Shown here piece by piece: positions 1 through 64,000 of a DNA stretch of 64,000 nt. The position numbers and the translations under genes were made by a program. The stretch lies in contig NZ_CP012150.1 in the NCBI RefSeq assembly GCF_001187505.1, positions 682,001 to 746,000 of the forward strand. Reading direction: 5' to 3'. A model generated the notes under the pieces. It was not told where the DNA came from. It worked only from the letters and a program-made list of their open reading frames with translations, and did not search any database. The DNA comes from Mycolicibacterium goodii. Lineage in GTDB: Bacteria > Actinomycetota > Actinomycetes > Mycobacteriales > Mycobacteriaceae. The stretch's first letter is position 1. Every line of letters starts with the position of its first letter.

Positions 1-634
1 GCGATGTGCCCGTACAGCGGTGCTATGACGGCGCCGTGGTGCGCTACCGCGACGGCAACCGCACGATCACCGTGGTCGGCACCGCCGAGTTCATGTCGAA
101 CGCCGGTCTGCTCAAGGCCGGAAACGCCGCCCTGGCGATGAACCTCGCAGGCGATTCCGACCGGGTGATCTGGTATGCGCCACAGAAATTCGAGGGCACC
201 TCGACCGGTGACCGCAAGCTGTCTGATCTGCTGCCCGATCAGGTGCGCTGGATCGTCCTGCAACTGTGCGTGGTGGTCGCGCTGCTCGCGGTGTGGCAGG
301 GCCGCCGGATCGGCCCGCTGGTCGCCGAGCACCTGCCCGTGGTGGTTCGCGCCTCGGAGACCGTCGAGGGCCGCGGCAAGCTGTACCGCTCGCACCGCGC
401 CCGTGACCGCGCGGCCGAGGCGTTGCGCACCGCGACGCTGCAGCGTCTGCGGCCGCGGATCGGTCTGACCGCCGAGGCCGATCCGGCTGCCGTGGCCGCC
501 GCCGTCGCCGCCCGCTGCGGGCAGGACTCCGCGGCGGTGGGTCACGTGCTGTTCGGCCCGCCGCCTGCCACCGATTCCGATCTTGTCCAACTCGCCCATC
601 AACTCGACGACATCGAAAGGCAGGTCGCGCACTC

Positions 635-638
<4 letters not shown>
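1..638 (+). CDS. DUF4350 domain protein, 5'-truncated by the window edge
   Basis: The reading frame is open from the first bases, so the N-terminus lies outside the window. A GTG at 6 is in frame but is probably an internal codon. The visible part has an extracytoplasmic-type stretch and one hydrophobic helix near residues 80-97 (IVLQLCVVVALLAVWQGRR), followed by a charged cytoplasmic tail. This is the usual architecture of the DUF4350 protein encoded just before MoxR and DUF58 genes in mycobacteria (Rv3691-like by gene order). No enzymatic motif is visible. Its stop overlaps the next start (GTGA), so it is translationally coupled to the MoxR gene and belongs to that operon. Function is unknown; a membrane-anchored accessory of the MoxR/DUF58 pair is the contextual inference. 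Confidence 0.8.
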
Positions 639-1605
<967 letters not shown>

Positions 1606-1606
<1 letters not shown>

Positions 1607-2928
1607 TGGTGCTCACCGGCCGCACCGGCCTGGTCGCGTTGGTCTGTGTGCTGCCCATCGCGGTGGCCCCTTGGCCGGCAACGGCTTTCGCCGTGCTGCT
1701 GGCGCTGTTGCTGATCGTCGTCGGCGTCGACGTCGCACTCGCGGGCAGTCCGCGCCGCCTGCACGTCCAGCGCGGCGGCGATCGCACCGCCCGGTTGGGT
1801 CAGACCGTCGAGTCCGTCGTCGAACTTCGGAACCCCGGTCGGCGCCGCGTGCACGGGCACATCCGCGACGCGTGGCCGCCGAGCGCCTGCGCACAGCCAC
1901 GCGTCCAACCACTCGATGTCCCCGCCGGGCAACACGTTCGCGTCGTGACGAGGTTGCGCCCGGTCCGGCGTGGGGACCAGCGCTGCGACACCGTCACCGT
2001 GCGCTCGATCGGCCCGCTCGGTCTGGCGGGCAGACAGGCCGCCCACCGCGTCCCGGCCCAGCTGCGCATCCTGCCGCCGTTCCTGTCCCGCAAGCATTTA
2101 CCGTCACGGCTGGCGCGGTTGCGCGAACTCGACGGCGCCATCCCGGTTCTCATCCGCGGGCAGGGCACCGAGTTCGACTCGCTGCGCGAGTACGTCGTCG
2201 GCGACGACGTCCGTTCGATCGACTGGCGCGCGTCGGCGCGGCGCGCCGACGTCGTGGTGCGCACGTGGCGCCCCGAACGCGACCGGCGCGTCGTGATCGT
2301 GCTCGACACCGGGCGCACGTCCGCCGGGCGCGTTGGGGTGGACCCGACCGAGAGCGATCCCGGTGGCTGGCCGCGACTGGACTGGTCGATGGACGCCGCG
2401 CTGCTGCTGGCCGCGCTCGCCTCGCGGGCCGGTGACCACGTCGACTTCGTGGCGTTCGACCGGGTGATGCGCGCCGGGGTGTTCAACGCCTCGCGCACCG
2501 AGTTGTTGTCCACGCTCGTCGAGGCGATGGCGCCGCTGCAGCCCGCGCTGGTGGAATCCGATGCCACGGCGATGGTCTCGGCGTTGACGCGGCGGGTCCG
2601 GGGACGCTCGCTCGTGGTGCTGTTGACCGATCTGAACGCCTCCGCGCTCGACGAGGGACTCATGACGGTGCTGCCGCAATTGGCGGGCAGGCATCAGGTG
2701 CTGCTCGCCGCGGTGGCCGACCCGCGCGTCGACGAACTCGCCGCGGGCCGCTCGGATGCGGCGGCCGTGTACGACGCCGCGGCCGCCGAGCGTGCCCGCA
2801 ACGACCGCCGCGCGATCGCGGCACGGTTGCGCAGGCACGGCGTCGACGTGGTCGACGCGCCGCCGGAGGATCTGGCGCCGGCGCTGGCCGACCACTACCT
2901 GGCGATGAAGGCCACCGGCAAGCTCTGA
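1606..2928 (+). CDS. DUF58 domain protein (MoxR partner)
   Basis: The protein has 440 residues from the ATG at 1606, which overlaps the moxR stop. An upstream in-frame start at 1438 lies inside moxR and is rejected. Two hydrophobic helices lie at about residues 7-45, then a beta-rich segment, then the DUF58 core with GTEFDSLREYVVGDDVRSIDWRAS-like sequence near residue 185, and a von Willebrand-like fold (VIVLDTGRTS) carrying part of a MIDAS-type motif. DUF58 proteins are membrane-anchored partners of MoxR ATPases. Gene order matches Rv3693. It converges with the SpoIIM-like gene with a single base between the stops. Confidence 0.93.
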
Positions 2929-2929
2929 G

Positions 2930-3922
2930 TCACGCGGTCGGCGCGTAGTCCGGCGCGTCCTCGATGTCGCCGCTCTCCCCCGCGCGCACGGCCTTTCGGC
3001 CGAAGTGGACCACATACGCCAGGAATGCGATCTCGACGGCCACGCCGATCCCGATGCGCACCACCGTCGGCAAGGGCGACGGTGTCACGAGCGCCTCGAC
3101 CAGGCCGGAGATCAACAGGACCACCACCAGGCCGATGGCTACCGACACCACGGCGCGGCCCTGCTCGGCGAGCACCTGGGCGCGCGGGCGGTCTCCCGGC
3201 GCGATCACGGTCCAGCCCAGACGCATTCCCACCGCACCGGCCAGGAACACCGCGGTGAGTTCCAGCAGACCGTGCGGGGTGATCAACCCCATGAACACGT
3301 CCCCGGCACCGGCGTGGAACATCACGCCCGCGATCAAGCCGAGGTTGGCGGCGTTCTGGAACAGGATGTAGGGAATCGGCAGGCCCAGCAGGATCGCGAA
3401 CCCGATGCATTGCGCGGCGACCCACGCGTTGTTGACCCACACCCGCAGCCCGAACGACCCGGCGGGGTTCTCGCTGTAGTACGACGCGAAATCGTGATTG
3501 ACCAATTTCTCGATCTCGCTGGGGGTTCCGATCGCCGAGTGCACCTCGGGGTTGCCCGCGACCCACAGCGCCAGCGCGACCGTCACGATGAAGAACCCGA
3601 TGGCCGTGCCGAGCCACCACCGCCAGGACCGGTACGCCACCACCGGGAACGACACCGTCCAGAACCGGACGAACTCCCGCCACAACGGCGCGTGGGCACC
3701 GGTGACCGCGGCGCGCGCCCGGGCCACCAGACCCGACAGCCTGCCGACGAGCACGGCGTCGCCGGACGCCGAACGCACCATCGACAGGTGCGTCGACACC
3801 CGCTGATACAGGTCGACGAGTTCGTCCACCTCGGCGCCGCTGAGCCGGCGCCTGCGTTTCACCAGATGTTCCAGGCGGTCCCAGGTGGCGCGATGGGCCA
3901 GCACGAACGCATCGACATCCAC
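2930..3922 (-). CDS. SpoIIM-like stage II sporulation M family membrane protein
   Basis: This is a 330-residue integral membrane protein read from a GTG at 3922. The first ~95 residues are soluble and helical, with basic and heptad-like runs (HLVKRRRRLSGAEVDELVDLY). Five or six hydrophobic helices follow, containing the SpoIIM/DUF95 signature region with PHGLLEL, which is well conserved in this family. In non-sporulating actinobacteria the gene sits next to RDD, MoxR and DUF58 genes (Rv3694c by synteny), and the role is unknown. It is divergent from the RDD gene with only 33 bp between starts, so both promoters must overlap there. The C-terminus is acidic and hydrophilic. Confidence 0.92.
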   Translation of the reverse strand: MDVDAFVLAHRATWDRLEHLVKRRRRLSGAEVDELVDLYQRVSTHLSMVRSASGDAVLVGRLSGLVARARAAVTGAHAPLWREFVRFWTVSFPVVAYRSWRWWLGTAIGFFIVTVALALWVAGNPEVHSAIGTPSEIEKLVNHDFASYYSENPAGSFGLRVWVNNAWVAAQCIGFAILLGLPIPYILFQNAANLGLIAGVMFHAGAGDVFMGLITPHGLLELTAVFLAGAVGMRLGWTVIAPGDRPRAQVLAEQGRAVVSVAIGLVVVLLISGLVEALVTPSPLPTVVRIGIGVAVEIAFLAYVVHFGRKAVRAGESGDIEDAPDYAPTA

Positions 3923-3955
3923 TCGGCCGAGCTTAATCGCCTACCGTGGGTCGTT

Positions 3956-4834
3956 ATGGTCTCCCAGCCCGAACCGGTGGTGACCGGGGACGCCGTGGTC
4001 CTCGATGTGTCGATCGCCCAGCTACCCGTTCGGGTACTGGCGATCCTCATCGACATGTTCGCGATCCTCGTCCTCTACGTGATCGGCGTGCTGCTGTGGT
4101 CGATCACCCTGACCCAGCTGGACGAGGCGTTGTCCGCGGCGATTCTGATCATCTTCACGGTGCTGGCCATCGTCGGATATCCGGTGATCATGGAGACCGC
4201 CACGCGGGGACGCTCGCTGGGCAAGATCGCGCTCGGGTTGCGTGTGGTGTCCGAGGACGGCAGCCCGGAACGCTTCCGCCAGGCGCTGTTTCGCGGCATC
4301 TCGGGCTTCATCGAGATCTGGATGCTGACCGGCGGTCCCGCGGTGATCTGCAGCCTGCTGTCGTCGAAAGGCAAGCGGATCGGCGACGTGTTCGCCGGGA
4401 CCATCGTGATCAGCGAGCGCGGACCGAGGCCGCAACCGCCGCCGGCCATGCCGCCCGCGCTGGCCTGGTGGGCATCATCGCTGCAGTTGTCCGGGCTGGG
4501 TCCTGAGCAGGTCGAGCTGGCCCGCCAGTACCTGACCCGTGCGCATCAGCTCGACCCCCGCATCCGCGACATGATGGGCCACCGCATTCTCGGTGAGGTG
4601 ACGTCGCGGATCTCGCCGCCGCCCCCGCCCGGCGCGCCGCCGCAGTACGTGCTGGCCGCCGTGCTCGCCGAGCGGCACCGCCGCGAGCTGGCGCGGCTGA
4701 TGCCCGCAGCCCCGCCGCCACCGGCGGCACCGGTTTATCCGGTTTATCCGGCGCCTCCGGTACCGGTCTATCCCCCGCACACCTATGCCCCGCCGCAGCA
4801 ACCCGCGGCCGGTGGTTTCGCCCCACCCGAATGA
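3956..4834 (+). CDS. RDD family membrane protein with proline-rich C-terminus
   Basis: The product has 292 residues from the ATG at 3956; the much longer upstream frame runs antisense through the SpoIIM gene and is rejected. The RDD domain spans about residues 20-150, with RVLAILIDMFAILVL carrying the first Arg and Asp, and three hydrophobic helices ending with GKRIGDVFAGT. The C-terminal ~120 residues are soluble, with a tail of repeated V-Y-P/P-P-A units rich in proline and tyrosine. RDD proteins are of uncertain function; some act in transport or ion exchange. Synteny is with Rv3695. The VYP tail contains a short tandem repeat (cggtttatc, about 4733-4750), a plausible spot for length variation. 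Confidence 0.93.
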   Translation: MVSQPEPVVTGDAVVLDVSIAQLPVRVLAILIDMFAILVLYVIGVLLWSITLTQLDEALSAAILIIFTVLAIVGYPVIMETATRGRSLGKIALGLRVVSEDGSPERFRQALFRGISGFIEIWMLTGGPAVICSLLSSKGKRIGDVFAGTIVISERGPRPQPPPAMPPALAWWASSLQLSGLGPEQVELARQYLTRAHQLDPRIRDMMGHRILGEVTSRISPPPPPGAPPQYVLAAVLAERHRRELARLMPAAPPPPAAPVYPVYPAPPVPVYPPHTYAPPQQPAAGGFAPPE

Positions 4835-4835
4835 G

Positions 4836-4853
4836 TGGGACATCACTGTCCCA
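4836..4853. promoter_or_regulatory. Probable LfrR operator and leaderless lfrR promoter
   Basis: A perfect 7-4-7 inverted repeat, TGGGACA-TCAC-TGTCCCA, lies 30 bp before the lfrR ATG. Downstream, TATATT at 4871-4876 is a good -10 element 7 nt before the ATG at 4884, so the transcript is likely leaderless. The palindrome's right arm falls where the -35 contact would be, which fits repression by steric block. LfrR is known to repress lfrRA; matching this exact dyad to LfrR is inference. Confidence 0.7.
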
Positions 4854-4883
4854 TTTTGAAGCGCTGGTGCTATATTTTGATGC

Positions 4884-5456
4884 ATGACCAGCCCAAGCAT
4901 CGAGAGCGGCGCGCGTGAACGCACACGTCGCGCGATCCTCGATGCCGCCATGCTGGTCCTGGCCGACCACCCAACCGCCGCGCTCGGCGATATCGCTGCG
5001 GCCGCCGGGGTCGGCCGCAGCACGGTCCACCGCTACTACCCGGAACGGTCCGACCTGCTGCGCGCACTGGCCCGCCACGTCCACGACCTGAGCAACGCCG
5101 CGATCGAACGCGCCGACCCGACGAACGGCCCCGTCGACGCCGCGCTGCGCCGGGTCGTCGAGAGCCAACTCGACCTTGGCCCGATCGTGCTGTTCGTCTA
5201 CTACGAGCCCACGATCCTGGCCGATCCGGAACTGGCGGCCTACTTCGAAGTCGGGGACGAGGCCATCGTCGAGGTGCTCAACCGCGCATCGACAGAGAGG
5301 CCCGAATATCCCCCCGGGTGGGCGCGACGAGTGTTCTGGGCGCTCATGCAGGCCGGCTATGAGGCCGCCAAGCAGGACGGCACGCCGCGACACCAGATCG
5401 TCGACGCCATCATGGCCAGCCTGACCTCGGGCACCATCACCCTCCCGCGCGCCTGA
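4884..5456 (+). CDS. lfrR: TetR-family repressor LfrR of the LfrA efflux pump
   Basis: This 190-residue TetR-family protein has an N-terminal helix-turn-helix at about residues 30-55 (LGDIAAAAGVGRSTVHRYYP) and a C-terminal ligand-binding domain. From memory the sequence is almost that of M. smegmatis LfrR, the repressor of the LfrA multidrug pump that is released by dyes and other cationic ligands. It lies 56 bp upstream of lfrA on the same strand and likely shares its promoter. A perfect dyad upstream would serve as autoregulatory operator. The spacer before lfrA (5457-5512) is pyrimidine-rich and holds an AGGAG ribosome site but no clear separate promoter. Confidence 0.95.
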   Translation: MTSPSIESGARERTRRAILDAAMLVLADHPTAALGDIAAAAGVGRSTVHRYYPERSDLLRALARHVHDLSNAAIERADPTNGPVDAALRRVVESQLDLGPIVLFVYYEPTILADPELAAYFEVGDEAIVEVLNRASTERPEYPPGWARRVFWALMQAGYEAAKQDGTPRHQIVDAIMASLTSGTITLPRA

Positions 5457-5512
5457 TCCCAACCATCCCAAACCCCTTTCTTCACAACCTTTTCCGTACA
5501 GGAGCTCTTCTC

Positions 5513-7039
5513 ATGTCCACCCGCATCGACGGCACGCCGTCGGCGACCCGGACCCCCAGACGGGCCTGGGTGGCCCTGGCCGTCCTCGCGCTTCCGGTGT
5601 TGCTCATCGCCATCGACAACACCGTGCTGGCCTTCGCGTTGCCGCTGATCGCCGAGGATTTCCGGCCGTCGGCCACCACACAGTTGTGGATCGTCGACGT
5701 CTACTCGCTGGTGCTGGCCGCGCTGCTGGTCGCCATGGGCAGCCTCGGTGACCGACTCGGCCGCCGCAGGCTGCTGCTCATCGGCGGAGCCGGTTTCGCG
5801 GTCGTCTCGGCGGTGGCGGCGTTCGCCCCGAGTGCCGGGTACCTGGTGGCCGCGCGCGCACTGCTCGGCGTGTTCGGCGCAATGCTCATGCCCTCGACGC
5901 TGTCGCTGATCCGCAACATCTTCACCGACGCGTCGGCGCGACGGTTGGCCATCGCGATCTGGGCGTCGTGTTTCACCGCGGGTTCCGCGCTCGGCCCGAT
6001 CGTCGGCGGCGCGCTGCTGGAGCATTTCCACTGGGGCGCGGTGTTCCTGGTGGCCGTCCCGATTCTGCTGCCGCTGCTGGTACTCGGCCCGCGCCTGGTG
6101 CCCGAATCGCGTGACCCCAACCCGGGCCCGTTCGATCCCACGAGCATCGTGTTGTCGTTCACCACGATGCTGCCGATCGTGTGGGCGGTCAAGACCGCTG
6201 CGCACGACGGGCTCTCGGCTACCGTCGGGGGCGCCTTCGCCCTCGGCATCGCCTCGGGTGCGCTGTTCGTACGACGTCAGAACCGCAGTACCACACCGAT
6301 GCTCGACATCGGCCTGTTCGCGGTGAAGCCGTTCACGTCGTCGATCCTGGCGAACTTCCTGTCGATCATCGGCCTGATCGGGTTCATCTTCTTCATCTCC
6401 CAGCACCTGCAGTTGGTGTTGGGCCTGTCCCCGCTCACCGCGGGTCTGGTGACGCTTCCGGGTGCGGTGGTGTCGATGATCGCCGGACTGGCCGTGGTGA
6501 AGGCCGCCAAGCGCTTCGCCCCGGACACCCTGATGGTCACGGGGCTGGTGTTCGTCGCGGCCGGCTTCCTGATGATCCTGCTGTTCCGCCACAACCTCAG
6601 CGTGGCCGCGATCATCGCGTCGTTCGTGGTCCTCGAACTCGGCGTCGGCGTGTCACAGACGGTGTCCAACGACACCATCGTGGCGTCGGTTCCTGCCCCG
6701 AAATCCGGTGCGGCATCCGCTGTTTCGGAGACGGCCTACGAGCTGGGCGCGGTGGTCGGCACCGCGACGCTCGGTACCATCTTCACCGCGTTCTACCGCA
6801 CCAACGTCGAGGTCCCCGCAGGGCTGACGCCAGAGCAGACCGGCGCGGCGGCCGAGAGCATCGGCGGCGCGACCGCGGTGGCAGCGGATCTGCCCGCCGC
6901 CACCGCCACCGCGCTGCTGGATTCGGCCCGCACGGCGTTCGACTCCGGGATCGCCCCGACCGCGGCGATCGCCGCGACGTTGGTGCTGGCCGCCGCCGGG
7001 ATCGTCGCAGCCACCTTCCGCAGGCAGCCCAAGCGGTAA
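5513..7039 (+). CDS. lfrA: LfrA multidrug efflux MFS transporter (DHA2 type)
   Basis: This is a 508-residue major facilitator protein with about 14 hydrophobic helices, the QacA-like DHA2 arrangement. Motif A (GSLGDRLGRRRLLL) is near residues 78-91, and helix 1 holds the acidic residue in AIDNTVLAFALP that DHA2 drug pumps use for cation coupling. Helix 5 shows motif C-like GSALGPIVGG. From memory it is nearly identical to M. smegmatis LfrA, a proton-driven exporter of fluoroquinolones, ethidium and acriflavine. It is co-transcribed with lfrR and ends at a strong bidirectional hairpin shared with the convergent DUF1772 gene. Confidence 0.96.
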   Translation: MSTRIDGTPSATRTPRRAWVALAVLALPVLLIAIDNTVLAFALPLIAEDFRPSATTQLWIVDVYSLVLAALLVAMGSLGDRLGRRRLLLIGGAGFAVVSAVAAFAPSAGYLVAARALLGVFGAMLMPSTLSLIRNIFTDASARRLAIAIWASCFTAGSALGPIVGGALLEHFHWGAVFLVAVPILLPLLVLGPRLVPESRDPNPGPFDPTSIVLSFTTMLPIVWAVKTAAHDGLSATVGGAFALGIASGALFVRRQNRSTTPMLDIGLFAVKPFTSSILANFLSIIGLIGFIFFISQHLQLVLGLSPLTAGLVTLPGAVVSMIAGLAVVKAAKRFAPDTLMVTGLVFVAAGFLMILLFRHNLSVAAIIASFVVLELGVGVSQTVSNDTIVASVPAPKSGAASAVSETAYELGAVVGTATLGTIFTAFYRTNVEVPAGLTPEQTGAAAESIGGATAVAADLPAATATALLDSARTAFDSGIAPTAAIAATLVLAAAGIVAATFRRQPKR

Positions 7040-7050
7040 CCCTTCCTGCG

Positions 7051-7108
7051 CGAGCAGACGCCGAGGTACCCGGGAACACGCTTTCCCGGGTACTCCCACG
7101 TCTGCTCG
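7051..7108. terminator. Bidirectional terminator hairpin after lfrA
   Basis: A long interrupted stem: CGAGCAGACG (7051-7060) pairs with CGTCTGCTCG (7099-7108), and inside it GTACCCGGGAA (7066-7076) pairs with TTCCCGGGTAC (7083-7093). It sits between the convergent lfrA and DUF1772 stops and can fold on both strands. There is no long T-run, as is common for mycobacterial terminators. Confidence 0.75.
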
Positions 7109-7118
7109 CCAGGAGAAC

Positions 7119-7598
7119 TCAGCGGTAACGCAGGCCGATCAGCAGCAGGATCCCGCCGAGGAAGCCCGAGGCGGTGCGCACGTGGTTCCACGCGGTCCAG
7201 GTGCTGAAGTAGGCCTGCCATTCGGCCGCGGCATCGGCCAGGTCGACCTGGTCGAGATGATTGTTGAGCGGCACGTTGAACAGCATCGTGACGATGATGC
7301 CGAGGATCCCGAAGATCGCGCCGCCGAGCAGGAGCCAGCTGCCCGGCCGGGCAATCTGGGCCACCGCGAGCACGCCGACGACCAGTGACAGCAGTGCGGA
7401 GCCGAACAGGAACAGCAGGAACGGCGCGTTGGCGTTGGCCTCGGCGTTGATGCCGCGCATCGCGGTGATCGCGTCGATGGGGCCGGTGCGGTCCAGACCG
7501 CGCATCACGAAGGTGGAGAACACGTAGAAGATCCCACCGGAGGCAGCGCTGCCGAGGGCTGCGGCTGCGGTGAGGACGACGACGGGGCTGATGGTCAT
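7119..7598 (-). CDS. DUF1772 (anthrone oxygenase-like) membrane protein
   Basis: The protein has 159 residues from the ATG at 7598. An in-frame ATG at 7634 would add 12 residues before the first helix; the shorter form starts directly at the membrane segment and is preferred. Four hydrophobic helices are visible, with the family-typical FYVFSTFVMRGL after helix 1 and NVPLNNHL in the middle. DUF1772 is related to fungal anthrone oxygenases, but most bacterial members have no known substrate. The AraC-type gene at 7884 is divergently placed and is a plausible regulator, an arrangement often seen for this family. Only the methyltransferase remnant separates them. Confidence 0.88.
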   Translation of the reverse strand: MTISPVVVLTAAAALGSAASGGIFYVFSTFVMRGLDRTGPIDAITAMRGINAEANANAPFLLFLFGSALLSLVVGVLAVAQIARPGSWLLLGGAIFGILGIIVTMLFNVPLNNHLDQVDLADAAAEWQAYFSTWTAWNHVRTASGFLGGILLLIGLRYR

Positions 7599-7685
7599 GG
7601 CTTCAGTCAACGACGTCGTTGCGAGACGTTCCATCGATGAGAATCCCGATTCCATACGTGATCGTCTCACTGCCAAGTTGGGTCG

Positions 7686-7867
7686 ATGACGTTGGACGAT
7701 TTGGTGGCCGAGGCCGACGCGGCACCCGTGGCCGGTTGGGACTTCTCGTGGCTGGACGGCCGCGCCACCGCGACAAGCTCGCCGCACTGCACCGCCAGAT
7801 CGAGGCCGACGGTTCGTTCGTCGCGCACTCGTCGCGTCACCTGATCGAGGCCCGCAAGCCCGGTTGA
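7686..7867 (+). pseudogene. Internally deleted class I methyltransferase remnant
   Basis: ATG at 7686 opens a frame reading MTLDDLVAEADAAPVAGWDF then SWLDGRAT, the typical N-terminus of a family of ~250-residue SAM methyltransferases in actinobacteria. After about 28 codons (near 7770) the sequence jumps to a different frame that reads RDKLAALHRQIEADGSFVAH and ends SSRHLIEARKPG, the typical C-terminus of the same family, with stop at 7865-7867. The central ~190 residues, including the whole SAM-binding fold, are missing and the ends are out of frame. It cannot encode a working enzyme. The family assignment rests on memory of homologues. Confidence 0.75.
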
Positions 7868-7883
7868 GCGTTACCCTACCGAG

Positions 7884-8816
7884 GTGGACGCCCTGGTCGG
7901 ACTGCTCGACGGGGTACGCGCGCGGGGCGCGTTCGTACTGCGGTTGCGCATGGATCCGCCCTGGTCGCTGGCGATCCGCGACGAGGCTCCGCTGGCGCTG
8001 ATCTGCCAGACCCGCGGAGACGCCGTGATCGTCGGCGACCGCAGCGGCGCGTTCCGGCTCGGGCCCGGCGATGTCGCGCTGACCCGCGGCACCGAAAACT
8101 ATGTGTTCGCCGACGATCCGGCCACGCGGCCGAGCGTCGTGATCAATCCCGGGCAGCGATGCACGACGCTGTCGGGTGAGGATCTGCACTTCGAGATGTC
8201 GCTCGGGCTGCGCAGCTGGGGTAACAGCGCCACGGGTGCCGCGGAGTCGATCGTGTGCGCGTACGAGGGCCGCAGCGAGGTCAGCGCGCGCCTGCTCGAC
8301 GCGCTCCCTGCCGTGCTGGTGCTGCGCGCGGACGAGTGGGACACGCCGCTGATCGATCTGCTGTCGGTCGAGGCGGACCGCGACGGGCCCGGCCAGGAGG
8401 CCTACTTGGACCGGCTGCTCGACCTGCTGCTGATGGCCGTGCTGCGCACGTGGTTCGACCGCGACGGCAACGCGCCCGCGTGGTGGCAGGCCGAGCGGGA
8501 TCTCGTTGTCGGCCCTGCGCTCAAACTGATCTACAACAATCCGGCCCATCCGTGGACCGTCGCCAATCTTGCAGCGGCCGTGGGGTGTTCGCGGGCGGTG
8601 TTCGCGCGCCGGTTCACCGATCAGGTCGGTGAACCGCCGATCGCATTCCTCACCGGCTGGCGCCTGGCGCTGGCGGCCGATCTGCTGCGCGGTAGCGACA
8701 CCACGATCGCCGCGGTGGCCCGGCAGGTCGGTTACTCCACGCCGTTCGCGCTGAGCAGCGCGTTCAAGCGGTCGTACGGCGTCAGCCCGAACGAACATCG
8801 GGAGCGGGTCGGTTGA
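7884..8816 (+). CDS. AraC-family regulator with cupin sensor domain
   Basis: This 310-residue regulator starts at GTG 7884. Residues ~10-190 form an AraC_N/cupin-type domain (RLGPGDVALTRG and related turns), and residues ~205-305 hold two helix-turn-helix repeats typical of AraC (WTVANLAAAVGCSRAVFARRF, then TIAAVARQVGYSTPFALSSAF) followed by the family ending YGVSPNEHR. Proteins of this subtype often sit beside oxidoreductases or DUF1772 proteins and respond to small organic ligands. The divergent DUF1772 gene is the likeliest local target, although the methyltransferase remnant lies between them. The ligand is unknown. Confidence 0.92.
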   Translation: MDALVGLLDGVRARGAFVLRLRMDPPWSLAIRDEAPLALICQTRGDAVIVGDRSGAFRLGPGDVALTRGTENYVFADDPATRPSVVINPGQRCTTLSGEDLHFEMSLGLRSWGNSATGAAESIVCAYEGRSEVSARLLDALPAVLVLRADEWDTPLIDLLSVEADRDGPGQEAYLDRLLDLLLMAVLRTWFDRDGNAPAWWQAERDLVVGPALKLIYNNPAHPWTVANLAAAVGCSRAVFARRFTDQVGEPPIAFLTGWRLALAADLLRGSDTTIAAVARQVGYSTPFALSSAFKRSYGVSPNEHRERVG

Positions 8817-8865
8817 CGCGCGCCAGTGTGGGAAACCCGAAGCCGGCCATGGCCGGCCACATTAC

Positions 8866-10185
8866 TCACCCGCTGATCCAGTTGCCGTGGAATCCGTACG
8901 GAACCCGCTGCGGCAGCTTGATTCTCGCAACCGGTGCACCGCCGAAGTCCGAGGCGTCCAGGATGACCAGGTCACTGCCGTCGCATTCGGGGTCGTAGAC
9001 GTAGCCCAGGTACCAGCCGTTCGATTCGTCGGCCGGTCCGGCGCCCGGGACGAACACCGCCTCGCCGGGTCCGCCGGTGCCGAGGTCGTGGCGTTGCGCG
9101 GCACCACTGGTGAGGTCGTAGCGCACCCATCCGTGGTCGGCGACGGCGACCGAGTAGCGCGCGTCGAGGCCCGCCAACCGGTCGTCGATGCGGGGGAACT
9201 CCACGCCGAGGTCGTCGAGTTGACGTTCGGTCACGGTGCCGGTCTGCAGGTCCAACGTCCAACTCCACAGCACGGCCTGCGCATCGAAGCTGCCGTTGTC
9301 GCGCCACAGCTCGGGATACCGGACCGCTTGCAGCACAACGGTGCTGCCCTGCTCGAAGGCGTTGACGACGTGGAAGACGTAGCACGGGTCGATGTCGAAC
9401 CAGCGGATCTCACCGAACGGGTCGTCGCGGCGCAGCAGGCCGAGGCGGGCGCCGTAGCTGTCGTTCCATCGGTAGGGCATGTCCCCCTCACCCTTCATGG
9501 CGACGTCGAGGTCGAACACCATCGGCAGGTCCATGAAGATCACGTGCCCGGAGGTCATCGCGAAGTCGTGCATCATGGTCTGCGCCTTGACATCCACGGG
9601 CCGGTCGATGGTCAGTTCACCGTTCGCGTCGGCGCGGTGGTAGGTGACGTAGGGCTCGAACAAGCTGCCGTAGCCGAAGAAGTGCAGTTCGCCGGTCGTC
9701 GGGCAGATCTTGGGGTGCGCGGTCATGGAGTCGACGAGCTTGCCGCCGAAGTCGTAGGCGCCGATGGTCTCCAGTTCGTTGGTGATCTGATAGGGCAGTG
9801 AGGATTCCACCAGCGCCAACGTCTTGCCCGCGTGGTTGACGACGTGCGTATTGGCCACGGCCGCACGCAGATTGCGGGTGCCGTCGGGGTTGTACAGCGG
9901 GAAGTCCTCGATGAAGCTGTCGGTGCGCACCCAGCGGTTGCGGTACCACTTGGCGGCGCCGTTCTCGATCCGGACGCCGTGGATCATGCCGTCGCCGGTG
10001 AACCAGTGCGCGGTCGCCTGCCGCGGGTTCGGACCGTTGCGCAGGTACCACCCGTCGAGTTCGGGCGGGATCGCACCGTCCACGGGCAGGTCGTACTCGG
10101 TGAGTTCGTCGGGCACCGGTGCGTAGTTGCCGCGACGGAAGAAGTCGCCGATGCCCGGCATGTTGGTCAGGTCGGTGTCGGTCAT
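8866..10185 (-). CDS. Carotenoid cleavage oxygenase family protein
   Basis: The enzyme has 439 residues from the ATG at 10185, which is preceded by AAGGA; an upstream in-frame start at 10236 lies in the operator and is rejected. It is an RPE65/CCD-type seven-bladed propeller. The four expected iron-binding histidines are all visible, in TAHPK (H157), MMHDF (H206), YVFHVV (H272) and the C-terminal YGFHGNW (H433). The family cleaves a C=C bond of carotenoids, apocarotenoids or stilbenoid/phenylpropanoid compounds using Fe(II) and O2; the substrate cannot be told from sequence. It is divergent from a PadR regulator across a 92-bp gap with a strong dyad, so it is probably repressed by that PadR protein. 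PadR control suggests a phenolic or aromatic inducer. Confidence 0.93.
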   Translation of the reverse strand: MTDTDLTNMPGIGDFFRRGNYAPVPDELTEYDLPVDGAIPPELDGWYLRNGPNPRQATAHWFTGDGMIHGVRIENGAAKWYRNRWVRTDSFIEDFPLYNPDGTRNLRAAVANTHVVNHAGKTLALVESSLPYQITNELETIGAYDFGGKLVDSMTAHPKICPTTGELHFFGYGSLFEPYVTYHRADANGELTIDRPVDVKAQTMMHDFAMTSGHVIFMDLPMVFDLDVAMKGEGDMPYRWNDSYGARLGLLRRDDPFGEIRWFDIDPCYVFHVVNAFEQGSTVVLQAVRYPELWRDNGSFDAQAVLWSWTLDLQTGTVTERQLDDLGVEFPRIDDRLAGLDARYSVAVADHGWVRYDLTSGAAQRHDLGTGGPGEAVFVPGAGPADESNGWYLGYVYDPECDGSDLVILDASDFGGAPVARIKLPQRVPYGFHGNWISG

Positions 10186-10235
10186 GGGAGGTCCTTGATG
10201 GCTGAGGCGAAGGTGGGTACTGCTCCAATCTGACA

Positions 10236-10263
10236 TTCCACAAGTGACATGTCAATAGTGGAA
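10236..10263. promoter_or_regulatory. PadR-type operator between the oxygenase and padR genes
   Basis: A 28-bp dyad: TTCCAC (10236-10241) mirrors GTGGAA (10258-10263), and the centre is TGACA|TGTCA (10245-10254). Only the three-base elements between the arms do not pair. It lies midway between the divergent starts (10185 and 10278), well placed to control both genes. Assignment to the adjacent PadR protein is inference from position. Confidence 0.7.
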
Positions 10264-10277
10264 GTTAATATGCATGC

Positions 10278-10802
10278 ATGAGTTTGCGAATGGCCGCGCT
10301 CGGCCTCCTGGTGCAACAGCCCGGCAGTGGATACGACCTGCTCAGGCGCTTCGAGAAGTCGATGGCGAACGTCTGGCCCGCCACCCAGAGCCAGCTGTAC
10401 GGCGAGCTCAACAAGCTCGCGACCGCGGGCCTCATCGAGGTGTCCGCGATCGGCCCGCGCGGACGCAAGGAGTACCGGGCCACCGCCGCGGGCCGCCGGG
10501 AACTGCTGCGCTGGATCGCCAACCCGCAGGACGATCCGCCCGAGCGCAGCGCCGGTCTGCTGCGGGTGTTCCTGCTCGGCGAACTGCCGCCCGAGCAGGC
10601 CCGCGAGCACCTGACCGCACTTGCGGCCCACTCGGAGGCCGAGGTCGAACGACTGCGCAAGCTCGAATCCTCGATCGACTGGACCGACGAACCGGGCGCC
10701 GATCTGTTCAGCCACGCCGCGCTCGACTACGGCGTGCGGGTGCACCTCATGCAGGCCCGGTGGGCGCGCGATGTGATCGAACGGATGACCGCCGATCGAT
10801 AG
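10278..10802 (+). CDS. PadR-family transcriptional regulator
   Basis: This 174-residue protein has the PadR winged helix at residues 1-80 (ALGLLVQQPGSGYDLLRRF, then QLYGELNKLATAGLI and the wing GPRGRKEYRATAAG). A C-terminal Vir-like helical domain for dimerisation follows at about 90-170. PadR proteins repress adjacent detoxification or aromatic-metabolism genes and are released by ligand. It is divergent from the carotenoid oxygenase gene, whose promoter it probably controls through the dyad at 10236-10263. The ATG at 10278 is only 14 bp from the dyad, so autoregulation is likely. A second, unrelated-subtype PadR gene follows. Confidence 0.93.
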   Translation: MSLRMAALGLLVQQPGSGYDLLRRFEKSMANVWPATQSQLYGELNKLATAGLIEVSAIGPRGRKEYRATAAGRRELLRWIANPQDDPPERSAGLLRVFLLGELPPEQAREHLTALAAHSEAEVERLRKLESSIDWTDEPGADLFSHAALDYGVRVHLMQARWARDVIERMTADR

Positions 10803-10872
10803 TTCATCGTTGCATCGTCGATAGTTTTCGATATATCGTTGAGCCATCGGAAACGCATTGACGATGCAACGA
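10796..10872. promoter_or_regulatory. Repeat-rich operator region of the second padR gene
   Basis: Three elements are stacked here. TCGATAGTT is repeated directly at 10796-10804 and 10818-10826 (22-bp period). An exact 13-bp inverted repeat has arms at 10807-10819 and 10860-10872 (TCGTTGCATCGTC / GACGATGCAACGA). A 10-bp palindrome, CGATATATCG, sits at 10829-10838 between them. The right arm ends just before the ribosome site of the ATG at 10885. This looks like autoregulation by the PadR protein encoded downstream. Confidence 0.6.
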
Positions 10873-10884
10873 AAGGACTCAGCT

Positions 10885-11613
10885 ATGCACACCCCGTTCA
10901 CACCACCCGCCGGTGACTTCGGTTTCGGCCCCGCGGGCCGCCGTGCCATGCACGAGCGCCGGGCCGCCGTTCGCGAGTTCCGCGACCAGATGCGCGCACA
11001 CCTGCACGAGGCCCGCGAACAGGGTCTCGACCCCCGCTGCGAGATGGGGCCGGCAGGCCCGGGCGGCATGGGCGGTCCCGGCCGCGGTTTCGGCTTCGGG
11101 TTCGGCTTCGACCCGGGCGCGGGCTTCGGCTTCGGTCCGGGTCCGCGCGGCCGCCGCGGTCACGGCCGCGGCAGGCGCGGGCGCCGCGGTGACGTGCGCG
11201 CCGCGATCCTGAAACTGCTGGCCGAACGCCCCATGCACGGCTACGAGATGATCCAGGAGATCGCCGAGCGCACCGACAACCTGTGGCGACCGAGCCCCGG
11301 ATCGGTGTACCCGACGCTGCAACTACTGGTCGACGAGGGCCTGATCACCGGCACCGAGACGGAGGGCAGCAAGAAGCTCTTCGAGCTCACCGAGGAGGGC
11401 CGCGCGGCTGCCGATCAGGTCGATACGCCGCCGTGGGACCAGATCAACGAGGACGTCGACCCCGCCGCGGTCAACCTGCGCGCAGCCATCGCCCAACTGA
11501 TGGGCGCGGTCGCACAGTCGGCCTACACCGCCACCGAGGACCAGCAGCAACGCATCCTCGACGTGGTCAACAACGCCCGCCGCGAGATCTACCAGATCCT
11601 CGGCGAGGAGTGA
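10885..11613 (+). CDS. PadR-family regulator with Gly/Phe-rich N-terminal extension
   Basis: The protein has 242 residues from the ATG at 10885, preceded by GAAAGGA; a TTG at 10858 in frame has no ribosome site. The first ~100 residues are not PadR: a charged helix (REFRDQMRAHLHEAREQG) is followed by low-complexity Gly/Phe/Arg sequence with alternating G-F pairs and an Arg/Gly run. The PadR winged helix then occupies about 105-180 (ILKLLAERPMHGYEMIQEIAER, PGSVYPTLQLL). The C-terminal helices resemble other PadR dimerisation domains. Similar G/F/R-rich extensions occur in actinobacterial PadR proteins and may bind nucleic acid or other proteins. The complex repeat region upstream indicates autoregulation. 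Target genes are unknown. Confidence 0.9.
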   Translation: MHTPFTPPAGDFGFGPAGRRAMHERRAAVREFRDQMRAHLHEAREQGLDPRCEMGPAGPGGMGGPGRGFGFGFGFDPGAGFGFGPGPRGRRGHGRGRRGRRGDVRAAILKLLAERPMHGYEMIQEIAERTDNLWRPSPGSVYPTLQLLVDEGLITGTETEGSKKLFELTEEGRAAADQVDTPPWDQINEDVDPAAVNLRAAIAQLMGAVAQSAYTATEDQQQRILDVVNNARREIYQILGEE

Positions 11614-11633
11614 CCAACCCGTAGGCTGCCCAC

Positions 11634-12314
11634 GTGGACAGCCTCGTGACCGTGATCGTGCCGGCGTTCGTCGGCGTCCTGACCGCCGTCGCTGCCGTCA
11701 TCGGCCTCGAATATCGCGATGTGGACGCCTACGAGCGCAGGCGCGCGATCTGGCAGTGGTTGCTGGTGCTGCTCGCGACCGTCGCGACGGCAGGCGCCAC
11801 CAACTCGGCCTCCGGCGTCGGACACCTCATCACCGCGGCCGCACTGGGCACCTTCGCCGCGGCCGCGGTGATCCTCGCGCACATCATGTGGCGCAAACGG
11901 GTTCCCGACGCCGAACCGCGCATCCTCGGGCTCGCGACGTCGGCCGCGGTGCTCGCCGTCCTCGTCGTCGCCGGCTCGGTGACACTCACCTACATCCAGG
12001 GCAAGGGCTGCCGCCAGGCCGACCCGCTCATCCAATCCAGCCTGGCCAGTTCAGGTGCCATCCTGCCGGTGTTCGACGCCAACCAAGGCCCCACCACAAG
12101 CGACTTCGACAATTGGGCCAAGATAATCCGAGAGCAGGCCCAAGCGGTCACGGTCGGCGGTGATATCGCTCAGCGCGCCAACAAGATCGGCGATCTCGCC
12201 GGGCAGATTGCCGACGCATACCGAGCAGGTGACAAGAACAAGCACGCCGCGTTGGGCGCAGATTATTACGACGAGCTCAAGTTCCTGCTCACCAAGTGCC
12301 ATCCGCAGGGGTGA
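11634..12314 (+). CDS. Hypothetical membrane protein with soluble C-terminal domain
   Basis: This 226-residue protein starts at GTG 11634, 20 bp after the padR gene. Four hydrophobic segments are visible (about residues 4-24, 42-58, 64-84 and 102-122), followed by a soluble domain of ~100 residues with two cysteines (GKGCRQ and TKCHPQ) that could form a disulphide if the domain faces outward. I recognise no family. Its end abuts the convergent glpK stop with no gap. Co-transcription with padR is possible but not shown. Confidence 0.75.
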   Translation: MDSLVTVIVPAFVGVLTAVAAVIGLEYRDVDAYERRRAIWQWLLVLLATVATAGATNSASGVGHLITAAALGTFAAAAVILAHIMWRKRVPDAEPRILGLATSAAVLAVLVVAGSVTLTYIQGKGCRQADPLIQSSLASSGAILPVFDANQGPTTSDFDNWAKIIREQAQAVTVGGDIAQRANKIGDLAGQIADAYRAGDKNKHAALGADYYDELKFLLTKCHPQG

Positions 12315-13832
12315 TCACTCGATCTCGACCCAGTCGAGGGTGCGCTGCACGGCCTTCTGCCATCCCGCGTAACCCTTCTCGCGTTGTTCGTCGGACCACT
12401 GAGGTGACCAGCGCAGGTCCTCCTGCCAGTTGGCCCGCAGATCGTCGGCGTTCTCCCAGAACCCCACCGCCAGACCGGCCGCGTACGCCGCGCCGAGCGC
12501 CGTGGTCTCGGCGACCACCGGCCTGACCACGTCGACGCCGAGCACGTCGGCCTGGATCTGCATGCACAGCGCGTTGGCGGTGATCCCGCCGTCGACCTTC
12601 AGAACCTCAAGGTGCACACCGGAATCCGCTTCCATCGCGTCGACCACGTCGCGGCTCTGATAGCAGATCGCCTCCAGCGTCGCCCGCGCCAGATGCGCGT
12701 TGGTGTTGAACCGCGACAGCCCCACGATCGCCCCGCGGGCGTCCGAGCGCCAGTACGGCGCGAACAGGCCCGAGAACGCGGGCACGAAGTACACGCCGCC
12801 GTTGTCGCTGACCTGCCGTGCCAGCGCCTCGCTCTGGGACGCGCCGCTGATGATGCCGAGTTGATCGCGCAGCCACTGCACGGCCGACCCGGTCACCGCG
12901 ATCGAACCCTCAAGCGCGTAAACCGGTTTGGTGTCACCGAACTGGTAGCACACCGTGGTCAGCAGCCCGTTGTCCGAGCGCACGATCTTCTCGCCGGTGT
13001 TGAGCAGCAGGAAATTGCCGGTGCCATAGGTGTTCTTGGCCTCGCCGGCCTTCAGGCACACCTGGCCGACCATCGCGGCCTGCTGGTCACCCAGGATGCC
13101 CGTCAGCGGGATCTGCCCGGCCAGCGGACCGTCGTCGCGGGTGATCCCGTACGACTCGGGATACGACGACGGTTTGATCTGGGGCAGCATCTGACGCGGA
13201 ATCCCGAAGAACGACAACAGTTCGTCGTCCCAGTCGAGGGTCTCCAGGTTCATCAGCATGGTGCGGCTGGCGTTGGTGACGTCGGTGACGTGCACACCGC
13301 CGCGCGGCCCGCCGGTGAGGTTCCACGCGACCCAGCTGTCGGCGGTTCCGAAGATCGCGTCGCCCTTCTCGGCGTCCTCACGGACCCCGGGCACGTTCTC
13401 CAGGATCCACTGGATCTTGCCTCCCGAGAAGTACGTCGCGGGCGGCAGACCGGCCTTGCGGCGGATGACCTCGCCGCGGCCGTCCCGGTCGAGCGCGGCC
13501 GCGATGCTGTCGGTGCGGGTGTCCTGCCAGACGATGGCGTTGTAATAGGGCCTGCCGGTGTGCCGGTTCCACACCAGCGAGGTCTCGCGCTGGTTGGTGA
13601 TGCCGAGCGCGGCCAGGTCGCTCGCCCGCAGATCGGTGCGGTTGAGCGCCGTCATCACCACCGAGGCGGTGCGCTCCCAGATCTCCACCGGGTTGTGCTC
13701 GACCCAGCCCGCCTTGGGCAGGATCTGTTCGTGTTCGAGCTGGTGACGGCCCACTTCGGCGCCGTCATGGTCGAAGATCATGCACCGCGTGCTCGTGGTG
13801 CCCTGGTCGATCGCTGCGACGAAATCGGCCAC
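12315..13832 (-). CDS. glpK: Glycerol kinase
   Basis: This is a 505-residue FGGY-family kinase of standard length for GlpK, converting glycerol and ATP to glycerol 3-phosphate in the cytoplasm. The nucleotide-binding loop DQGTTSTR is at residues 9-16. The glycerol-site region NQRETSLVW and the signatures [13 protein letters not shown] and [11 protein letters not shown] are present, and the C-terminal domain has [19 protein letters not shown]. The GTG at 13832, with AGAGGA upstream, is chosen; the longer frame has no ribosome site and runs into the divergent methyltransferase. Synteny is with Rv3696c. No glpF or glpD is adjacent. Confidence 0.97.
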
Positions 13833-13878
13833 TGTGGTCCTCTCGGGTCGCTCGCTGCTGCCGGCTGGAACGTCCATC

Positions 13879-14649
13879 ATGGCGTACATGGCCCCCGATA
13901 CCGCAGATCCCGCCGATATCGCCGACATGCCGCGCGGCGGACCGCGCGCGTCCTGTCTGGACCGGTTGTTGCAGACCGACCGGCTGGAGTACCTGGACCG
14001 GGTGCCGGTCGACGACGGCAATGAGGCGCGGCGGCGCAGCGTCGTGCGGGCCCTGGAGTGGACCGGCGACGTGTTCGGCAATCACGAGAAGTTCGCCGCC
14101 ATCGCGCTTGACCTGGTGGCCGAGGTGGCCGATCCGCGGATCCTCGAACTCGGCGCCGGTCACGGCGGTGTGTCCCGCCGGCTGCTGGCCAACCACCCGA
14201 CGGCGCACGTGACGGTCACCGACGTCGACCCGGTCTCGGTGGCGGCGATGGCCGACGGCGACCTCGGCACCCATCCGCGTGCGGTGGTGCGCACGATGGA
14301 CGCCACCGACATCGACGCCGACGACGGCTCCTTCGACCTGGCGGTGTTCGCGTTGTCGTTTCACCATCTGTCGCCCGATCGGGCCGCCCGGGTGTTCGCC
14401 GAAGGCACCCGCGTCGCCGACACGCTGTTGATCATCGATCTGCCGCGACCGCCCGCCCCGCTGCATCTGTTGCGGCTGGCGACGATGCTGCCGCTGGCCC
14501 CGCTGGTGCCGTTCCTGCACGACGGCGTGATCAGCTCACTGCGCTGTTACAGCCCGTCGGCGCTGCGGGCGCTGGCCGAACACGCGGGCGTCACCGTCGA
14601 ACTGCGCAGCGGTCTGACCACGCCGCAGATCGTCATCGCGCGCCGGTAG
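13879..14649 (+). CDS. Class I SAM-dependent methyltransferase
   Basis: The product has 256 residues from the ATG at 13879 (a second ATG at 13888 is also possible; neither has a clear ribosome site). The SAM-binding motif I is [15 protein letters not shown] near residue 95, with the acidic end of strand 2 in VTDVDPVS and motif III-like [16 protein letters not shown]. The C-terminal part resembles small-molecule methyltransferases of the type 11 fold ([14 protein letters not shown]). The substrate is unknown. It is divergent from glpK across 46 bp and convergent with the acyltransferase, one base apart. Confidence 0.88.
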
Positions 14650-14650
14650 G

Positions 14651-15778
14651 TCAACGGCGCGGCCGGGTCAGCCGGTGCAGCAGCCACGCCACCGGGATCG
14701 TCGCGACCAGCGTCGTCGCGAAAAGCCCGGCCGCCGACCCGGTGTAGACGTGCCAGCCCAGCACGAACTCCATCACCAGATCCATCACCACGACGTGCAG
14801 CAGGAAGATCTCGTAGGAGATCTCGCCCAGCCACACCATCGGCCTGCCGCCCAGCAGCCGTGCGTAGGCTCCGGTGGAGCCCAGCGCAAGCGGCGCCACC
14901 ACGAGCGTGGCGATCACCGCGTAGAGCACGGTCTTGGCGATGTCCTCGCCCGCGGTCAGCGCGGGCGAGGTGGTCAGACCCGCGATTGGCGTCGACACCA
15001 CCAGGTATCCCGCCACCGCGACGGGTAGCACCGCCGCGGCGTGGCACCGCACGCCCATGACGGCGAGCACCGCGAGCATCATGCCGCCGACGAACCACAC
15101 CAGATAGTGCGGCAGCCACGCACCTGCGCTCACCGGCAGCCACCCGGCGTGCGATGCCATGAGCCACACCGGGCTCACCGCGCCGAGCAGCGCCAGCCCG
15201 GCCAGCACGAGCCACGGCCGAAATCGCCTGCGGCACAGCACCACCAGCAGCAGGTACGCCAGCAGCGGCAGCACCGCGTAGAACGTCACCTCGACCGCAA
15301 GGCTCCACATCTGGGTGAGCCCCTGATGCAGATAGCTCGTGTAGTAGTCGGCGCGGTAGATCTGCGTCAGCGTCAGATGACGCCACAGCCCGGTCCAGGT
15401 GTGGCCCGGGTTCGGTTCCACGTTGCGCAGTTCGTAGATGCCGAACACCAGCAGCACCGTCACCACGTAGGCGGGCATGATGCGGCGGAACCGGCTGCGC
15501 GCGTACCGGCGCACGTTCGGCGCGGGTGCACCGCCCGCCGCGGCCTGCACCCACGGGCGGAACAACAGCAACCCGGACAGCACGAAGAAGATCGCGACAC
15601 CGATCTCAAGGCGCGCCGCCAGCAGGCCGACGTAACCGTGTGTCAGCAGACCGGTGCCGTAGGCCGCGTGCGTGCCCATCACCGTCAGCGCCGCGACGGC
15701 ACGCACGCCGGTCAGCGACGCGATGCGGTCAGGGCGGGAAACCTGCTCGAGCCCGCCCTGATCTGCCTCCGCGGTCAT
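14651..15778 (-). CDS. Acyltransferase family 3 membrane protein
   Basis: This 375-residue polytopic protein has about ten hydrophobic helices. The family start is evident: DRIASLTGVRAVAALTVMGTH with the conserved His near residue 37, then VAIFFVLSGLLLFRPW and YARSRFRRIMPAYVV. The family O-acylates sugars, peptides or lipids at the membrane. In mycobacteria related proteins act on trehalose, glycopeptidolipids or cell-wall polysaccharides; the substrate here is not evident. It is a stand-alone gene, divergent from the GCS2-type ligase gene at 15846 with a 67-bp gap that must hold both promoters. Confidence 0.93.
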   Translation of the reverse strand: MTAEADQGGLEQVSRPDRIASLTGVRAVAALTVMGTHAAYGTGLLTHGYVGLLAARLEIGVAIFFVLSGLLLFRPWVQAAAGGAPAPNVRRYARSRFRRIMPAYVVTVLLVFGIYELRNVEPNPGHTWTGLWRHLTLTQIYRADYYTSYLHQGLTQMWSLAVEVTFYAVLPLLAYLLLVVLCRRRFRPWLVLAGLALLGAVSPVWLMASHAGWLPVSAGAWLPHYLVWFVGGMMLAVLAVMGVRCHAAAVLPVAVAGYLVVSTPIAGLTTSPALTAGEDIAKTVLYAVIATLVVAPLALGSTGAYARLLGGRPMVWLGEISYEIFLLHVVVMDLVMEFVLGWHVYTGSAAGLFATTLVATIPVAWLLHRLTRPRR

Positions 15779-15845
15779 CGGGGCCCGACCCTACAGTTCT
15801 TCCGCCAGGTTTATTCGCGATTTTGTTGCGCAAACGTCAGCGACG

Positions 15846-17330
15846 ATGTTGCATCGCGTTGTGGGCGAAGAGGTCAAACGCACCGAGTACACGCGGGCGC
15901 ACCGCCAGGAGTACCGCCGCAAGGTGCAGTTGTGCCTCGACGTGTTCGAGACCATGCTCACGCAGTCCAGCTTCGAGTTCGAGCGCCCGCTCACCGGCAT
16001 GGAGATCGAGTGCAACCTCGTCGACGGTGACTACCAGCCGGCGCTGCGGAACCACGAGGTGCTCAAGTCGATCGCCGATCCCGCCTACCAGACCGAATTG
16101 GGTGCCTACAACATCGAATTCAATGTGCCACCCCGGCCGCTGCCCGGACGCTCGGCGCTCGAGCTGGAAGACGAGGTCCGGGCCAGCCTCAACGCCGCCG
16201 AGGCCAAGGCCGCCGCGGACGGCACCCACATCGTGATGATCGGGATCCTGCCGACGCTTATGCCCGAACACCTTTCGGGCAGCTGGATGAGCGAGTCGAC
16301 GCGGTATCGGGCGCTCAACGACTCGATCTTCACCGCGCGCGGCGAGGATCTGGTGATCGACATCGCCGGCCCGGAGCGGCTGAGCATCCAGGCCGCCTCG
16401 ATCGCCCCCGAGTCGGCGTGCACCAGCATGCAACTGCACCAGCAGGTGTCCCCCGCCGAGTTCGCGCAGTACTGGAACGCCGCGCAGGTGCTGGCCGGGC
16501 CGCAACTCGCGGTGGGCGCCAACTCGCCGTTCTTCTTCGGTCACCACCTGTGGGCCGAGACCCGCATCGAGCTGTTCACCCAGGCCACCGACACCCGGCC
16601 CGACGAGTTGAAGACGCAGGGTGTGCGCCCGCGGGTGTGGTTCGGCGAACGCTGGATCACCTCGATCTTCGACCTGTTCGAGGAGAACGTCCGCTACTTC
16701 CCGTCGCTGCTACCGGAACTCTCCGACGAGGATCCGGCCGCCGAACTCGCCGCGGGCCGCACCCCGAGGCTCTCGGAGTTGCGCCTGCACAACGGCACCA
16801 TCTACCGCTGGAACCGGCCGATCTACGACGTGGTGAACGGCATGCCGCATCTGCGGGTGGAGAACCGGGTGCTGCCCGCCGGGCCCACCGTGATCGACAT
16901 GATGGCCAACGCGGCGTTCTACTACGGGCTGCTGCGCACGCTCGCCGAGGACGACCGGCCGATCTGGACGAAGATGAGTTTCGCTGCCGCGCATCACAAC
17001 TTCACCGCGGCCGCGCAGCACGGGATGGAGTCGCGGCTGTACTGGCCCGAGCTGGGCGAGGTGACGCCCGACGAGCTGATCCTGCGTCAGCTGCTGCCGC
17101 TGGCCCACGAGGGGCTGCGCCGCCGCGGCGTCGCGGGCGAGGTCTGCGACCGGTATCTGGGTGTGATCGAGGGCCGGGCGAAGAGCGGCCGCACGGGTGC
17201 GGCGTGGCAGGTGTCGACGGTCCGCAAAATACAGGAAAGCGGCAGGTCACGGCCCGAGGCGCTGGCCGAGATGCTGCATCGGTATGTCGACCGGATGCAC
17301 AGCAACGAGCCGGTCCACACATGGGACTGA
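15846..17330 (+). CDS. GCS2-type glutamate–cysteine ligase family protein
   Basis: This 494-residue protein belongs to the glutamate-cysteine ligase type 2 (GCS2/YbdK-like) superfamily. Visible motifs include GMEIECNLVDGDY near residue 50, the ATP/substrate region YNIEFNVPPRPL, SACTSMQLHQQVSP and RVENRVLPAGPTVIDMMAN. Family members ligate glutamate to an amine or cysteine with ATP. Gene order identifies it with Rv3698, a paralogue distinct from EgtA, which lies at 31588-32859 here. The true substrate is unknown. The start may be the ATG at 15846 or the GTG at 15861; neither has a convincing ribosome site. It is followed after 19 bp by a methyltransferase, a likely operon partner. Confidence 0.87.
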   Translation: MLHRVVGEEVKRTEYTRAHRQEYRRKVQLCLDVFETMLTQSSFEFERPLTGMEIECNLVDGDYQPALRNHEVLKSIADPAYQTELGAYNIEFNVPPRPLPGRSALELEDEVRASLNAAEAKAAADGTHIVMIGILPTLMPEHLSGSWMSESTRYRALNDSIFTARGEDLVIDIAGPERLSIQAASIAPESACTSMQLHQQVSPAEFAQYWNAAQVLAGPQLAVGANSPFFFGHHLWAETRIELFTQATDTRPDELKTQGVRPRVWFGERWITSIFDLFEENVRYFPSLLPELSDEDPAAELAAGRTPRLSELRLHNGTIYRWNRPIYDVVNGMPHLRVENRVLPAGPTVIDMMANAAFYYGLLRTLAEDDRPIWTKMSFAAAHHNFTAAAQHGMESRLYWPELGEVTPDELILRQLLPLAHEGLRRRGVAGEVCDRYLGVIEGRAKSGRTGAAWQVSTVRKIQESGRSRPEALAEMLHRYVDRMHSNEPVHTWD

Positions 17331-17349
17331 GACGCGTACGTTGGGTGGC

Positions 17350-18021
17350 ATGACATCACACGTGCTGGATTGGGATGGTGCTTACCGGGGGGATGCGGGT
17401 TTCCAGGGGCCGCCGCCGTGGAACATCGGCGAACCGCAGCCTGAGCTGGCGGCCCTGCACCGCGCCGGGAAATACCGCAGCGACGTGCTCGACGCGGGTT
17501 GCGGGCATGCCGAGCTGTCATTGGCGCTGGCTGCCGACGGGTACACCGTCGTCGGCATGGATCTGAGCCCGTCGGCGATCGCCGCGGCCAACCGGGCCGC
17601 CCAGGAGCGCAACCTGGCGACCGCCAGCTTCGTGCAGGGCGACATCACGTCGTTCACCGGCTACGACGGCCGGTTCAACACCGTGATCGACTCGACGCTG
17701 TTCCACTCCCTTCCGGTCGAGGGCCGCGATGGCTACCTGCAGTCCATCCACCGCGCGTCGGCGCCCGGCGCGAGCTACTTCGTGCTGGTGTTCGCCAAGG
17801 GCGCGTTCCCGGCCGACCTCGAGGTCAAGCCCAACGAGGTCACCGAAGAGGAACTGCGCACCACGGTCGCCAAGTACTGGGTGGTCGACGACATCCGGCC
17901 CGCGTTCATCCACGCGAACGCCGTCGTCTTCCCCGACGCGCCCGAACTGCCGCCGCACGGCTACGACGACAAGGGCCGCATCATGTTCCCGGCCTTCCTG
18001 CTCGAGGCGCACAAACAGTAG
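17350..18021 (+). CDS. Class I SAM-dependent methyltransferase (Rv3699-like)
   Basis: The enzyme has 223 residues from the ATG at 17350. SAM motif I is VLDAGCGHAELSLALA near residue 47, with GMDLSPSAI after strand 2 and VIDSTLFHSLP at strand 4. Small methyltransferases of this type act on thiols, selenols, halides or other small molecules (TPMT-like and UbiE-like sequences), but the acceptor is not determined by sequence. It follows the GCS2-type ligase with 19 bp between them, as in the Rv3698-Rv3699 pair, so a shared pathway of ligation then methylation is possible. The longer upstream frame overlaps the ligase and is rejected. Confidence 0.9.
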   Translation: MTSHVLDWDGAYRGDAGFQGPPPWNIGEPQPELAALHRAGKYRSDVLDAGCGHAELSLALAADGYTVVGMDLSPSAIAAANRAAQERNLATASFVQGDITSFTGYDGRFNTVIDSTLFHSLPVEGRDGYLQSIHRASAPGASYFVLVFAKGAFPADLEVKPNEVTEEELRTTVAKYWVVDDIRPAFIHANAVVFPDAPELPPHGYDDKGRIMFPAFLLEAHKQ

Positions 18022-18147
18022 GGGCTTCTTCGGTTCCACGGCGGCGCCCTACCCGAACGGGCAGTCGAATCACCGCCCGGCCGGCCACACGATTGCGACC
18101 ATTCGGGGCGCGCGCAGGGCTGAGGTCCGCGAATAGCGTTCTGTAGC

Positions 18148-19029
18148 ATGGACGTTGCCGTTCTCGGCCCGGCACTGCTCGACCCGTTCGCCCCTGCGCC
18201 GCACGGGAGCTGGAGTGGTAACGGCGTGCGGGTACGGCGGCGTCGCGGGACGCATCGGGAGCACGCCGCGGTGTGCACGCCACGGTTCTGCGCACACCGC
18301 GACGGCGACGCGTTGACCGTCGAGCACGATCTCACCCCCGACGAACTGTCCGATGACCTCGCGGTGCTGCTCACCGAAGAACTGGGCGCCACAGGTGTTC
18401 TGCGAGGACAACCGGATTTCGAGTCGGTGTTCACCGGCATCGTGCGGTCCACCATCGAAGGCGGCATGTCGGCATGGCTACGGTTCTACCGAAACTCGCT
18501 GAACGCATTGGAATCCGGCAACGCGCAGTTCGCCCCCATCCACCAGCGTGCGGCAGAACTGATCACCGGTCGACGCGTGCTCGACCTGGGCTCGTGCTTC
18601 GGATTCTTCCCGCTACGATTGAGCCGCAACGGATTCGACGTCACCGCCACCGACCTCAGTGCACCCACCATGGACCTGCTCGCACGGGTGAGCCCAAAGC
18701 TGCACCGGCCGGTCCGCACCATCACGTGCGACGCCGCGGCGGTGCCGCTGCCCGACGCGGCCGCCGACACCGTGACCGCGCTGCACCTGCTGGAGCATCT
18801 CGACGCCGACGCCGGGAACACCGTGCTCGGCGAGGCGCTGCGCCTGGCGCGGCGGCGCGTGATCGTCGCGGTGCCGTTCGAGGACGAACCGCAGGCCTGC
18901 TACGGGCATGTCCGCCGGTTCGACACCGCGGAACTGCATCGCCTCGGCGAACGGCTCGGCCGCACGCACGGCGTCACCGCGGCCGTCGACGAGTACCACG
19001 GCGGCTGGCTCGTGCTGGACCGGAACTAG
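18148..19029 (+). CDS. mftM: Mycofactocin oligosaccharide methyltransferase MftM
   Basis: This 293-residue SAM methyltransferase has an N-terminal module of ~130 residues unlike ordinary class I enzymes. It includes VFTGIVRSTIEGGMSAWLRFYRN, then motif I RVLDLGSCFGFFPLRLSR near residue 150, TATDLSAPTM and TALHLLEHLD. This fits MftM, which methylates the glucose chain of mycofactocin and which, as I recall, lies outside the mft cluster next to mnoSR in M. smegmatis. Here it converges with mnoR, overlapping its stop by 4 bp. Its neighbours encode mycofactocin-type alcohol dehydrogenases, which supports the call. The 126-bp region upstream (18022-18147) has no strong ribosome site; I see no other gene in it. 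Confidence 0.78.
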   Translation: MDVAVLGPALLDPFAPAPHGSWSGNGVRVRRRRGTHREHAAVCTPRFCAHRDGDALTVEHDLTPDELSDDLAVLLTEELGATGVLRGQPDFESVFTGIVRSTIEGGMSAWLRFYRNSLNALESGNAQFAPIHQRAAELITGRRVLDLGSCFGFFPLRLSRNGFDVTATDLSAPTMDLLARVSPKLHRPVRTITCDAAAVPLPDAAADTVTALHLLEHLDADAGNTVLGEALRLARRRVIVAVPFEDEPQACYGHVRRFDTAELHRLGERLGRTHGVTAAVDEYHGGWLVLDRN

Positions 19030-19676
19030 ATCAACCCACGCTTGCTCGCCGCGTAGACGGCCTCGGCGCGGCGGCTCACGTCGAGCTTGCGCATGATGTT
19101 GCTGACGTGGAACTTCGCGGTGGTCGCGGAGATGAACAGCTTCTCGCCGATCTTGTTGTTGGACAGGCCCGCCGCCAGCAGCCGCAGCACCTCGATCTCC
19201 CGGTCGGTGAGCTGCTCGCGCGGTTCGGTGCGTCCGCTCAGCGAGCGGACAACGGCCGCGGCGCTGCGCGAATCGAAGGCGCTGTCGCCCGAGGAGATCG
19301 CGCGGATCGCCCGCACGAGTTCGGTGGTGTCGACGTCCTTGACGACGTACCCGCGGGCACCGGCGTGCACGGCGCGCACCACGAGATCCTCGTCGAGGAA
19401 GGTGGTGAGCACCAGCAAGCCGAGGTCGGGGTACGCCGTGGAAAGCTTGGTGCACAACGACAATCCCTCGAAGTCCGATCCGGCCGAGAGCTTGAGATCC
19501 AGCAGCACCACGTCGGGTTTGACCGCGGCCACCATCGCCTCGGCCTCGGCCTCACCGGAGGCCTCCCCGACCACCACCAGATCGTCTTCGCGTTCCAGCA
19601 GCGAGCGCAGACCCTGCCGCAGGATGGCATGGTCGTCGACCAACGCCAGCCTGATCTCGCGCGTGGTGACGCTCAT
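19026..19676 (-). CDS. mnoR: NarL/LuxR-family response regulator MnoR
   Basis: This 216-residue two-component regulator has a receiver domain at residues ~8-125 with acidic pair D14-D15, phospho-acceptor D60 (VVLLDLKL) and K near 111 (GYVVKDV). A LuxR-type helix-turn-helix lies at about 150-212 (LTDREIEVLRLLAAGLSNNKIGEKLFISATTAKFHV). The ATG at 19676 overlaps the kinase stop (ATGA), so the pair is coupled. By sequence type and context it is MnoR of the MnoSR system, which controls methanol and 1,3-propanediol oxidation genes in M. smegmatis. Likely targets are the dehydrogenase at 21031 and mno at 24931; the palindrome at 22338-22361 is a candidate site. Confidence 0.9.
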   Translation of the reverse strand: MSVTTREIRLALVDDHAILRQGLRSLLEREDDLVVVGEASGEAEAEAMVAAVKPDVVLLDLKLSAGSDFEGLSLCTKLSTAYPDLGLLVLTTFLDEDLVVRAVHAGARGYVVKDVDTTELVRAIRAISSGDSAFDSRSAAAVVRSLSGRTEPREQLTDREIEVLRLLAAGLSNNKIGEKLFISATTAKFHVSNIMRKLDVSRRAEAVYAASKRGLI

Positions 19677-21034
19677 CGTCGACTCCCTTCCGTCCTGGGT
19701 ATGGTCGCGACCACGCGGACACCGCCGATGCGGGACCGCTGAACCGCGAAGGTGCCGTGGTGTTCCCGGCAGCGGGCCAGCATGTTGGCGAGCCCGCGGT
19801 GGTGTCCGTCGACATCGGTGGCGTCGGCCATCCGCAGCGCCATCCGCAGCTTGGCCGGGTCCCCGGTGCCGTCGTCGGAGATGGACAGCGACACCGCGGC
19901 CGGGCGGTACCGCAACCGCACGATCGCGCGGGTCGCGTTGCCGTGCATGGCGGTGTTGAACAGCGCCTCGCCGGCCACGCGCAGCAGCGCATGCTCGACC
20001 TCGCTGGGCAGTTCGGCCACCGCACCTTCGACTTTCAGGCTGACCCGCAGATCCTCCGGCATGTGCACGGTGGCGAGCTGCTCGAGCAGTTCGGGCAGGG
20101 TGGAGCGCCCGGCGTCCTGCGGGTGGTTGAGGGCATAGATCGCCGAGCGCAGCTGCTCGCTGGCCGAGCGGGTGAGCGTCTTGGCGGTGTCGAGGCGGTC
20201 GACGAGATCACGCGCATCGGGCAGCGCCATGGCCTCGCTGCGGCACACCTCGATCTGCATGCCCGCCGACAGCACAGTCTGGCTGACGCTGTCGTGCAGT
20301 TCGCGCGCGATGCGGTGCCGCTCGTTGTCGAGCACCTGATGGCGTTGCGCCGCACCGAGTTCGCGCTGCGTGGCCAGCAGTTCGGCGTTACGGGCCTCGG
20401 ACTGGGCGAGCAGCGCCTGCGACCGCTGGAACAGGGCGCAGTTCTGCAGGGCGACCGCGGTCTGACTCGACAGGATGCGCATGACGGTCTCGTCGGTGTC
20501 GTCGAGCGTACGGTGCGTCGGGGTCCAGGCCGCGAACGCGCCGATCACCCCGCCGTTGAGTTCGATCGGCACGTGCGCGTGGTGGGGTTCGATCAGCGGA
20601 TACCGGAACTGCGCCAGGTGCCCGCGCAGGATGTCGTTGAGCCGATTGAGCACCACGTCGGGCAGGTGGTCCGGGAACTCGGTGCCGGACACCCCGTCGA
20701 ACGAGTAGGCGTGCCCGGCAGCGTCGAGGATGAGGTGCCGCGGCAGCGCCTCCTGCAGGGCACCGTCGGCCAGCGCCAGCAGCACCCAGTCGGCGTCGAG
20801 GTGGGTGCGGGCGGCCTCGGCAACGGCCCGCACAAGTTTCGGCGGGCCGTTGACGGTCTGCACCAGCGCGCGTGAGATCGCCTCGAGCGCGGCCAGCACG
20901 CGTTCGGTGCGCTGCGCCGCGACGCGGAACTCGGGGTAGAACGTGCTCTTGCCGGACCGGACGCCGGTGAGCCGCTCCAGATCCGGTGCCGCGGCGCGAC
21001 GTTGCAGCGGCCCGTATCCGGGTGCGGCGGTCAC
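19673..21034 (-). CDS. mnoS: Sensor histidine kinase MnoS (GAF domain, HisKA_3 type)
   Basis: The kinase has 453 residues from the GTG at 21034, which overlaps the dehydrogenase stop (GTGA). The open frame continues antisense-like far upstream through that gene and is rejected. There is no membrane segment: a GAF-like sensory region spans about 40-205, a short coiled coil follows, then the HisKA_3 dimerisation motif with H247 (ERHRIARELHDSVSQ), and a C-terminal HATPase domain (SISDDGTGD, GLANMLARCREHHG). A cytoplasmic kinase implies sensing of an intracellular ligand, plausibly the alcohol, its aldehyde or cofactor state. It is encoded between the dehydrogenase and mnoR with coupled starts. 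Confidence 0.9.
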   Translation of the reverse strand: MTAAPGYGPLQRRAAAPDLERLTGVRSGKSTFYPEFRVAAQRTERVLAALEAISRALVQTVNGPPKLVRAVAEAARTHLDADWVLLALADGALQEALPRHLILDAAGHAYSFDGVSGTEFPDHLPDVVLNRLNDILRGHLAQFRYPLIEPHHAHVPIELNGGVIGAFAAWTPTHRTLDDTDETVMRILSSQTAVALQNCALFQRSQALLAQSEARNAELLATQRELGAAQRHQVLDNERHRIARELHDSVSQTVLSAGMQIEVCRSEAMALPDARDLVDRLDTAKTLTRSASEQLRSAIYALNHPQDAGRSTLPELLEQLATVHMPEDLRVSLKVEGAVAELPSEVEHALLRVAGEALFNTAMHGNATRAIVRLRYRPAAVSLSISDDGTGDPAKLRMALRMADATDVDGHHRGLANMLARCREHHGTFAVQRSRIGGVRVVATIPRTEGSRR

Positions 21035-22242
21035 AGCGCGGCCCGGAACAACGCGCACAGCCCGGCCTCGTCGACCGGCCGAGGGTTGGTGGTGATGCAC
21101 GCGTCGGCCATCGCGTTGCGGGCGAGCACCGGGACGTCCTCGGTGCGGACCCCCAGGTCGGAGAGCCCCCGCGGAACACCCACCCGTCGGGCGAGCTCCT
21201 GCAGCCGATCGGCAAGGGCCAGCGCGGATTCCAGTTCGGGGGCCCTTTTGTCGGCGATACCGAGGTAGGACGCGATGGTGGCGAACGGCGCCGGATCGGC
21301 CTCGGCATTGAACCGCACGACGTGCGGCAGCAGCACACCGTTGATGACGCCGTGCGGCAGGTCGAGCAGCCCACCGACCTGGTGGCTCATCGCATGCGCC
21401 GCGCCGAGGATCGCGTTGGTGAACGCCAGGCCCGCCTCCAGTGCGGCCTGCGCCATGAGCACCCGGGCGGGCATCTCTTTGGGGCGTTCGATGGTGGTGA
21501 CGAGGTTCTCGGTGACCATGACGACCGAACGCAGCGCGTGATGGTCGGTCAACTGGTTGTGTCCCAGCGACACGAACGCCTCGATGCCGTGGGTCAGCGC
21601 ATCCAAACCCGTTGCGGCGTTCAGCCATTCGGGCATGGTGGTGAGCAGGCGCGGGTCGATCACGGTGAGGTCCGGGACGAGCGCGCGCCCCAGGATGGTG
21701 ATCTTGGTGTTGCGGGTGGTGTCGGTGACGATGCAGAACTGCGAGACGTCGGCACCGGTGCCCGAGGTGGACGGCAGCACCACGAGCGGTGGGATCGGCA
21801 TGGTGGCCTTGTCGACGCCGGCGTAGTCGAGGATGTCGCCGCCGTTGGCCGACAGGATCGCGATGCCTTTCGCCGCGTCGATCACCGATCCGCCGCCGAG
21901 TGCGATCAGCACGTCGCAGCCGTGGGACCGGTAGAACTCGTGGCCCGCGGTGATCTCGTGGTCCTTGGGGTTGGGCGTGATGGCGCTCCAGACCTGCGGG
22001 GTGACGCACTGCTCCCGCAGGTGCCCGAGCAGTTCGTCGACCCATCCGGCCTCGATCAGCCCGGGGTCGGTGACCAGCAGCGGACGCAGGCCGCCCAGGC
22101 GTACCGCGGCGTGCGCGGCCTCGGCCATCGAATCGATACCGAACACGATCTCCGGGGCGTGGAACTTCAGCAGCCGGGTCGGCATCGGATCCGGCATGGC
22201 CTTCGGCACCGCGATCGGCGCGGACTCCACCTGCGTTGTCAC
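21031..22242 (-). CDS. Iron-type alcohol dehydrogenase, probable 1,3-propanediol dehydrogenase
   Basis: This is a 403-residue group III (iron-containing) alcohol dehydrogenase from GTG 22242. The nucleotide motif DVLIALGGGSVIDAAKGIA lies near residues 110-128. The metal ligands expected in this fold are present: D in LDALTHGIE, H in the same segment, and the two later histidines in AHAMSHQVGG and DLPHGVINGVLLPH. The first gene of an operon with mnoS and mnoR, it corresponds to the 1,3-propanediol dehydrogenase linked to MnoSR in M. smegmatis. The PDO substrate is known from that system, not readable here. It may use tightly bound NAD with mycofactocin as electron acceptor. The 24-bp palindrome 96 bp upstream is its likely control site. 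Confidence 0.88.
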   Translation of the reverse strand: MTTQVESAPIAVPKAMPDPMPTRLLKFHAPEIVFGIDSMAEAAHAAVRLGGLRPLLVTDPGLIEAGWVDELLGHLREQCVTPQVWSAITPNPKDHEITAGHEFYRSHGCDVLIALGGGSVIDAAKGIAILSANGGDILDYAGVDKATMPIPPLVVLPSTSGTGADVSQFCIVTDTTRNTKITILGRALVPDLTVIDPRLLTTMPEWLNAATGLDALTHGIEAFVSLGHNQLTDHHALRSVVMVTENLVTTIERPKEMPARVLMAQAALEAGLAFTNAILGAAHAMSHQVGGLLDLPHGVINGVLLPHVVRFNAEADPAPFATIASYLGIADKRAPELESALALADRLQELARRVGVPRGLSDLGVRTEDVPVLARNAMADACITTNPRPVDEAGLCALFRAAL

Positions 22243-22337
22243 CTCACCACCCCGTCACCATCCCGTCGTGTGATCCACCTAACAAGGCAACCATACGTGG
22301 CCGACGGGTGGCCACCAATCTGCAGGTGGGCAGGCCG

Positions 22338-22361
22338 GTACCTACCCGATCGGGTAGGTAC
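22338..22361. promoter_or_regulatory. Perfect 24-bp palindrome, candidate MnoR site
   Basis: GTACCTACCCGA joined to its exact reverse complement TCGGGTAGGTAC, with no central loop and no T-run, lies 96 bp upstream of the dehydrogenase–mnoS–mnoR operon and 17 bp past the VWA stop. Its size suits a LuxR/NarL-type dimer site better than a terminator. The heptamer CTACCCG inside each arm recurs at 26292-26298 upstream of mno. Binding by MnoR is inference. Confidence 0.7.
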
Positions 22362-22377
22362 AAGATCACATCCAAGA

Positions 22378-23871
22378 TCAAGAGAGCGCGTGCGCGAGGT
22401 CCCCGGCGCGGGCGACGAGCTGGTCGGCGTCGCGGGCGATGACGACCTTGTCGCACACCTCGGCGTAGTCCGGCATCGCGCAGGTGGCCTGCCGCCAGTA
22501 CCGGGTGGGTTCCGGGGTGATCCATGCCAGCCGGTGCACGCGGCGGCGCAGCGCACGCAGGCTTTCGGTCTTGGGCGGCAGGCCCGGGCTGCGGCCGTCG
22601 CCGACGATCAGCACGGCCGTGCGGGAGTCCAGCGCGTCGGCCTGCGCGGCCAGCATCTCGTCGAACACCTGCCCGTAGTCGCTGCTGGCTTCCAGGTCGA
22701 TCCGGGCGTCGGCGAGGACCGCAGCCAGCGCGTCGTCGCCGCCGGTCTGCAGCAGGATCTCGGTGACGTCGACGGGACGGTCGACGAACGCCAGCACGCG
22801 GCAGCGGTGCGCCCGCCGGTGCATGGCCTGCGCGAGCCGCAGCGTGAACGCGGTGACCGGGCGGACCGACAGCGAGACGTCGGCGATCACGAGCAGCCGG
22901 ACCCGGTCGGGGCGCGGTGTGCGGGTGATGAGCCGGAACGGCACGCCGTCGGTGCGCAGCGAGTGCCTCGTGGTGCGACGCATGTCGAGCCTGCCGCGCA
23001 TCTCGGCGGGCCGGGGCCGTGGCGCCCCGCGCATGCGGCGCAGCACCTCGTGGCACGCCAGGTCGACGTCGGCGGCCACCACGGCGTCGGTGGGGCCGGC
23101 CGGGGTCTCCGGTTCGGCGGTGAGTCCGCAGCGGTCGGCCAGGGCCGCGACGAAGGTCTCGACGGCCTCGGTGAGCCGGCTGAGCTGTTCGGCGGTCAAC
23201 GGCTGCGCGCCGGCGTCCTCACCGTAGGTGCGGGCCGGGTCGTAGGCGTCGAGCCAGGCCAGGATGGATTCCGGGTCGTCCCAGTGCAACGCCCCTGCCA
23301 CCACCGGCGCGACCGAGTCGGCGAGGTCACCGGCCATGCTCGACGCCGCGCGGTCCACCTCGACGGTGTAGCGCACGCCGCGACGGCCCGCATCGGTCTG
23401 CGCCGACACCGACAGTTCGTTGTCGGCGCCGGACACACTGAAATCGTCGTCGTCCTTGTGCGGGTTGAAGCCCTTGTCGGCGTCCGGGGTGTCGAAGTGG
23501 TCGCCCACCTCGGCGGCCCGCTCGTTGTATTCGGCGTAGCGCCCGATCTGCTGGTCCTCGTCGATCTCGAGGTGGTCGGGCAGACCCGAGCCGGTGTGGG
23601 CACGGCTCGGGTCTGCCGCGGGTTGCCGGGCGACGCTCGACGCGGTGCCGAACATCGCGTCGAACGCGCGGTCGAAACCCCGTTGCTCCCGAACATATTT
23701 CGCGCAGGTCGCGCGCAACGCGGCCCGCAGCGCCTGCCGGTCACCTGCACCGAGCAGCCCCAGCACCCGCCGCACCTCGATCACCTCGGCCGGTGACGTC
23801 CCGACGCCCGCGCGCCGCAACAACTCGCCGAACGCCGCGGCGACGAGGTCGAGGATCTGCGACGGTGTCAC
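22378..23871 (-). CDS. VWA-domain (CoxE-like) protein, MoxR partner
   Basis: The protein has 497 residues from GTG 23871, which overlaps the moxR stop (GTGA). The N-terminal ~200 residues are helical with an acidic stretch (DADKGFNPHKDDDDF). The von Willebrand A domain occupies about 320-480, with a complete first MIDAS motif D331-x-S-x-S (ADVSLSV) and GDGRSPGLPP later, so divalent metal binding is expected. CoxE/YehP-type VWA proteins pair with MoxR ATPases to load metal into or remodel an enzyme. Placement between mno and a second metal alcohol dehydrogenase suggests that one or both are the clients. The longer frame to 24258 is antisense noise over moxR. Confidence 0.88.
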   Translation of the reverse strand: MTPSQILDLVAAAFGELLRRAGVGTSPAEVIEVRRVLGLLGAGDRQALRAALRATCAKYVREQRGFDRAFDAMFGTASSVARQPAADPSRAHTGSGLPDHLEIDEDQQIGRYAEYNERAAEVGDHFDTPDADKGFNPHKDDDDFSVSGADNELSVSAQTDAGRRGVRYTVEVDRAASSMAGDLADSVAPVVAGALHWDDPESILAWLDAYDPARTYGEDAGAQPLTAEQLSRLTEAVETFVAALADRCGLTAEPETPAGPTDAVVAADVDLACHEVLRRMRGAPRPRPAEMRGRLDMRRTTRHSLRTDGVPFRLITRTPRPDRVRLLVIADVSLSVRPVTAFTLRLAQAMHRRAHRCRVLAFVDRPVDVTEILLQTGGDDALAAVLADARIDLEASSDYGQVFDEMLAAQADALDSRTAVLIVGDGRSPGLPPKTESLRALRRRVHRLAWITPEPTRYWRQATCAMPDYAEVCDKVVIARDADQLVARAGDLAHALS

Positions 23872-24899
23872 CGCCGGCCACCGCCGCGCCCGCGGAACAC
23901 CGCGGTGGTGGTGTTGGCCGGCCGCGACGCCACCGTGACGGGTTCTTCGGGTGTCACCTCGGCGGGCCGTGGCGCCGTACCGTCGAGGTGACGCAGCGCG
24001 ATGTCGCGGTCGCTGGTGAACTTCACCAACGTCGAAAGCAACAGCGGCGCAGACACATCCGCGCCGAGCAGCGCCGCGGCCCGCGCCCCGTCGACCACCT
24101 CCGAGATCGACGGACTCTTGCGCAGCGGGAGTTCGCGCAGCGTCCGGGCCAGTTCGACGACGTCGGCGACGACCGAGGGTTCGACGTGCGGTGCCCGCAC
24201 CCCGACGATCTCCCGTTCCCGTTGCGGTGTCGGGAAACCCAGGTGGTAGTGCAGGCACCGGCGTTTCAGCGCCGACGACAGTTCACGGGTGTCGTTCGAG
24301 GTCAACACCACCCACGGTATGGTCCGGGCCGCGAATGTGCCGATCTCGGGGATCGTCACCTGACGTTCGGCGAGCACCTCGAGCAGCAGCGCCTCCATCG
24401 CCTCCTCGGTGCGGTCGACCTCGTCGATCAGCAGCACCACGGGTTCCTCCGACAGCACCGCGTCGAGCAGCGGCCGCACCGACAGGAACGCCTCGGAGTA
24501 CAGCCCGAAGTCTCGGCCCGCCAGATAGCGCGACGCTTCGTCGATGTCCTCGATCCCGTTGGTGGCGGCGGTGATCCGGTCACGCAGCATCTGCACGTGC
24601 AGCAGTTGCCTGGCGTAGTCCCACTCGTAGAGCACCCGGTTGTCGTCGAGCCCCTCGTAGCACTGCAACCGGATCAGCCGACGCCCGCCCGCCGCGGCGA
24701 GCGCCTTGGCCAGTTCGGTCTTGCCGACGCCGGCCGGCCCCTCCAGGAGCAGGGGCCGGTCCAGCGCGGTGGCCAGGTGCACCACGGTGGCGAGATCGGT
24801 GTCGGCGATGTAGTCCTGCTCGCGCAGCGCGGCGGAGAGTTCCGTCGCGTCGGCGAACGTGATGGGCTCATCGCGGACAGGGATGGTGGCGGTGGTCAC
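23868..24899 (-). CDS. MoxR-type AAA+ ATPase linked to alcohol dehydrogenases
   Basis: This 343-residue AAA+ ATPase starts at GTG 24899, with GGGAGG upstream. Walker A GPAGVGKT is at 54-61 and Walker B ends D159-E160 (VVLLIDEVDR). The sensor region WVVLTSNDTRELSSALKRRC carries the arginine finger zone, and a Gly/Arg-rich tail closes the protein. It is of the CbbQ/NorQ/CoxD-like branch, distinct from the MoxR at 635-1606. Such ATPases act with a VWA protein to activate metal enzymes (Rubisco, NO reductase, CO dehydrogenase). It lies 31 bp downstream of mno and is coupled to the VWA gene, so an activator role for Mno is a natural inference. Confidence 0.92.
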   Translation of the reverse strand: MTTATIPVRDEPITFADATELSAALREQDYIADTDLATVVHLATALDRPLLLEGPAGVGKTELAKALAAAGGRRLIRLQCYEGLDDNRVLYEWDYARQLLHVQMLRDRITAATNGIEDIDEASRYLAGRDFGLYSEAFLSVRPLLDAVLSEEPVVLLIDEVDRTEEAMEALLLEVLAERQVTIPEIGTFAARTIPWVVLTSNDTRELSSALKRRCLHYHLGFPTPQREREIVGVRAPHVEPSVVADVVELARTLRELPLRKSPSISEVVDGARAAALLGADVSAPLLLSTLVKFTSDRDIALRHLDGTAPRPAEVTPEEPVTVASRPANTTTAVFRGRGGGRR

Positions 24900-24930
24900 A
24901 TGGCCTCCCGGTGGCGAATCAGGTGGTGGG

Positions 24931-26202
24931 TCAGTAGGACTCGTTGATCGCGTGGTTCACCACGGGGATCATCGATTCGACGGTCACCTCACGCGGGTTG
25001 CCCGGCGTGCACCAGTCGTCCTGGATGTGCTCGGAGATCGCGCGGACGGTCTTGTCGTCGCCGTTGATCGCCTCGCCCTTGCCCGCGTACTTGCCGGTGT
25101 TCATCTGGTTCTTGGCGTACGAGTCGACGCGGACCTGCGAGAAGTTGTCCGGGATACCGACGTCCTGCGCCAGCCGGATCGCGGCCTCGACCGCGGCGTC
25201 GGCGGCCTGCACGGTGGTCATGTTGCGCGTGTCGACGCCCATGGCAGTGGCCAGCTGCGCGTAGCGCTCGTAGCGGGCGGGCAGGTTGTACTCCCACACG
25301 CGTGGCAGCGCGATGGCGTTGTTGAGGCCGTGGTGGCTGTCGAAGAACGCGCTCACGGCGTGGCTGATGGAGTGCACGATGCCAAGGCCGCCCGAGTTGA
25401 ACGCCTGCGCGGCGATGTACTGCGCGTTCATCATGCCTTCACGGGCCTTGAGGTTGCGCGGCTCGAAGACCGCCTCACGCAGGTTCTTCGCGACGAGTTC
25501 GACGGCGTACAAGGCATTTCCGAGCGATGGCGCGAAGTCCAGCCGGGACACGTACGGCTCGCTGCCGTGCGCGAGCACGTCGAATCCGCAGTAGGCGGTG
25601 AAGTGCTGCGGGCAGCTGTAGTACAGCAGCGGGTCGTCGATGGCCAGGGTGACGATGGTCGCCTCGTCGAAGCCGACCCACTTGTGCGGGTGATCCATGT
25701 CGGAGGTGTCGGTGATGACGTAGGCCCACGAGGTCTCCGAACCCGTTCCGGCCGTGGTCGATACCGCGATGTGCGGCGGATTCTGCTTGTTGGTGGACTT
25801 CGCGAAGCCCTCGAACTCGTTGATGTTGCGGCCGTCGTGGGCGATCACCACGCGCGCCCCCTTGGCGGCGTCGTGGCTGGAGCCACCGCCGATGGAGATG
25901 ATGCTGTCGCAGCGCTCCTGCTGGTAGAGCGCCGCGGCCTCCATGACGTTGTAGTCCTTGGGGTTCGACTCCACCTTGTCGTAGAGCACCACCTCGACAC
26001 CCTGGTACTCGATCTTGCCGGTGAGTTCCTCGATGATGCCCGAACCGCGCAGGCCCGTGGTCATCAGCAGGGTGCGCTTGAAGCCGAGGTTCTTGGCCTC
26101 GACGCCGATGATGTCGTGGGCCCCGACGCCCATCAGCGCGCGGGGGAACGGGTGGAACTCCTTGATCGGAAAGTCCCAAATCTGGTTCAGCTCAATGGCC
26201 AT
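24931..26202 (-). CDS. mno: Methanol dehydrogenase Mno (NDMA-dependent, mycofactocin-linked)
   Basis: This 423-residue iron-type alcohol dehydrogenase starts at ATG 26202, with GAGGAG 8 nt upstream. The nucleotide loop SIGGGSSHDAAKG lies at 103-115. Metal-site segments are visible as YCGFDVLAHGSEP, GLGIVHSISHAVSAFF and the following HHGLNNA. It matches the methanol:N,N-dimethyl-4-nitrosoaniline oxidoreductase (Mdo/Mno) of mycobacteria, which oxidises methanol and short alcohols and keeps its NAD bound, passing electrons to mycofactocin. Regulation by MnoSR is known in M. smegmatis. It heads a minus-strand run with MoxR and VWA genes that may be its activators. Confidence 0.93.
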   Translation of the reverse strand: MAIELNQIWDFPIKEFHPFPRALMGVGAHDIIGVEAKNLGFKRTLLMTTGLRGSGIIEELTGKIEYQGVEVVLYDKVESNPKDYNVMEAAALYQQERCDSIISIGGGSSHDAAKGARVVIAHDGRNINEFEGFAKSTNKQNPPHIAVSTTAGTGSETSWAYVITDTSDMDHPHKWVGFDEATIVTLAIDDPLLYYSCPQHFTAYCGFDVLAHGSEPYVSRLDFAPSLGNALYAVELVAKNLREAVFEPRNLKAREGMMNAQYIAAQAFNSGGLGIVHSISHAVSAFFDSHHGLNNAIALPRVWEYNLPARYERYAQLATAMGVDTRNMTTVQAADAAVEAAIRLAQDVGIPDNFSQVRVDSYAKNQMNTGKYAGKGEAINGDDKTVRAISEHIQDDWCTPGNPREVTVESMIPVVNHAINESY

Positions 26203-26290
26203 GGGTTCACTCCTCGCTGTGTCGCGCCCAGGTTCGGGCAGCTGACACCACGGTGAACCGCAGTGGCCGGCGTCACAATGGTTTACGGCC

Positions 26291-26328
26291 ACTACCCGCC
26301 GACCGGCATGGCAGAACTGTCCGGTCGG
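26291..26328. promoter_or_regulatory. Upstream control region of mno
   Basis: ACTACCCG (26291-26298) shares the heptamer CTACCCG with the palindrome at 22338-22361 and lies ~90 bp before the mno start, close to the 96-100 bp spacing seen there. It is followed by an 8-bp inverted repeat, CCGACCGG (26299-26306) / CCGGTCGG (26321-26328), and CGGGCAG at 26326-26332 resembles the opposite half-site. Candidate MnoR binding; not proven. Confidence 0.45.
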
Positions 26329-26338
26329 GCAGGATGGC

Positions 26339-26365
26339 CGCCCACCGGCGGCTCACCGGTGGGCG
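26339..26365 (-). terminator. Hairpin after the NTF2-like gene
   Basis: CGCCCACCGG (26339-26348) and CCGGTGGGCG (26356-26365) form a perfect 10-bp GC stem with a 7-nt loop. It lies 8 bp downstream of the NTF2-like stop and upstream of the mno control region, so it probably insulates mno from that transcript. Confidence 0.65.
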
Positions 26366-26372
26366 AGGCGGC

Positions 26373-26846
26373 TCACAGACCCAGGTCGCTCAGGCCCGGG
26401 TGGTCGTCGGGCCTGCGGCCCAGCGGCCAATGGAACTTGCGATCACCCTCGGCGATCGGAGCGGTGTTGATCGACGCGTGCCGCGTGTGCATCAGTCCGT
26501 TGTCGTCGAATTCCCAGTTCTCGTTGCCGTATGACCGGAACCAGTTGCCGGAGTCGTCGTGGTACTCGTAGGCGAAGCGCACGGCGATCCGGTTGCCGTC
26601 GTGCGCCCAGAGTTCCTTGATCAGCCGGTAGTCGAGCTCGGTGTTCCACTTGCGGGTCAGGAACGCGATGATCTCCTCGCGGCCGGTGGGGAATTCGGTG
26701 CGGTTACGCCAGCGCGAGTCGACGGTGTAGGCCAGGGCGACCCGCTGCGGATCCCGGGTGTTCCAGGCGTCCTCGGCCAGCCTGACCTTCTCGGTCGCGG
26801 TCTCGGTGGTGAACGGCGGCAGCGGTGGACGGGCTGCGTCAGACAT
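26373..26846 (-). CDS. NTF2-like (DUF1348) nuclear transport factor 2 family protein
   Basis: The product has 157 residues from ATG 26846; the 99-base upstream extension runs through the operator and is rejected. The cone-shaped SnoaL/NTF2-like fold is indicated by helix [21 protein letters not shown], strand [16 protein letters not shown] and the aromatic-rich strands [24 protein letters not shown]1348 members are about this length and have no settled function; some are annotated as ring hydrolases or ketosteroid-isomerase-like. It is divergent from a TetR gene across two similar operator dyads, so it is very likely TetR-repressed and induced by a small molecule. Confidence 0.9.
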
Positions 26847-26864
26847 CGGAGCGTTCCTTTCCGA

Positions 26865-26910
26865 AGAACGAGCGTTCTCTCGTCTGCTACCGTAGAGAAC
26901 GATGGTTCTC
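26865..26910. promoter_or_regulatory. Two TetR operator dyads between NTF2-like and tetR genes
   Basis: Dyad 1, AGAACG-AG-CGTTCT (26865-26878), lies 18 bp before the NTF2-like start. Dyad 2, GAGAAC-GATG-GTTCTC (26895-26910), covers the tetR ATG at 26902. Both share the half-site GAAC/GTTC. TACCGT near 26888-26893 could be the -10 of tetR, placing its transcription start at the ATG. Confidence 0.65.
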
Positions 26911-27495
26911 AGCGCAAGGGAGGTCGGTTTGTTGGACCAGGACACCGCGCGCGAGCGCGTGCTCGCCGCGGCCGAGGAACTCTTCTACGGCCGCGGCATC
27001 CAGGCCGTCGGCATGGACGCCGTGCGGACGGCGTCCGGGGTGTCGCTCAAACGCCTGTACCAGATGTTCCCCTCCAAGGAGGATCTGGTTCTTTCCTTTT
27101 TGCAACAACGGGATTCACGCTGGCTGCGGAATCTCGCCGCCGCGGTCGAAACACAGGCCGACCCGAACGACCGGATCACCGCGGTGTTCGACTGGTTGCA
27201 CGCGTGGTTCTCCGAACCCGACTACCGCGGCTGCGCATTCATCAATTCTTTCGGTGAACTCGGTGGCGTCTCCCCCGCGGTCGCCGAGCAGGCACGTCAC
27301 CACAAGAAGGAGTTCCACGCCTATCTCGCCGGCCTGGTCGACGCCGCAGGCCATCCCACCGAATTGGCCGAGCACCTGGCACTTCTCGCCGAAGGCGCGA
27401 TCGTCAACTCGGCGATCTTCGGGACACCCGCGCCCGCGACCCGCGCAAGGCGGGCCGCAGCCGCACTCATGCAGGCTCTCGATAGCTCCGGCTAG
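26902..27495 (+). CDS. TetR-family transcriptional regulator
   Basis: This is a TetR protein of up to 197 residues. The helix-turn-helix is at about 36-58 ([26 protein letters not shown]), followed by a ligand domain with the common sequence [20 protein letters not shown]. Two starts are possible. ATG 26902 would be nearly leaderless but sits inside an operator dyad. TTG 26929 or 26932 follows a strong AAGGGAGG ribosome site (26916-26923) and gives a product beginning at [10 protein letters not shown], where homologues usually start. I give the ATG but consider the TTG at least as likely. Its target is the divergent NTF2-like gene and itself. Confidence 0.88.
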
Positions 27496-27532
27496 CCTCC
27501 ACCGCAGCCGCCGCCCTGGCGAAATCCCTGGC

Positions 27533-28645
27533 TCAGGGCGCCTCGCGCAGCGCCGCGGCGAACTGCTCCAGGTCCTCGACGGTGGTGTCGACGTGCGGGG
27601 AGATCCGCAGCACCGGCTTGCGCATCTCGAACGGTGCCCGTGCGAGCTCGCACGCGGTCGTGACGATGCCGCGTTCCGCGATCAACCAGCGGCGCACGGC
27701 CACGGGGTCGGCACCGTCGGTGGGTTCCAGGGTGGTGATCGCGCTGGGTTCGTCGACGGATTCGACGACGCGCCAGCCGTCGACGTCGGCCAGCACCTGC
27801 CGCGAGAGCCGGCCCACCTCGGCGAGCCGCTCCCGCACGGTGGCGGGCCCGGCCGCGAGATGCTCACCGACCGCGACCGAGAACCCCACGCGTGCCGCCG
27901 CGTTGTGCTCACCCTGCTCAAGCTTTTCCAGCGGGGTCATCGGAATTCCCCAGTCGGCCGGTGGAATCCGTGGTCGCAGACGGTCCGCGAGCCCCGGCCG
28001 CACCGCGAGCACCCCGACACCACGCGGGCCGGCCAGCCACTTGCGCGACGACGAGTACACCGCGTCGGCGCCGACATTGCAGTCCAGATGTCCGAGAGCC
28101 TGCGCGGCGTCGATCACCACCGGCACCCCGGCACCGTGGCAGGCCGCGACGAGTTCCGCGGCGGGTTGCGCGACGCCGCGGTGGCTTGCCAGCGCGGTGA
28201 GATGCACCAGCGCAACGGGATCGGCCGACAACCCACGCGCGGCGTCGTTGACCAGGACCCGGCCGTCGCCGTCGGCGGGCAGGGCACGAACCTGAAAACC
28301 GTTGGCCGCCATGGCCGCCAGGTTCGGTCCGTACTCACCGGGCAGGCAGGCGAGCGTGCGCTCCCCCGGCCAACTCGACAGCAGCAGGTCGATCGCGTGG
28401 TTGGATCCGTTGGTGTACACCACATCCGACGCTGCGAACCCGGTGAGCGAGGCGACCGCGGCCCGTCCGGCGTCGAGCACCGGCGCGGCGGCGTCGGCGG
28501 CCACGTAGCCGCCCACCTCGGCCTCGTGACGGGCGTGTGCGGTGGTCGCGTCGATCACCGCGAAGCTCTGCCGTGAGCATGCCCCACTGTCGAAGTGCAG
28601 CCCGGCGACCTTGGGGCGGGCGTCGCGCCACTGCTGCGCGAGCAT
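27533..28645 (-). CDS. egtE: Ergothioneine biosynthesis PLP-dependent C–S lyase EgtE
   Basis: The enzyme has 370 residues from ATG 28645, overlapping the egtD stop by one base (a GTG one codon upstream is also in frame). It is a fold-type I, class V aminotransferase-like PLP enzyme: the Schiff-base lysine is K202 in [11 protein letters not shown], and the cofactor aspartate is D179 in [11 protein letters not shown]. EgtE cleaves the hercynylcysteine sulfoxide C–S bond to give ergothioneine, the last step. It is the final gene of the egtABCDE operon. In-frame sequence beyond 28645 is shadow over egtD. Confidence 0.95.
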
Positions 28646-29610
28646 CACCGCACCGCCAGCGACAAGCCGAAATCGCCGGCCGGATCGGTCCACCAATGCG
28701 TCTGCCGCAGACCGGCCTCGGCGAGTTCGGCAGCGACACTGTCGGGCCGGAACTTGCAGGACACCTCGGTGAGCATCTGCTCGCCCGCGGCGAAGTCGAT
28801 CTCCAGATCCAGCGCCGGGATACGGACGTGCTGCGCGGTGCGCGCACGCAACCACATCTCGATGCGTTCCTCGTCGTCGTTCCACTTGGCGATGTGCTCG
28901 AATGCGTCGAGGTCGAAGTCGGCGGACAACTCGCGGTTCACCACGGCCAGCACATTGCGGTTGAACGCCGCGGTGACCCCGGCCGCGTCGTCGTATGCAC
29001 GCACGAGTCGTCCGGTGTCCTTCACCAGGTCGGTGCCCAACAGCAGGCTGTCCCCCGGCTGCAGCGTGTCGGCCAGGGTCGCCAGGAACTCTGCGCGCGG
29101 CTGCGGGGTGAGGTTGCCGATGGTCGAGCCCAGGAACACCACCAGCCGGCGTCCGACCCGGGGGATCTTGCCGAGATGTTCCTCGAAATCGCCACACACG
29201 GCGTCGATTTCGATGCCAGGGTACTCGGCGCCGATCGCCGCGCCCGCCGAGCGCAGCACGCCCGCGTCGACGTCGAACGGGATGAAGCGGCGCAGCAGGT
29301 CGGCGTCACGCATGGCGTCGAGCAGCATGCGGGTCTTCTCCGAGGTGCCGCTGCCCAGTTCCACCAGGGTGTCGGCCCCCGCGGCGGCGATGATCTCCGC
29401 GGAGCGGGTCCGCAGGATCTGTGCCTCGGTGCGGGTGGGGTAATACTCGGGCAGCCGGGTGATCTGATCGAACAGATCGCTGCCGACCGCATCGTAGAAC
29501 CACTTGGGCGGCAAGCTTTTCGGTGTCGCAGTGAGTCCCGTGCGGACGTCGCGGCGCAGCGCTTCGGCGGCCGAGTCGGCGGCCAGGTAGTTGGCCAGTG
29601 AGAGCGTCAT
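28645..29610 (-). CDS. egtD: L-histidine Nα-trimethyltransferase EgtD
   Basis: This is a 321-residue DUF2260-type SAM methyltransferase, exactly the length of M. smegmatis EgtD and nearly identical to it from memory. SAM binding is at [19 protein letters not shown] near residue 85, with [11 protein letters not shown] and GTDLVKD later. It trimethylates histidine to hercynine, the first committed step of ergothioneine synthesis. The start is ATG 29610. The gene is separated from egtC by 11 bp and overlaps egtE. The small differences from the remembered M. smegmatis protein are one reason to consider a close sister species. Confidence 0.97.
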
Positions 29611-29621
29611 GGGGCGTCCTT

Positions 29622-30305
29622 TCACAGGGGTGTCACCACGACGTGCGCGTCGCGGACGTCGACGAGGTGGCGGTCCGGGATGTCCGACCAGGCGGGATCG
29701 TCGTCGTAGGGTTCGCTGGCGAGCACCACACCGTCGGGGCGGCGCAGCACCGACAGGGTGTCGCCCCAGGTGGTTGCCAACAATCGGGAACCGTTGGCGG
29801 CCAGGATGTTCAACCGCGCATTCGGATCTCGCTCGCCGACCTCGGTGATGGTGTCGCCGAGCGCGTCGAGGCCACGGGAGAAGATGAGCGCCGCCAGGAT
29901 CGCGCTGTCGACCGTGGACTCGGCCGCACCGGTCAAGGGCAGCACCGCGCGGTCGACCAGACCGTTGTGGGACAACAGCCATCGACCGTCGCTGAACGGC
30001 GCCGACGCCGACGGTTCGATCGGCATGCCGATGGTCGCCGAGCGCACCGCGGCCAGCACACAGCGACTGCGCAGCGCGGGTGCGACCGACGCGAACGACG
30101 CGTCACCCCACAACGGCTTGTCACTGCGCCAGCGGCGCGCCACCCCGTCGTCGTCGAAAAAGCCTGCGCCCCAACCATCGGCGTTCATCAGGCCGTGCTT
30201 CTGGCGCCGCGGGGCATAGGACTGGACCAGCAGGCCCTGTGGCGGGTCGAGCACCAACTCGGCCACCGACCGCGGCGCGCCCACCCACGCCACATGCCGG
30301 CACAT
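29622..30305 (-). CDS. egtC: Ergothioneine biosynthesis amidohydrolase EgtC
   Basis: This 227-residue class II glutamine-amidotransferase-like Ntn hydrolase has its catalytic cysteine at position 2 (MCRHVAW), exposed after removal of Met1. Further family segments are [14 protein letters not shown] and LLSHNGLVD. EgtC hydrolyses γ-glutamyl-hercynylcysteine sulfoxide, releasing glutamate. ATG 30305 overlaps the egtB stop (TGATG), so translation is coupled. Length matches known EgtC. Confidence 0.96.
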
Positions 30306-31591
30306 CAGACGTCCCAGGCCAGGCGGACACCCGAGAAGATCTGCCGCCGGATCGGGTGATCCCAGTTGCGGAAGCTGGGCCGCAGGATGCCGGGCGCCAC
30401 CGCCCACGACCCGCCGCGCAGCACGCGGTAGTCACCGGTTCCGTTGGTGTCGAAGAACGGTGTGCTGTAGCGCTCGTAGATCATCGGTGTGAAACCGGGC
30501 CAGGGCCGCAGCGGTGACGTGGTCCACTCCCATACGTCGCCCAGCATCTGCTCGGCGCCGTACGCCGACGCGCCCGCCGGGTAGGCGCCGACAGGGGCCG
30601 GACGGCGCGCATCGCCCCCGAGGTTGGCGAGTGCGGCACTGGGTTGCGCCGAGCCCCAAGGGAATCGACGTCGGGCACCGGCGGCGGGATCCCATGCGCA
30701 GGCCTTCTCCCACTCGATCTCGGTGGGCAACCGCGCACCCGCCCAGGCCGCATACGCCTCGGCCTCGAAGAACGTCACATGTTGCACGGGTTCGTCGTCG
30801 GGGATCTCCTCGACGTGCCCGAACCGGGTACGGGTGCCGTCGGGGTTCCAGAACTGCGGAGCCGCCAGGCCCGCCTCCTGCCGGTAGGTCCAGCCGCGCG
30901 GTGACCACCACCGCGGCTCGTCGTAGCCGCCGTCGGCGATGAATTCGCCCCACTCGGCGTTGGTCACCGGTACACGCCCGATCCGGAACGACGGCACATC
31001 GACGACGTGTGCGGGCCGCTCGTTGTCCAGTGAGTGCGGTTCGGTCAGCGCGTCGACGCCGAGCACGAACGAGCCGCCCGGCACCAGCACCGAGGTACCC
31101 GCCACACCCGGCCGACCCGCGGGCAGCGGCGTCCCGGCGTCGAGCAGAGGTGGGCCTTCGCGCAGGTTCAGCGCCTGCAGCATGGTCTCGTCGTGCTGGT
31201 TCTCGTGGCTGATCACCAGGGCGAACCGGAAACCCGGGTCGTCCTCGCGCAACGTGTCGAGGGTGTCGAGCGCCTTGGCCCGCACCGTCGCACAGTACGC
31301 ACGCGCATCCGACGGCGGCAGCAGCGGCAGGTTGACCCGGGCGGCGCGGGAATGCACGAAGGCGTCGTAGAGCCGGTCCACCTCGGGCGCGAGCATGCCC
31401 GGGCGGTCGATGTTGCCATCGCGCAGCAGCCACAGCTCTTCCTGCTGGCCGATGTGCGCGAGATCCCACACCAGCGGACTCATCAGCGGGTCGTACTGGC
31501 GGTGCAGTTCGGCGTCGTCGAACTCCACCAGCCGCAGTGTCCGTTCGCGGGCCAGTGCCAGCTCGTCGGCCAGCGTCTCGCGTGTGATCAA
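30305..31591 (-). CDS. egtB: Hercynine oxygenase EgtB
   Basis: The product has 428 residues, the expected length. The N-terminal DinB-like domain carries the three iron ligands: one His in [10 protein letters not shown] (H46) and two in [10 protein letters not shown] (H129, H133). The C-terminal FGE-sulfatase domain has the GDVWEWT and RVLRGGSW motifs. EgtB uses Fe(II) and O2 to join γ-glutamylcysteine to hercynine as a sulfoxide. The start is an unusual TTG at 31591 that overlaps the egtA stop (TTGA), so initiation depends on coupling. A GTG seven bases upstream is out of frame. Confidence 0.96.
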
Positions 31592-32859
31592 AACTCACCT
31601 TTCGCCAGTTCCCGGACGGCGGCGGCGATTCCGCGCGTCACCACGCGGTCCGAGAAGTCGTCGGCGGGACTACGCCTCATCTCGACCGAACGCACCAAAC
31701 GCGTCATCGATTCCTCGAGCTCGGCCGGTGCGCGCTCGGCCGCGAGCCGCACACACGTCAAAGCGGCGGTGTGCAGGTGCCGGTCCGTCAGCCCCATCCG
31801 TGCGGCGCGGTCCCAGGCTGTGGCCACCGGAAGTGTTGCCTCGGCGGCACTTTCGGCCGCGACCGGATCGTCGAGCAACGTCGTGAGGGTGAACACCGCG
31901 GCCGGCCACAGCGCGTCGGGCACGCTGTCGAGATAGCGGATCTCCAGCCACCGGCGCGGCCGCACCGGCGGGAACAGCGTCGTCAGGTGGTAGTCCAGGT
32001 CGGCCTCGGTGGGCCTGCGCCCACCCAGCACGGCGCGCCCGTCGGCCCAGTCGGCGAACGGCACCCAGTTGGTCACCGGCACCGCGTCCGGAGAGTTCAC
32101 CAGCATCACCGGCGCCCGAAGCGCGTAGCGCGCCCACTCGCCGGCCGGGTCGTCCCCGTCGAGACCGAGCACCGGGCCGCACCGCGCCGAGTCGAGCTGC
32201 CCCCACACGCGTTGCCGCGTCGAACTCCAGCCCGTGAATTCACCACGCAGCATCGGCGAGTTGGCGGTGATCGCGATCATCGTGGGGCCAAGCGCATGTG
32301 CCAGCCGCACCCGCTCGGCCCAGCCGTCGCGGGGCCCGGCATCGAGGTTGACCTGCACCGACGCGGTCGCCGTCATCATCGCCGCGCCGGCCTCGGCGGT
32401 GCCGCTCGCGGTGAAGAACCGCTCCATGGCCGAATAGCGCGGTCCGGGATTGACCCGGTGGGTCGGCCGCAGCGGATCGGTGCCCAGCAGCACCAGGCCG
32501 AGATTGCGGCGGGCGAACGACGCCCGCAGCACGGCACGGTCGGCCTGCAGCGCGGTCACCGCGGCGAGCGGGCCGTCGTACGGCGGCCCGGACAATTCGA
32601 CCGCGCCGCCGGGTTCCACGGTGATCCTGCTGCCGCCGGGAAGGGGCGGCGCATCGGCGATCGCGGCCGACAATTCGTCCCAGCCCGGCCGTCGCGTCGG
32701 CTCACTCAGGTCGAAGCAATGCGCTTCGATCTCCAAACCGACCCGACCCAGCGGACCGTGCTGCAGACTGTGCGCACCGATGTGGGCGGCGGCCTGCTCG
32801 GCACTGGTGAACTCGACCGGAACCGCGCAGCCAGAATCACTTCTGGCGGTTGAGGCCAT
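31588..32859 (-). CDS. egtA: Glutamate–cysteine ligase EgtA
   Basis: This is a 423-residue GCS2-superfamily ligase, the first gene of the ergothioneine operon. It makes γ-glutamylcysteine for EgtB from glutamate, cysteine and ATP. Visible family segments are [42 protein letters not shown] and [12 protein letters not shown]. The ATG at 32859 has GGGAGGG upstream. The 115-bp gap to the next gene (32860-32974) must carry the operon promoter; no clear sigma consensus is visible, but a perfect hairpin abuts the ribosome site. Confidence 0.95.
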
Positions 32860-32874
32860 GACAACCGTCCCTCC

Positions 32875-32892
32875 CGGTCCGATGCCGGACCG
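32875..32892 (-). other. Hairpin adjoining the egtA ribosome site
   Basis: CGGTCCG (32875-32881) and CGGACCG (32886-32892) pair perfectly across a 4-nt loop in the egtA leader, immediately 5' of the GGGAGGG ribosome site at 32867-32873 on the minus strand. It could limit ribosome access or be a protein site. Structure is seen; function is inferred. Confidence 0.4.
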
Positions 32893-32974
32893 TCTGGTTC
32901 CCCTCTATCTTCCAGATCGGACCGACAAAGTTCGCGTCTTTATTCGTGACGCATCCATGACGGTTGTGGGCCGG

Positions 32975-33616
32975 TTATTGCCCGAGGGTGTTCTGTATGG
33001 CCCCGGCCAGCACGTTGACCGCGGGTCCGCCGTTGCCGGACTGACACACCTTGGCCTGCAGCAAAACGTTCTCGCGCTTACGGGTGGTGTTGAAGCAGCG
33101 CCGGTCGGTGCCCGCCTCCTGCTTGACCCAGTCGGCGTCGGCCGGGCCCGCCGGGCCGCCGGTGAACGTCCACACCTCGGTGGTGAAGTTGTCCAGATGC
33201 ATCGCGGTGGTCTGACCCGAGCAGCCGACGGTGCGGTCGACGACGCGGTGGTAGGCCCGGTCGGCGGCGTCGACGGTCGCGAACACCCCGACGGCCTGCT
33301 TCACCAGATGGGTGTCGTCACCCGCCGCGGTCTGGGCGGTGGCACCGCCGAACGACGCCAGATCCGGGTCGTTGAACACCTCGGGCAGACCGATGTCGGC
33401 CCAGTTGTTGCACACGGGATTGTCGACGGAGAACGCCTGGAACGGCTCGGTGAACTCGGACTCCCACCGGATCGGGGCGCCGACGATGTTGCTCACCGAA
33501 CCCTTGGGCATGACGGCGTAGGACACCACACCGGGATCCGACGGCCGGGCCGCCGCAGGTGCCACTGACGCCAAGACAAGTCCAGCCACCCCGAGACTCA
33601 CAGTCACGGCACGCAT
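32975..33616 (-). CDS. Secreted PknH-type sensor-domain protein (Rv3705c-like)
   Basis: The protein has 213 residues from ATG 33616, which starts a clean signal peptide (MRAVTVSLGVAGLVLASVAPAAA); ATG 33628 would add four residues. The mature part resembles the extracellular PknH_C sensor domain: conserved cysteines in NPVCNNW, VGCSGQT, RRCFNTT and KVCQSG fit two disulphides, and it ends with NVLAGAIQNTLGQ. Stand-alone secreted members of this family are common in mycobacteria and may bind a ligand in the envelope. It is 17 bp downstream of the LppU-like gene and upstream of egtA, as in M. tuberculosis. Confidence 0.85.
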   Translation of the reverse strand: MRAVTVSLGVAGLVLASVAPAAARPSDPGVVSYAVMPKGSVSNIVGAPIRWESEFTEPFQAFSVDNPVCNNWADIGLPEVFNDPDLASFGGATAQTAAGDDTHLVKQAVGVFATVDAADRAYHRVVDRTVGCSGQTTAMHLDNFTTEVWTFTGGPAGPADADWVKQEAGTDRRCFNTTRKRENVLLQAKVCQSGNGGPAVNVLAGAIQNTLGQ

Positions 33617-33633
33617 GGGCTCGATCATGCCAT

Positions 33634-34152
33634 TCAGTACACGGTGCGGGTGCAGTAGGTGCGTGCCGGTGAGGGGTACGGCCAGGCGAACTGGCCGGCG
33701 TCGTCGCCACATGCGGACCGGTCGCGCACGTCGAGCCGCCGGGTCACCTGCACCAGCAGGCCGGGTCGGGCGGGTTCGGCGCAGTCGGCCAGTTCGACCA
33801 TGCCCGCGGGCATCCCGAGTTCGTAGCAGTGGTTGGCGACCAGGTTCGGCACCAGGCACAGCCTCGCCGTCGACGGGTCGGCGAACTCCGAGGACAGGTG
33901 CTGGTACTCGCGGCTGGGGCACGCGCCGGTCTCGTCGGCGATGGCACCCACCGTGTAGCTGGGGTCGACGCCGCAGTCCACCTCGATGGCGCGCACCACC
34001 TCGGGACTCGACGGGGTCGCGGCGGGCACGCTCACGCAATCGCCCACCGAGAAGACCATCACCGCACCGCGTTCGGTGCCGTGCTGCCCACACGCCGGGG
34101 CGAGCAGCACCGGTGCCGCGAGCAGCGCGAGCATCAGCCGATGGCGCGTCAT
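33634..34152 (-). CDS. LppU/SCO3897-like secreted protein
   Basis: The protein has 172 residues from ATG 34152 with an N-terminal secretion signal (MTRHRLMLALLAAPVLLAPAC). The cysteine at 21 follows A-P-A, a poor lipobox, so lipidation is uncertain. The mature domain has the paired-cysteine pattern of the LppU family: VGDCVSVP, EVDCGVDPSYTVGA, GACPSREYQHLSS, LCLVPNLVANHCYEL. The role is unknown. It is followed by the PknH-like gene, likely co-transcribed. The 117-bp gap to the Fur gene (34153-34269) holds an AT-richer stretch with no clear promoter or hairpin. Confidence 0.8.
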   Translation of the reverse strand: MTRHRLMLALLAAPVLLAPACGQHGTERGAVMVFSVGDCVSVPAATPSSPEVVRAIEVDCGVDPSYTVGAIADETGACPSREYQHLSSEFADPSTARLCLVPNLVANHCYELGMPAGMVELADCAEPARPGLLVQVTRRLDVRDRSACGDDAGQFAWPYPSPARTYCTRTVY

Positions 34153-34269
34153 GGTTAGGCAGAATCTCACGATTCCTCGCGTGTCACCCAGGGCTTCAAC
34201 CGAATTGATATGAAGAGCCCCGGCCACCGAGGGGTCGTGGCCGGGGCGTCTTCGGGCTGCAGATGTGGT

Positions 34270-34725
34270 CTAGATGGCGCTGTGTGGCGTTTTGGTTGTG
34301 CTGCCCTGGCAGTCTGCGCAAACACCCCAGTACACGACCTCTGCCTCGTCGACCGCGAAGCCCGCGAGATCGGACGGTTCCAGGCAGGGCGCCTCGCCGA
34401 CCGCACAGTCGACGTCGGCAACCCGGCCGCACACCCGGCACACCAGGTGATGGTGGTTGTCACCGGTGCGGGTCTCGTACCGCGCCGACGATCCGGCGGG
34501 TTCGATGCGCCGCACCAGGCCCGCGTTGACGCAGGCCCGCAGCACGTCGTACACCGCCTGGGTGGACACCGAACCGAGATTCTGGCGAACTGCCACGGCC
34601 ACGTCGTCCGCAGTCGAGTGTGGCTGTTCGGCGAGCACTTCGAGCACCGCGACCCTGGGCGCAGTGACCCGCAACCCGACAGCCCGCAAAAGGGCCCTGG
34701 GATCGTGGTCATGCACTGTGGTCAC
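34270..34725 (-). CDS. furA3: Fur-family transcriptional regulator (FurA-like)
   Basis: This 151-residue Fur protein has a winged helix at ~10-80 (STQAVYDVLRACVNAGLVRRI) and a C-terminal metal domain with HHHLVCRVCG (C96, C99) and VCADCQ (C136, C139), the two CxxC pairs for structural zinc. It resembles the FurA group that normally sits beside katG, but no catalase gene is nearby. M. smegmatis has several furA paralogues, and I believe this locus is the third, so the symbol is tentative. GTG 34725 is at the expected transcription start of a good promoter, so the mRNA is probably leaderless. It may sense peroxide or iron. Confidence 0.85.
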   Translation of the reverse strand: MTTVHDHDPRALLRAVGLRVTAPRVAVLEVLAEQPHSTADDVAVAVRQNLGSVSTQAVYDVLRACVNAGLVRRIEPAGSSARYETRTGDNHHHLVCRVCGRVADVDCAVGEAPCLEPSDLAGFAVDEAEVVYWGVCADCQGSTTKTPHSAI

Positions 34726-34732
34726 AAGACCC

Positions 34733-34762
34733 AGTATGCGCCCATTTTTTGGAATGAGTCAA
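34733..34762 (-). promoter_or_regulatory. Sigma-A promoter of the Fur gene
   Basis: Reading the minus strand, TTGACT (34757-34762) is the -35 and CATACT (34733-34738) the -10, separated by 18 nt. Transcription would start about 34725-34727, at or next to the GTG. The A/T-rich spacer (CATTCCAAAAAATGG) is a possible Fur autoregulation site. Confidence 0.65.
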
Positions 34763-34777
34763 AAACAGGGCGTGTGA

Positions 34778-35227
34778 TTATGGTCGCGCGGGTGCCGTGT
34801 TCGGCGTCTCCGGCCGTTCCGGGGCCGACGGTCCGCGGAATACATCATCGTCGTCACCCGGCATCACGACCGGACCGCTCGGGCCGAACTGGCCGGGACC
34901 GCCGCCCATACCGGGCATCATCGGCGGAGGGCCACCACGGTGGAACATCATGACGTGCGGGCGGTCGTGGCCCCGGTGGTGATGACCGGGACCGGAGTTC
35001 TTGCCGAGCACGAAGCCGGTGCCGAACACCACGGCGACGATGAACACGACACCTGCGACGATGCCGACCCACGCGGCGGCCTGCACGAGGCGGCTGTGCC
35101 GACGGGGCTCCGGCGGTGGCGCAACGACGGGTGCTGCGGCCGCAGGCGGGGGCGGCGGGTTGTCAGTGGTCGACGCGGGGGTCGTCTCGACCGGCGTGGT
35201 CGGGTGATCAGACTGTGTTTCACTCAT
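34778..35227 (-). CDS. Proline/His/Met-rich single-pass membrane protein
   Basis: This 149-residue protein has a Pro/Thr-rich cytoplasmic start, one transmembrane helix at about 48-70 (AAWVGIVAGVVFIVAVVFGTGFVLG), and an exposed tail rich in His, Met, Gly and Pro (HHHRGHDRPHVMMFHRGG, PPMMPGMGGGPG). The His/Met clusters suggest possible metal (copper or iron) contacts, which is interesting beside a Fur regulator, but no family is recognised. Gene order fits Rv3706c. The upstream region carries a PhoP-like direct repeat. Confidence 0.8.
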   Translation of the reverse strand: MSETQSDHPTTPVETTPASTTDNPPPPPAAAAPVVAPPPEPRRHSRLVQAAAWVGIVAGVVFIVAVVFGTGFVLGKNSGPGHHHRGHDRPHVMMFHRGGPPPMMPGMGGGPGQFGPSGPVVMPGDDDDVFRGPSAPERPETPNTAPARP

Positions 35228-35270
35228 GCCACGAGCATGCAGTCGCTGCTCAGGTGGTCATTCAGAATCG

Positions 35271-35288
35271 GCTATGAATTCGCTATGA
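35271..35288 (-). promoter_or_regulatory. TCATAGC-N4-TCATAGC direct repeat (PhoP-type box)
   Basis: On the minus strand TCATAGC (35288-35282), GAAT, TCATAGC (35277-35271) form a perfect 7-4-7 direct repeat, centred ~52 bp before the ATG at 35227. Mycobacterial PhoP recognises TCACAGC repeats with the same spacing, so each half differs by one base. It suggests control by PhoP or another OmpR-type regulator. Confidence 0.5.
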
Positions 35289-35359
35289 AAGGTTGCTCGC
35301 CGTGCGTAACGCAGTGGCGGCCCCGCGCGCGATTTTCCGCCCTGGCGTTACAAACGGCG

Positions 35360-36361
35360 TTACTCCCACGGCTTGAGCGGGTTCACCGCGTACTGGATCA
35401 CGCGGTAGGGCGTTCCGCCGCGGGGCCTGGTGTTCCATTGGCTGACGAAAACGCGAACCTCGTCGAGCGTCGACGCCGGTGAGATGTAGCCGCCATAGGG
35501 TTGGGCCAGCCGGTTCACCTCGGGCGGCGGCAGGGTCTCGGCCGGATCGGGCCAGTCGCTGGCGTAGACCACCGTTGTCACGGGCGCGGAACCCAACTGC
35601 GTCGGGTCGTCGGCGACGCGCATCTCCATGTTTCCGGTCGTGGCGTTGAAGTAGGACAGCACCGCCTTACCGTCGATCAGGCGAATGCTCATCTCCCCCA
35701 TGCGGTCCGGGAACAGCGCGGTCGCAGGCTCACCCCACCGGCCCGAGGAGGACGACCAGCCCTGCCAGGCCGAGCGGTCGGTGAAGTCCTGCGGCGTCAC
35801 CCGGTACAGGAACACCGGGCCGCTGCGGTCGAAGTTGTTGGCCACGATGTACACCCAGCCGCGGGGTGAGTCGGGTGTGGGTATCGGGTCGTAGTAGCCG
35901 CTGACCTGGGACTGGGTTCCGCCCAGGTACGACGCCTCACGCACAGAGCCCGCCACCGTGGGCCAACTGTCCTTGGCCGCATCGGCTTTCACCAACCGGG
36001 AGGTCTGCGGCACGAGATCCCGCGTGGTGGTGACCATCATGTAGTTCTCGCGGTTGATCGACACCACGCCGGCCGGCAGCTGGGAACTGCCCGGCGGGGT
36101 GGGTTCGGCCAGCAGCGGTTTGTCGACGCCGCTGACGCCGTTGTAGCGGATGCCGGTCGGATCGTCGATCGAGTCGGGTTCGACGTGCAGCGCGACCGGC
36201 GAGTACCAGCCGCCGAATCCGACGGCCTGGCCCGCGAAGCTGTCGCCGCACACCTGCAGCACGCGGCTGGGGAACTCCATGAACTCGCACAGATCGGTGG
36301 CACCGATGCCGTAGTCACCGGTCGGGGTTCCGGTCCCGGCGCTCGGCCCGATGCGCAGCAC
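35360..36361 (-). CDS. DUF4185 secreted beta-propeller protein (Rv3707c-like), start uncertain
   Basis: The protein has at least 333 residues from GTG 36361. It looks like a secreted propeller of the DUF4185 group: VLQVCGDSFAGQAVGFGGWYSPVAL near the start, YIVANNFDRSGPVFLYRV, ALFPDRMGEMSIRLIDGKAVLSYFN and YGGYISPASTLDEVRVFVSQWN. No signal peptide follows the GTG. However, the same frame is open upstream to 36478 and encodes a good secretion signal without any ATG, GTG or TTG. Function is unknown; a glycan-binding or glycoside role is possible by fold. The 132-bp gap to the next gene (35228-35359) holds the repeat at 35271. Confidence 0.8.
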   Translation of the reverse strand: MLRIGPSAGTGTPTGDYGIGATDLCEFMEFPSRVLQVCGDSFAGQAVGFGGWYSPVALHVEPDSIDDPTGIRYNGVSGVDKPLLAEPTPPGSSQLPAGVVSINRENYMMVTTTRDLVPQTSRLVKADAAKDSWPTVAGSVREASYLGGTQSQVSGYYDPIPTPDSPRGWVYIVANNFDRSGPVFLYRVTPQDFTDRSAWQGWSSSSGRWGEPATALFPDRMGEMSIRLIDGKAVLSYFNATTGNMEMRVADDPTQLGSAPVTTVVYASDWPDPAETLPPPEVNRLAQPYGGYISPASTLDEVRVFVSQWNTRPRGGTPYRVIQYAVNPLKPWE

Positions 36362-36478
36362 CTGTCCCGGCGCGAGCGCGGTATCCGCATGCGCGGCAGC
36401 AGCCCCCGCCGAAATGGCATTCCAGCAGAGAAAGATCGAGAAGACGCCTGTTGGAATGCGGTTTCGGCGCGAGGGGGA

Positions 36479-38787
<2,309 letters not shown>

Positions 38788-38882
38788 CTGTCAACCTTTC
38801 GCATGCACGACGAGCCGGGAATGAGTCCCAACAAGGATAAGGGAGGCGCGCACCTCGTTTTTCCGGCCGGTAACTTGATCAC

Positions 38883-39512
38883 GTGCCCGACGCGCCGAGC
38901 GATCGGCTGGCCGATACCAGCGTCCCGATCCATCCCCCGCTGGCCGCCCGCTGGAGCCCGCGCGCCTTCGACCAGGCCGCGGTGATCACGTCCGAGCAGC
39001 TCGCCGCGGTGCTTGAGGCCGCGCGTTGGGCCGCGACGTGGGGCGGGCGCCAGCCCGTGCGGTTCGTCGTGGGTCGCCGCGACGGACAAACCGGCGGCGG
39101 ATCGGCCGACGAGACGTTCACCACACTGGCCGGGCTGCTCAGGCGCGGCAACAGTTACGCGCATGCGGCCTCGGCGCTGATCCTGGTGTGCGCCGACGAG
39201 GGGGATGACGAGCGCACCGCGCGCTACGCGGCGGTCGACGCCGGTGCCGCGATCGCGCAGTTGACCGTCGAGGCGGTGGCCCGCGGGCTCGTCGCGCATC
39301 CGATGGCCGGGTTCGACGTCGACGGCGCCCGCGCCGCGTTCGACATCCCGGACGGCGTGCGCCCGCTCGCGGTGGTCGCGCTGGGGCGGCTGGGCGACTA
39401 CGCGACGGTCGACGAGGCCGTCGCCGAGCGCGACAGCCGGCCACGCGAGCGCCTGCCGTTGGACCAGATCGCGTTCAGCGGCCGGTGGGGTAACCCGCTC
39501 GATCGCGCCTGA
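38883..39512 (+). CDS. Nitroreductase family protein
   Basis: This 209-residue FMN-dependent nitroreductase-like protein starts at GTG 38883. The fold is indicated by HPPLAARWSPRAFDQAAVITSEQLAAVLEAARWAATWGGRQPVRF-type sequence at the N-terminus (the S-P-R-A-F and A-A-R-W-A segments contact FMN), then AAVDAGAAIAQLTVEAVARGLVAHPMAGF and the ending FSGRWGNPLD. Such enzymes reduce nitro compounds, quinones or flavins with NAD(P)H; the physiological substrate is unknown. It is divergent from ask and stands alone before the amt gene. Confidence 0.9.
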   Translation: MPDAPSDRLADTSVPIHPPLAARWSPRAFDQAAVITSEQLAAVLEAARWAATWGGRQPVRFVVGRRDGQTGGGSADETFTTLAGLLRRGNSYAHAASALILVCADEGDDERTARYAAVDAGAAIAQLTVEAVARGLVAHPMAGFDVDGARAAFDIPDGVRPLAVVALGRLGDYATVDEAVAERDSRPRERLPLDQIAFSGRWGNPLDRA

Positions 39513-39578
39513 CAGCAACCTCGAGGCGGTCACCCAGGTTCAGTTTTAACGCCCCCGCAACACGTTGCGACCATCCAC

Positions 39579-39609
39579 GTAACAGAAACATCGGTTACTG
39601 CCGGTGAAC
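39579..39609 (+). promoter_or_regulatory. GlnR-like site upstream of amt
   Basis: GTAAC (39579-39583) and GTTAC (39594-39598) form an inverted pair 10 bp apart, and GTTAC-N6-TGAAC (39594-39609) fits the gTnAc-N6-GaAAc half of actinobacterial GlnR boxes. It ends 36 bp before the amt ATG. Nitrogen control by GlnR is expected for an ammonium transporter, but the match is partial. Confidence 0.45.
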
Positions 39610-39645
39610 GGCTTATTTCGAGCCGCCACCGTGAGGAGATGTTTG

Positions 39646-40896
39646 ATGGATACCGGAACAACAGCATTCATGCTGTGTTGCATCATCGGGCTCACGCTGA
39701 TGATCCCTGGCCTTGCGCTGTTCTACGGCGGCATGGTCTCGGTCAAGAGCTCGACCAACATGATGATGATGACCTTCGGTGCGGTCGCCGTCGTCGGCCT
39801 GCTGTGGGTCCTCTTCGGATTCTCGATGGTCTTCGGTACGTCCTACGGCGGATTCGTCGGCAGCTTCACCGAGTTCGCCGGCATGAAAGATCTGCTCGAG
39901 CCCATGACCACCGTCGACGGGCTGCCGATCAGCTTGTTCGCGGTGTTCCAGGCGCTGTTCGCCGCGATCACCGTGGCCCTGATCTCCGGTGCGGTCGCCG
40001 ACCGGATGAAGTTCGGCGCCTGGATGATCTTCGCGGCCCTGTGGGCGGTGCTGGTGTATTTCCCGGTCGCCCACTGGGTTTTCGCGTTCGACGGCACGGT
40101 CACCGAGAACTCGGTCGGCGGCTGGATCGCCAACAAGCTCGGCGCCATCGACTTCGCGGGCGGCACCGCCGTGCACATCAATGCCGGTGCGGCGGCGCTC
40201 GCGCTGGCGATCGTGCTGGGCAAGTCGGCGATGTTCGGCCGACGCAAGCCGCACAACGTGCCGCTGACCCTGCTCGGCGCTGGCATGCTGTGGGCCGGTT
40301 GGTATGCGTTCAACGGCGGTTCGGCGCTGTCGGCGGGTAACTCGGCCTCGATCGTCATGGTCACCACGTTCGTCGCGACTTGCGCCGCGGTGCTGGCATG
40401 GCTGGCCGTCGAGAAGGTCAGGACCGGTCACGTCACCGGTGTCGGTGCGGCATCCGGCGCCATCGCCGGCCTGGTCGCCATCACCCCGGCGTGCGGTGCG
40501 GTCACGCCGATCGGTGCGATGTTCGTCGGCGGCATCGCCGGTGCGGTCTGCGTGATCGCCGTCGGCCTGAAAGAGACGTTCGGGTACGACGATTCACTCG
40601 ACGTGGTCGGCGTCCACCTCGTGGGCGGCCTGATCGGCACACTGCTGATCGGTTTCTTCGCCAGCGAGGGCATGCCCAACGGCGTCAACGGTCTGTTCTA
40701 CGGCGGCGGCATCGAGCAGCTGTGGAAGCAGGCCGTGGCGGCCGGTGCGGTGATGATCTATTCGTTCGCGATCGCCTACGTCATCGCGTTCGCGATCAAG
40801 AAGACCATGGGCATCCGCATCTCGCCCGACGAGGAAGAGAAGGGCATCGACGTCAAGTTCCATCGCGACGCGGCGTACGAGCTCGAATCCGTCTGA
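39646..40896 (+). CDS. amt: Ammonium transporter (Amt family)
   Basis: The transporter has 416 residues from ATG 39646 with GAGGAG 8 nt upstream; a start at 39604 lies in the regulatory region and is rejected. Eleven hydrophobic helices are visible. The twin-histidine pore pair is H177 (AVHINAGAAALAL) and H324 (VVGVHLVGG), and the recruitment aspartate is D169 (IDFAGG). It imports ammonium under nitrogen limitation. No glnK follows, unlike the main amtB–glnK–glnD operon of actinobacteria, so this is an accessory transporter. Its place in front of the glnT block suggests joint nitrogen control. The 131-bp gap to glnT (40897-41027) has an ACGAAGGA ribosome site and a GC-rich stretch. Confidence 0.95.
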   Translation: MDTGTTAFMLCCIIGLTLMIPGLALFYGGMVSVKSSTNMMMMTFGAVAVVGLLWVLFGFSMVFGTSYGGFVGSFTEFAGMKDLLEPMTTVDGLPISLFAVFQALFAAITVALISGAVADRMKFGAWMIFAALWAVLVYFPVAHWVFAFDGTVTENSVGGWIANKLGAIDFAGGTAVHINAGAAALALAIVLGKSAMFGRRKPHNVPLTLLGAGMLWAGWYAFNGGSALSAGNSASIVMVTTFVATCAAVLAWLAVEKVRTGHVTGVGAASGAIAGLVAITPACGAVTPIGAMFVGGIAGAVCVIAVGLKETFGYDDSLDVVGVHLVGGLIGTLLIGFFASEGMPNGVNGLFYGGGIEQLWKQAVAAGAVMIYSFAIAYVIAFAIKKTMGIRISPDEEEKGIDVKFHRDAAYELESV

Positions 40897-41027
40897 TCCT
40901 GTTGATGATTCCCCGGGCCGGCCGCCGCCCAGGCTTCTGCGCGGTGTCCGGATCCGGGGCTTCGTCGGCTTGCCGAAGTTTCATCCTGTGATACGTTGAT
41001 TCCCAACAAGAGACGAAGGATTGTCCG

Positions 41028-42332
41028 ATGACCTCTGATCTCGCCACCCTCGCCGAACGCAACGGCACCAAGTTCATCCTCGCGTTGTTCGTCGACCTGC
41101 GCGGAAAACCTTGCGCGAAGCTGGTTCCCGTCGAGGCCATCGAGATGCTGGCCACCGAGGGCGTCGGCTTCGCCGGTTACGCCGTCGGTGCGATGGGCCA
41201 GGAACCCAAGGACCCCGATCTGGTCGCGTTGCCGGATCCCGCGTCGTTCACACCCATCCCGTTCATCAAGGAGGGTCTGGCGCTCGTGCACTGCGATCCG
41301 CACGTCGAGGGCAAGCCCTGGGCGTACGCACCGCGGGTGATCCTCAAGAAGCTGATCCAGCAGGCCGCCGACGGCGGATTCGAACCGTGGGTGGGCGCCG
41401 AGGTCGAGTATTTCCTGTTGCGCCGCAACGCCGATGGCACGTTGGTCACCGCCGACGCCGCCGACACCTCCGCACAGCCGTGTTATGACGCGCGCGGGCT
41501 CACCCGGATGTACGACCATCTGACCGCGATCTCGACGGCGATGAATTCGCTGGGCTGGTCCAACTACGCCAACGACCACGAGGACGGCAACGGCCAGTTC
41601 GAGCAGAACTTCGAGTTCGCCGACGCGCTCACCACCGCTGACCGCGTGGTCACGCTGCGCTACCTGCTGTCGATGATCGCGGCCGAACGCGGCATGGTCG
41701 CCACGTTCATGCCCAAACCGTTCGCCGACCGCACCGGCAGCGGACTGCACTTCCACCTTTCGCTCACCAGCGGTGGCAACCCGGTGTTCCCTTCGGATAC
41801 CGACGAGCGGGGCCTCGGCCTGTCCGACACCGCCTACTCGTTCCTGGCCGGCATCCTCGACCACGCCTGCGCCCTGCAGTCCGTCGTCGCGCCAACCGTC
41901 AACTCCTACAAGCGAACCGGGGCAACCAGCACGGCATCCGGCGCGTCCTGGGCGCCCCGGCTGCCCAGCTACGGCGGCAACGACCGCACCCACTACATCC
42001 GGGTGCCCGACAACCAGCGCATCGAGATGCGCGGCGGTGACGGCTCGGCCAACCCGTACCTGGCGATCGCCGCTGCGCTGGGAGCGGGCCTCGACGGCAT
42101 CAAGCGCAGCATCGATCCGGGTCCGGTCGGCAGCCGCGGCAGCACGGCACTGCCGCCCACGCTGCTGCACGCGGTGGACGCGCTGGAGGCCGATCCTGTG
42201 GTCACCGGCGTGCTCGACAGCGCGGGCGAGGGTGTGGCCGCCTACTTCGCGAACCTCAAACGCGAGGAGTTCTTCACCTACCACGGCACGGTGACGCCGT
42301 GGGAGGTCGACACCTACCTCACCGCTTTCTAG
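41028..42332 (+). CDS. glnT: Glutamine synthetase family protein (GlnT / GMA-synthetase-like)
   Basis: This 434-residue protein has the glutamine synthetase fold of the short GlnT group: the β-grasp start KFILALFVDLRGKPCAKLVPVE, the metal-binding segment WVGAEVEYFLL, NDHEDGNGQFEQNFEF, the ATP-side segment GSGLHFHLSL, and RIEMRGGDGSANPYLAIAAAL. GlnT and γ-glutamylmethylamide synthetase (GmaS) are close relatives, and both occur directly before the same split glutamate-synthase-like genes seen here. So the ammonia donor could be NH3 or a methylated amine. It is the first gene of a co-directional run to 47123. Confidence 0.85.
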   Translation: MTSDLATLAERNGTKFILALFVDLRGKPCAKLVPVEAIEMLATEGVGFAGYAVGAMGQEPKDPDLVALPDPASFTPIPFIKEGLALVHCDPHVEGKPWAYAPRVILKKLIQQAADGGFEPWVGAEVEYFLLRRNADGTLVTADAADTSAQPCYDARGLTRMYDHLTAISTAMNSLGWSNYANDHEDGNGQFEQNFEFADALTTADRVVTLRYLLSMIAAERGMVATFMPKPFADRTGSGLHFHLSLTSGGNPVFPSDTDERGLGLSDTAYSFLAGILDHACALQSVVAPTVNSYKRTGATSTASGASWAPRLPSYGGNDRTHYIRVPDNQRIEMRGGDGSANPYLAIAAALGAGLDGIKRSIDPGPVGSRGSTALPPTLLHAVDALEADPVVTGVLDSAGEGVAAYFANLKREEFFTYHGTVTPWEVDTYLTAF

Positions 42333-42363
42333 TTCCGAAATTCCCGAGAGGAGAACAAACGTC

Positions 42364-43233
42364 ATGTGCGGGATCGTGGGGTTACACCTGCGTACAGCCG
42401 AGCTCTATCCCAGGCTGGGTGAACTGCTCACCGAGATGCTGTGCGAAATGTCGGACCGGGGCGCCGATTCGGCGGGCGTCGCGGTCTACGGCGATCCGGT
42501 GTGGTCACCCCAGGGGCGCGGCTGTGTCTCGGTGACCGACATCGCCGAGACACCCGACCTCGGTCCCGATGTCGAGGTGGTGCAGGTCGATTCGACGTAC
42601 CTGCTGTCCGCGGACACCCCGTCGGAGGATCTGCTCGAGCGCGTCAAGGCGGCTTACCCGACGGCGCTGATCGCCGGGTTCGGCTCCGATCTCGCGGTGC
42701 TCAAGGGTGTCGGCCACCCGCGTGCGCTCACCGATGCGTGGGGCCTGGCCAAGGCCCAGGGCTGGCAGGGCGTCGGCCACACCCGCATGGCGACCGAATC
42801 CGCGGTGACCCCGTCGGGTTGCCACCCGTACACCGTGGGACCCGAGCAGTGCCTGGTGCACAACGGATCCTTCTCCAACCACGCCACGATCCGGCGCGAA
42901 CTGCGCCGGGCCGGTGTGCAGTTCGACAGCGAGAACGACACCGAGGTGGGTGCGCGGTTCGTCGCAAGCCAACTCGCCGCGGGACGCGACGTGGAGACCG
43001 CGCTCAAGGAGCTGTGTGCGACGTTCGACGGTTTCTACACGCTGCTGGTGTCCAACCGCGACTCGTTCGCCGTGGTGCGCGACGCGATCGCGTGCAAGCC
43101 CGCCGTCATCGCCGAGACCGAGGAGTGGGTCGCGATGGCCAGCGAGTACCGCGCACTGTCCGGCCTGCCGGGCGTCGAGAAGGCGCGAATCTGGGAACCC
43201 GAACCGGAGGTGGTCTACGCATGGACCAGGTAA
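42364..43233 (+). CDS. glxB: Class II glutamine amidotransferase (GlxB/MgsA-like)
   Basis: The product has 289 residues with the Ntn-type N-terminus MCGIVGLHL, Cys2 being the nucleophile. GHTRMATESAVTPSGCHPYTVG and CLVHNGSFSNH are the glutamine-binding loops. It corresponds to the amidotransferase piece of glutamate synthase made as a separate protein, as in GlxB or MgsA (N-methylglutamate synthase). It would hydrolyse glutamine or a γ-glutamylamide and pass ammonia or methylamine to the FMN subunit. ATG 42364 follows GAGAGGAG. The last 13 bases overlap the next gene. Confidence 0.88.
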   Translation: MCGIVGLHLRTAELYPRLGELLTEMLCEMSDRGADSAGVAVYGDPVWSPQGRGCVSVTDIAETPDLGPDVEVVQVDSTYLLSADTPSEDLLERVKAAYPTALIAGFGSDLAVLKGVGHPRALTDAWGLAKAQGWQGVGHTRMATESAVTPSGCHPYTVGPEQCLVHNGSFSNHATIRRELRRAGVQFDSENDTEVGARFVASQLAAGRDVETALKELCATFDGFYTLLVSNRDSFAVVRDAIACKPAVIAETEEWVAMASEYRALSGLPGVEKARIWEPEPEVVYAWTR

Positions 43234-43919
43234 CCGTCGGCCTCACCGAGTTCGACCTGCGCACAACACCTCTGCGAGAGGTCAACGCGGCACTGCACCA
43301 GCCGGGCATCGAAGGTGAGTTCGTCATCGAGCATCCCGCCGGGGCGCACAACGTGGCCGTCGGCGTCGACGCGCCGGTGCGGGTCCGCGTCGAAGGCCAC
43401 GTCGGCTACTACGCCGCGGGGATGAACCAGCAGGCCGAGATCCTCATCAACGGCAACGCGGGCACCGGCGTCGCCGAGAACATGATGAGCGGCACCGTGC
43501 GGGTCAAGGGCAACGCCTCGCAGTCCGCGGGAGCCACGGCCCACGGTGGCCTGCTGGTGATCGAAGGCGACGCGGCCGCCCGCTGCGGCATCTCGATGAA
43601 GGGCATCGACATCGTGGTCGGCGGCAACATCGGCCACATGAGCGCGTTCATGGCGCAGGCCGGCCGGCTGGTCGTTCGTGGCAATGCCGGTGAGGCGCTT
43701 GGTGATTCGATCTACGAGACCCGCATCTACGTGCGCGGCGATGTCGCGTCACTCGGCGCGGACTGCATCGCCAAGCCGATGCGGCAAGAGCACCACGCCG
43801 AACTCGCCGAGCTGCTGGCGGCCAGTGGATTCGGTGACGACGACACCTCGGAGTACACGCGCTACGGCTCGGCCCGAAACCTGTACCACTTCCACGTCGA
43901 CAATGCGAGCGCCTACTGA
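43221..43919 (+). CDS. glxC: GXGXG-motif glutamate synthase-like subunit (GlxC/MgsB-like)
   Basis: This 232-residue protein starts at ATG 43221, inside the end of the previous gene. It is a β-helix of repeated G-x-G-x-x-x-G units (EGHVGYYAAG, NGNAGTGVAENM, KGNASQSAGA, GGNIGHMSAFMAQAG, RGNAGEALGDSIYETR), the GXGXG domain found at the C-terminus of large glutamate synthases. It acts as a structural partner between the amidotransferase and FMN subunits. Its stop overlaps the next ATG (TGATG). The much longer upstream frame is a shadow. Confidence 0.9.
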   Translation: MDQVTVGLTEFDLRTTPLREVNAALHQPGIEGEFVIEHPAGAHNVAVGVDAPVRVRVEGHVGYYAAGMNQQAEILINGNAGTGVAENMMSGTVRVKGNASQSAGATAHGGLLVIEGDAAARCGISMKGIDIVVGGNIGHMSAFMAQAGRLVVRGNAGEALGDSIYETRIYVRGDVASLGADCIAKPMRQEHHAELAELLAASGFGDDDTSEYTRYGSARNLYHFHVDNASAY

Positions 43920-45262
43920 TGAGCCACACCACCGATGACCGCGCCCGGCTCGGCCTGCGCGAATCCGCCACGTTCGACCGGACCACGATCGCCGCGATCC
44001 AGCGGGCCGCCGAGACCGGCGTCTACGACATCCGCGGCTGGGGCGCCAAGCGCCCGCTGCCGCACTTCGACGACCTGTTGTTCCTGGGCGCATCGATGTC
44101 GCGGTACCCGCTGGAGGGCTACCGCGAACGCTGCGGCACCGATGTCGTCCTGGGCGATCGGCACGCCAAACACCCGCTGCACCTGGACATCCCGGTCACC
44201 ATCGCCGGTATGAGCTTCGGCGCGCTGTCCGCAGGGGCCAAGGAGGCGCTGGGCCGCGGCGCCAGCGAGGTCGGCACGTCGACCACCACCGGCGACGGCG
44301 GCATGACGCCCGAGGAGCGCGGCCAGAGCAAGCACCTGGTGTACCAGTACCTGCCGTCACGCTACGGCATGAACCCCGACGACCTGCGCAAGGCCGACGC
44401 CATCGAGGTGGTGCTCGGTCAGGGCGCCAAGCCGGGCGGCGGCGGAATGCTGCTGGGCCAGAAGATCTCCGAGCGCGTCGCGGGTATGCGCACGCTGCCG
44501 CAGGGCATCGACCAGCGCTCGGCGTGCCGGCATCCGGACTGGACCGGCCCCGACGATCTCACCATCAAGATCAACGAGTTGCGGGAGATCACCAACTGGG
44601 AGAAACCGATCTACGTCAAGGTCGGCGCCACCCGCACCTACTACGACGTCAAGCTCGCGGTGCACGCAGGCGCCGATGTGGTGGTGGTCGACGGAATGCA
44701 GGGCGGCACGGCCGCCACGCAGGAGGTGTTCATCGAGCACGTCGGCATCCCGACGCTGGCCGCGATCCCGCAGGCCGTGCAGGCACTGCAGGAACTCGGC
44801 GTGCACAGAAAAGTGCAACTCATCATCAGCGGCGGCATCCGCAACGGCGCCGACGTGGCCAAGGCCCTCGCGCTCGGTGCCGACGCCGTCGCGATCGGCA
44901 CGGCCGCGCTGATCGCGCTGGGCGACAACCATCCCCGGTACGCCGCCGAGTACGAGAAGCTGGGCAGCGCAGCAGGTTTCTACGACGACTTCCAGGACGG
45001 CCGCGACCCGGCCGGCATCTCGACGCAGGATCCCGAACTGGCGGCCCGCTTCGACCCGATCGAGGGCGGCCGGCGACTGGCCAACTACCTGCGGGTGCTG
45101 ACGATGGAGGCCCAGACCATCGCGCGCGCGTGCGGCAAGGCCCACGTGTGCCACCTGGAACCCGAGGATCTGGTGGCCGTCACGATCGAGGCCGCCGCGA
45201 TGGCGCGGGTGCCGCTGGCGGGTACCGACTGGATCCCGGGCCGGGGGGCGGGCGCGCTGTGA
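43919..45262 (+). CDS. glxD: FMN-binding glutamate synthase-like subunit (GlxD/MgsC-like)
   Basis: This is a 447-residue TIM-barrel of the glutamate synthase central/FMN domain. Substrate and flavin segments are IAGMSFGALSAGAKEALGRGA, TSTTTGDGGMTPEERG, KVGATRTYYDVKLAV, VVVDGMQGGTAAT and the FMN-phosphate loop ISGGIRNGADVAKALALGADAVAIGTA. The C-x5-C-x4-C pattern that binds 3Fe-4S in large glutamate synthase is not evident; cysteines occur at the end in ARACGKAHVCHLEP. With the two previous genes it forms a three-part enzyme that transfers an amino or methylamino group to 2-oxoglutarate. GTGA couples it to the next gene. Confidence 0.88.
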   Translation: MSHTTDDRARLGLRESATFDRTTIAAIQRAAETGVYDIRGWGAKRPLPHFDDLLFLGASMSRYPLEGYRERCGTDVVLGDRHAKHPLHLDIPVTIAGMSFGALSAGAKEALGRGASEVGTSTTTGDGGMTPEERGQSKHLVYQYLPSRYGMNPDDLRKADAIEVVLGQGAKPGGGGMLLGQKISERVAGMRTLPQGIDQRSACRHPDWTGPDDLTIKINELREITNWEKPIYVKVGATRTYYDVKLAVHAGADVVVVDGMQGGTAATQEVFIEHVGIPTLAAIPQAVQALQELGVHRKVQLIISGGIRNGADVAKALALGADAVAIGTAALIALGDNHPRYAAEYEKLGSAAGFYDDFQDGRDPAGISTQDPELAARFDPIEGGRRLANYLRVLTMEAQTIARACGKAHVCHLEPEDLVAVTIEAAAMARVPLAGTDWIPGRGAGAL

Positions 45263-46446
45263 GTGTCACCGCAGATGTCGTGATCGTCGGCGGCGGGCTG
45301 GAGGGGACCGCCGCCGCCTGGGCCCTGAGCCAACGCGGGGTCACCGATGTCGTTGTCGCCGAACGCAACACCGTCGGCTCCGGCATGACCGGAAAGTCCA
45401 GCGGAATCGTGCGCTGCCACTACGGCGTGAGCTCGCTGGCGGCCATGGCCGCGGTGGGCCTGGAGGTCTTCGAGAAAGCCGCGGAGATCTTCGGGACCGA
45501 CATCGGCTTCCGCCAGACCGGCTACGTCGTCGGCGTCGGCGAACCCAACGTCGACGCGCTGCGCAAGAGCCTGGCCGCGCAGCGGCAGGTGGGGGTGCAG
45601 ACCGAGGAGATCGACAAGTCCGAGGTCGCCGTACTGTGGCCGTGGGCCGATCTCGAACAGTTCGCGGCCTTCGGCTGGGAGGCCCGCGGCGGCTACGGCG
45701 ACGCCTACCAGACCGCACAGGCGTTCGCGGTGGCCGCACGCGCGGCGGGGGTGCGAATCCGCCAGGGCGCCAACGTCACCGAGCTCCTGTTCGACGGTGA
45801 CCGGGCCACCGGCGTGCGGCTGGCCGACGGCACCGAGGTGGCCGCCGGCACCGTCGTCGTCGCCACCGGCGCCTGGACCCGGCCGTTCCTGGCGCCCTAC
45901 GGCGTCGACATCCCCATCCGGGTGGTGCGCGAGCAGATCGTCACCATCTTCCCCGGGATCGAGGTCGGCGCCATCCCGGTGTTCTCCGATCTGGTGTCGC
46001 TGCAGTACGTCCGCCCCGAACTGGGTGGCGAGATCCTGTTCGGCAACAGCGATCTGGGCCACGGCGAGCCGGCCGATCCGGACAACTACCTCAACCGCGC
46101 CACCGAGGAGTTCATCGACGTCACCGTCGAGAAGGTCGGCACGCGTTTTCCCGGGTTCCCGGACGCGGCCATCACCGGCAGCTACGCGGGCTGCTACGAC
46201 GTCACCCCGGACTGGAACCCGGTGATCTCGAAGACCGGTGTGGACGGGCTCATCGTCGCGGCCGGCTTCAGCGGGCACGGTTTCAAGATCGCGCCCGCCG
46301 TGGGCCGGCTGGTGGCCGATCTGGTGGTCGACGGGCGCAGTTCCGACCCGCGGATACCCGAGACCGATTTCCGGTTGAGCCGGTTCGCCGAGGACAATCT
46401 GCTCAAGAGCCCGTATCCGTATGTGGGAGCGGGCGAGATGCGCTGA
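45259..46446 (+). CDS. FAD-dependent amine oxidoreductase (SoxB/DadA-like)
   Basis: This is a 395-residue flavoprotein from GTG 45259, overlapping the FMN-subunit stop. The dinucleotide motif VVIVGGGLEGTAAAWAL is at 7-23. The DAO fold continues with GSGMTGKSSGIVRCHYG, ATGAWTRPFLAPYG and the C-terminal GCYDVTPDWNPVI and AAGFSGHGFKIAPAVGRLVADL, typical of sarcosine oxidase β-like and glycine oxidase-like enzymes. It likely oxidises a secondary amine or N-methyl amino acid. The α, γ and δ subunits of sarcosine oxidase or N-methylglutamate dehydrogenase are absent, so it works alone or with remote partners. Confidence 0.87.
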   Translation: MSVTADVVIVGGGLEGTAAAWALSQRGVTDVVVAERNTVGSGMTGKSSGIVRCHYGVSSLAAMAAVGLEVFEKAAEIFGTDIGFRQTGYVVGVGEPNVDALRKSLAAQRQVGVQTEEIDKSEVAVLWPWADLEQFAAFGWEARGGYGDAYQTAQAFAVAARAAGVRIRQGANVTELLFDGDRATGVRLADGTEVAAGTVVVATGAWTRPFLAPYGVDIPIRVVREQIVTIFPGIEVGAIPVFSDLVSLQYVRPELGGEILFGNSDLGHGEPADPDNYLNRATEEFIDVTVEKVGTRFPGFPDAAITGSYAGCYDVTPDWNPVISKTGVDGLIVAAGFSGHGFKIAPAVGRLVADLVVDGRSSDPRIPETDFRLSRFAEDNLLKSPYPYVGAGEMR

Positions 46447-46472
46447 GTCGATGCCGAACAGGAGGGGATCAC

Positions 46473-47123
46473 GTGAGCGACGACGTTCCGCTGCTCCGCA
46501 ACAAATCCGGGACAGCCCGCGAACGTGATCCCCAGGCACCGGTCGAGGAACTGGAGTTCGAGGCCGCGATCGGTCGCAACGTGCGCCGGCTGCGCCAACA
46601 GCACGGTCTCACCGTCGCCGAGATGGCAGCCCGCGTCGGCATCTCCAAGGCGATGATGTCGAAGATCGAGAACGCGCAGACCTCGTGCAGCCTGTCCACG
46701 TTGGCGCTGCTGGCGAAGGGGCTCGACGTGCCCGTCACGAGCCTGTTCCGCGGCGCCGACGTGGAACGGCCCGCGGCTTTCGTGAAAGCCGGAACCGGCC
46801 CGGAAATCGTCCGCAACGGCTCCAAGCAGGGCCATGAATACCAATTGCTGAGTTCACTGCGCGGCGAGCACAAACGGCTCGAATGCCTGCACGTCACCCT
46901 CACCGAGAAAAGCCAGACCTATCCGCTTTTCCAGCACCCCGGCACCGAGTTCATCTACATGCTCGAAGGCGTCATGGACTACAGCCACAGCCGTACGGTG
47001 TACCGGCTGCAACCTGGCGACTCGCTGCAGATCGACGGTGAGGGCGCGCACGGACCGGTGGATCTGGTCGAATTGCCGATCCGTTTTCTGTCGGTCATCG
47101 CATTCCCCGATTCACAGGTCTGA
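46473..47123 (+). CDS. XRE-family regulator with C-terminal cupin domain
   Basis: This 216-residue protein starts at GTG 46473, with AGGAGGGG upstream. The helix-turn-helix is at ~33-88 (NVRRLRQQHGLTVAEMAARVGISKAMMSKIE), and a cupin_2 domain is at ~130-205 (FQHPGTEFIYMLEGVMDYSH, LQPGDSLQIDGEGAHGPVDLVE). This layout (PuuR/SutR type) senses a small metabolite and often controls amine or amino acid oxidation genes. It is last in the glnT run, 26 bp after the FAD enzyme, and the divergence-free layout suggests autoregulation of the block. A hairpin terminator follows. Confidence 0.92.
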   Translation: MSDDVPLLRNKSGTARERDPQAPVEELEFEAAIGRNVRRLRQQHGLTVAEMAARVGISKAMMSKIENAQTSCSLSTLALLAKGLDVPVTSLFRGADVERPAAFVKAGTGPEIVRNGSKQGHEYQLLSSLRGEHKRLECLHVTLTEKSQTYPLFQHPGTEFIYMLEGVMDYSHSRTVYRLQPGDSLQIDGEGAHGPVDLVELPIRFLSVIAFPDSQV

Positions 47124-47136
47124 GTTTCCCGGTTCG

Positions 47137-47160
47137 CACCGACCGGGCGCGCTGTCGGTG
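47137..47160 (+). terminator. Hairpin closing the glnT–xre run
   Basis: CACCGAC (47137-47143) and GTCGGTG (47154-47160) form a 7-bp stem with a 10-nt loop, followed by TTTGTGG. It lies 13 bp after the regulator stop. The rest of the gap to 47301 is AT-richer than the surroundings and should contain the promoter of the nitrile hydratase genes, ending in an AAAAGGGGG ribosome site. Confidence 0.55.
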
Positions 47161-47301
47161 TTTGTGGCCGGATGCCCATCGCGGTGCGAGCGGACTAAGC
47201 ATTTTCGCAGGCGTAAAAACCCGGAATTGCACTGCGCAAACACCCGCGCATGGTTACAGTTCGCGTGTCGATTTCATGGCGGACTTCAAAAGGGGGCCCA
47301 C

Positions 47302-48141
47302 GTGAGTTCAGCCGCCGAACGGGCAGCGAAATTGGAACTGGTGGGTCGCCTCAAAGCGCACTTCCCGGAAATACCCGACGCCCCGCCACCCGACCTCGTC
47401 GACCATGACCGGTTCCTCGCGTACATGAAGACGGTCCACGACGTCGGCGGTGAACCGGACGCGCCGATGAAGTACGAGAACAAGGAGTACGAGTACTGGG
47501 AGCACATGACCTACGTCATCTGCGAGGTGCTCGCATGGCGTGGCATCTGGCTCTCCGAGGAGCGCCGCCGCATCGGCAACGTCGACGTGGGACGCGCCAT
47601 CTACCAGGGCATCCCCTACTACGGTCGGTGGTTGTGGGCCGTTGCCCGGGTGCTGATCGAAAAGCACCACATCAGCCACGGTGAACTCACCGAACGCATG
47701 GTCGAGGTGCAGGAACGCTACAAGGACGGGCTGGCCGCACGCACGCTGGAGGCCACACCGAGATCCGAGGGTGACGGCGCCGGGGTCAGACGCAACGAAC
47801 ACCACATCCGCGCGGTCGGAATCGGCGACCCGCAGATCTACGCCGGGACGGCGGGCACCCCAAGGTTCTCGGTCGGCGAGGCCGTGGTGGTGCGCGACCT
47901 GCCCGCCCTGCTCTACACGCGCACACCCGAATACGTGCGCGGTGCCCAAGGCGTGATCGCGGAGGTCACCTACGAGAGCCCGGCGCCCGAGGACGAGACC
48001 TGGGACCGCACCGACGCCAAACCCGAGTGGTTCTACATCGTGCGCTTCAACCTCTCCGAATTGTTCTACGGCTACACCGGAACGACGACGGACACACTGC
48101 AAACCGAGATCCCCGAACGCTGGTTGGAGAAGAGCGTATGA
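47302..48141 (+). CDS. Nitrile hydratase/thiocyanate hydrolase beta-type subunit
   Basis: The product has 279 residues from GTG 47302 after AAAAGGGGG. The helical N-terminal domain contains MKTVHDVGGEPDAPM and EYWEHMTYVICEVLAWRGIWLSEERRRIG, then YQGIPYYGRWLWAVARVLIEKHHI. The C-terminal part is an SH3-like barrel (FSVGEAVVVRD … FYIVRFNLSELFYGY … IPERWLE), the fold of nitrile hydratase β. The ICEVLAW/SEERRR features are closer to thiocyanate hydrolase β than to classical nitrile hydratase, as far as I can judge unaligned. It is the first gene of a three-gene operon with ATGA coupling to the metal subunit. Confidence 0.8.
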   Translation: MSSAAERAAKLELVGRLKAHFPEIPDAPPPDLVDHDRFLAYMKTVHDVGGEPDAPMKYENKEYEYWEHMTYVICEVLAWRGIWLSEERRRIGNVDVGRAIYQGIPYYGRWLWAVARVLIEKHHISHGELTERMVEVQERYKDGLAARTLEATPRSEGDGAGVRRNEHHIRAVGIGDPQIYAGTAGTPRFSVGEAVVVRDLPALLYTRTPEYVRGAQGVIAEVTYESPAPEDETWDRTDAKPEWFYIVRFNLSELFYGYTGTTTDTLQTEIPERWLEKSV

Positions 48142-48848
48142 GCGGTAATCACGATCACGACCATGACCATGACCGCACGGTGAAACCCATGGTCGACGAG
48201 GTCACCGACTTCGAGGTGCTCGAGATCGCGTTGCGCGAACTGTGCATCGAGAAGGGCATCTTCACCGCCGAGGAGCACCGCCGGTTCACCGAGTTCGCCG
48301 AGCAGATCGGGCCGACGCCGGCCGCGCGCCTGGTGGCCAGGGCCTGGCTGGACCCCGACTTCAAGCGCCTCGCACTCACCGATGCGCTGGCCGCCAGCAA
48401 GGAGGTGGGCGTCGACTGGCTGGAACCCACCGGGTTCGGAACCCCCAGTGATTTCACGGCTTTCAAGATTCTCGAGGACACCCCGACGCTGCACCATGTG
48501 ATCGTGTGCGCGTTGTGCTCGTGTTACCCGCGGCCGATCCTGGGCAACTCCCCCGAGTGGTACCGCACGCCGAACTACCGCAGGCGACTCGTGCGTTGGC
48601 CCCGGCAGGTGCTCGCCGAGTTCGGGCTGTATCTGCCCGACGATGTCGAGGTCCGCGTGGAGGACTCCAACCAGAAGCACCGGTTCATGGTGATGCCGAT
48701 GCGCCCCGAGGGCACCGACGGCTGGACCGAGGATCAACTCGCCGAGATCATCACCCGCGACTGCCTTATCGGCGTCGCGCTGCCCAAGCCGGGGGTCACC
48801 ACCAACGTGATCGTCGATACCCGTCCCGCGATCCACCCGGCGGGTTGA
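48138..48848 (+). CDS. Nitrile hydratase alpha / thiocyanate hydrolase gamma-type catalytic subunit
   Basis: This 236-residue catalytic subunit has the metal claw V-C-A-L-C-S-C with C124, C127, S128 and C129; in this family two cysteines are oxidised and Co(III) or Fe(III) is bound by the thiolates and main-chain amides. Conserved surroundings are PRPILGNSPEWYRTPNYRRRLVRWPRQVL and EGTDGWTEDQLAEIITRDCLIGVALP. Alanine in the third position is unusual (Thr in Co, Ser in Fe nitrile hydratases). RDCLIGVA recalls thiocyanate hydrolase γ. The N-terminus is a His-Asp repeat (NHDHDHDHDR) that may bind metal. The reaction is either nitrile to amide or thiocyanate to COS and NH3. Confidence 0.85.
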   Translation: MSGNHDHDHDHDRTVKPMVDEVTDFEVLEIALRELCIEKGIFTAEEHRRFTEFAEQIGPTPAARLVARAWLDPDFKRLALTDALAASKEVGVDWLEPTGFGTPSDFTAFKILEDTPTLHHVIVCALCSCYPRPILGNSPEWYRTPNYRRRLVRWPRQVLAEFGLYLPDDVEVRVEDSNQKHRFMVMPMRPEGTDGWTEDQLAEIITRDCLIGVALPKPGVTTNVIVDTRPAIHPAG

Positions 48849-48850
48849 TC

Positions 48851-49201
48851 GTGCCCGAGCTGCCCGACCACCTTCCCACCCTCAGCCACATCGTCGAGCG
48901 CAACCAGACCTGGCCGGTGATGGCCGCCAAGTACGGCGTGGAAAACCCTGTGCCGCCGTGGAAGTCGAGCCTCGACGGAATGTGCGACGCGCTCGACCGT
49001 TCGGCGTGCGGACCGGAGGTGCTGAACTTCAAGGACCGCCGTGACGAGGAGGACACCCTGTCGGCGACGGTGTACGCCGATGTGCCCTACCCGGAGAATC
49101 AGCTACTGGCGCTTGCGCATTCACTGCTCGCGCGTGGGGTGATCGACGAAGCCGAACTGCAGCGGCGCATCGAGACCGTGCGCGCCCGGCTTGAGGCCTG
49201 A
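48851..49201 (+). CDS. Small third subunit or activator of the nitrile hydratase-like enzyme
   Basis: This 116-residue protein starts at GTG 48851, 2 bp after the catalytic gene. It reads PELPDHLPTLSHIVERNQTW, then PVMAAKYGVENPVPPWKSSLDG, and ends in a helical segment (LLALAHSLLARGVIDEAELQRRIETVRARL) like the N-terminal domain of nitrile hydratase β. Two roles fit: the extra small subunit of three-part enzymes (thiocyanate hydrolase, toyocamycin nitrile hydratase) or a metallochaperone-activator of the α subunit. No separate P47K-type activator gene is present nearby. The longer frame from 48506 is a shadow. Confidence 0.72.
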   Translation: MPELPDHLPTLSHIVERNQTWPVMAAKYGVENPVPPWKSSLDGMCDALDRSACGPEVLNFKDRRDEEDTLSATVYADVPYPENQLLALAHSLLARGVIDEAELQRRIETVRARLEA

Positions 49202-49305
49202 CGGGACACCCCTGGCGTACACCTGAAGGACAGCTGTTCGTCACTTATCGTCTTGCCGCTCATGTGCTTTAGTGTTTGCTGCGCTGGAACGCGCAGAGGA
49301 GGCAC

Positions 49306-50679
49306 ATGAGCACAACCCGCGACGCCACGATCGATCTGCGCCAGACGGTCGCGTTGAACACGCCCAAGGCCGTCGAGTTGTGGCTCGAGGTCACCACCGA
49401 CTCCGATGAGCGGGAGCGCCAACTCGCGACGCTGTCGCATGCGGAACGCCGCCGGCTCGGTGACCTGCTCGACGCGAACACCGGGGCCGAGCTGTTGTGC
49501 AGCGTCGAACTCGACCTCGCGGCACGGCTGCTCAAATCCGTGTCGGAGGCCTCGGCGGCACGGGTGCTGGCGGTGCTCAACGCGCCCGACGCGGCGGACA
49601 TCCTGCGTGAACTCGACGAACACCGGCGTGAAGCGGTGCTGGCGGCCATGCCCATCGAACGGGCCAGGGCACTGCTCGACGTGCTGGCCTGGCCGCAGGA
49701 CTCGGTGGCCGCCCGCATGCACACCGAGACCCCGAGCGTCGCCCCGTCCGCGACCATCGCCGAGGCCGTCGACCAGATCCGCGACTACGCCGCGGCGCAC
49801 CCCGATGAGACGGTCGGGGCGTCGGTGTGGGTCGTCGACGAGGACAACACGCTGCGCGGGGCGGTGCGGCTGCGTGACCTGGTGCTGGCGCAGCCGCAGC
49901 TACCGGTCGGCACGCTGATGCGCGACGTGCCGGTGACGGTGACACCGCTGACCGACATCGAGGAGGCCGCCAAGACGCTGATCGAGCACAGGCTCGACGA
50001 GCTGCCCGTCGTCGACGCCGAGCGCAGGCTGCTGGGCGTCCTCGTCGAGGACGACGCCATCGAGGCCGTCGAGCGCAAGACCACCGAGGACGCCGAGCGG
50101 CAGGGCGGTTCGGAACCGCTCGATGTGCCGTATCTGCGCGCCTCCCCGTGGCTGCTGTGGCGCAAGCGCATCGTGTGGTTGCTGGCGCTGTTCGTCGCCG
50201 AGGCGTACACCGGCACGGTGCTGCGCGCGTTCGAGGACGAGATGGAAGCCGTCGTCGCGTTGGCGTTCTTCATCCCGCTGCTGATCGGCACCGGCGGCAA
50301 CACCGGCACCCAGATCACGACGACGCTGGTCCGCGCGATGGGCACCGGCCAGATCCGGTTCCGCGACCTGCCCGCCATCGTGTCCAAGGAGGTCTCGACG
50401 GGCTTCCTGATCGCGGTCGCGATGGCGGTCGCGGCGCTGATCCGGGCGTGGTCGCTGGGCGTCGGCCCGGAGGTGACGCTCACGGTGTGCCTGACCGTCG
50501 CGGCCATCGTGATGTGGTCGTCGCTGGTGTCGTCGGTGCTGCCGCTGGTGCTGAAGAAACTGCGCGTGGACCCGGCCGTGGTGTCGGCGCCGATGATCGC
50601 GACCGTGGTCGACGGGACCGGTCTGATGATCTACTTCTGGATCGCGCACCTGACATTGCCCCAGCTCGCGGGCCTGTGA
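49306..50679 (+). CDS. mgtE: MgtE-type magnesium transporter
   Basis: The protein has 457 residues from ATG 49306 with AGAGGAGG upstream. The N-terminal helical domain (~25-130, with DAADILRELDEHRREAVLAAM), a pair of CBS domains (~135-260, TLMRDVPVTVTPLTDIEEAAKTLIEHRLDELPVV) and five transmembrane helices (~295-455) follow the MgtE order. The family pore sequence is present as FIPLLIGTGGNTGTQ. The cytoplasmic domains sense Mg2+ and gate the channel. The upstream 104 bp (49202-49305) has no M-box-like structure that I can see. It is a stand-alone gene before leuA. Confidence 0.93.
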   Translation: MSTTRDATIDLRQTVALNTPKAVELWLEVTTDSDERERQLATLSHAERRRLGDLLDANTGAELLCSVELDLAARLLKSVSEASAARVLAVLNAPDAADILRELDEHRREAVLAAMPIERARALLDVLAWPQDSVAARMHTETPSVAPSATIAEAVDQIRDYAAAHPDETVGASVWVVDEDNTLRGAVRLRDLVLAQPQLPVGTLMRDVPVTVTPLTDIEEAAKTLIEHRLDELPVVDAERRLLGVLVEDDAIEAVERKTTEDAERQGGSEPLDVPYLRASPWLLWRKRIVWLLALFVAEAYTGTVLRAFEDEMEAVVALAFFIPLLIGTGGNTGTQITTTLVRAMGTGQIRFRDLPAIVSKEVSTGFLIAVAMAVAALIRAWSLGVGPEVTLTVCLTVAAIVMWSSLVSSVLPLVLKKLRVDPAVVSAPMIATVVDGTGLMIYFWIAHLTLPQLAGL

Positions 50680-50727
50680 GGCGGCCGCGTTTGGGTCTTG
50701 CAACCCGGGCGCGCTATGGTGGTCGGC

Positions 50728-50762
50728 GTGCAGCGGGTGCTCCTTCTCGGACGCCGCGGCGG

Positions 50763-50769
<7 letters not shown>
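50728..50769 (+). CDS. Leucine-rich leader peptide of leuA
   Basis: GTG 50728 opens a 13-residue peptide MQRVLLLGRRGGV with three consecutive leucine codons (CTC CTT CTC, 50740-50748) and TGA at 50767-50769. It lies 75 bp before the leuA start. Its Leu run is immediately followed by alternative hairpins, the hallmark of a ribosome-mediated attenuator. Leucine attenuation of leuA has been predicted in actinobacteria. There is no strong ribosome site, so leaderless initiation is likely. Confidence 0.7.
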
Positions 50770-52653
<1,884 letters not shown>

Positions 52654-52664
52654 ATTTCCGCTTC

Positions 52665-52706
52665 ACGTCGGCGCCGTTGCCATGCAACGGCGCCGACGTC
52701 GTTTTG
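52665..52706 (+). terminator. Strong intrinsic terminator after leuA
   Basis: A perfect 16-bp stem, ACGTCGGCGCCGTTGC (52665-52680) with GCAACGGCGCCGACGT (52684-52699), and a 3-nt loop, followed by CGTTTTGG. It lies 12 bp past the leuA stop and separates leuA from gdh. Confidence 0.9.
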
Positions 52707-52766
52707 GCCATGTACAGAATGTCCATTTCTGACCTTGATCGGTGACGAAGTGTCAGGGGCGCGGCC

Positions 52767-52802
52767 GGTGTTCGGCCCGCAGACTCATATCTGTCGAACA
52801 CC
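52767..52802. promoter_or_regulatory. Inverted repeat upstream of the glutamate dehydrogenase
   Basis: GGTGTTCG (52767-52774) and CGAACACC (52795-52802) are exact inverted copies 20 bp apart (two helical turns centre to centre is roughly 28 bp), ending 10 bp before the AGGGAGGAA ribosome site of gdh. It could be an operator or a leader hairpin masking the start region. Confidence 0.45.
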
Positions 52803-52823
52803 AACCCGATCAGGGAGGAACTT

Positions 52824-55800
52824 GTGTCCACCGCGTTCTTCAACGGCGAAGAACTTGACGCACTGACCGGTGACGAGATCACCGTCGCGCTGCATCATCC
52901 CGTCCACCCCAACAAACCTCTGCGATTCGTCCTCGCGGCTGCGCAGCCCGTACCGCTGCGCCGGATGCTGCCCGCGCTGGAGAGCATGGATCTCGAGGTC
53001 ATCAACGAAGACACCTCGTCACCGACCCGAAGCGACGGCTCGGTGTGCCACGTCTACGAGCTTGTCCTCGACCCCGGCACCGCCGGTGCGCAGGGATTCG
53101 CGCGGGACTGGGCCCGGGCACAACACCAGATCTGTGACACCTTCCGCGCCATCTGGGCCGGCCGCATCGAGGCCGACCGGCTCAACGCGCTGATCCCCGC
53201 CGCCGGGCTCGACTGGCGTCAGGTCGCGGTGCTGCGCAGCTACAGTCGCTACCTGCGTCAACTCCCGCTGCCGTACGGGCAGGGCCGCATCCAGCAGGTG
53301 CTGCTGGACCACCCCCAGGCGACCGAGGCGGTCGTCGCGCTGTTCGAGGCCCGGTTCGCCTGGCAGTCGGTCTCGTCCGGTTCGGTGCGGGAACGCGACA
53401 TGACCGCGGCCGATCAACGCCTGCAGGCCGAGATCGACCGGGTGGTCCACATCGACGCCGACCGCATCCTGCGCACCTACCGCAGCCTGGTCAATGCCAC
53501 CGTGCGCACCAATGCGTTCACCCCGGAAGCGCTCACACCGAAGGCGCCGTACCTGGTGCACAAGTTCGACGCACCCGCGATCGACGAACTGCCGCAGCCG
53601 CGTCCGCGGTCGGAGATCTTCGTCTACGCACCGCAGTTCGAGGGTCTGCACCTGCGGTTCGGCCTGGTCGCCCGCGGCGGGCTGCGCTGGTCGGACCGTC
53701 ACGACGACTACCGCACCGAGGTGCTCGGCCTGGTCAAGGCACAGGCGGTCAAGAACGCGATGATCGTGCCCGCGGGCGCCAAGGGTGTTTTCGTCGTCAA
53801 GCCGCCTTCGGCGTCGCGCACCGACGGCATGCGCTGCTACAAGCAGTTCGTCTCGGCACTGCTCGACACCGTCGACAACACCGTCAACACCGTGGACAAC
53901 ACTGTCGACACCGGTACCACCGGGTCCGTTGAGCGGCCCGCACCCGAGGGTGTGGTGTGCCACGACGGCCCCGACCCGTATCTGGTGGTGGCGGCCGACA
54001 AGGGCACCGCGACGTTCTCCGACATCGCCAACGCGGTCGCGCTCGACCGCGGCTACTGGCTCGGTGACGCGTTCGCCTCCGGCGGGTCGGCGGGCTACGA
54101 CCACAAGGCCATGGGCATCACCGCGCGCGGCGCCTGGGTCAGCGGCGACAGCCACCTGCAGGAACTCGGGATCGATTCGGCCACCGAGGAATTCCGTGTC
54201 GTCGGCATCGGCGACATGAGCGGGGACGTGTTCGGCAACGGTATGCTGCTGCGCCGCGGTATCCGGCTGGTGGCCGCGTTCGACCATCGCCACATCTTCG
54301 TCGACCCGGAACCGTCGACGCAGGCGGCCTACCGCGAACGGCAGCGACTCTTCGCGCTGCCACGCTCGTCGTGGGACGACTACGACCGCAACGTGATCAG
54401 CGCGGGTGGCGGGGTGTGGCCGCGCACCGCGAAGCGGATCGCGGTGTCGCCACAGATGCGCGCGGCGCTCGGTATCGACGGGGAGATGTCGTCGGTGACG
54501 CCGACGGAGCTGATCCGCCACATCCTGTGCGCGCCGGTCGATCTGCTGTTCAACGGCGGCATCGGCACCTACATCAAGGCCTCCGACGAGCAGCACGGCG
54601 ACGTCGGTGACAAGGTCAACGACAACGTGCGGGTCGATGCGGCGCAGGTGCGGGCCAGGGTCATCGTCGAAGGCGGCAACCTCGGCGTCTCGCCGCGCGG
54701 GCGCATCGAATTCGCGCGCACCGGCGGCCACCTCAACACCGACGCGATCGACAACGCCGCCGGCGTGGACTGCTCGGACCACGAGGTGAACCTGAAGATC
54801 CTGCTGGCCGGCCGGATCCCCGGCACCGAGCGCAACCAGCTGCTGGCCGACATGACCGACGAGGTCGCCGCGCACGTCCTGGCCAACAACCGGGCCCACA
54901 ACCGCCTGCTGCGCGACGCGCAATCCAATGCCGCGCAGATGGTGTCGGTGCACGCCCGGATGACCACCGCACTCGAACATGCGGGCCTGGTGCGCGAGCG
55001 CGAACACCTGCCCAGCGCAGAGGAATTCGCCGCACTGGCATCCGCCGGTGCAGGCCTCACCCGGCCGCAGCTCGCGACGCTGATGGCGCACACCAAGCTC
55101 GCGCTGAAGGCTGATCTGCTGGCCGCCGACGATTTCGACGATCCGTATTTCACCGCGGCACTGCACCGGTACTTCCCGGCGACGTTGCGGCGGCGGCTCG
55201 GTGACCGCCTCGCCGAGCATCCGCTGCGGCGCGAGATCATCGCGACGTCGGTGGTCAACCATGTGCTGGCCACCTCGGGCCTGACCTATGCGTTCCGTCT
55301 TGTCGAGGAAACCGACTGCAGTACAAGCGAAATCGTGCGGTCGCACGCCGTCGTCTCGGAGGTTTTCGAGCTCGACGCGCTGTGGCACGACATCCACGCC
55401 GCGGGAATGTCGCCGCAACTGACCGACAGCCTGATCATCGAGGGCAGGCGCCTGTTGGACCGCGCATCGCGGTGGTTTCTGCTGAACCGTCCGCAGCCGT
55501 TGTCGATCGACGCCGAGGCCGCGCGGTTCCAGGCGGTCGCGACGTTGCGCGGCAAGCTCTCGGAGATGCTGCGCGGCGAGGAACTGCTCACCGTCACCCG
55601 GATTCACGACGAGTACCTCGACCAGGGGGTCCCCGCCGACGTCGCGCGCAGGCTCAGCGAGGCGCTGTACGCCTACAGCCTGCTCGACATCATCGACATC
55701 GCGCACGCACACGAAGAGGACGCCACCAGGCTCGCGCACATCTATTTCGAGCTTTCGGCGTATCTGGGAGTCGACGGTCTGCTGTACGCGGTGTCGTCGC

Positions 55801-56075
55801 TGCCCCGCAACGGCCGGTGGAACGCGTTGGCCCGCCTGGCGCTGCGCGAGGATCTGTACCGGTCGCTGCGGGACCTGGCGCGTGACGTCCACCGCCTCGT
55901 CGGCCCCCACACCGACAACGTCGACGTCATCGCCGAGTTCGAGGCCTACAACCGGCCCAGGATCGAACGGGCCCGCCGCACCCTGCGTGAGGTTCTGGCC
56001 GTCGAGCATCCCGATCTGGCGACGCTGTCGGTGGCGACCGCACAGGTGCGCCGCCTGACCGCCGCGGGCGGCTAG
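52824..56075 (+). CDS. gdh: Large NAD-dependent glutamate dehydrogenase (L-GDH, ~115 kDa class)
   Basis: The enzyme has 1083 residues from GTG 52824 after AGGGAGGAA. The N-terminal ~250 residues are a regulatory region, shorter than in the 180-kDa class. The catalytic domain starts near 265 (FEGLHLRFGLVARGGLRWSDRHDDYRTEVLGLVKAQAVKNA) with catalytic lysine segments and VVAADKGTATFSDIAN, GDAFASGGSAGYDHKAMGITARGAW and GIGDMSGDVFGNGML. The C-terminal ~350 residues are helical. It deaminates glutamate to 2-oxoglutarate with NAD+, or the reverse. A short duplicated segment (TVDNTVN/TVDNTVD) lies in the catalytic domain. It is monocistronic, between the leuA terminator and the convergent dnaQ-like gene. 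Confidence 0.93.
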   Translation: MSTAFFNGEELDALTGDEITVALHHPVHPNKPLRFVLAAAQPVPLRRMLPALESMDLEVINEDTSSPTRSDGSVCHVYELVLDPGTAGAQGFARDWARAQHQICDTFRAIWAGRIEADRLNALIPAAGLDWRQVAVLRSYSRYLRQLPLPYGQGRIQQVLLDHPQATEAVVALFEARFAWQSVSSGSVRERDMTAADQRLQAEIDRVVHIDADRILRTYRSLVNATVRTNAFTPEALTPKAPYLVHKFDAPAIDELPQPRPRSEIFVYAPQFEGLHLRFGLVARGGLRWSDRHDDYRTEVLGLVKAQAVKNAMIVPAGAKGVFVVKPPSASRTDGMRCYKQFVSALLDTVDNTVNTVDNTVDTGTTGSVERPAPEGVVCHDGPDPYLVVAADKGTATFSDIANAVALDRGYWLGDAFASGGSAGYDHKAMGITARGAWVSGDSHLQELGIDSATEEFRVVGIGDMSGDVFGNGMLLRRGIRLVAAFDHRHIFVDPEPSTQAAYRERQRLFALPRSSWDDYDRNVISAGGGVWPRTAKRIAVSPQMRAALGIDGEMSSVTPTELIRHILCAPVDLLFNGGIGTYIKASDEQHGDVGDKVNDNVRVDAAQVRARVIVEGGNLGVSPRGRIEFARTGGHLNTDAIDNAAGVDCSDHEVNLKILLAGRIPGTERNQLLADMTDEVAAHVLANNRAHNRLLRDAQSNAAQMVSVHARMTTALEHAGLVREREHLPSAEEFAALASAGAGLTRPQLATLMAHTKLALKADLLAADDFDDPYFTAALHRYFPATLRRRLGDRLAEHPLRREIIATSVVNHVLATSGLTYAFRLVEETDCSTSEIVRSHAVVSEVFELDALWHDIHAAGMSPQLTDSLIIEGRRLLDRASRWFLLNRPQPLSIDAEAARFQAVATLRGKLSEMLRGEELLTVTRIHDEYLDQGVPADVARRLSEALYAYSLLDIIDIAHAHEEDATRLAHIYFELSAYLGVDGLLYAVSSLPRNGRWNALARLALREDLYRSLRDLARDVHRLVGPHTDNVDVIAEFEAYNRPRIERARRTLREVLAVEHPDLATLSVATAQVRRLTAAGG

Positions 56076-56118
56076 CCCGCAGGCGGATCAGACCGGGGAA
56101 CCACCGCGTCGATCCGAC

Positions 56119-57132
56119 TCAGAACAGTGCGTACTGATCGCCGTCGGCGGTGGTGTCGACGAACGTCTCGACGTCGGCACCACCGACGACGTGGTCGAGC
56201 AGGCCCATGAACTCGGCGTCACGCAGCAGCGGCACGCCGAGTTCTCTGGCCTGATACCCCTTGCCCTGCTCGGGCGCCGGATCGTTGCAGATCACCAGCG
56301 ACGTCTGCGGGTCCACCAGGTCGCTGTAGGCCAGCTCGGCGTGCAGGATGCGCTCGATGAGTTCCTCGTGCGTGCGCGCCACCTCGGCCGACAACGCCAC
56401 CCGCATGCCCTGCACCAGCGGGCGGCCCGCGACGAACGGACCGGGGTTGAGGTACCGGCACGGCAGCCGCGACGCTTCGACCTTGAGCGGACGCAATTCC
56501 TCATGTGTCACATGGCCGTTGGGCCACCGCCTGCGGCTGAGCTGACGCAGCGGCAGCCACACCTTGCGGTCACGCGCCCGGGCCAGCGTGGGTTTGAGGA
56601 TCTGTGCGAGCACCAGCGCGTCGTCGAGCGCGTCGTGCGGCTTCATCTGCGTGACGCCCCAGTGTGCGGCCAACGTCTCCAGGCGCAGGTTCTCGGTACC
56701 CAGATCGAGCCTGCGGGCCAACTCGACGGTGCACATCGCGGTGTCGATGGGCAGTTCGGCGCCGACCAGTTCGGCCTCTGCGGCCAGGAAGCTGTAGTCG
56801 AACCCCGCGTTGTGCGCGACCAGGGTGCGTCCGCGCAGCACCTCGATGAGGTCGCCGACGACGTCGGCGAAGCTGGGCTGGCCCGCCAGCATCTCGGCGG
56901 TGAGCCCGTGCACATGCGTCGGGCCCGGATCCACGCCCGGATCGAGCAGGCTGGACATGCTGCGCTCGACATTGCCGTCGTCACCCACCGCCAGCGCGGC
57001 CACGCTCACGATGCGCGCCTGACCCGGCCGGAACCCGGTGGTCTCGACGTCGACGACGGCCCAGCCCGAGCCCGGCTCATCCGCCGGCTTCCCCCACATC
57101 CGCGGGGTGCTCGACAGCGGTGCTCGGCTCAC
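56119..57132 (-). CDS. dnaQ: DnaQ-like 3'–5' exonuclease with C-terminal BRCT domain
   Basis: The protein has 337 residues from GTG 57132; ATG 57099 is an alternative that leaves the domain intact. The DEDDh exonuclease domain shows Exo I WAVVDVETTGF (D and E), Exo II VAHNAGFDYSFLAAE and Exo III KPHDALDDALVLAQIL. A linker and a BRCT domain follow (RYLNPGPFVAGRPLVQGMRVALSAEVARTHEELIERI … SLVICNDPA). It corresponds to Rv3711c. In mycobacteria the main proofreading lies in DnaE1's PHP domain, so this protein is a repair or accessory nuclease. It is divergent from murT. Confidence 0.93.
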   Translation of the reverse strand: MSRAPLSSTPRMWGKPADEPGSGWAVVDVETTGFRPGQARIVSVAALAVGDDGNVERSMSSLLDPGVDPGPTHVHGLTAEMLAGQPSFADVVGDLIEVLRGRTLVAHNAGFDYSFLAAEAELVGAELPIDTAMCTVELARRLDLGTENLRLETLAAHWGVTQMKPHDALDDALVLAQILKPTLARARDRKVWLPLRQLSRRRWPNGHVTHEELRPLKVEASRLPCRYLNPGPFVAGRPLVQGMRVALSAEVARTHEELIERILHAELAYSDLVDPQTSLVICNDPAPEQGKGYQARELGVPLLRDAEFMGLLDHVVGGADVETFVDTTADGDQYALF

Positions 57133-57192
57133 ATCGTCAGAATGGCACGCGGCTCCGACAAGCCGGGTCGGCGAGGCAGCGTGTCGTGCACA

Positions 57193-57198
57193 TAAAAT
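57193..57198 (+). promoter_or_regulatory. -10 element of murT, leaderless
   Basis: TAAAAT lies 7 nt before the ATG at 57206, placing the transcription start at or beside the first codon. No ribosome site precedes the ATG, in keeping with a leaderless mRNA. Confidence 0.6.
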
Positions 57199-57205
57199 CC
57201 CGGGA

Positions 57206-58429
57206 ATGCTGACCGTCCGCGGGCGCGCCGCACTGGCCGCCGGAGCCGCCGCCCGCTGGGCGTCCCGGGTCACCGGGCGCGGAGCCGGCGCGATGATCGG
57301 CGGCCTGGTCGCGATGACCCTGGACCGCTCGGTGCTGCGTCAGCTCGGCCGCGGACGTCGTACGGCCATCGTGACCGGCACAAACGGCAAATCGACCACC
57401 ACCAGGATGATCGCCGCGGCGCTGGCGCCGCTGGGGCCCGTCGCGAGCAACACCGAGGGCGCCAACATGGACGCCGGCCTGGTCTCCGCGCTCGCCGCGA
57501 ACCGCGACGCCGAGCTCGCGGCGCTGGAAGTCGACGAGATGCACGTGCCGCATGTATCCGATGCGGTGTCGCCGTCGGTGATCGTTCTGCTCAATCTGTC
57601 GCGTGACCAGCTCGACCGGGTGGGTGAGATCAACCACATCGAACGGACGCTGCGCGCGGGTCTGGCCCGTCATCCCGAGGCGGTCATCGTCGCCAATTGC
57701 GACGACGTGCTCATGACGTCGGCGGCCTGCGACAACCCCAATGTGGTGTGGGTGGCCGCGGGCGGAAGCTGGGCAGGCGACTCGGTGAGCTGCCCGCGCA
57801 GCGGCGAGGTCATCGTGCGCGACGGGCGTGACTGGTACTCCACCGGCACGGACTTCAAGCGTCCCACCCCGCAGTGGTGGTTCGACGACACCCACATCCA
57901 CGGACCCGACGGGCTGGTCCTGCCCATGCAGCTGGCGCTGCCGGGCACCGTCAACCGCGGCAACGCCACCCAGGCCGTCGCCGCCGCGGTCGCCCTCGGC
58001 GCCGACCCCGCCGCGGCCGTGGCCGCCGTGTCGACCGTCGACGAGGTCGCCGGGCGGTACCGCACCGTGCGGGTGGGCCCGCGGCACACCGCCCGGGTGC
58101 TGCTCGCCAAGAACCCGGCCGGTTGGCAGGAGGCACTGTCGATGGTCGACCGCACCGGCGCGGGCGTGGTGATCGCGGTCAACGGCCAGGTGCCCGACGG
58201 CGAGGACCTCTCGTGGCTGTGGGATGTGCGCTTCGAGGACTTCGCCGGTGTGCAGGTGGTGGCGGCCGGTGAGCGCGGCACCGATCTGGCGGTGCGCCTC
58301 GGCTACGCCGACGTCGGGCACACGCTCGTGCACGACACGGTCAGCGCCATCACCTCCTGCCCGCCCGGGCATGTCGAGGTGATCGCGAACTACACGGCGT
58401 TCCTGCAATTGAACCGGCGGCTGTCATGA
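57206..58429 (+). CDS. murT: Lipid II isoglutaminyl synthase subunit MurT
   Basis: This 407-residue Mur-ligase-like protein has the ATP loop VTGTNGKSTTTRMIAAAL near residue 55 and the central LEVDEMHVPHV and LNLSRDQLDRVGEINHIE. A DUF1727 C-terminal domain (LLAKNPAGWQEALSMVD) completes it. MurT with GatD amidates the α-carboxyl of D-glutamate in lipid II peptidoglycan precursor. In Gram-positive cocci MurT has a Cys4 zinc ribbon; here the corresponding region (VSCPRSGEVIV … WYSTGTDF) keeps only one of the cysteines. ATGA overlap couples it to gatD. Orthologue of Rv3712. Confidence 0.94.
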   Translation: MLTVRGRAALAAGAAARWASRVTGRGAGAMIGGLVAMTLDRSVLRQLGRGRRTAIVTGTNGKSTTTRMIAAALAPLGPVASNTEGANMDAGLVSALAANRDAELAALEVDEMHVPHVSDAVSPSVIVLLNLSRDQLDRVGEINHIERTLRAGLARHPEAVIVANCDDVLMTSAACDNPNVVWVAAGGSWAGDSVSCPRSGEVIVRDGRDWYSTGTDFKRPTPQWWFDDTHIHGPDGLVLPMQLALPGTVNRGNATQAVAAAVALGADPAAAVAAVSTVDEVAGRYRTVRVGPRHTARVLLAKNPAGWQEALSMVDRTGAGVVIAVNGQVPDGEDLSWLWDVRFEDFAGVQVVAAGERGTDLAVRLGYADVGHTLVHDTVSAITSCPPGHVEVIANYTAFLQLNRRLS

Positions 58430-59145
58430 CTCACCCCAGCACTGTTCGGATCGGGCTGGTGCTCCCCGATGTCATGGGCACCTACGGCGACAGCGGCAAT
58501 GCCGTGGTGTTGCGGCAGCGCCTGCGCCTGCGTGGCATCGACGCCGAGATCGTCGAGATCACGCTGGCCGACCCGGTGCCGGAGTCGCTGGACCTCTACA
58601 CCCTCGGCGGCGCAGAGGATTACGCGCAGCGGCTGGCCACCAAACACCTGATCCGCCACCCCGGCCTGCAGCGCGCCGCTAAGCGCGGTGCGCCCGTACT
58701 GGCGATCTGCGCGGCGATCCAGGTGCTCGGCCATTGGTATGAGACCTCGGCCGGTGAGCGCGTCGACGGTGTCGGGCTGCTCGACGCCACCACCTCACCG
58801 CAGCAGGCCCGCACCATCGGCGAGGTGGCGTCCCGGCCACTGCTCGACGGGCTCGACCAGCCGCTCACGGGTTTCGAAAACCACCGTGGTGGAACAGTTC
58901 TGGGCTCGGACGCGCGTCCGCTCGGCGCGGTCACCAAAGGTGCGGGCAACCGGGCGGGCGACGGCCACGACGGTGCGGTGCAGGGCAGTGTGGTGGCGAC
59001 GTACATGCACGGGCCCTGCCTGGCACGCAATCCGCAGCTGGCCGACCATCTGCTCTCCCGCGTCGTCGGCGATCTGCCGCCGCTGGCACTGCCCGAGGTG
59101 GAGCGTTTGCGATCTGAACGGTTGGCGGCCCCGCGCCGCGTCTAG
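58426..59145 (+). CDS. gatD: Lipid II isoglutaminyl synthase glutaminase subunit GatD
   Basis: This 239-residue class I glutamine amidotransferase of the CobB/CobQ-like type has its nucleophile at C95 (GAPVLAICAAIQVLG) and the catalytic His in the C-terminal YMHGPCLARNP. It hydrolyses glutamine and supplies ammonia to MurT for amidation of lipid II, a modification needed for D,D- and L,D-crosslinking. ATG 58426 lies within the murT stop, so the two chains are made together. It is often annotated cobQ2 in older mycobacterial genomes. It converges with the deoR-type gene 26 bp away. Confidence 0.94.
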   Translation: MTHPSTVRIGLVLPDVMGTYGDSGNAVVLRQRLRLRGIDAEIVEITLADPVPESLDLYTLGGAEDYAQRLATKHLIRHPGLQRAAKRGAPVLAICAAIQVLGHWYETSAGERVDGVGLLDATTSPQQARTIGEVASRPLLDGLDQPLTGFENHRGGTVLGSDARPLGAVTKGAGNRAGDGHDGAVQGSVVATYMHGPCLARNPQLADHLLSRVVGDLPPLALPEVERLRSERLAAPRRV

Positions 59146-59171
59146 CCTTTCCGCCGAACGGTGCTGGGCGA

Positions 59172-59939
59172 CTACACCCGCACCACCGTGATCCCCGCGT
59201 CCTCGAACGGGCGCACCTGCTCATCGCGGGCGGTGGAGTCGGTGACAAGCGTGGCCCCGGGCGGGATGGGTGCCCAGGCGTGGAATGGACGCTGACCGAG
59301 TTTCTCGGCGTGCGCGAGCACGTACACCTGGCCGGCCCGCTCGATCATGATCTCTTTGAGCCGGGTCTGCACGAGCTCGGCTTCGCAGATCCCGAGGTCG
59401 GCCGTGACGGCGTCGGCGCCGAGGAAGGCCCGATCGAAGGTCAGTCGCTGCAGCGTGGCTTCGGCGAGCGGGCCGATGAAGCCCTGGCTCAGATGTCGCA
59501 GGGTCCCGCCGATGCACTCGACCCGGACGTCGTCGGCGTCGGCCAGCGCTTCCAGCACGGTCAGCCCGGCCGCGACAACCACGAGGTCGCGCCGGTCGGT
59601 CAGGAAGGGGCCCATCGCGCCGACGGTGGTGCCGGCGTCGAGCAGGATCGTCTCGGCGGACCGCACCTGATCGGCGGCCCACCGCGCGATGGCGCGCTTG
59701 GCGTCGAAGCCCTCCAAAGCCCGTTGGCGCAGTGAGGATTCCGGTTGCTGGTCCAGCGGTATGGCTCCGCCGTAGGTACGCGCGATCAATCCCTGCGCGG
59801 TGAGCTGGCTGAGGTCACGGCGAATCGTGGACGCGGTGACGCCGAACTGTGCCGAAAGCTCCTCCACGCTGGCCAACCCGATCGACCTGGCAAGCCGGAC
59901 GATCTCGGACCGGCGGGCCTGCGATTCACGGATGGCCAT
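59172..59939 (-). CDS. DeoR/GlpR-family regulator of the acid-sugar operon
   Basis: This 255-residue protein has the DeoR helix-turn-helix at residues ~20-60 (SVEELSAQFGVTASTIRRDLSQLTAQGLIARTYGGAI) and the sugar-isomerase-like effector domain (ETILLDAGTTVGAMGPFL, FLGADAVTADLGICEAELVQTRLKEIMIERA). DeoR regulators respond to phosphorylated sugar intermediates. It is the last gene of a five-gene overlapped operon, 12 bp after the pdxA-like gene, so it likely regulates its own operon using the phosphorylated product of the DUF1537 kinase. Confidence 0.93.
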   Translation of the reverse strand: MAIRESQARRSEIVRLARSIGLASVEELSAQFGVTASTIRRDLSQLTAQGLIARTYGGAIPLDQQPESSLRQRALEGFDAKRAIARWAADQVRSAETILLDAGTTVGAMGPFLTDRRDLVVVAAGLTVLEALADADDVRVECIGGTLRHLSQGFIGPLAEATLQRLTFDRAFLGADAVTADLGICEAELVQTRLKEIMIERAGQVYVLAHAEKLGQRPFHAWAPIPPGATLVTDSTARDEQVRPFEDAGITVVRV

Positions 59940-59951
59940 GTATGTACCCGA

Positions 59952-60965
59952 TTACCTCACAGTCGCTGTGCTGGTTGCCAGCTCCGCAGCCTGCCGGAGC
60001 GCCTCGATCATACTGCCGTGCTCGGCGATTCCTTTGCCGGCGATGTCGAATGCGGTGCCGTGGTCGACGGAGGTGCGGATCACCGGCAACCCGACGGTGA
60101 TGTTCACGCCTGCCTCGATGCCCAGCACTTTCACCGGACCGTGCCCCTGGTCGTGGTACATCGCGACGATCAGGTCATAGTCGCCGCGACCGGCCAGGAA
60201 GAACGCCGTGTCGGCGGGCAGCGGGCCGTGCACGTCGAGGCCCTCGGCGGTGAGTTTGTCGATGGCGGGGATGATCTTCTGCTCCTCCTCGCCGTAGCCG
60301 AACAGCCCGTTCTCGCCGGCGTGCGGGTTGATGCCGCACACCCCGATCTTGGGGTGTGCCAGGCCCGATCGCACCAGCGCGTCGTGCCCGCGGCGGATCG
60401 TGCGCTCTACCAGCCCCGGCTCGATCCTGGCGACCGCATCGATGAGCCCGATGTGGGTGGTGACGTGGATGACCTTCAGTTTCGGTGTGGACAGCATCAT
60501 CGACACCTCGTCGGTTCCGGTCAGGTGCGCGAGCAGCTCGGTGTGGCCCGGGTAGATGTGCCCGGCCGCGTGCAGCGCCTCCTTGTTCAACGGCGCGGTG
60601 CAGATCGCTTGCACCTCACCACGAACTGCGAGTTCGGCTGCCACCCTGACGTATTCGTATGCGGCGTTACCTGCAGCCGCCGAGAGTGTGCCCCATTCGA
60701 GGTCGGCGGGCAGCAGGTCGAGGTCGATGACGTTGATGACGCCAGGTTGCCGAACAGCGTCCGCGGGCGACGCGACGGTGTTGATCCGCACGTCGATTCC
60801 GAGAATCTCGGCCGCCTGCCGTAACCGCTTGGCGTCGCCGATCACGACGGGGTTGCACCGGGTCTGTACGTACTCGTCGAGCAACGCCGGCACCACCACC
60901 TCCGGGCCGACCCCGGCACCGTCACCCATGGTGACGGCGATGACGGGGAGTTGGGGTGATGTCAT
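59952..60965 (-). CDS. pdxA2: PdxA2-like 4-phospho-acid dehydrogenase
   Basis: This 337-residue PdxA-family dehydrogenase shows VTMGDGAGVGPEVVVPAL, CTAPLNKEALHAAGHIYPGHTELLAHLTG (metal His), INPHAGENGLFGYGEEE and YHDQGHGPVKVLG. PdxA makes vitamin B6 precursor, but family members paired with a DUF1537 kinase are PdxA2 enzymes that oxidise and decarboxylate D-threonate or D-erythronate 4-phosphate to dihydroxyacetone phosphate. The kinase gene directly precedes it with ATGA overlap, so the catabolic role is much more likely. ATG 60965. Confidence 0.9.
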   Translation of the reverse strand: MTSPQLPVIAVTMGDGAGVGPEVVVPALLDEYVQTRCNPVVIGDAKRLRQAAEILGIDVRINTVASPADAVRQPGVINVIDLDLLPADLEWGTLSAAAGNAAYEYVRVAAELAVRGEVQAICTAPLNKEALHAAGHIYPGHTELLAHLTGTDEVSMMLSTPKLKVIHVTTHIGLIDAVARIEPGLVERTIRRGHDALVRSGLAHPKIGVCGINPHAGENGLFGYGEEEQKIIPAIDKLTAEGLDVHGPLPADTAFFLAGRGDYDLIVAMYHDQGHGPVKVLGIEAGVNITVGLPVIRTSVDHGTAFDIAGKGIAEHGSMIEALRQAAELATSTATVR

Positions 60966-62047
60966 GAGTCATCCTCATTTCGTTGGTTGAGGTAACGGAC
61001 TATGGCGGACAGGCTGTCGGTGTCGCCGAAGCTGCCGGGGCGCGTGACCACCCGCCTGCCATCGGGCGCCACGGAAACGACAGCGCCGTGATGGATCTGG
61101 TGCACTGGGCGCAGGGAGCTGATCCCGATCGCGTCGACGACGGCCCTGGCCGTCTCACCACCGGTGAGCACCAGGTCGGGCACTGTACGGGCCTGCACGG
61201 CCGCGACGAACGCGGCGAGCGCGCGTGAAACGGCCGATGCCTCAGCCGGTTCCACCGTCCCGCCGATGGTGACCACGGCCGTGCCGCGCTCGAGCGCCCG
61301 GTGCACCGGTTCGGGCTCGGCCTTGTCGTGCAGTAGCGCGCGGGAGTCGATCACCACGGTGGCGAGCCCGGCGGGATCGAGCGCGCTGATCTGTTTCTGC
61401 ACGACGGGCGCGGCGGTACCCACCACGGCCAGCACCGCGCGTGCGGACCGTCGCGGGATGCGTGGCGTCGCCGCGGCAGGCAAGGTGCGCGCGATGGCGG
61501 CCGTCAGCGCTGCGGTTCCGACGAACTGCACTCCCGGACCACGGGTTCGGACAATCTCGTCGAGGTCCGCATCGGTGGCGGCGTCGCAGACCTCGACGCC
61601 GGCCAGGCCGTCGAACAGTTCGGCGACGCTGCGCGGCGGGCCGGTGGGTTCGGCATGCCAGGCACCGGTTTCATGCAACGGCGTATCGCCGAGATACAGC
61701 ACTCCCCCGGCGGTGCGACGCTGTAGCGCAGGCAGGGCGACGGCGACGGTCACCGGTCCACGTTCGGCGAGCACCGCGACCTCGGCGCGGATGTGCCCGC
61801 GCAACAACGAGTCGATCTTCTTGACGACGCGGGTGCCTGCCGCAACGCCGTCGAGCGCCTCGCCGACAGTGCGCACGGCGTCGGCTTCGGTCATGGTGCG
61901 GGTGTTCAGGTCGACCACCGTCACCCCTGTCGAATTCGGGCCGCCACCCAACCGCAAGACCAGGTCCGATTCACGGCCGAGGAAACCTCCGGCCACCTCG
62001 GCGGCACCCGAGAGATCATCGGCGAGCACGTGAATGGGCGTGATCAC
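60962..62047 (-). CDS. DUF1537 four-carbon acid sugar kinase
   Basis: This is a 361-residue kinase from GTG 62047, which overlaps the SDR stop (GTGA). The N-terminal domain carries HVLADDLSGAAEVAGGFL (acid-sugar binding) and KKIDSLLRGHIRAEV. The C-terminal nucleotide domain has VVTIGGTVEPAEASAVSRALA and VLTGGETARAVVDAIG. Family members (DtnK, OtnK, DenK) phosphorylate D-threonate, D-erythronate or L-threonate at O-4. With the PdxA-like gene it makes a two-step route to a triose phosphate. The exact stereoisomer cannot be read from sequence. Confidence 0.9.
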   Translation of the reverse strand: MITPIHVLADDLSGAAEVAGGFLGRESDLVLRLGGGPNSTGVTVVDLNTRTMTEADAVRTVGEALDGVAAGTRVVKKIDSLLRGHIRAEVAVLAERGPVTVAVALPALQRRTAGGVLYLGDTPLHETGAWHAEPTGPPRSVAELFDGLAGVEVCDAATDADLDEIVRTRGPGVQFVGTAALTAAIARTLPAAATPRIPRRSARAVLAVVGTAAPVVQKQISALDPAGLATVVIDSRALLHDKAEPEPVHRALERGTAVVTIGGTVEPAEASAVSRALAAFVAAVQARTVPDLVLTGGETARAVVDAIGISSLRPVHQIHHGAVVSVAPDGRRVVTRPGSFGDTDSLSAIVRYLNQRNEDDS

Positions 62048-62727
62048 AGCGACACTCCCGCGCACTGAACGATCGCCTGCCCGGTGATGCTCGCACCGTA
62101 CGGGCCGAGCAGGAATCCGATCAGTCCGGCGACCTCGTCGGGCCGCACGAACCGGCCCATCGGCGGCAGCTTCGGTGGCGTGTCGCGGCGGGCCGGGTCG
62201 TCGAGCATCGGGGTGTCGGTCGGGCCAGGTGCGACCACGTTGACGGTGATCTGCCTGCCGACGAGCTCGGCGGCCCAGGACCTGGCCATGCCGACAAGTG
62301 CGGATTTGGTTGCGGCGTACTGACTTTTACCGGCGTTGCCGGTCATGGTGCGACTGCCGACGAGGACCACGCGGCCACCGTCGCGTATGCGGCCGGCCAG
62401 CGCGTCGACAAGCACCTCTGCCGCCGCCACGTGCACCCGCCACATCGCCAGGCCGTCCTCGACGTTCAACTTCCCCAGCGCGGACGACCGCTGCAAGCCC
62501 GCAGCATGCACCACCGCGTCGACCCGACCAACCCGGGAAAGAGTGGCACGCAGCTTGCCAAGATCCTCGAGATCTGCTGCGAGCCAGTCGAATCGGTCGT
62601 GCGCCAATGACGGGTCACGCCGGCTCACTCCGACCACGTGCCAGCCGTCGTCCAGCAGGCTGCGGACGGTGGCCGCACCGATGCCCGAGCTGGCGCCGGT
62701 GACCACGGCCGTCGGCGGTGTGGTCAT
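62044..62727 (-). CDS. Short-chain dehydrogenase/reductase
   Basis: This 227-residue classical SDR has the cofactor motif TGASSGIGAAT near residue 10 and a basic residue pair after β2 (GVSRRD) that suggests NADP(H). NNAG is replaced by HAAG. The catalytic residues are Ser in VLVGSRTMTG and Tyr/Lys in YAATKSAL, and the PGPTDTPM loop follows. It lies between the sialidase-fold gene and the kinase with overlaps on both sides (ATGA and GTGA), so it is part of the same pathway and probably oxidises a sugar or lactone to the acid used by the kinase. Substrate unknown. Confidence 0.9.
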   Translation of the reverse strand: MTTPPTAVVTGASSGIGAATVRSLLDDGWHVVGVSRRDPSLAHDRFDWLAADLEDLGKLRATLSRVGRVDAVVHAAGLQRSSALGKLNVEDGLAMWRVHVAAAEVLVDALAGRIRDGGRVVLVGSRTMTGNAGKSQYAATKSALVGMARSWAAELVGRQITVNVVAPGPTDTPMLDDPARRDTPPKLPPMGRFVRPDEVAGLIGFLLGPYGASITGQAIVQCAGVSL

Positions 62728-63899
62728 CCGGTGACCCAGTCGTCGGCGAGTTCGACGTACTCGATGGCCTGACGGAAGCGCGTGAACGCGATGTGCAGCA
62801 GGCCGCCGGCCGCGGTGACCGTCGGATACGAGAACTCGCGGTTGAGCCCGTCGCGGGAGTTGTTGGACAGGCAGTAGCCGTCCCCGGTTTCGATGTTGCG
62901 TCTGATCGGCCAGCTCAGACCGGCGTCGGCTGAAATCGCCAGGGTCATGGGCGCCCGAGGGGCACCCCAGAAGGCGAGGCCGAGGTGCTCGTCGGGCTGC
63001 GCGGGCGCCGATGCGGCATCGGCCAGACCGTCATCGTCGATCTCGTCGTACAGCGATGTCCGCCGGTCGGTGGCGTCGTCGGCGCTGGATTCGTTGAACA
63101 CCAGGGCAAGCCGGTCATCGGGCAACACCACGAACTGGATCGACGAGTTGTTGTTCGGCAGCTCGGTTGGCACCGGGGCGGTCCACGTCTCGCCGTCATC
63201 GGTCGAGGTACTGCGGTAGACGGCATCGGCCCAGCGGCTGCGGTAGAGCGCGACGAGCGTACCGTCGGACAGCCGGCCGATGTTCATGTGCACGCACCCG
63301 GTGCTGCCGGGAACCGGCACCTCCCGCCAGGATTCGCCGGAATCGTCCGAGATCATCACGGCGCTGTAGTCGTGGTCGCCGACCCACTTGTGGCCGGGCA
63401 CCTTCACGCAGTGGAAGACCGGCAGCAGCAGGCGCCCGGTCGGAAGCGTGACGATGGGTTGCCGGATGAACACGCCGCCCTCGTCGGTTTCCGGTATGAG
63501 CGTGTGCACCGGCCCCCAGCCGGCGCCGCCGTCGGTCGACACCCGGCGCAGCACCCGCGCGGTGTCCTGATTGCCCGCGTGCTGCGAGGTCCACATCAGC
63601 CACACCGCACCGGATTCGGTTACGTGCAGCACCGGGTTCTGCTCGGATCGGGTGGGATCGTCGGACAGCTGCACCGGTGACGACCACACGTCGCGGTCCA
63701 GCCGTGACAGCCATACGCTGATATCGGGAACGCCTTCCTGAGTGCCCGCGAACCACACGCAGGCGAGCGTTCCATCGGGCAGGACGGCGAGATTCGCCGC
63801 GTGGTTCTGCACCTGTGGTGCCGGCAGCAGCGCCTGACGGCGGCCGCCTTCGCCGGTCGGGCGGACGGCGCCGTCGGTAATCGTCAGTGGTGTGTTCAT
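62724..63899 (-). CDS. Sialidase-family (BNR/Asp-box) propeller protein
   Basis: This 391-residue six-bladed propeller has Asp-box repeats S-x-D-x-G-x-x-W: STDGGAGW, SDDSGESW, STDDGETW and SADAGLSW. The N-terminal ANLAVLPDGTLACVWFAG and arginine-rich segments (RQPIVTLPTGRLLLP, LYRSRWADAVYRS) resemble exo-α-sialidases. There is no signal peptide, so it would act in the cytoplasm, which argues for a hydrolase or lyase on an imported saccharide. Its ATG overlaps the stop of the upstream gene (ATGA), and its own stop overlaps the SDR start. True sialic acid specificity is doubtful because no nan genes are present. Confidence 0.85.
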   Translation of the reverse strand: MNTPLTITDGAVRPTGEGGRRQALLPAPQVQNHAANLAVLPDGTLACVWFAGTQEGVPDISVWLSRLDRDVWSSPVQLSDDPTRSEQNPVLHVTESGAVWLMWTSQHAGNQDTARVLRRVSTDGGAGWGPVHTLIPETDEGGVFIRQPIVTLPTGRLLLPVFHCVKVPGHKWVGDHDYSAVMISDDSGESWREVPVPGSTGCVHMNIGRLSDGTLVALYRSRWADAVYRSTSTDDGETWTAPVPTELPNNNSSIQFVVLPDDRLALVFNESSADDATDRRTSLYDEIDDDGLADAASAPAQPDEHLGLAFWGAPRAPMTLAISADAGLSWPIRRNIETGDGYCLSNNSRDGLNREFSYPTVTAAGGLLHIAFTRFRQAIEYVELADDWVTG

Positions 63900-64000
63900 G
63901 AGTGCAGCGACACCGCCGTCAGATCATAGGAATTGGTGGGGCGCAGAGCAATACCCTCGATACGGGTCCGACGCGCCAGCACGGCCTTCGGCACGAACGA
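63896..64000 (-). CDS. 3' end of a probable ABC-transporter solute-binding protein
   Basis: Only 34 codons and the stop (63896-63898) lie in the window, ending RIEGIALRPTNSYDLTAVSLHS. The stop overlaps the sialidase-fold ATG (ATGA), so it heads the same operon. The tail resembles the C-terminus of peptide/oligosaccharide-binding proteins of the SBP_bac_5 type (…I-x-P-x-x-x-Y-D-L), which would fit an import function for the catabolic genes. The identification is weak because so little is visible. Confidence 0.5.
   Translation of the reverse strand, partial: SFVPKAVLARRTRIEGIALRPTNSYDLTAVSLHS

Follow-up and report, generated by a model that had tools for sequence, protein, structure and literature searches.

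Two adjoining gene modules in Mycolicibacterium goodii: a candidate N-methylglutamate route ending in a single-chain FAD oxidase, and a predicted thiocyanate hydrolase

A block of ten genes at 39646-49201 was analysed within a window of 64,000 nucleotides (the whole stretch of DNA considered) from the soil-type mycobacterium Mycolicibacterium goodii. The block is two separate modules, not one ten-gene unit. Module 1 (39646-47123; amt, glnT, glxBCD, an FAD oxidase and an XRE-cupin regulator) forms a conserved unit in mycobacteria and Gordonia. Module 2 (47302-49201) holds the three genes scnBA-scnG-scnP. With somewhat better than even confidence, module 1 is read as an N-methylglutamate route ending in a single-chain FAD oxidase, and module 2 as a separate thiocyanate hydrolase. 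What appears to be new, judged from sequence, is the single-chain oxidase together with an Ala-for-Gln change in the putative amine pocket of GlnT.

All ten open reading frames lie on the + strand in the order given in an earlier note on this DNA, and family matches were found for them (Table 1). A GTG at 47302 is the more likely start of scnBA; the family and PDB searches with this gene used the start at 47290. Scans of the window for tRNA and Rfam families gave no matches, and a scan for sigma-70 promoters and terminators gave a signal no higher than in shuffles. A GlnR-box scan with a consensus motif gave three 7/9 matches upstream of amt and an equal number upstream of scnBA.

Table 1. Features of the ten-gene block, with coordinates in the window and the matches on which each assignment is based.
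Feature	Position	Strand	Evidence
amt, ammonium (possibly methylammonium) transporter	39646..40896	+	TIGR00836, 415 bits; M. smegmatis amt1 (msmeg_6259) orthologue by gene order
glnT / gmaS-like gamma-glutamyl-amide synthetase	41028..42332	+	TIGR03105, 633 bits (cut-off 470)
glxB / mgsA-like class II glutamine amidotransferase subunit	42364..43233	+	GATase_6/7; N-terminus MCGIVG
glxC / mgsB-like GXGXG subunit	43227..43919	+	GXGXG match
glxD / mgsC-like FMN glutamate-synthase subunit	43919..45262	+	Glu_synthase PF01645, 301 bits
Single-chain FAD oxidase, DAO family; proposed N-alkylglutamate oxidase	45259..46446	+	DAO, 218 bits
XRE-cupin regulator, accompanies glx module	46473..47123	+	XRE + Cupin_2
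scnBA, predicted fused thiocyanate hydrolase beta+alpha chain	47302..48141	+	2dd4_B then 2dd4_A matches, one frame
scnG, predicted thiocyanate hydrolase gamma chain, metal motif VCALCSCYPRP	48138..48848	+	TIGR03887, 405 bits; 2dd4_C, 381 bits
scnP, small NHase_beta_N-like protein	48848..49201	+	PF21006, 23.1 bits (cut-off 21.5)

Two genomes (G077 and G014) have the full block again, and many relatives have its first seven genes, a recurrence far beyond chance. Neighbourhoods were compared using matches covering >= 40% of the query, and for the 80-locus set also > 33% identity. Among the best 80 of 199 relatives the oxidase directly follows glxD in 80/80 loci, the place that the earlier note had assigned to it as substitute for the usual dehydrogenase, and an XRE-cupin homologue is present in 78/80. 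Six proteobacterial GlxD (L060-L065) share 76-82% identity with the GlxD of the block, and in five of six proteobacterial plasmid loci an XRE gene near glxBCD shows 43-46% identity to the XRE-cupin protein. An M. smegmatis protein shares 92% identity with the oxidase. A broad phylum search returned the oxidase in 6 of 396 genomes (E<=1e-90), five of which belong to the window's own family, which makes the oxidase family a narrow one. The sixth (G542) has amt on the opposite strand, glnT-glxBCD-oxidase (51%), one extra gene and xre. Plasmid clusters of Acinetobacter, S. meliloti and P. yeei carry glnT-glxBCD without a homologue of the window's oxidase, where the S. meliloti stretch compared stops 1 kb past glnT and P. 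yeei has a different FAD oxidoreductase nearby.

The best solved relative of GlnT is GmaS (PDB 7cql, 377 bits; 9qur, 346 bits), which outscores the best ordinary glutamine synthetase (GS, 197 bits) by 180 bits. Ala stands at the position of GS Asp50', the Asp of the GS ammonia site. GmaS site residues were mapped via the PDB alignment with a chain offset of 20; six of seven are kept (K30', Y147, D177, E179, E186, N188), and Q175 is replaced by Ala. This Ala is found in all 23 mycobacterial GlnT aligned, with Gln175 in six proteobacterial GlnT, and in 81/81 GlnT from 82 loci with the single-chain oxidase (one locus had no GlnT match). The residue-175 count excludes two weak hits (L022, L026; 26% identical), which the tree includes. 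In this 23-row tree the actinobacterial GlnT and RhGmaS clades are sisters (key fork 87/88, long branches), and the other structurally solved methylamine ligase falls outside both. Placement in the GmaS clade and loss of GS Asp50' mark GlnT as a predicted GmaS-type ligase. The Ala for Gln175 may point to a different, larger amine in the actinobacterial enzymes. GlxBCD, by family matches, is a three-subunit synthase of the MgsABC type, and the resemblance of GlnT and GlxBCD to gmaS-mgsABC, already remarked upon in the earlier note, was borne out.

The oxidase has 395 residues and shares with SoxB/MgdA of heterotetrameric sarcosine oxidase the DAO family and the Arg/Lys pair (Arg52 and Lys343); it differs in having Ala149 at the position of SoxB His173. 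It scores 130 bits against the SoxB profile TIGR01373 (cut-off 529) and is 25-27% identical to three SoxB-type chains, which rules it out as an MgdA/SoxB orthologue. None of the block's ten genes encodes an alpha, gamma or delta sarcosine oxidase partner. A search of this genome (G000) gave no SoxB over the cut-off and no SoxA at E<=1e-80. Four-subunit MgdABCD of the SoxA/SoxB type was thus not detected in this genome, in agreement with the earlier note. SoxA is likewise not found at E<=1e-80 in 44 of 57 genomes with glxC; in the 13 that have it, SoxA could do the last step instead of the oxidase.

In other mycobacteria, Gordonia and Paracoccus, related clusters adjoin dimethylamine monooxygenase (dmm) genes. 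Genes for DmmA, a reductase and HODM precede glnT-glxBCD in locus L053, as do the reductase and HODM genes in L055; genes of these clusters are also present in L054 and L056. HODM is found in six of seven Gordonia loci, and dmm genes lie within 18 kb in Paracoccus (L061). In L055 the oxidase is followed by S-(hydroxymethyl)mycothiol dehydrogenase (TIGR03451, 666 bits), and L056 has a gene of the same cluster. Among 148 genus genomes 37 have HODM, and glxC is present in 34 of these (kinship not corrected). Linkage is uncommon in the genus: the dmm genes lie no more than about 8 kb away in 5 of the 34 genomes with both, not far above the 3/50 adjacency of the thiocyanate genes (below), and in the window's genome the HODM/DmmA genes are located elsewhere. 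In M. smegmatis, msmeg_4635-4638, whose order and names suggest an ammonium transporter with a dimethylamine monooxygenase, are co-induced with msmeg_6259-6264; no binding of GlnR was detected upstream of msmeg_4638.

In the proposed pathway, methylamine could be made from dimethylamine by the HODM/DmmA enzymes. GlnT would use ATP to couple glutamate, at its gamma-carboxyl, to a small primary amine that is most probably methylamine, as the family, active site and context of GlnT suggest. GlxB/C/D would, by family, act as N-methylglutamate synthase, placing the amine on 2-oxoglutarate to give N-methylglutamate and glutamate. The last step, oxidation of N-methylglutamate with release of glutamate and formaldehyde, would fall to the single-chain FAD oxidase and not to the four-subunit MgdABCD. 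This new step is inferred because GlnT appears to be of GmaS type, relatives have linked dmm genes, and no SoxA or SoxB was detected. The proteobacterial pathway (gmaS-mgsABC-mgdABCD, as in Ruegeria, Paracoccus and Aminobacter) is similar in its GmaS-like ligase, three-gene MgsABC and, in relatives of the block, the link to dimethylamine monooxygenase. The block differs in the single-chain oxidase, the Ala for Gln175 and the lack of a detected MgdABCD, and its M. smegmatis counterpart differs in being under nitrogen-starvation control.

The earlier note went too far in calling such a pathway undescribed. According to the available text of McTaggart 2015 (PMC5023230), two mycobacteria (Mycobacterium sp. 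141 and 155) use methylated amines, have the same ligase and synthase genes (Gma-MgsABC) and have no intact methylamine oxidase gene, and the same role in methylamine use was proposed. There the last step was assigned to homologues of MgdABCD encoded at other places in the genome; that text does not mention a single-chain oxidase.

The M. smegmatis genes msmeg_6259-6264 and msmeg_6266/6267 form the same block by gene order, with no known difference. They are annotated as amt1, glnT, glutamate synthase, oxidoreductase and thiocyanate hydrolase, and belong to the known response to nitrogen limitation. With 10 mM methylamine as the only source of nitrogen M. smegmatis failed to grow, whereas ethanolamine allowed growth that depended on GlnR (PMC4222082). 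As the operon is orthologous by gene order, the lack of growth is serious counter-evidence to a role in methylamine use. It is not final, because urea also failed as nitrogen source despite urease activity (PMC4222082).

These growth data, the uniform Ala at position 175, and an EutB gene near the operon in L053 (with a same-cluster gene in L054) favour a reading in which the same enzymes handle ethanolamine, ethylamine or another primary amine via an N-alkylglutamate, methylamine not being the physiological substrate of the window's version. However, the same Ala is found in clusters directly next to genes for dimethylamine monooxygenase (L053-L056 and Gordonia), an enzyme expected to yield methylamine, and ethanolamine ammonia-lyase alone could account for ethanolamine use. 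A substrate other than methylamine is considered unlikely. More doubtful still is simple scavenging at low ammonia, in which GlnT would be an ordinary type III glutamine synthetase, GlxBCD would form a split glutamate synthase and the oxidase would act on some other amino acid. The NCBIfam name of GlnT is type III glutamate--ammonia ligase, but the solved GmaS 7cql carries the same name. The ammonium transporter in the operon and the nitrogen-starvation response in M. smegmatis would fit scavenging; the Ala at GS Asp50', the GmaS site kept bar one residue, the dmm neighbours and the constant place of the oxidase after glxD (80/80, best 80 of 199) argue against it.

Module 2 had been taken for a nitrile hydratase-like set. 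From profile and structure comparisons it is predicted to be a thiocyanate hydrolase with fused beta-alpha subunits. ScnG scores 405 bits against TIGR03887 (curated cut-off 291), and 381 bits against PDB 2dd4_C compared with 198 for the best nitrile hydratase. The single scnBA frame matches 2dd4_B (134.5 bits) and then 2dd4_A (109 bits), chains B and A of the Thiobacillus thioparus enzyme in tandem. Nitrile hydratase was ruled out by these PDB scores and by the scores below cut-off for TIGR01323 (alpha, 211/250 bits) and TIGR03888 (beta, 85/152 bits). The block shares with the T. thioparus enzyme the beta and alpha chains and the gamma-chain CxxCSC with the following YPRP; most mycobacterial copies seen differ in having beta and alpha fused in one chain. 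The Arg of YPRP is Trp in mutant 3vyg and in nitrile hydratase 4ob1. Both YPRP and scnP were present in 39/39 thiocyanate loci scanned (35 distinct genomes). ScnP, which had no PDB match at E<=1, we take by analogy to be a probable metallochaperone or activator. The enzyme would be a thiocyanate hydrolase of the cobalt type, a family that converts thiocyanate to ammonia and carbonyl sulfide. The gene set occurs in 98 of 148 genus genomes; for mycobacteria the available literature gave annotation and expression data and no functional study.

Of 148 genus genomes, 50 carry both modules (Fisher p 1.3e-5, kinship not corrected). The thiocyanate genes adjoin glxC in at least 3 of these 50, a lower bound since in 26 of 51 pairs the modules are split between contigs, and are in the flank of 2/80 loci (best 80 of 199 relatives, a set that overlaps the 50 genomes). 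Elsewhere the cassette lies in other neighbourhoods, or in the ask-leuA gap without glnT-glx (L020, L025). Rare adjacency rules out one operon of ten genes as a conserved unit, and a combined nitrile/thiocyanate pathway is not supported, given this adjacency in 3/50 genomes as a lower bound. In M. smegmatis amt1 (msmeg_6259) is GlnR-dependent, and the modules do not always respond together: the GlnR paper includes msmeg_6259-6264 and not msmeg_6266/6267, and the PII paper includes msmeg_6266/6267 and none of msmeg_6259-6264. The joint ten-gene pathway of the earlier note, from a nitrile, thiocyanate or N-methyl compound to glutamate, is thus highly improbable, although the genes are adjacent on one strand, co-occur in the genus, and both rise under nitrogen limitation in M. 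smegmatis. The output of thiocyanate hydrolase would join the shared ammonia pool and would not be a step of module 1; we know of no chemical step that connects thiocyanate products with N-methylglutamate.

There is about an even chance that mycobacteria and Gordonia have a distinct, nitrogen-regulated N-methylglutamate pathway, in which a single-chain oxidase, paired with an Ala-pocket GlnT, takes the place of the four-subunit dehydrogenase. Such a pathway would serve only to win nitrogen from methylated or slightly larger amines, the formaldehyde being passed to the mycothiol route. If the oxidase is an N-methylglutamate oxidase, a function would be given to six genes of the GlnR response (msmeg_6259-6264), with a tie to msmeg_4635-4638. 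The oxidase would be a simple one-chain substitute for MgdABCD, and genome surveys that require MgdABCD would overlook such organisms. Nitrogen from methylated amines would then enter the biology of environmental mycobacteria and Gordonia.

All ten frames that the earlier note had placed in the block were recovered on a single strand in the order described, each with a family match, that of the last being weak. The source genome (G000) is a single contig of 7.1 Mb, with the window at C1:682001-746000. The order from msmeg_6259 to msmeg_6267 in M. smegmatis, according to the names in the available published text, is the same as in the window, and the window's FAD oxidase has a 92% identical counterpart among M. 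smegmatis proteins. The block comprises two modules, which are separable (see table). In 148 genomes of the genus, the thiocyanate hydrolase gamma gene was found in 98, glxC in 57 and both in 50. The two lay within 5 kb of each other in 3 of these 50, a lower bound because 26 of the 51 pairs compared were split over different contigs, some near contig ends; 25 were on one contig, 3 of them adjacent. The modules co-occurred above chance (Fisher p 1.3e-5 over the 148 genomes, related genomes being non-independent). The best 80 of 199 oxidase relatives were accompanied by glxD in 80 cases, glnT in 79, xre in 78 and flanking thiocyanate genes in two (M. wolinskyi and Mycolicibacterium sp. S2-37); this set overlaps the genus genomes. 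Twenty thiocyanate loci were fetched, and their neighbouring genes were common only to small groups of loci. Three of the 20 occupied the ask-leuA interval, including L020 and L025, which lack glnT-glx.

Features in the window and elsewhere in its genome (G000)
Feature	Location	Fetched locus	Remarks
Module 1: amt, glnT, glxBCD, FAD oxidase, XRE-cupin regulator (xre)	window 39646-47123		
FAD oxidase, DAO family	window 45259-46446		
Module 2: scnBA, scnG (gamma), scnP	window 47302-49201		
DmmA-reductase-HODM set plus Amt gene on other strand	G000:C1:3688689-3693006	L076 6690-11007	unlinked to window
Second HODM-like gene	within G000:C1:5778000-5795000	L077 7211-9482	other setting; regulator- and transporter-like frames nearby (by eye)
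Second, distant nitrile-hydratase-alpha relative	G000:C1:1864304-1864852	L002	39% identical; elsewhere in genome

The nitrile hydratase identity proposed for the hydratase genes was not upheld, as family cut-offs and PDB scores indicated thiocyanate hydrolase. The gamma chain scored 405 bits against a curated thiocyanate hydrolase cut-off of 291, and fell under the curated nitrile hydratase cut-off in the family profile search. Its PDB matches gave 381 bits for the T. thioparus gamma chain versus 198 for the best nitrile hydratase. The gene just before gamma encodes the beta and alpha parts fused in one chain. A single tblastn segment covered both halves in 35 of 39 loci, the exceptions being L038, L169 and L170 (two segments) and L029 (partial match). 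In L170 and L169, from other genera, and in L038, from a genus member, the beta and alpha parts lie in different frames, so the fusion is not universal. The motif VC[ATS]LCSCYPRP was present in all 39 scanned loci (35 distinct genomes); Arg follows the CxxCSC-type motif in the window, where 3vyg and the nitrile hydratase 4ob1 have Trp. Thiocyanate hydrolase is the existing annotation of the M. smegmatis genes.

The nearest PDB relative of GlnT was GmaS (gamma-glutamylmethylamide synthetase). The available text of PMC7948447 names the methylamine-site residues and places Ala48' of GmaS where GS has Asp50'. Positions were mapped by our own calculation through the GmaS PDB alignment (chain offset 20). 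The window GlnT has Ala at the GS Asp50' position and keeps six of seven methylamine-site residues, Gln175 being replaced by Ala. This second Ala was present in 23/23 mycobacterial GlnT rows, 0/6 proteobacterial rows and 81/81 GlnT found among 82 oxidase-bearing loci. In a 23-row tree, for which the program issued a long-branch warning, the 12 actinobacterial GlnT formed one clade (100/100) whose neighbour was that of RhGmaS (87/88); 9qur, the other methylamine ligase, fell outside these two clades.

The suggestion that the usual N-methylglutamate dehydrogenase is missing held for G000, where searches for MgdABCD/SoxBDAG returned no SoxB over the cut-off and no SoxA at E<=1e-80. SoxA was absent from 44 and present in 13 of the 57 glxC genomes. 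Arg52 and Lys343 of the window oxidase align with Arg70 and Lys359 of 2gag_B, a pair that holds the substrate carboxylate. SoxB His173, the residue of covalent FMN attachment, is kept by three proteobacterial SoxB-type chains and is Ala149 in the window oxidase; Arg52, Ala149 and Lys343 were unvarying across seven aligned oxidases. Retention of the Arg/Lys pair with replacement of His173 is consistent with a single-chain enzyme that uses FAD only and acts on N-alkyl amino acids. McTaggart 2015 (PMC5023230) describes two mycobacteria that use methylated amines and have Gma and MgsABC, both lacking an intact methylamine oxidase gene; the last step is there assigned to MgdABCD homologues elsewhere in the genome. 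No text assigning a role to the single oxidase was found in the available portions of the open-access PMC literature.

The gene neighbourhoods of module 1 relatives point to a probable link with methylated amines. Ahead of glnT-glxBCD-oxidase, L053 from a mycobacterium has genes for DmmA, a reductase and HODM (dimethylamine monooxygenase); L055 has those for a reductase and HODM there, and an S-(hydroxymethyl)mycothiol dehydrogenase gene 3' of the oxidase, and L054 and L056 hold genes from the same clusters as these dimethylamine genes. HODM, an amt and the operon are co-directional in 6/7 Gordonia loci, and Paracoccus sp. MA carries dmm, glxBCD, glnT and soxBDAG genes inside 18 kb. HODM was found in 37/148 genus genomes, 34 of them with glxC (uncorrected for relatedness); in five of the 34 (G019, G031, G056, G084 and G143) the two genes were no more than about 8 kb apart. 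The L076 set looks like the dimethylamine monooxygenase of G000. Its gene order equals that of msmeg_4635-4638, and order and names suggest orthology. In the available text, msmeg_4635-4638 are 18- to 32-fold GlnR-dependent in M. smegmatis, with no GlnR binding detected upstream of msmeg_4638.

Against a methylamine role, M. smegmatis grew on ethanolamine and not on 10 mM methylamine; it likewise did not grow on urea despite urease activity, and dimethylamine goes unmentioned in that paper (PMC4222082). The methylamine result could reflect either another amine as substrate, an inducer requirement of the operon, or limitation by formaldehyde. An oxidase homologue was also not found in the fetched stretch of three plasmid clusters carrying glnT-glxBCD. 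One of the plasmid clusters, L060 of Acinetobacter, is without an oxidase homologue and includes an XRE gene along with two Amt genes; its GlxD is 82% identical to that of the window and its GlnT just 38%, which suggests shuffling of ligase and synthase genes. In a distant actinobacterial version (L165, genome G542), a 421-residue gene, M20-type amidohydrolase-like by eye, lies between oxidase and regulator. On a Candidatus Mycobacterium methanotrophicum plasmid (L059), the glnT-glxBCD-oxidase block is flanked by integrase and transposase genes, a position that suggests that the module is mobile. The two modules of the window form an ordinary pair of neighbours, within which a new form of the N-methylglutamate pathway is plausible.
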